A stretch of DNA of 11,583 bases from Helicobacteraceae bacterium. Lineage in GTDB: Bacteria; Campylobacterota; Campylobacteria; Campylobacterales; Sulfurimonadaceae. This document shows, in pieces, positions 1 through 11,583 of the stretch. The stretch is taken from NCBI GenBank assembly GCA_015489055.1, contig WFMO01000017.1, positions 1 to 11,583 of the forward strand. The letters run 5' to 3'. The notes below the pieces were generated by a model that ran no database searches, had not been told where the DNA came from, and saw only the letters and a program-made list of their open reading frames with translations. Made by a program: the position numbers and the translations under genes. Position 1 is the stretch's first letter. Every line of letters begins with the position of its first letter.

Positions 1-32
1 ATAATCTTTTTTAAAGAATTTTCAAAGATTAT
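1..32. repeat. A/T-rich inverted repeat downstream of the hyf-like operon, possible weak terminator
   Basis: Bases 1-9 (ATAATCTTT) and 24-32 (AAAGATTAT) are perfect reverse complements, giving a 9-bp stem with a 14-base loop. It lies 24 bases past the stop codon of the last gene of the minus-strand operon, where a terminator would be expected. Only one of the nine pairs is G-C, and the stem ends at the window edge, so neither a following U-tract nor a longer stem can be judged. It may be a weak terminator for the minus strand or a chance A/T palindrome. Confidence 0.25.
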
Positions 33-55
33 ACAATTAATAAAATTAAGAGAAA

Positions 56-562
56 CTATATTTTTTTTAAAAACTTTAATAATTCTTTAATAATTTCATC
101 CGGCTGTGGTGGACAACCTGGTATATGGTGAGTGACTTCAATGTGATCTTGCACAGGAGCCATAATGGCATATGTTTTTTCAAAAACACTTTGCATAAGT
201 GGACAGTCGCCTAAAGTTACAATCCATTTTGGAGAAGGGACCTGCTCTTTGACTTCTAGAAGATGATGATACATATTGGAAGTTAAAACACCGCTTACAA
301 GCAGTATATCCGCATGTCTTGGACTTGCTACAAAATATATACCAAGACCTTCAAGATTATAGTAAGGGTTTGAGAGTGCATTACATTCTGCTTCACAGGC
401 GTTACAACTACCACTATCTACCATCCTGATAGCCAAAGAGCCGGCGAATTTTTTATTTACAAGAGTTTTTATCTCTTTTTTTGTATTATCAAGCTTATCG
501 TTCGTTTTTATTTTTTCTGTTAGTATGCCCGTTTGCATCCGTTTTCGTATAAAATTAATCAT
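56..562 (-). CDS. hyfI: HyfI/NuoB-like small subunit of an Ehr-type (hydrogenase-4-like) complex
   Basis: A 168-residue soluble protein of the NuoB / [NiFe]-hydrogenase small-subunit family. In this family it holds the proximal [4Fe-4S] cluster next to the active-site cavity of the large subunit, on the cytoplasmic side of the membrane arm. All four cluster ligands are visible: C53 and C56 in GSCNACE, C120 in LGDCP, and C150 in the family motif PGCPP (148-152). Residues 1-40 are a polar, lysine-rich extension ahead of the conserved core. The start codon overlaps the stop of the hyfG-like gene by 4 bases (ATGA), so the two are probably translationally coupled; it is the last gene of the operon. 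The electron-transfer cluster is intact although the partner large subunit has lost its metal ligands, so electrons presumably still pass through this subunit. The family is clear; the name is by homology and the complex is probably not a true hydrogenase. Confidence 0.92.
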   Translation of the reverse strand: MINFIRKRMQTGILTEKIKTNDKLDNTKKEIKTLVNKKFAGSLAIRMVDSGSCNACEAECNALSNPYYNLEGLGIYFVASPRHADILLVSGVLTSNMYHHLLEVKEQVPSPKWIVTLGDCPLMQSVFEKTYAIMAPVQDHIEVTHHIPGCPPQPDEIIKELLKFLKKI

Positions 563-1932
563 AAATCATTTCCTGCATAACTTAAGTCACAACTTTTATT
601 GATAAGAGGGAAATCCGCTATGATATCTTTAAGCATCATAGCGTGGATGACTTGCCAATTTACATGGCTTGGATCTCTTACAAAAAATCTATCAATCAAA
701 CCGCCATTAACATCAACGCTCATAAACAGCTCTCCAATAGAGCTTTCAACGAAAGTTTGATATGAGCCGTTATTAAACTTCTCCGGCATCTCTACATGTA
801 AAGGTTTGATATCTTGTAACAGACTTTTCATCATCTCTATAGAGTTATAAATCTCCATAATACGAAGCAAAAATCTAGCTGCCACATCGCCGCTTGTTTG
901 CAGCATTGTTTTAAAGCCGTGTTGTTTATAAAAATCATTATCACGACGATCAAGAGCAACACCGCTGGCTCTTGCCATGACTCCTACAGAGTCATATTTA
1001 ACGGCCTTAGTATGCGTGAGTATCCCTGTAGTATCAAATCTATCCCATAAAGATGGTACTCCTTTTATCCATTTCTCAAACCATTTTATCTCTTTGTGAA
1101 GCTCATCTAAAAAGTTTAAAAACTCTTGATGATCAAAATTTGGTATTTTAAAACTAACAGCATCAAATCCAAATCTATGACCTGTTAATTGTTTAAATAT
1201 CCGCCTGCTGTCTTCGGCTAATTTTGAGGCAAAAGAGAGTGCTGCGCTAAAGCCTGCATCATTTGGGATAAACCCGATATCTGATACATGGTGGATAAGT
1301 CGTTCAAATTCCAATAAAAGAGCATGATATGATTTTATCTCTACGGGTAGAGCAGTCTTTGATGCTTGAGATATTATATCCATGTAGGCTGTTTGGTATG
1401 CAACGGATTCGTTACCGCTAATGCGTCCCACTATAGCTCTTGCATCCAAAAGAGATTTATTTTGTACCATTTTTTCGATCCCGCGATGAGTATAAAAATG
1501 TCTGATATCAAGATGTAGCATCCGCTCTCCGTCTTGAGAGAATTGAAAATGTCCAGGTTCTATAATGCCTGCATGTATAGGTCCAACAGCGACTTCAAAA
1601 ACCCCATCACCCCCAACGGTCTTATATTTATATGGTTTAAAATTGGTAAATTCTATCGTTTTTGCGGTAAAGTTTTTTTGCAAAGGGTGTATATCTTGTG
1701 GAAATCGTTCGTGATGAAGTAGTGGGCGAGTATCAAAACTGTTTGCAAATACAATACCAAAATCATCAAAGATTTTTCGCTCATACCAAAGCGCAGATGG
1801 ATATTGATGAGCTATGCTTGAAGCTGTCGAAGCATTTTTATCAATAGTCTCCTTTTGTGTTTTTGTATCAAAAACGGTAACAATCTCAAAAGAATTCCCA
1901 ATATCTTTTGCAAATTTAGCAATAAGTCTCAT
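559..1932 (-). CDS. hyfG: HyfG/NuoCD-like large subunit without [NiFe]-binding cysteines (Ehr-type)
   Basis: A 457-residue fusion of a short NuoC-like domain (about 1-85, with the signature P45-SALWYERKIFDDFGI) and a NuoD / group 4 hydrogenase large-subunit domain (about 105-457; GPIHAGIIEPGHF at 117-129, HRGIEKM at 149-155). E. coli HyfG is roughly 100 residues longer; the NuoC part is shortened here. In catalytic relatives, two CxxC motifs bind Ni and Fe. Here the first, normally RICGIC, reads RISGNE (170-175) and the second, normally DPCxxC, reads DPSHVN (420-425), so all four ligands are replaced (S172, E175, S422, N425). C448 is the only cysteine in the protein. The N-E-x-x-A-Y string at 174-179 recalls the NNE-AY segment of complex I NuoD. 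The C-terminus (IIADFPLINKS then LSYAGNDL) is intact, so this is not a truncation. It overlaps both neighbours by 4 bases. Hydrogenase activity is very unlikely; the real substrate site is unknown, and an Ehr complex is the best fit. Confidence 0.93.
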   Translation of the reverse strand: MRLIAKFAKDIGNSFEIVTVFDTKTQKETIDKNASTASSIAHQYPSALWYERKIFDDFGIVFANSFDTRPLLHHERFPQDIHPLQKNFTAKTIEFTNFKPYKYKTVGGDGVFEVAVGPIHAGIIEPGHFQFSQDGERMLHLDIRHFYTHRGIEKMVQNKSLLDARAIVGRISGNESVAYQTAYMDIISQASKTALPVEIKSYHALLLEFERLIHHVSDIGFIPNDAGFSAALSFASKLAEDSRRIFKQLTGHRFGFDAVSFKIPNFDHQEFLNFLDELHKEIKWFEKWIKGVPSLWDRFDTTGILTHTKAVKYDSVGVMARASGVALDRRDNDFYKQHGFKTMLQTSGDVAARFLLRIMEIYNSIEMMKSLLQDIKPLHVEMPEKFNNGSYQTFVESSIGELFMSVDVNGGLIDRFFVRDPSHVNWQVIHAMMLKDIIADFPLINKSCDLSYAGNDL

Positions 1933-3344
1933 GATATACTCCTTAGATATTGCATAGACTGTGGAAGTAAAAGTAGTGCCAATGAAACAGCAAGTATGAC
2001 AAGAGCGATTATTTCACTGCTATATACCTTTTTCTCCTCCTGGGTGCCACCATATTTCATAGATTGATATATAGCCGTAAAACGGTAAAATATAATTGAT
2101 AATAAAATCAGCAAAAACGCGATAGCTGCGATCATAGCCAGCATATGGTGTGTGTGTTTTGCCATATTTATCATAGCTCCAAAACCATATATTTCAGAAA
2201 AAAACATGGGACTAGGAGGCACTGATACGATAGCCAGTAAAAATAATCCCACGATGAACCAGAAGATTTTTCCTTTAATGCCTTTATATCCTCTTAATGC
2301 GCCTGCTATGTGATATTTGCCTTTTGATTCGAGCACTCCCGTTGAGAGAAATAGTGAAGGTTTTAAAAATGCATGAGCGCCAAAATGCAGAAGTGCCGCA
2401 AACGTTCCACCGCTAACCCAAAACAAAGCAATAAGTGCCATATGCTCAATGCCAGAAAAGCTAAACAAGCGAATAAAATCTTTAGCTCTGTAGATTAAAA
2501 ACGCAACAATAAAGATTGTTAAAAAAGAGTAGATAAACACAAAGCCAAAGAGCTGTGTAAAGTCTATCTGCATAACGATTTTGCTAAATCTGAAAAAACC
2601 TATCATAACCGCACTCTCTAGTATTCCGCTAAAAAGGGCGGGTACGGGGTAAAATGAAGCTCGCTCGATATCTGCTAGCCAAAGATTCATGGGAAACATA
2701 CCAAGTTTTATAAACATACCCACGGTTGTAATGGCAAATCCGATTTCAAACAAAAATGGCATTTTTATCTCTTTTATATGTGCTAATAGTGCGTTAAAAT
2801 TCATGGCATTATCACCTAAGAGCGGTTTTGCGCTTGCGTAAATAAGTATAATCCCAAATAAAATAATAGATATAGCGATAGTATCTACGATCATATAGTT
2901 CCATGCTTCCTTGTGTGCCGTGCTTGTATAGTTTATCTTTATCATATATACAGTTGAGAGTGTTGCAAACTCAAGTCCTACCCAGTATATGCCCATGTTA
3001 TTTGAAAGCGTTGAGAGTATCAGACCAAGCCAAAAAAGGGCAAAAAATCTATAAAAACGGTTATATGCCCTTTTTTTAATATTTACATGTTTATGTAAAG
3101 TCATAAGTGCCAGCGACACTCCAATGCTCACAACTGATGAGACTAAAAATACATAATCACCGAGTTTATCAACTATAAGATAATTTCCTACAAGATGATA
3201 CGGATAAGGCAGTTTAAATAGCATAATATTTGGTATTATGATTGTAAACGATATAAGAGGCAAAAGATTTGCGATCTTATCTGTTTTGACAAAGCTCACT
3301 ATAAACATCAAAATGGCAGGTAACAGTAAAAAGAAAATAATCAT
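1929..3344 (-). CDS. hyfF: HyfF/NuoN-like antiporter-type membrane subunit
   Basis: A 471-residue, strongly hydrophobic protein with about a dozen or more membrane segments, of the proton-translocating antiporter-like family (NuoL/M/N, HyfF, Mrp). Features recognised: a membrane glutamate in WVGLEFATLS (E125), the lysine of KLGMFPMNLWL (K213), the GIEHMALI segment (298-305), HFGAHAFLKPSLFLS (H320, H324, K328) and PPSPMFFSE (376-384). These charged residues sit where this family carries its proton path. The stretch FSGILESA (238-245) has a glutamate (E243) where HyfB/NuoM relatives usually have a lysine, and the region near 220-230 lacks the usual FHxWLPDAH. It is divergent but complete. The start overlaps the stop of the hyfE-like gene and the stop overlaps the start of the hyfG-like gene, each by 4 bases. 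Role in ion pumping is inferred from the family. Confidence 0.88.
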   Translation of the reverse strand: MIIFFLLLPAILMFIVSFVKTDKIANLLPLISFTIIIPNIMLFKLPYPYHLVGNYLIVDKLGDYVFLVSSVVSIGVSLALMTLHKHVNIKKRAYNRFYRFFALFWLGLILSTLSNNMGIYWVGLEFATLSTVYMIKINYTSTAHKEAWNYMIVDTIAISIILFGIILIYASAKPLLGDNAMNFNALLAHIKEIKMPFLFEIGFAITTVGMFIKLGMFPMNLWLADIERASFYPVPALFSGILESAVMIGFFRFSKIVMQIDFTQLFGFVFIYSFLTIFIVAFLIYRAKDFIRLFSFSGIEHMALIALFWVSGGTFAALLHFGAHAFLKPSLFLSTGVLESKGKYHIAGALRGYKGIKGKIFWFIVGLFLLAIVSVPPSPMFFSEIYGFGAMINMAKHTHHMLAMIAAIAFLLILLSIIFYRFTAIYQSMKYGGTQEEKKVYSSEIIALVILAVSLALLLLPQSMQYLRSIS

Positions 3345-3934
3345 GCCTTAACTCCCGTATCTTTAAAAAGAAGATTAATGATAACAATTGCCATCAATAT
3401 ATCAAAAAATACTCCCAGCTCCACGAGCATGGGCATACCGTTTGTGGCCGTAATCCCAAGTAGAAACAGCGCATTGTCAAGAGTTAGAAATCCAATGATT
3501 TTAGGTGCTACATGATTATGCTCCATCATCAAGATAAGCGTTAAAAACAGAGATGAGATGCTAATAGAGATATCGTTTGGATTTGCTTGGAGCATATGAC
3601 TTATCGGTTCAGCGATAAAAAATGTAAAAACCAAAATAGCCGGTATTAATATAACTGAATAATGCACCTTTATATTTGGCGTTATTTGCCTTTGAAGATG
3701 AAATTTATTGCTTAAATATTTTAGTACATACGGTATGATTAGTGCTTTTAACACCAGTGTTATCACACCGCTTACAATAAGAGCGTTATCATGCACTTTT
3801 ATGCCGATAAAAACGGCTAAAAGCCCAAGCATAAGTGAATTTACAAAATACCAAAATATCAAGCGGTAAAGTCTTGCCGTAAAGATTGATATAATGAGCG
3901 TAGCTAAAAATAAACCGATTAAAAAATTATCCAT
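3341..3934 (-). CDS. hyfE: HyfE-like (extended NuoK-type) membrane subunit
   Basis: A 197-residue hydrophobic protein matching HyfE, an enlarged relative of the small complex I subunit NuoK (E. coli HyfE is slightly longer). Two family landmarks are visible: VLKALIIPYVLKY at 61-73, with K63, and the C-terminal GMPMLVELGVFFDIL at 166-180, with E172, a membrane carboxylate of the kind that helps couple electron flow to ion movement. At 152-155 the protein has LDNA where I would expect an ENG-like sequence. About six to seven membrane segments are predictable by eye. The gene starts 4 bases after the hyfC-like stop and overlaps the hyfF-like start by 4 bases, so it is in the middle of the operon. 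As a membrane linker between the HyfC-like anchor and the HyfF-like antiporter subunit, its role is inferred from complex I. Confidence 0.85.
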   Translation of the reverse strand: MDNFLIGLFLATLIISIFTARLYRLIFWYFVNSLMLGLLAVFIGIKVHDNALIVSGVITLVLKALIIPYVLKYLSNKFHLQRQITPNIKVHYSVILIPAILVFTFFIAEPISHMLQANPNDISISISSLFLTLILMMEHNHVAPKIIGFLTLDNALFLLGITATNGMPMLVELGVFFDILMAIVIINLLFKDTGVKA

Positions 3935-3938
3935 AATA

Positions 3939-4859
3939 CTAGGCTCCCAGCACGTAAAATGTTATTAAAGATAAAAAAGCAAAAACTATCGAGATACCCA
4001 GAAGGTTTGGCACCTTAAAGAGTCTTAGTTTGGCAGTGCCTATCTCAAGCAAAGCGATAGCTATGCAGATAATGAGCAGCTTCGCTATAAAAATAACAAG
4101 TGCGACAGGTATGCTAAATTGTAATCCAAAAGGCATAAAAAGTGATGCAAACAAAGAGGCAAAAATGATAAATTTTATAGATGATGCCATCTCGACAATA
4201 GCTAAATATACTCCCGTAATATCTAAAATCATCGCTTCATGAATCATGGTCACTTCCAGGTGGGTCTGAGGATTATCAACGGGAATTCTACCGTTTTCAG
4301 CTATTAAAAGAATAAAAAAACTAATAGCGGAGAATAAAAAGCTTGCCATATGTTTTTGAGGAAATGATGATGCCAGATTAACGCCTGCTTGACCGATTCC
4401 AAGATTGCCCGCCATCATAGAAACACTAAATACGGTTAGTATCATAGCCGGCTCAACAAGCGCAGAAATAAACGCTTCGCGACTTGAGCCCATGCCGCCA
4501 AAACTACTGGCGCTATCTAGTCCTAAGAGCATCAAAAAGAAAGTGGATAAAGATATTAGCCCTGTTATCGTAAACGCATCAACAAAGCTAACATAATACG
4601 CACCTTTAACAATAGGTGGTAACAAAAAAAGTACGATAAGCAAAGGAGATAGTATTAAAAATGGAGCCACTCTCGTAACGGCACTTGTTTCTTCGCTAAT
4701 TATCGTCTCTTTACTCATAAGTTTTGAAAAATTTCTATATCCTTGGAAGATAGATATAGGCTTTTTAAACGTTATAAACATCTTTATCTGTGTAATAAAA
4801 CTAAGCAACAATGGTGAGATTACGATAAGTAATATGATTGTAGATAAATAAAGTATCAT
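3939..4859 (-). CDS. hyfC: HyfC/NuoH-like membrane anchor subunit
   Basis: A 306-residue membrane protein of the NuoH/HyfC/HycD family, the subunit that docks the soluble module and, in complex I, forms the quinone-entry chamber. The most diagnostic stretch is at 188-208: E188, then RIPVDNPQTHLE (191-202) followed by H207-E208. An early cytoplasmic loop has the family pattern FQGYRNFSKLMSKE (38-51), and GGMGSSREAFIS (121-132) is the counterpart of the NuoH GGSRS-type loop. The length is normal for HyfC. Start: the ATG at 4859 overlaps the hyfB-like stop (ATGA) and is preceded by a good ribosome binding site, AGGAG on the minus strand at 4867-4871. Whether it still forms a quinone site cannot be told from the sequence; with the hydrogenase centre lost, an electron acceptor near this subunit is a reasonable guess. 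Confidence 0.92.
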   Translation of the reverse strand: MILYLSTIILLIVISPLLLSFITQIKMFITFKKPISIFQGYRNFSKLMSKETIISEETSAVTRVAPFLILSPLLIVLFLLPPIVKGAYYVSFVDAFTITGLISLSTFFLMLLGLDSASSFGGMGSSREAFISALVEPAMILTVFSVSMMAGNLGIGQAGVNLASSFPQKHMASFLFSAISFFILLIAENGRIPVDNPQTHLEVTMIHEAMILDITGVYLAIVEMASSIKFIIFASLFASLFMPFGLQFSIPVALVIFIAKLLIICIAIALLEIGTAKLRLFKVPNLLGISIVFAFLSLITFYVLGA

Positions 4860-6757
4860 TTTTTATCTCCTATGACAAGGATTTTTATTGTTATTATCAT
4901 AACAACCGTCTCTATGGCAAAAGTTGCCCAGCTAAACTGATGTGAAAAGATTCTGTAGCTAAATAAAACCATTAAAAGAAGATTGAATATGATAGCAACA
5001 TAACGACGTTGCTCAAAATGTGCAAAACGGTACACCCAATAACTGGTTATATTTGTAAGCCTTACAAGACTCGTATAAAGAGAGACCTCAAATAAAGGTT
5101 TTACATGTACGGCGTAATGTGATGAGGTAAATATTGTATTGTGTCCTTTAACCTTTTCTGTATTTAAATGTTCTTGCGGTTTATACAACCATGTAAAAAA
5201 TCTTCGGATTGGTCCCGCAAATCCTGTGGATGAATATTGTGTTCTTGATGAAGTTCTATATCCGCATGCCCATGTTTTATAGATACGTTCTTTTACATGT
5301 AAAGCTTTGTAAGCAAATATCAATAAAAATGTAATGCCCAAAAGTGCTATAAGTAAAATAAGGGGCGATACTACTCCGCCATTTATGCCTACTGAGTGCA
5401 TCTGCCATATACCATGTGGAAAGATTTTGTGATATACATCGGCTTTACCTAAAGAGACGAGCGTATTGCTAAAATAATGTATGTAAATAGGCGCTAGAAG
5501 CATTAGCGATATAACAACTAGTGCCATAAGTATCATGCCTATTTTCATAAGTGAATTTACTTCTGTCGCATGTTTTGCATTAGTGCTTCTATGCAATCCT
5601 AAAAAGGTGATGCCGTAAGCTTTGACAAAACATGCTATTGCCAGACCGCCTGTTAATGCAAGAGCAAAGATAGCAAAAGGGATTGTCAATTTTAATGTCA
5701 TGATATTTATATGGCTAGAGCTAAGCAGGGATTGAAATATCATCCATTCGCTTAAAAATCCGTTAGACGGAGGCAGGGCTGAGATGGATATGGCTGCTAT
5801 TAAAAATGTAATAGCCGTAATTGGCATAGTTTTAATCAGTCCGCCGTATTTTTCCATATTTTTTGTATTTGTTTGGTGCAATACGCTTCCCGCTCCCATA
5901 AATAAAAGTGATTTAAAGCTCATATGATTAAAGATATGAAACAAAGCGGCTATAAACGCAAAGGCACTAAGTAACGGCAGATGCAGAGTATCAAATATCA
6001 TACCCATCCCAAAAGCAATAAGTATAATACCTATATTTTCTATCGAGTGGTTTGCCAGCAGAGCCTTTATGTCATGTTCACTTAAAGCATATAAAACGCC
6101 GACAAGCGATGAGATAGCGCCGATGATTAAAATAACAACGCCCCACTGCAATGGCCATGGGTAGAGAATATCAAATAAAAATCTAAACAAGCCATAAAGC
6201 GCGATTTTAAGCATAACTCCACTCATAAGCGCTGAAACAGGGCTAGGGGCTTGTGGATGTGCATATGGCAGCCATACATGTAATGGTACCGCTCCGGCTT
6301 TACTTAAAAGCCCGAAGATTAAAAAGAAAAATAGTAGAGTTGGATATGCAAAATGAGAGGCTATAGCTTTTAATGCACTAAAACTTTGATTTATATCTCC
6401 ATTGCTTATAATTAGAAAAAATAATAATAAACAAACAAATCCAAGGTGAGTCATAAAAAAATAAAACCTAGCAGCAAAAAGATTTTCTTTATCTTTAGGT
6501 TCTGTTAGGATTAATTGCCAGCTTGTTAAGCTCATAAGCTCCCAAAAAAATAAAAACACTAAAGCATTAGCTGATATTACAACACCAATCATAGATAAAA
6601 TAAATCCAAAGTAGTGAATTAGATAATGAGTTTTTCTTTTAATATGCGGTAAATATCCAAAAGAATAAAACAAATTAGGTACAATGCCAAGCAATATAAG
6701 AACTGTAAAAACAGCCGAAAGTGTATCAAATAAAAACATAATTATGTATAGCTCCAC
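4856..6757 (-). CDS. hyfB: HyfB/NuoL-like antiporter-type membrane subunit, short N-terminus
   Basis: A 633-residue polytopic protein, first gene of the operon. Family marks in order: E73 in FFWELMSLTSW; K153-AGAVPLHVWLPYAHPQAP with H159 and H167; LMSGVMLK (177-184); LYALSEHDIKALLA (222-234); FNHMSFKSLLFMGAG (276-290) with H278 and K282; ALPPSNGFLSEW (327-338); and a C-terminal soluble stretch with TWACGY (495-500). These lysines, histidines and glutamates form the proton path of NuoL/Mrp-type subunits. Compared with E. coli HyfB, the motif DTLSAVF (11-17) lies about 65 residues too early, so the first one or two membrane helices are missing. The start is uncertain: GTG at 6757 has no ribosome binding site, while ATG at 6739 has GGAG (6752-6755) 12 bases before it. 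The reading frame stays open upstream to 6846 but offers no ATG, GTG or TTG. Confidence 0.9.
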   Translation of the reverse strand: MELYIIMFLFDTLSAVFTVLILLGIVPNLFYSFGYLPHIKRKTHYLIHYFGFILSMIGVVISANALVFLFFWELMSLTSWQLILTEPKDKENLFAARFYFFMTHLGFVCLLLFFLIISNGDINQSFSALKAIASHFAYPTLLFFFLIFGLLSKAGAVPLHVWLPYAHPQAPSPVSALMSGVMLKIALYGLFRFLFDILYPWPLQWGVVILIIGAISSLVGVLYALSEHDIKALLANHSIENIGIILIAFGMGMIFDTLHLPLLSAFAFIAALFHIFNHMSFKSLLFMGAGSVLHQTNTKNMEKYGGLIKTMPITAITFLIAAISISALPPSNGFLSEWMIFQSLLSSSHINIMTLKLTIPFAIFALALTGGLAIACFVKAYGITFLGLHRSTNAKHATEVNSLMKIGMILMALVVISLMLLAPIYIHYFSNTLVSLGKADVYHKIFPHGIWQMHSVGINGGVVSPLILLIALLGITFLLIFAYKALHVKERIYKTWACGYRTSSRTQYSSTGFAGPIRRFFTWLYKPQEHLNTEKVKGHNTIFTSSHYAVHVKPLFEVSLYTSLVRLTNITSYWVYRFAHFEQRRYVAIIFNLLLMVLFSYRIFSHQFSWATFAIETVVMIITIKILVIGDKK

Positions 6758-6765
6758 ATGAAATT

Positions 6766-6808
6766 GCAGGTTCGGTGGCGAAGTGTCATCGGACGGGAGG
6801 AAGACGCG
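6766..6808. other. GC-rich block of unknown nature in the hyf-like leader
   Basis: This 43-base stretch has 28 G or C bases (65%), while the flanks are strongly A/T-rich. On the minus strand it would be the 5-prime leader of the hyf-like operon, downstream of the -10 at 6825-6830. Just beside it, 6800-6815 forms a hairpin (minus strand GAAGA, loop UUCGCG, UCUUC). An outer 6-bp pairing, AATTGC (6762-6767) with GCAATT (6822-6827), would enclose the block. Read in the hyfB frame it is open (giving PSDDTSPPNLQFHV just before residue 2), but without a normal start. I tried to match it to SRP RNA, tRNA-Sec and common riboswitches and did not succeed. It may be a structured leader, a remnant of transferred DNA, or an untranslated piece of coding origin. 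Confidence 0.5.
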
Positions 6809-6824
6809 AATCTTCTTTTTCGCA

Positions 6825-6833
6825 ATTATACCA
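6825..6833 (-). promoter_or_regulatory. Extended -10 promoter element for the hyf-like operon
   Basis: On the minus strand the sequence reads TGGTATAAT, a perfect -10 hexamer (6825-6830) with the TGn extension. Transcription would start near 6818 and give a leader of about 60-80 bases. There is no well-placed -35; the FNR-like palindrome centred at 6855.5 is 37.5 bases upstream of the predicted start, close to but not exactly at the usual -41.5 activator position. Confidence 0.55.
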
Positions 6834-6848
6834 AAAGAATCTTAAAAC

Positions 6849-6862
6849 TTGATATATATCAA
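6849..6862. promoter_or_regulatory. FNR/CRP-family (FNR/Nnr-type) operator palindrome
   Basis: TTGATATATATCAA is a perfect match to the TTGAT-N4-ATCAA consensus bound by FNR and related Nnr/Dnr regulators. It lies between two divergent transcription units, 49 bases before the NnrS-like gene. Its left half doubles as the -35 of the rightward promoter. An alternative -10-like TAAAGT (6885-6890) would place it exactly at -41.5 for rightward activation. So regulation by oxygen or nitrogen oxides is likely, but repression and activation cannot be told apart. Confidence 0.65.
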
Positions 6863-6878
6863 CATCTTTTCTTATAAT
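6849..6878 (+). promoter_or_regulatory. Sigma70-like promoter of the NnrS-family gene
   Basis: TTGATA (6849-6854) and TATAAT (6873-6878) are separated by 18 bases, a near-consensus promoter. The predicted start near 6885 gives a 5-prime UTR of about 26 bases, and GGAG at 6902-6905 sits 5 bases ahead of the ATG at 6911. The -35 is inside the FNR-like palindrome, so a bound regulator would compete with polymerase here unless the downstream TAAAGT at 6885-6890 is the -10 actually used. Confidence 0.5.
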
Positions 6879-6910
6879 AAATGCTAAAGTTATAAAAAAT
6901 TGGAGAATAT

Positions 6911-8071
6911 ATGAATAAAAGTTATTTTTTATCACAACCGCATCAGCCATTTTTTTTATTGGGCTTGATTAATGCAATAGTCGCGGTGCTTATGTTTGCA
7001 TTAGGATATACTGGACATATTAGTTTGAATATTGATGAAGTTACGTTTCATGTTTATTCTCTTGTTTTTTTGGTTTTCACCAATTTGTTTATAGGTTTTT
7101 TATTCACGACATTTCCTAGATTCAATCAAACAGATGTAGTACAGAAAAATTATTATACTAATCTTTTTTATTTCAATACAATTGGTTCAGTTTTCTTTTT
7201 CATAGCATCGTTATTATCGCATTTTTGGATTGTTATTGCTATGTTGTTTATTTTTACGTCACAACTGTTGTTTGTACGGAAGCTGCAAAATATATATAAT
7301 AGTTCCGCAGTAGTAGATAAAACTGATTCATTTTGGATTTTGATGGCAAATTATTTTGGACTTTTTGCCAATGTTTTATTTGTATTTAGTGTTATATATT
7401 TTTCTTCTTTACAGCAAAGCGCGATCAGCATAGCATTTTATCTTTATCTTATTTTAGTGGCCGTTAGTGTAGCTCAAAGAATGGTACCGTTTTTTTCCAA
7501 TTCTATGATAAAAAAGAATTATTTATTTATGAAAATAATTCTTTTTTCGTTTATTGTTTTGGTTGTTACAGATGTTACAAATTTTACAATAGGCAGCATA
7601 GCGGTAGATCTCTTTTTGGCTTTTTATATGTTTCGCGAGATTTTAAGATGGAAGCTACACCCTTTTAATTCACCGGCAATTGTATGGATTTTACATTTAG
7701 CTGTATTTTGGCTCCCTGTCGCATTTTTATTTTCTGCTATTAGCCTAATAGCAGCTATGATGATGCATACAACATTTTATTTTTTAGGTATTCATCTGTT
7801 GGCATTGGGGTTTTTAACAACTTTGTTGATTGGTTTTGCAACGCGAGTAACGCTAGGTCATTCAAATCAGATACCTCATGCAGACAAGATAACTGTGTAT
7901 ATATTTTATTTCACACAGGTTGTAGTGCTTTTTCGAGCGTTGTATAGCGTAAATATATCATTTGGATGGGGTCTTGGTTTTTTATTTGATTTGGCTGTTA
8001 TTGCATGGATACTGATGATTCTAGTTTGGAGTATTAAATATGTCCGTTTTATTCTTTTTAAAAATATATAG
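6911..8071 (+). CDS. nnrS: NnrS family membrane protein
   Basis: A 386-residue protein of about twelve hydrophobic segments that matches the NnrS family, heme- and copper-containing membrane proteins tied to nitric oxide metabolism and nitrosative-stress tolerance. Visible marks: an N-terminal H11-QPFFLLG, resembling the HPFRPFFL start of the family; GFLFTTFPRF (62-71), like the usual GFLLTAVPNW; RMVPFF (190-195); and the signature ATRVTLGH (310-317), following H295-LLALGFLTT. Other histidines near membrane segments (H47, H250, H262, H286) are candidates for metal or heme binding. The usual HEM triplet after the first histidine pair is replaced by HVYS (47-50). It is a single gene with its own promoter and an FNR/Nnr-type operator directly upstream, which fits the known control of nnrS by nitrogen-oxide-sensing regulators. 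No nitric oxide or nitrite reductase gene is in the window. Family assignment is firm; the exact biochemical role is not settled for the family. Confidence 0.85.
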   Translation: MNKSYFLSQPHQPFFLLGLINAIVAVLMFALGYTGHISLNIDEVTFHVYSLVFLVFTNLFIGFLFTTFPRFNQTDVVQKNYYTNLFYFNTIGSVFFFIASLLSHFWIVIAMLFIFTSQLLFVRKLQNIYNSSAVVDKTDSFWILMANYFGLFANVLFVFSVIYFSSLQQSAISIAFYLYLILVAVSVAQRMVPFFSNSMIKKNYLFMKIILFSFIVLVVTDVTNFTIGSIAVDLFLAFYMFREILRWKLHPFNSPAIVWILHLAVFWLPVAFLFSAISLIAAMMMHTTFYFLGIHLLALGFLTTLLIGFATRVTLGHSNQIPHADKITVYIFYFTQVVVLFRALYSVNISFGWGLGFLFDLAVIAWILMILVWSIKYVRFILFKNI

Positions 8072-8123
8072 CGATTATAAGCTATTTACAATATCTTTTA
8101 GAAATATACAAGGGTTATGTAGT

Positions 8124-8129
8124 TATAAT
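8124..8129 (+). promoter_or_regulatory. -10 element upstream of frdA
   Basis: TATAAT at 8124-8129 lies in the 93-base gap between the NnrS-family gene and frdA, giving a predicted start near 8136 and a leader of about 29 bases. No -35 consensus is seen 17 bases upstream (GAAATA), which is common in Campylobacterota promoters. No FNR-like palindrome is visible in this gap. Confidence 0.4.
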
Positions 8130-8151
8130 AATCTGAAATAATCTTTTTATC

Positions 8152-8157
8152 AAAGGA
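8152..8157 (+). promoter_or_regulatory. Ribosome binding site that sets the TTG start of frdA
   Basis: AAAGGA lies 7 bases ahead of the TTG at 8165. The conserved N-terminal beta strand and the FAD-binding GAGLAG motif follow directly, and no ATG exists between the site and that motif, so the TTG is the start. Confidence 0.7.
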
Positions 8158-8164
8158 AATTATA

Positions 8165-9877
8165 TTGAGCATACCGATTTATACTTATGATGCAATTATT
8201 GTCGGAGCCGGATTGGCGGGCAATGCAGCAGCTAGAGAGCTGAAAAATGAAGGTAAAAATGTTGCCGTAATAACCAAACTTCATCCGCTTCGTTCACACT
8301 CAGGCGCGGCACAAGGTGGGATTAACGCGGCACTTAGCAGTGCAGACAGTATAGAACTGCATGAGTTTGATACCGTAAAAGGATCTGATTATCTAGCAGA
8401 TCAAGATGCTGTTGAATTTATGTGCCAAAAGGCACCTGAGACGGTTAGATGGGCAGAGAGAATGGGAGCGACATTTAGTAGAAAAGAAGATGGTCAGATA
8501 GCCCAGCGTCCATTTGGAGGACAGTCTTCTCCGCGTGCATGTTACGCCAAAGACAGGATTGGGCTAACGCTTTTACAAACTATTTATGAGCAAGCTTTTA
8601 GACTCGGAGTCAAGTTTTTAGATGAGTGGTATGCAACGGATTTAATATACAAAGACGGTAAAGTATCGGGCATAGTGGCTTTTCATCTACGCGATACCCA
8701 AATAGCAATTTTTAATGCCAAATCGGTTATGTTTGCAACAGGCGGATATGCTCGTGCATTTAAGATAAGTTCAAATGCTCATGCCAACACCGGTGATGGT
8801 TTATCGATTGTCGCCAGGCATGGTTTGCCTCTTGAGGACATGGAGTTTGTACAATTTCATCCATCGGGATTATCCGGAAACGGTGTTTTGATTTCTGAGG
8901 CAGCAAGAGGAGAGGGCGGTAAACTCTTTAACTCTAAAGGAGAGCGTTTTATGGAGAGATATGCTCCTAATGCGCTGGAGCTTGCCAGTCGTGATGTTGT
9001 TAGTCGTGCTATCGTGAATGAGATTCGCGAAGGGCGCGGGGTTGGTCCTAGAAAAGATGCCGTATATCTTGATGTTACACATCTTGGCAAAGACTTGATT
9101 ATGCAGAGACTTCCTGAATTACGTGATCTTGCTATCACATTTTTAGGACTTGATATGATAAAAGAGCCAATCTTGATCTCAGCAACCGCACACTATTCTA
9201 TGGGCGGTATTCCGGTAGATATTCCTGGACATGTTCGTAAAAATAATACTGAATTTGTTGAAGGATTTTATGCAGCAGGTGAGTGCTCGTGTGTGTCAGT
9301 ACACGGCGCAAATCGTTTAGGTGCAAATTCTGTTTTAGAGGCACTTTTATTTGGTAGATTTGTGGGTAAGACCATGGCAAGTGAGATAGATGATATTGCA
9401 CTGCGTCCGGCTACTGAGGATGATGCTAAAAGAGCTATTGATGAGATTAACTGGATTCTTAACAATAACGGAGATGAAAGAGTTGCACAGTTAAGAGAAG
9501 AGTTACAAGATACGATGACAGACCATGCAGGCGCTTTTAGAACAGAGGAATCCTTACAAGTAGCGGTAGATAAAATCAAAGAATTAAGACAAAGACATAA
9601 AAATATTCGCGTAGATGATAAATCAAAAGTTTTTAATACGGAATTACAAGAGGCTCTTGAATTTGGGCATATGCTTGATTATGCTAAATTTATAGTAGAG
9701 AGCGCTATCGCTAGGAAAGAGAGCAGAGGAGCGCATTTTAGGGAAGATTTTGACAAGCGTGATGATGTAAACTTTTTGAAGCACACAATGGGATATATGG
9801 ATACAAGCGGAGATATAAAGCTTGACTATATGGATGTCACTCTTGGTAAACATGAACTTAAAGAAAGAACTTATTAA
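8165..9877 (+). CDS. frdA: Fumarate reductase/succinate dehydrogenase flavoprotein subunit
   Basis: A 570-residue FAD protein that interconverts succinate and fumarate. The dinucleotide-binding motif is GAGLAG (14-19). H45 in [10 protein letters not shown] is the histidine that carries covalent FAD in this family. Catalytic-site residues are present: H232 in [14 protein letters not shown] (244-252), R281 in [10 protein letters not shown]343 in TAHYSMGG and R384 in GANRLGANS. The C-terminal helical domain (about 420-570) is complete. The protein starts with [14 protein letters not shown] and has no twin-arginine signal, so it acts in the cytoplasm; this separates it from the periplasmic MfrA (methylmenaquinol:fumarate reductase) of Wolinella and Campylobacter. 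It starts with TTG and is followed after 11 bases by frdB. The direction of the reaction cannot be read from sequence. With the CCG-domain third subunit the enzyme is of type E; a role in a reverse or normal TCA cycle is inferred. Confidence 0.95.
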
Positions 9878-9888
9878 AGGAAGAAAAT

Positions 9889-10872
9889 ATGAGTAGAGAA
9901 ACTGTAACTACGCAAGAAGTCAAATTTAATGTATTTCGCTTTAATGCTGATGATGATTATCTTCCATACTATAAAGAATATACTCTTGAAGTAACTTCAG
10001 AAGATGTAGTGCTTGATATTTTAAATAAGATTAAGTGGGAGCATGACGGGAGTTTTTCGTATAGACGAAGTTGTCGTCACGGTATTTGCGGTGCTTGTGC
10101 TATGAAAGTAAACGGTCGAGCAACATTAGCCTGTAAAGAGCGTATGGTAGATATGATTGAGCTATTTGGCAATGAAATGACGTTAGAGCCTTTAAGTGTT
10201 AAGCGGGCTGTTAAAGATCTTATTATTGATAAGTCAGATTTTTGGGAAAAACATGCGAAAATAGATCCTTATCTAGTTGACAAGATTGATGAAACGCCTG
10301 AGCATGAGAATTTAGTTTCCCAAGCTGATATGGATAAGCTCCTTGACGCAGACGTTTGTATCCAGTGTGGGGCATGTCATTATGCATGCCCGGCAGTTGC
10401 TATCAATGAAGAATTTATCGGGCCTGCTGCTTTTGCGGCTGCTTATCGTTTTGAGATTGATGCGCGTGACCAGTCTAACAATGCAAGGCTTGAAATTGTA
10501 GATCAGGAAAAACAGGGTGTATGGGATTGTGTAAAATGTTTTGAATGTCAGGAAGCTTGTCCAAAAGATATTAATCCAATAGAGAAGATTACAAAACTTC
10601 ACAATATGATTTTTAAAGAAGGTATGGCAAATAATGATGTGGCAGCTAGGCACGCAGTCGGGTTTGAGCGTTCAATCAAAAAACACGGTATCTTAGATGA
10701 GGGTGAATTAGTTAGATATAGTGAAGGAAATATAGGTGTTTTAAAACATGTGCCCGTTGCACTTAAGATGTTTACAAAAGGTAAAATAGTTTTACCATGG
10801 AAGATGCCAAAAGCTGATAAGCTTGATGAAATTAAAAAACTTGTTGAGTCATCATCAACTGTAAAATATTAG
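9889..10872 (+). CDS. frdB: Fumarate reductase/succinate dehydrogenase iron-sulfur subunit
   Basis: A 327-residue iron-sulfur protein, longer than E. coli FrdB/SdhB (about 240 residues) because of a C-terminal extension after about residue 240. The N-terminal ferredoxin domain has C62, C67, C70 and C82 for the [2Fe-2S] cluster. The second domain has CIQCGACHYACP (C157, C160, C163, C167) and CVKCFECQEACP (C214, C217, C220, C224). In the usual enzyme, C167, C214 and C220 hold a [3Fe-4S] cluster; here the extra C217 sits at the place of V207 in E. coli FrdB, whose change to cysteine gives a [4Fe-4S] cluster. Type E enzymes are known for such a cysteine, so a [4Fe-4S] third cluster is expected. 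AAGGAAG ahead of the ATG is the ribosome binding site. It passes electrons from FAD to the CCG subunit encoded 10 bases downstream. Confidence 0.95.
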   Translation: MSRETVTTQEVKFNVFRFNADDDYLPYYKEYTLEVTSEDVVLDILNKIKWEHDGSFSYRRSCRHGICGACAMKVNGRATLACKERMVDMIELFGNEMTLEPLSVKRAVKDLIIDKSDFWEKHAKIDPYLVDKIDETPEHENLVSQADMDKLLDADVCIQCGACHYACPAVAINEEFIGPAAFAAAYRFEIDARDQSNNARLEIVDQEKQGVWDCVKCFECQEACPKDINPIEKITKLHNMIFKEGMANNDVAARHAVGFERSIKKHGILDEGELVRYSEGNIGVLKHVPVALKMFTKGKIVLPWKMPKADKLDEIKKLVESSSTVKY

Positions 10873-10882
10873 GAGTTAAAAT

Positions 10883-11583
10883 ATGGCAGAGAAATTAAAA
10901 TATGCACTTTTTACAGGATGCACGGCAAAAGAGAGTACTCCTGAGCAGATGATGTCAACAATGGCAGTTGCAGATAAACTAGGTATAGAGCTTATAGAAT
11001 TAACCGAAGCTTCATGTTGCGGTGCTTCACATTTGCAAGATTATGATGATTTTTTGTCATTAGTTCTTAATGCTCGCAATATCGCCTATGCTGAAAAACA
11101 TGGTTTAACTATGGTGACAATATGTAATACATGTCAGCTAAATTCTGCTATGACAAAACATAGATTAGATAACAATGCAGAATTAAAAGCCAAAGTAAAT
11201 GCGAAATTGGCAGAAGTCGGCCTTGAGTATAAAGGTACATCGCAAGTCACTCACTTTTTATATGCCATTATCGATGATTTTGGTTTGGATAAAATCAAAG
11301 AGATGGTCGTAAAACCTCTTAGTCAGTTTAACATTGCTCCTTTTTACGGATGTCATAATATTCGCCCGTCAGAATTACAAAATGAATCTCACAAGACAGC
11401 AGAAAATCCATATAATCCTACATCACTGGATGATCTCATCATTGCATGTGGAGGTCATAATGTTGATTATAATGAAAAAAATAAATGCTGTGGCTTTCAT
11501 GCTGAGCTTCAAGCACCACACACTGCAGCGGTTTTAACAGGAAATGCGGTTGCTGGTGCTATGGATAATAATGCTGATTGGAT
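10883..11583 (+). CDS. CCG-domain (HdrB/SdhE-type) third subunit of fumarate reductase, partial
   Basis: An open frame from ATG 10883, 10 bases after frdB and with AGGAG at 10871-10875, running off the window end after 233 codons; relatives are about 290 residues, so most of it is present. It belongs to the cysteine-rich CCG family shared with heterodisulfide reductase subunit B and with SdhE/MfrE of type E succinate dehydrogenases. The first CCG motif is complete: C13, C45-C46, then C81 and C84. The second is started by C157 and C202-C203, with the final CxxC expected beyond the end. No membrane-spanning heme-b segments are seen, so it takes the place of the usual cytochrome b anchor, probably as a peripheral membrane subunit that reacts with the quinone pool. 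Names in use include SdhE, FrdE, SdhC and MfrE, so I give no symbol. A methanogen-type heterodisulfide reductase is ruled out by the neighbours. Confidence 0.9.
   Translation, partial: MAEKLKYALFTGCTAKESTPEQMMSTMAVADKLGIELIELTEASCCGASHLQDYDDFLSLVLNARNIAYAEKHGLTMVTICNTCQLNSAMTKHRLDNNAELKAKVNAKLAEVGLEYKGTSQVTHFLYAIIDDFGLDKIKEMVVKPLSQFNIAPFYGCHNIRPSELQNESHKTAENPYNPTSLDDLIIACGGHNVDYNEKNKCCGFHAELQAPHTAAVLTGNAVAGAMDNNADW

What the first reader, a model, noticed from the sequence alone, without database searches (positions are those of the whole stretch)
559..1932. Hydrogenase-4-like large subunit with all four [NiFe] cysteines replaced
Seen: RISGNE (170-175) in place of RICGIC, DPSHVN (420-425) in place of DPCxxC, and only one cysteine (C448) in 457 residues, while the rest of the fold signatures and the C-terminus are intact. 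Known: energy-converting-hydrogenase-related (Ehr) complexes lack these ligands and have no assigned reaction in most organisms. Inference: this is a membrane ion-pumping redox complex that does not use H2, with an unknown substrate or quinone site, possibly closer to complex I in its NE-x-x-AY segment. Automatic annotation as formate hydrogenlyase or hydrogenase-4 would be wrong.
Basis: partly seen in the sequence, partly recalled or inferred. Interest (0 to 1): 0.75.

Follow-up and report, generated by a model that had tools for sequence, protein, structure and literature searches.

The report
Hydrogenase-like pump lacking nickel site
This bacterium carries a six-part membrane machine that looks like a hydrogen-making enzyme but has lost the metal site that makes hydrogen, and relatives carry it without the genes needed to build such a site, so it probably does another, still unknown, energy-saving reaction.

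Summary
HyfG (559-1932, minus) has RISGNE at 170-175 and one cysteine, but DPSHVN is not the second ligand motif: alignments put hydrogenase DPCYSC on D449-LSYAG454, so the four ligands become S172, E175, S451 and G454. The protein ends where HycE is cut during nickel maturation. It belongs to a six-gene operon (hyfBCEFGI) of the known but unexplained Ehr kind. In the tree all Ehr form one clade beside Hyc/Hyf; the window sits in a Campylobacterota subclade ("Ehr1", my label). Seven of 29 Ehr1 genomes, including a one-contig genome and the window's 99%-complete sister MAG, have no HypD, HypC or [NiFe] large subunit over cut-off, so a nickel site is very unlikely there. Ehr1 also lost the canopy Arg/Lys seen in 35 of 37 other tree rows and gained Glu175; Ehr rows share Lys446 and, where sampled, a His pair in the NuoH-like subunit. 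Cluster and pump residues persist. Best reading: an ion-pumping redox complex, probably on quinone, fed by a soluble donor; substrate unproven. Papers reading this operon as hydrogen-evolving are probably wrong. New variant of a known kind.

The parts
559..1932 (-). hyfG-like (EhrL-type) large subunit, 457 aa; NuoC-like N-terminus fused to NuoD/HycE-like part
1408..1425 (-). RISGNE, residues 170-175; S172 and E175 stand at the first two nickel-ligand positions (HycE C241, C244)
   Evidence: S172 in 120 of 120 and E175 in 118 of 120 listed homologues
571..588 (-). DLSYAG, residues 449-454; S451 and G454 stand at the last two nickel-ligand positions (HycE C531, C534)
   Evidence: S451 and G454 in 240 of 240 Ehr rows; the Paraburkholderia Ehr, outside those 240, has Asn at 451
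658..675 (-).
   Evidence: faces AATYAN of HycE
736..738 (-). Ile399 in place of the canopy Arg/Lys (HycE R478)
   Evidence: I/L/M in 120 of 120 Ehr1, R in 120 of 120 Ehr2; in the tree rows R in 14 of 14 other Ehr, 7 of 7 Hyc/Hyf, 5 of 5 Ech-type, K or R in 9 of 11 Nuo (N in 2), I or L in 10 of 10 Ehr1
595..597 (-). Lys446, Ehr-specific residue next to the former ligand motif
   Evidence: K in 240 of 240 Ehr rows; G in E. coli HycE, HyfG and NuoCD
1258..1260 (-). Asp225, shared with most complex I rows, absent from Hyc/Hyf and Ech-type rows
   Evidence: D in 240 of 240 Ehr rows; D in 8 of 11 Nuo rows, 0 of 7 Hyc/Hyf, 0 of 5 Ech-type
56..562 (-). hyfI-like (NuoB-like) small subunit, 168 aa; C53, C56, C120, C150 = proximal [4Fe-4S] ligands by homology
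   Evidence: PF01058; the four Cys invariant in 19 of 19 Ehr
1929..3344 (-). hyfF-like antiporter-type membrane subunit, 471 aa
   Evidence: PF00361; E125 and K213 at pump positions in 18 of 19 Ehr each
3341..3934 (-). hyfE-like membrane subunit, 197 aa
   Evidence: NF008556 below its cut-off; alignment
3939..4859 (-). hyfC-like (NuoH-like) membrane subunit, 306 aa
   Evidence: PF00146
4236..4265 (-). THLEVTMIHE, residues 199-208 of HyfC: 3-residue insertion with His200 and His207 in the loop that is AEAEQEL in E. coli HycD and HyfC and PEAEQEL in NuoH
   Evidence: H200, E202, H207, E208 invariant in 19 of 19 Ehr, absent from E. coli HycD, HyfC, NuoH; motif THLExTxxHE in 120 of 120 listed HyfC homologues, the closest relatives only
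4856..6757 (-). hyfB-like (NuoL-like) antiporter-type membrane subunit, 633 aa, GTG start
   Evidence: PF00361; K231, H278, K282 invariant, E337 in place of NuoL K399, in 18 of 18 Ehr

Best explanation
[quoted passage not shown] Shown here: the four [NiFe] ligands are missing in every Ehr row examined, the proximal cluster ligands and most pump residues are kept, and the operon lives in some genomes in which no nickel-site maturation genes were found. Inferred: a soluble low-potential donor (ferredoxin, flavodoxin or a dehydrogenase) docks directly on HyfI, because no HycF/NuoI-type wiring subunit is encoded in the operon; one [4Fe-4S] cluster passes electrons to a substrate in the emptied nickel cavity; the movement of charge there (Glu125, Asp225, Asp449, Glu175, Lys446) is passed through the His-bearing loop of HyfC to HyfB, HyfE and HyfF, which pump protons or sodium ions. 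By elimination (no metal ligands, no flavin domain, a cluster with all its ligands) a quinone is the most likely substrate. The direction could be reversed, with ion gradient and quinol making low-potential electrons, for example for the reductive citric acid cycle (its presence in the hosts is recalled, not tested).
For: Ligands absent and replacement residues conserved. Ehr clade 100/100, outside Hyc/Hyf. No HypD in 7 of 29 Ehr1 genomes, no PF00374 match over cut-off in the same 7, no HypC in the same 7 against 4 of 4 controls with it. Cluster cysteines invariant in 19 of 19. Pump residues kept in nearly all rows. HyfI of two Ehr2 loci carries a fused domain with two four-cysteine cluster motifs, which suggests that electrons enter on the HyfI side in a relative. 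HyfI keeps the CxxC spacing of hydrogenases, so the open cluster site of MBS is not expected (PMC7684303 passages). A canonical-type NuoD is present as well in the sister MAG G307 (it falls among the Nuo rows), so Ehr is probably an extra complex, not a replacement.
Against: The residues that hold the quinone head in complex I are missing: Nqo4 His38 is Ile124 and Tyr87 is Gly173 here (alignment, columns; their role is recalled). The canopy Arg/Lys that 9 of 11 Nuo rows keep is gone in Ehr1. No donor gene is conserved beside the operon in the 23 loci viewed, three genes to each side where the contig allowed. Nothing here measures electron transfer or pumping. HyfC could not be modelled (pLDDT 43), so no tunnel to the membrane could be looked for.
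Confidence: 0.45

Rival explanations
1. Published view: a hydrogenase-4 / formate hydrogenlyase-2 that makes H2 from formate, or an H2-evolving Hyc for acid resistance.
For: Stated for the operon hyfBCEFGI of vent Epsilonproteobacteria in passages of PMC3958643 and for a vent Hyc in PMC4584964; Ehr proteins of Geobacter were more abundant on formate than in hydrogen-containing conditions (passages of PMC7894505).
Against: All four ligands absent. Seven of 29 Ehr1 genomes have no HypD and no [NiFe] large subunit over cut-off. The only two of 51 genomes with an Fdh-alpha match over cut-off, G061 and G224, carry those genes (each with one in-frame TGA) within 7 kb of a hycE that has both RVCGIC and DPCYSC, far from Ehr. 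The Fdh-alpha family matched 51 of 51 genomes at E 0.001, including the 20 without Ehr, so co-occurrence says nothing.
Confidence: 0.02
2. A sulfane-sulfur (polysulfide) reductase that works like MBS of Pyrococcus, with reduction at the proximal cluster.
For: MBS is a complex I relative that also lost nickel chemistry; many hosts are sulfur-metabolising (recalled).
Against: In MBS the cluster motif is three residues shorter, leaving one iron without a cysteine; HyfI keeps hydrogenase spacing and all four ligands in 19 of 19 Ehr. Ehr also occurs on plasmids of Rhizobium and Rhodococcus.
Confidence: 0.12
3. A formate dehydrogenase-fed version: FDH passes electrons to Ehr, which reduces quinone and pumps ions.
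For: An FDH-Ehr complex was hypothesised for lineages next to Cyanobacteria (passages of PMC6349859); Ehr rose on formate in Geobacter.
Against: None of the Fdh-alpha matches listed (the list is cut) lies inside the Ehr1 neighbourhoods fetched; the nearest listed ones in the one-contig genomes G221 and G264 are about 30 and 33 kb from hyfG. No FDH gene is listed within 12 kb of the four annotated plasmid operons, whose gene tables are incomplete.
Confidence: 0.15
4. A redox-silent ion or solute transporter: the membrane arm acts as an Mrp-like antiporter and HyfG/HyfI only assemble or gate it.
For: No wiring subunit in the operon and no conserved partner in Ehr1; ligand and canopy residues lost.
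Against: The four cluster cysteines are invariant in 19 of 19 Ehr and the emptied pocket is itself conserved in 240 of 240 rows at several positions, which a silent scaffold would not need.
Confidence: 0.12

Closest known systems
Ehr, energy-converting (Ech) hydrogenase-related complexes (Geobacter sulfurreducens GSU0739-45; comammox Nitrospira; Margulisbacteria)
   Same: Large subunit without the nickel ligands in Nitrospira and Margulisbacteria, HyfE-like and NuoL-like membrane subunits in Geobacter, no established reaction (passages of PMC10284858, PMC6349859, PMC7894505). Relatives from Desulfuromonas and Geoalkalibacter form one clade with the window; the named Geobacter, Nitrospira and Margulisbacteria proteins themselves were not in the tree
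   Different: The Campylobacterota clade (Ehr1) has Glu175 for Thr/Ser, mostly His214 for Asn, Asp449 for Asn and no canopy Arg, and no ferredoxin-like domain on HyfI, which the two Ehr2 HyfI proteins seen here have
Hydrogenase-3/-4 (FHL-1, FHL-2) of Escherichia coli
   Same: Same relative order of B, C, E, F, G, I genes as E. coli hyf; best sequence and structure match HycE
   Different: No nickel ligands, no assembly peptide, no HyfA, HyfD, HyfH or HyfJ in the window
Respiratory complex I (NuoB/C/D/H/L/M/N)
   Same: Shared fold and Asp225; no nickel ligands
   Different: CxxC instead of tandem CC at the cluster, Ile124 and Gly173 instead of the quinone His and Tyr, Glu125 kept as in hydrogenases, no NuoE, F, G or I in the operon
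MBS, sulfane reductase of Pyrococcus furiosus (6u8y)
   Same: Complex I relative that lost nickel chemistry
   Different: MBS keeps two of the four cysteines and has an open cluster site; here none is kept and the cluster ligands are complete

Membership tests
Ehr complex | large subunit of the group 4 [NiFe]/complex I kind without the nickel ligands | tested here: met
Ehr complex | phylogenetic grouping with other ligand-less (Ehr-type) large subunits, outside hydrogenases and NuoD | tested here: met
   24 Ehr rows 100/100; holding Ehr1 with Hyc/Hyf is rejected, p-AU 0.0006, a group chosen after the first tree was seen. The proteins for which the name Ehr was coined were not in the tree
Ehr complex | antiporter-like membrane subunits and NuoH-, HyfE-like subunits | tested here: met
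Ehr complex | couples a cytoplasmic redox reaction to ion transport | not testable with these tools
   suspected in PMC6349859, not measured
Group 4 [NiFe] hydrogenase (Hyc/Hyf) | four cysteine ligands of the [NiFe] site | tested here: not met
Group 4 [NiFe] hydrogenase (Hyc/Hyf) | C-terminal assembly peptide after the last ligand (Hyc/Hyf type) | tested here: not met
   0 residues beyond position 457 in 240 of 240 Ehr rows; 32-35 in 7 of 7 Hyc/Hyf rows; Ech-type rows have none either
Group 4 [NiFe] hydrogenase (Hyc/Hyf) | Hyp maturation genes in the genome | tested here: not met
   HypD absent in 7 of 29 Ehr1 genomes, among them G000 (only 83% complete) and the sister MAG G307 (99%); present in the other 22, all of which have a [NiFe] large subunit over cut-off
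Respiratory complex I | tandem CC at the N2 cluster and quinone His/Tyr in NuoD | tested here: not met
MBS sulfane reductase | shortened cluster loop leaving one iron without Cys | tested here: not met
   (same loop length as E. coli HycG and HyfI) against passages

The most novel reading that the evidence does not exclude
Ehr1 is a one-cluster, wireless ion pump with a pocket chemistry of its own: after nickel was lost, the Campylobacterota line also gave up the canopy Arg/Lys that the hydrogenase, other Ehr and nearly all complex I rows keep, and built a Glu175-Asp225-Asp449-Lys446 site that turns over a substrate which is neither H2 nor a quinone bound in the complex I manner. It would be a further branch of the superfamily beside H2, sulfane sulfur and quinone chemistry.
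Probability: 0.2. Interest if true: 0.82.

Novelty: new variant of a known kind. Interest (0 to 1): 0.52.

Why it matters
Ehr complexes were described in Geobacter about 2004 (Coppi et al., as cited in PMC7894505) and the papers seen here still give them no established reaction. Three results make the question more directly testable: natural genomes that hold Ehr but in which no HypD, HypC or [NiFe] large subunit was found, a list of pocket residues that separate Ehr from hydrogenase and from complex I, and an Ehr-specific His pair in the coupling loop of the NuoH-like subunit. It also bears on vent ecology: hyf or hyc genes of vent Campylobacterota have been read as hydrogen production or as acid resistance (passages of PMC3958643, PMC4584964, PMC2628731, PMC10696704), and those readings need revision wherever they rest on this operon.

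Tried and rejected
Rejected: DPSHVN as the ligand motif. The NE-x-x-AY likeness to complex I (five positions out of register). Sequencing error. MBS-like open cluster. FHL-2. Co-occurrence with formate dehydrogenase as evidence: the family matches 51 of 51 genomes, so the test has no power. HycI as a marker: no genome of 51 passes the cut-off; 10 of the 29 Ehr1 genomes have no match at E 0.001, while 19 of 29 have matches below the cut-off, which I take for proteases of other hydrogenases, so this is weak support only.

Led nowhere: a structure model of HyfC (mean pLDDT 43). The HyfG model is good overall (84.8) but its pocket loops 113-127 and 447-457 are under 50, so the pocket geometry was not used. 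A first tree held wrongly cut NuoD rows and was replaced. Regex motif counts missed variants and were replaced by column counts. A search for Ehr with Sulfurimonas gave 0 papers; in the listings of searches I saw no paper that assigns Ehr to Campylobacterota. Search 88, for hydrogenases of Sulfurovum lithotrophicum, was not followed up. The 2013 paper that treated Ehr widely (Marreiros, recalled) was not read, so earlier recognition there is possible.

Full report
What is there. The window is a whole contig (C17) of a genome of 1.41 Mb in 280 contigs, 83% complete. Its nearest named relative, 95% identical in HyfG, is on a contig titled Helicobacteraceae bacterium M1_metabat2_scaf2bin.069; the held genome G307 has a contig of the same length with the same genes, so I take it to be that MAG. 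The minus strand carries six genes, hyfB, hyfC, hyfE, hyfF, hyfG and hyfI; four of the five junctions are 4-base overlaps and one is a 4-base gap. No gene for HyfA, HyfD, HyfH or HyfJ is in the window. On the plus strand follow an NnrS-like protein and a succinate dehydrogenase or fumarate reductase of the type with an HdrB-like anchor.

A conserved site, not a decayed one. I looked at 120 listed relatives of the window protein and 120 of a Sulfurospirillum Ehr; each list is the best 120 of thousands and includes the query's own cluster. Columns E125, D225, N445, K446, S451, Y452, G454 and D456 are the same in 240 of 240 rows. Some of these (E125, Y452, D456) are shared with E. coli HycE; N445, K446, S451 and G454 are not, nor are they in HyfG or NuoCD. 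Outside the 240, the Paraburkholderia Ehr has Asn at 451. D225 faces Asp139 of Thermus Nqo4, an acid of the quinone site (role recalled), and is missing in 7 of 7 Hyc/Hyf and 5 of 5 Ech-type rows; among 11 Nuo rows 8 have it.

Two Ehr lines. The Campylobacterota line, which I call Ehr1, differs from the rest in coupled positions: N174-E175 (118 of 120 each) against D174 with T, S or A at 175, H214 (118 of 120) against N214 (119 of 120), D449 against N449 (120 of 120 each), and position 399 Ile, Leu or Met in 120 of 120 against Arg in 120 of 120. Exceptions exist in the smaller row sets: L037 has K174-D175, and it and one or two other Ehr1 rows have N214. Position 399 is HycE R478, the canopy arginine, which passages of the FHL structure paper PMC9474812 describe as Arg or more often Lys in complex I, where changing it or the canopy Asp to a non-protonatable residue substantially impairs quinone reductase activity. 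In the tree rows it is Arg in 14 of 14 other Ehr, 7 of 7 Hyc/Hyf and 5 of 5 Ech-type, Lys or Arg in 9 of 11 Nuo (Asn in two), and Ile or Leu in 10 of 10 Ehr1. So Ehr1 gave up a residue that nearly all the other branches sampled keep.

Tree. With 47 rows (Ehr1 10, Ehr2 8, plasmid Ehr 6, Hyc/Hyf 7, Ech-type 5, Nuo 11) all Ehr form one clade (100/100), sister to Hyc/Hyf (94/92), and Ehr1 is a clade (100/100). Loss of the ligands within Ehr is therefore best seen as one old event. Against a neat picture: the Ech-type rows are not one clade, the plasmid Ehr rows are not one clade, and no MBH, MBS or Fpo rows were available.

Genomes without nickel maturation. Of 397 phylum genomes 32 have a match at E 1e-45; 30 of these are of the Ehr1 type (one partial), two have only the second type. 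I gave 29 of the 30 Ehr1 genomes (G086, partial, left out) and the two others to further searches. HypD is missing in 7 of the 29: G000, G307, G096, G219, G221, G238 and G388. The same 7 have no [NiFe] large-subunit match over cut-off; four of them have a single match below cut-off, which in G221 adjoins NuoD. HypC is missing in the same 7 and present in 4 of 4 controls. G221 is one contig and labelled 100% complete; G307 is labelled 99%; G000, the window's own genome, is only 83% complete, so its absences weigh little alone. In such genomes a [NiFe] site cannot be made by the known route, so the operon probably serves another reaction. The other 22 genomes have HypD and also a [NiFe] large subunit over cut-off, so their Hyp genes say nothing about Ehr.

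Where the real formate hydrogenlyase genes are. Of 51 genomes searched for Fdh-alpha, two have matches over the cut-off, G061 and G224. Both lie within 7 kb of a hycE with RVCGIC and DPCYSC and a C-terminal extension, and far from the Ehr1 operon of the same genome.

Electron path and pump. HyfI keeps four cluster cysteines in 19 of 19 Ehr, with hydrogenase spacing. A further cysteine, C60, is present in 21 of 22 Ehr1 HyfI proteins (the remaining one lacked the pattern searched for). In two Sulfurospirillum-type loci HyfI has an added N-terminal domain with two four-cysteine motifs. The four annotated plasmid operons, of Paraburkholderia, Rhodococcus, Rhizobium and Bradyrhizobium, have the same six genes (hyfI comes first in Rhodococcus) and no such domain. 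HyfB and HyfF keep charged residues at pump positions in nearly all rows. HyfC has a three-residue insertion with two invariant His in the loop that in E. coli HycD, HyfC and NuoH carries AEAEQEL or PEAEQEL (19 of 19 Ehr); the motif is in 120 of 120 listed homologues of the window HyfC, which are close relatives. Among nine other loci scanned by pattern it is in both Ehr loci and in none of the four Hyc or Ech-type loci where a NuoH-like loop was found.

Neighbours. At 23 Ehr1 loci, three genes to each side where the contig allowed, I saw no partner shared beyond close relatives, as a 2014 pan-genome paper had said of its vent species (passage). In the sister MAG two multihaem cytochromes follow hyfI by 59 bases.

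Literature. I read passages only. PMC3958643 calls hyfBCEFGI a putative hydrogenase-4 and proposes FHL-2. PMC4584964 lists a Group IV Hyc in S. autotrophica clustering with other vent species and links it to acid resistance by H2 evolution. PMC2628731 counts hyc of Nautilia profundicola among operons for H2-evolving hydrogenases. That these are the same operon follows for the first from its gene list and is my inference for the other two. Ehr elsewhere is said to lack the ligands and to have no known function or a role never investigated. In the listings and passages from searches I saw no paper in which the Campylobacterota operon is named Ehr; the library lacks most subscription journals.

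Verdict. Not a hydrogenase: about 0.97. Ion-pumping redox complex: about 0.75. The full reading with quinone as the substrate: about 0.45, by elimination, and against the missing quinone His and Tyr.

Noticed in passing
L110:967-2604, L111:7970-9613, L112:9042-10697 (genomes G307, G264, G040): A second Nuo-like gene set, with no E, F or G seen in the stretch, whose NuoCD-like subunit has Cys at the first and third nickel-ligand positions (window numbering 172 and 451), reminiscent of the two cysteines kept in MBS.
   Followed up: partly
L113:1379-4455 (sister MAG), beyond the window's low end: Two proteins with 12 and 8 CxxCH motifs follow hyfI by 59 bases on the same strand; the window's contig ends before them.
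   Followed up: partly
L033 and L036: Two hyfB-like genes in tandem at the head of the operon in two genomes of the window's family, G009 and G129.
   Followed up: no
L114:5233-19901 (G331): An Ehr1 operon and a second Ehr operon with canopy Arg lie next to each other; the Ehr1-type hyfI lies beyond the second operon.
   Followed up: partly
L035:9249-16668: hyfI is separated from hyfG by seven other ORFs, among them two short proteins with CxxCH motifs and a response regulator-like protein.
   Followed up: no
window 8165-11581, plus strand: Succinate dehydrogenase or fumarate reductase with an HdrB-like SdhE anchor, next to an NnrS-like protein at 6911-8071.
   Followed up: no
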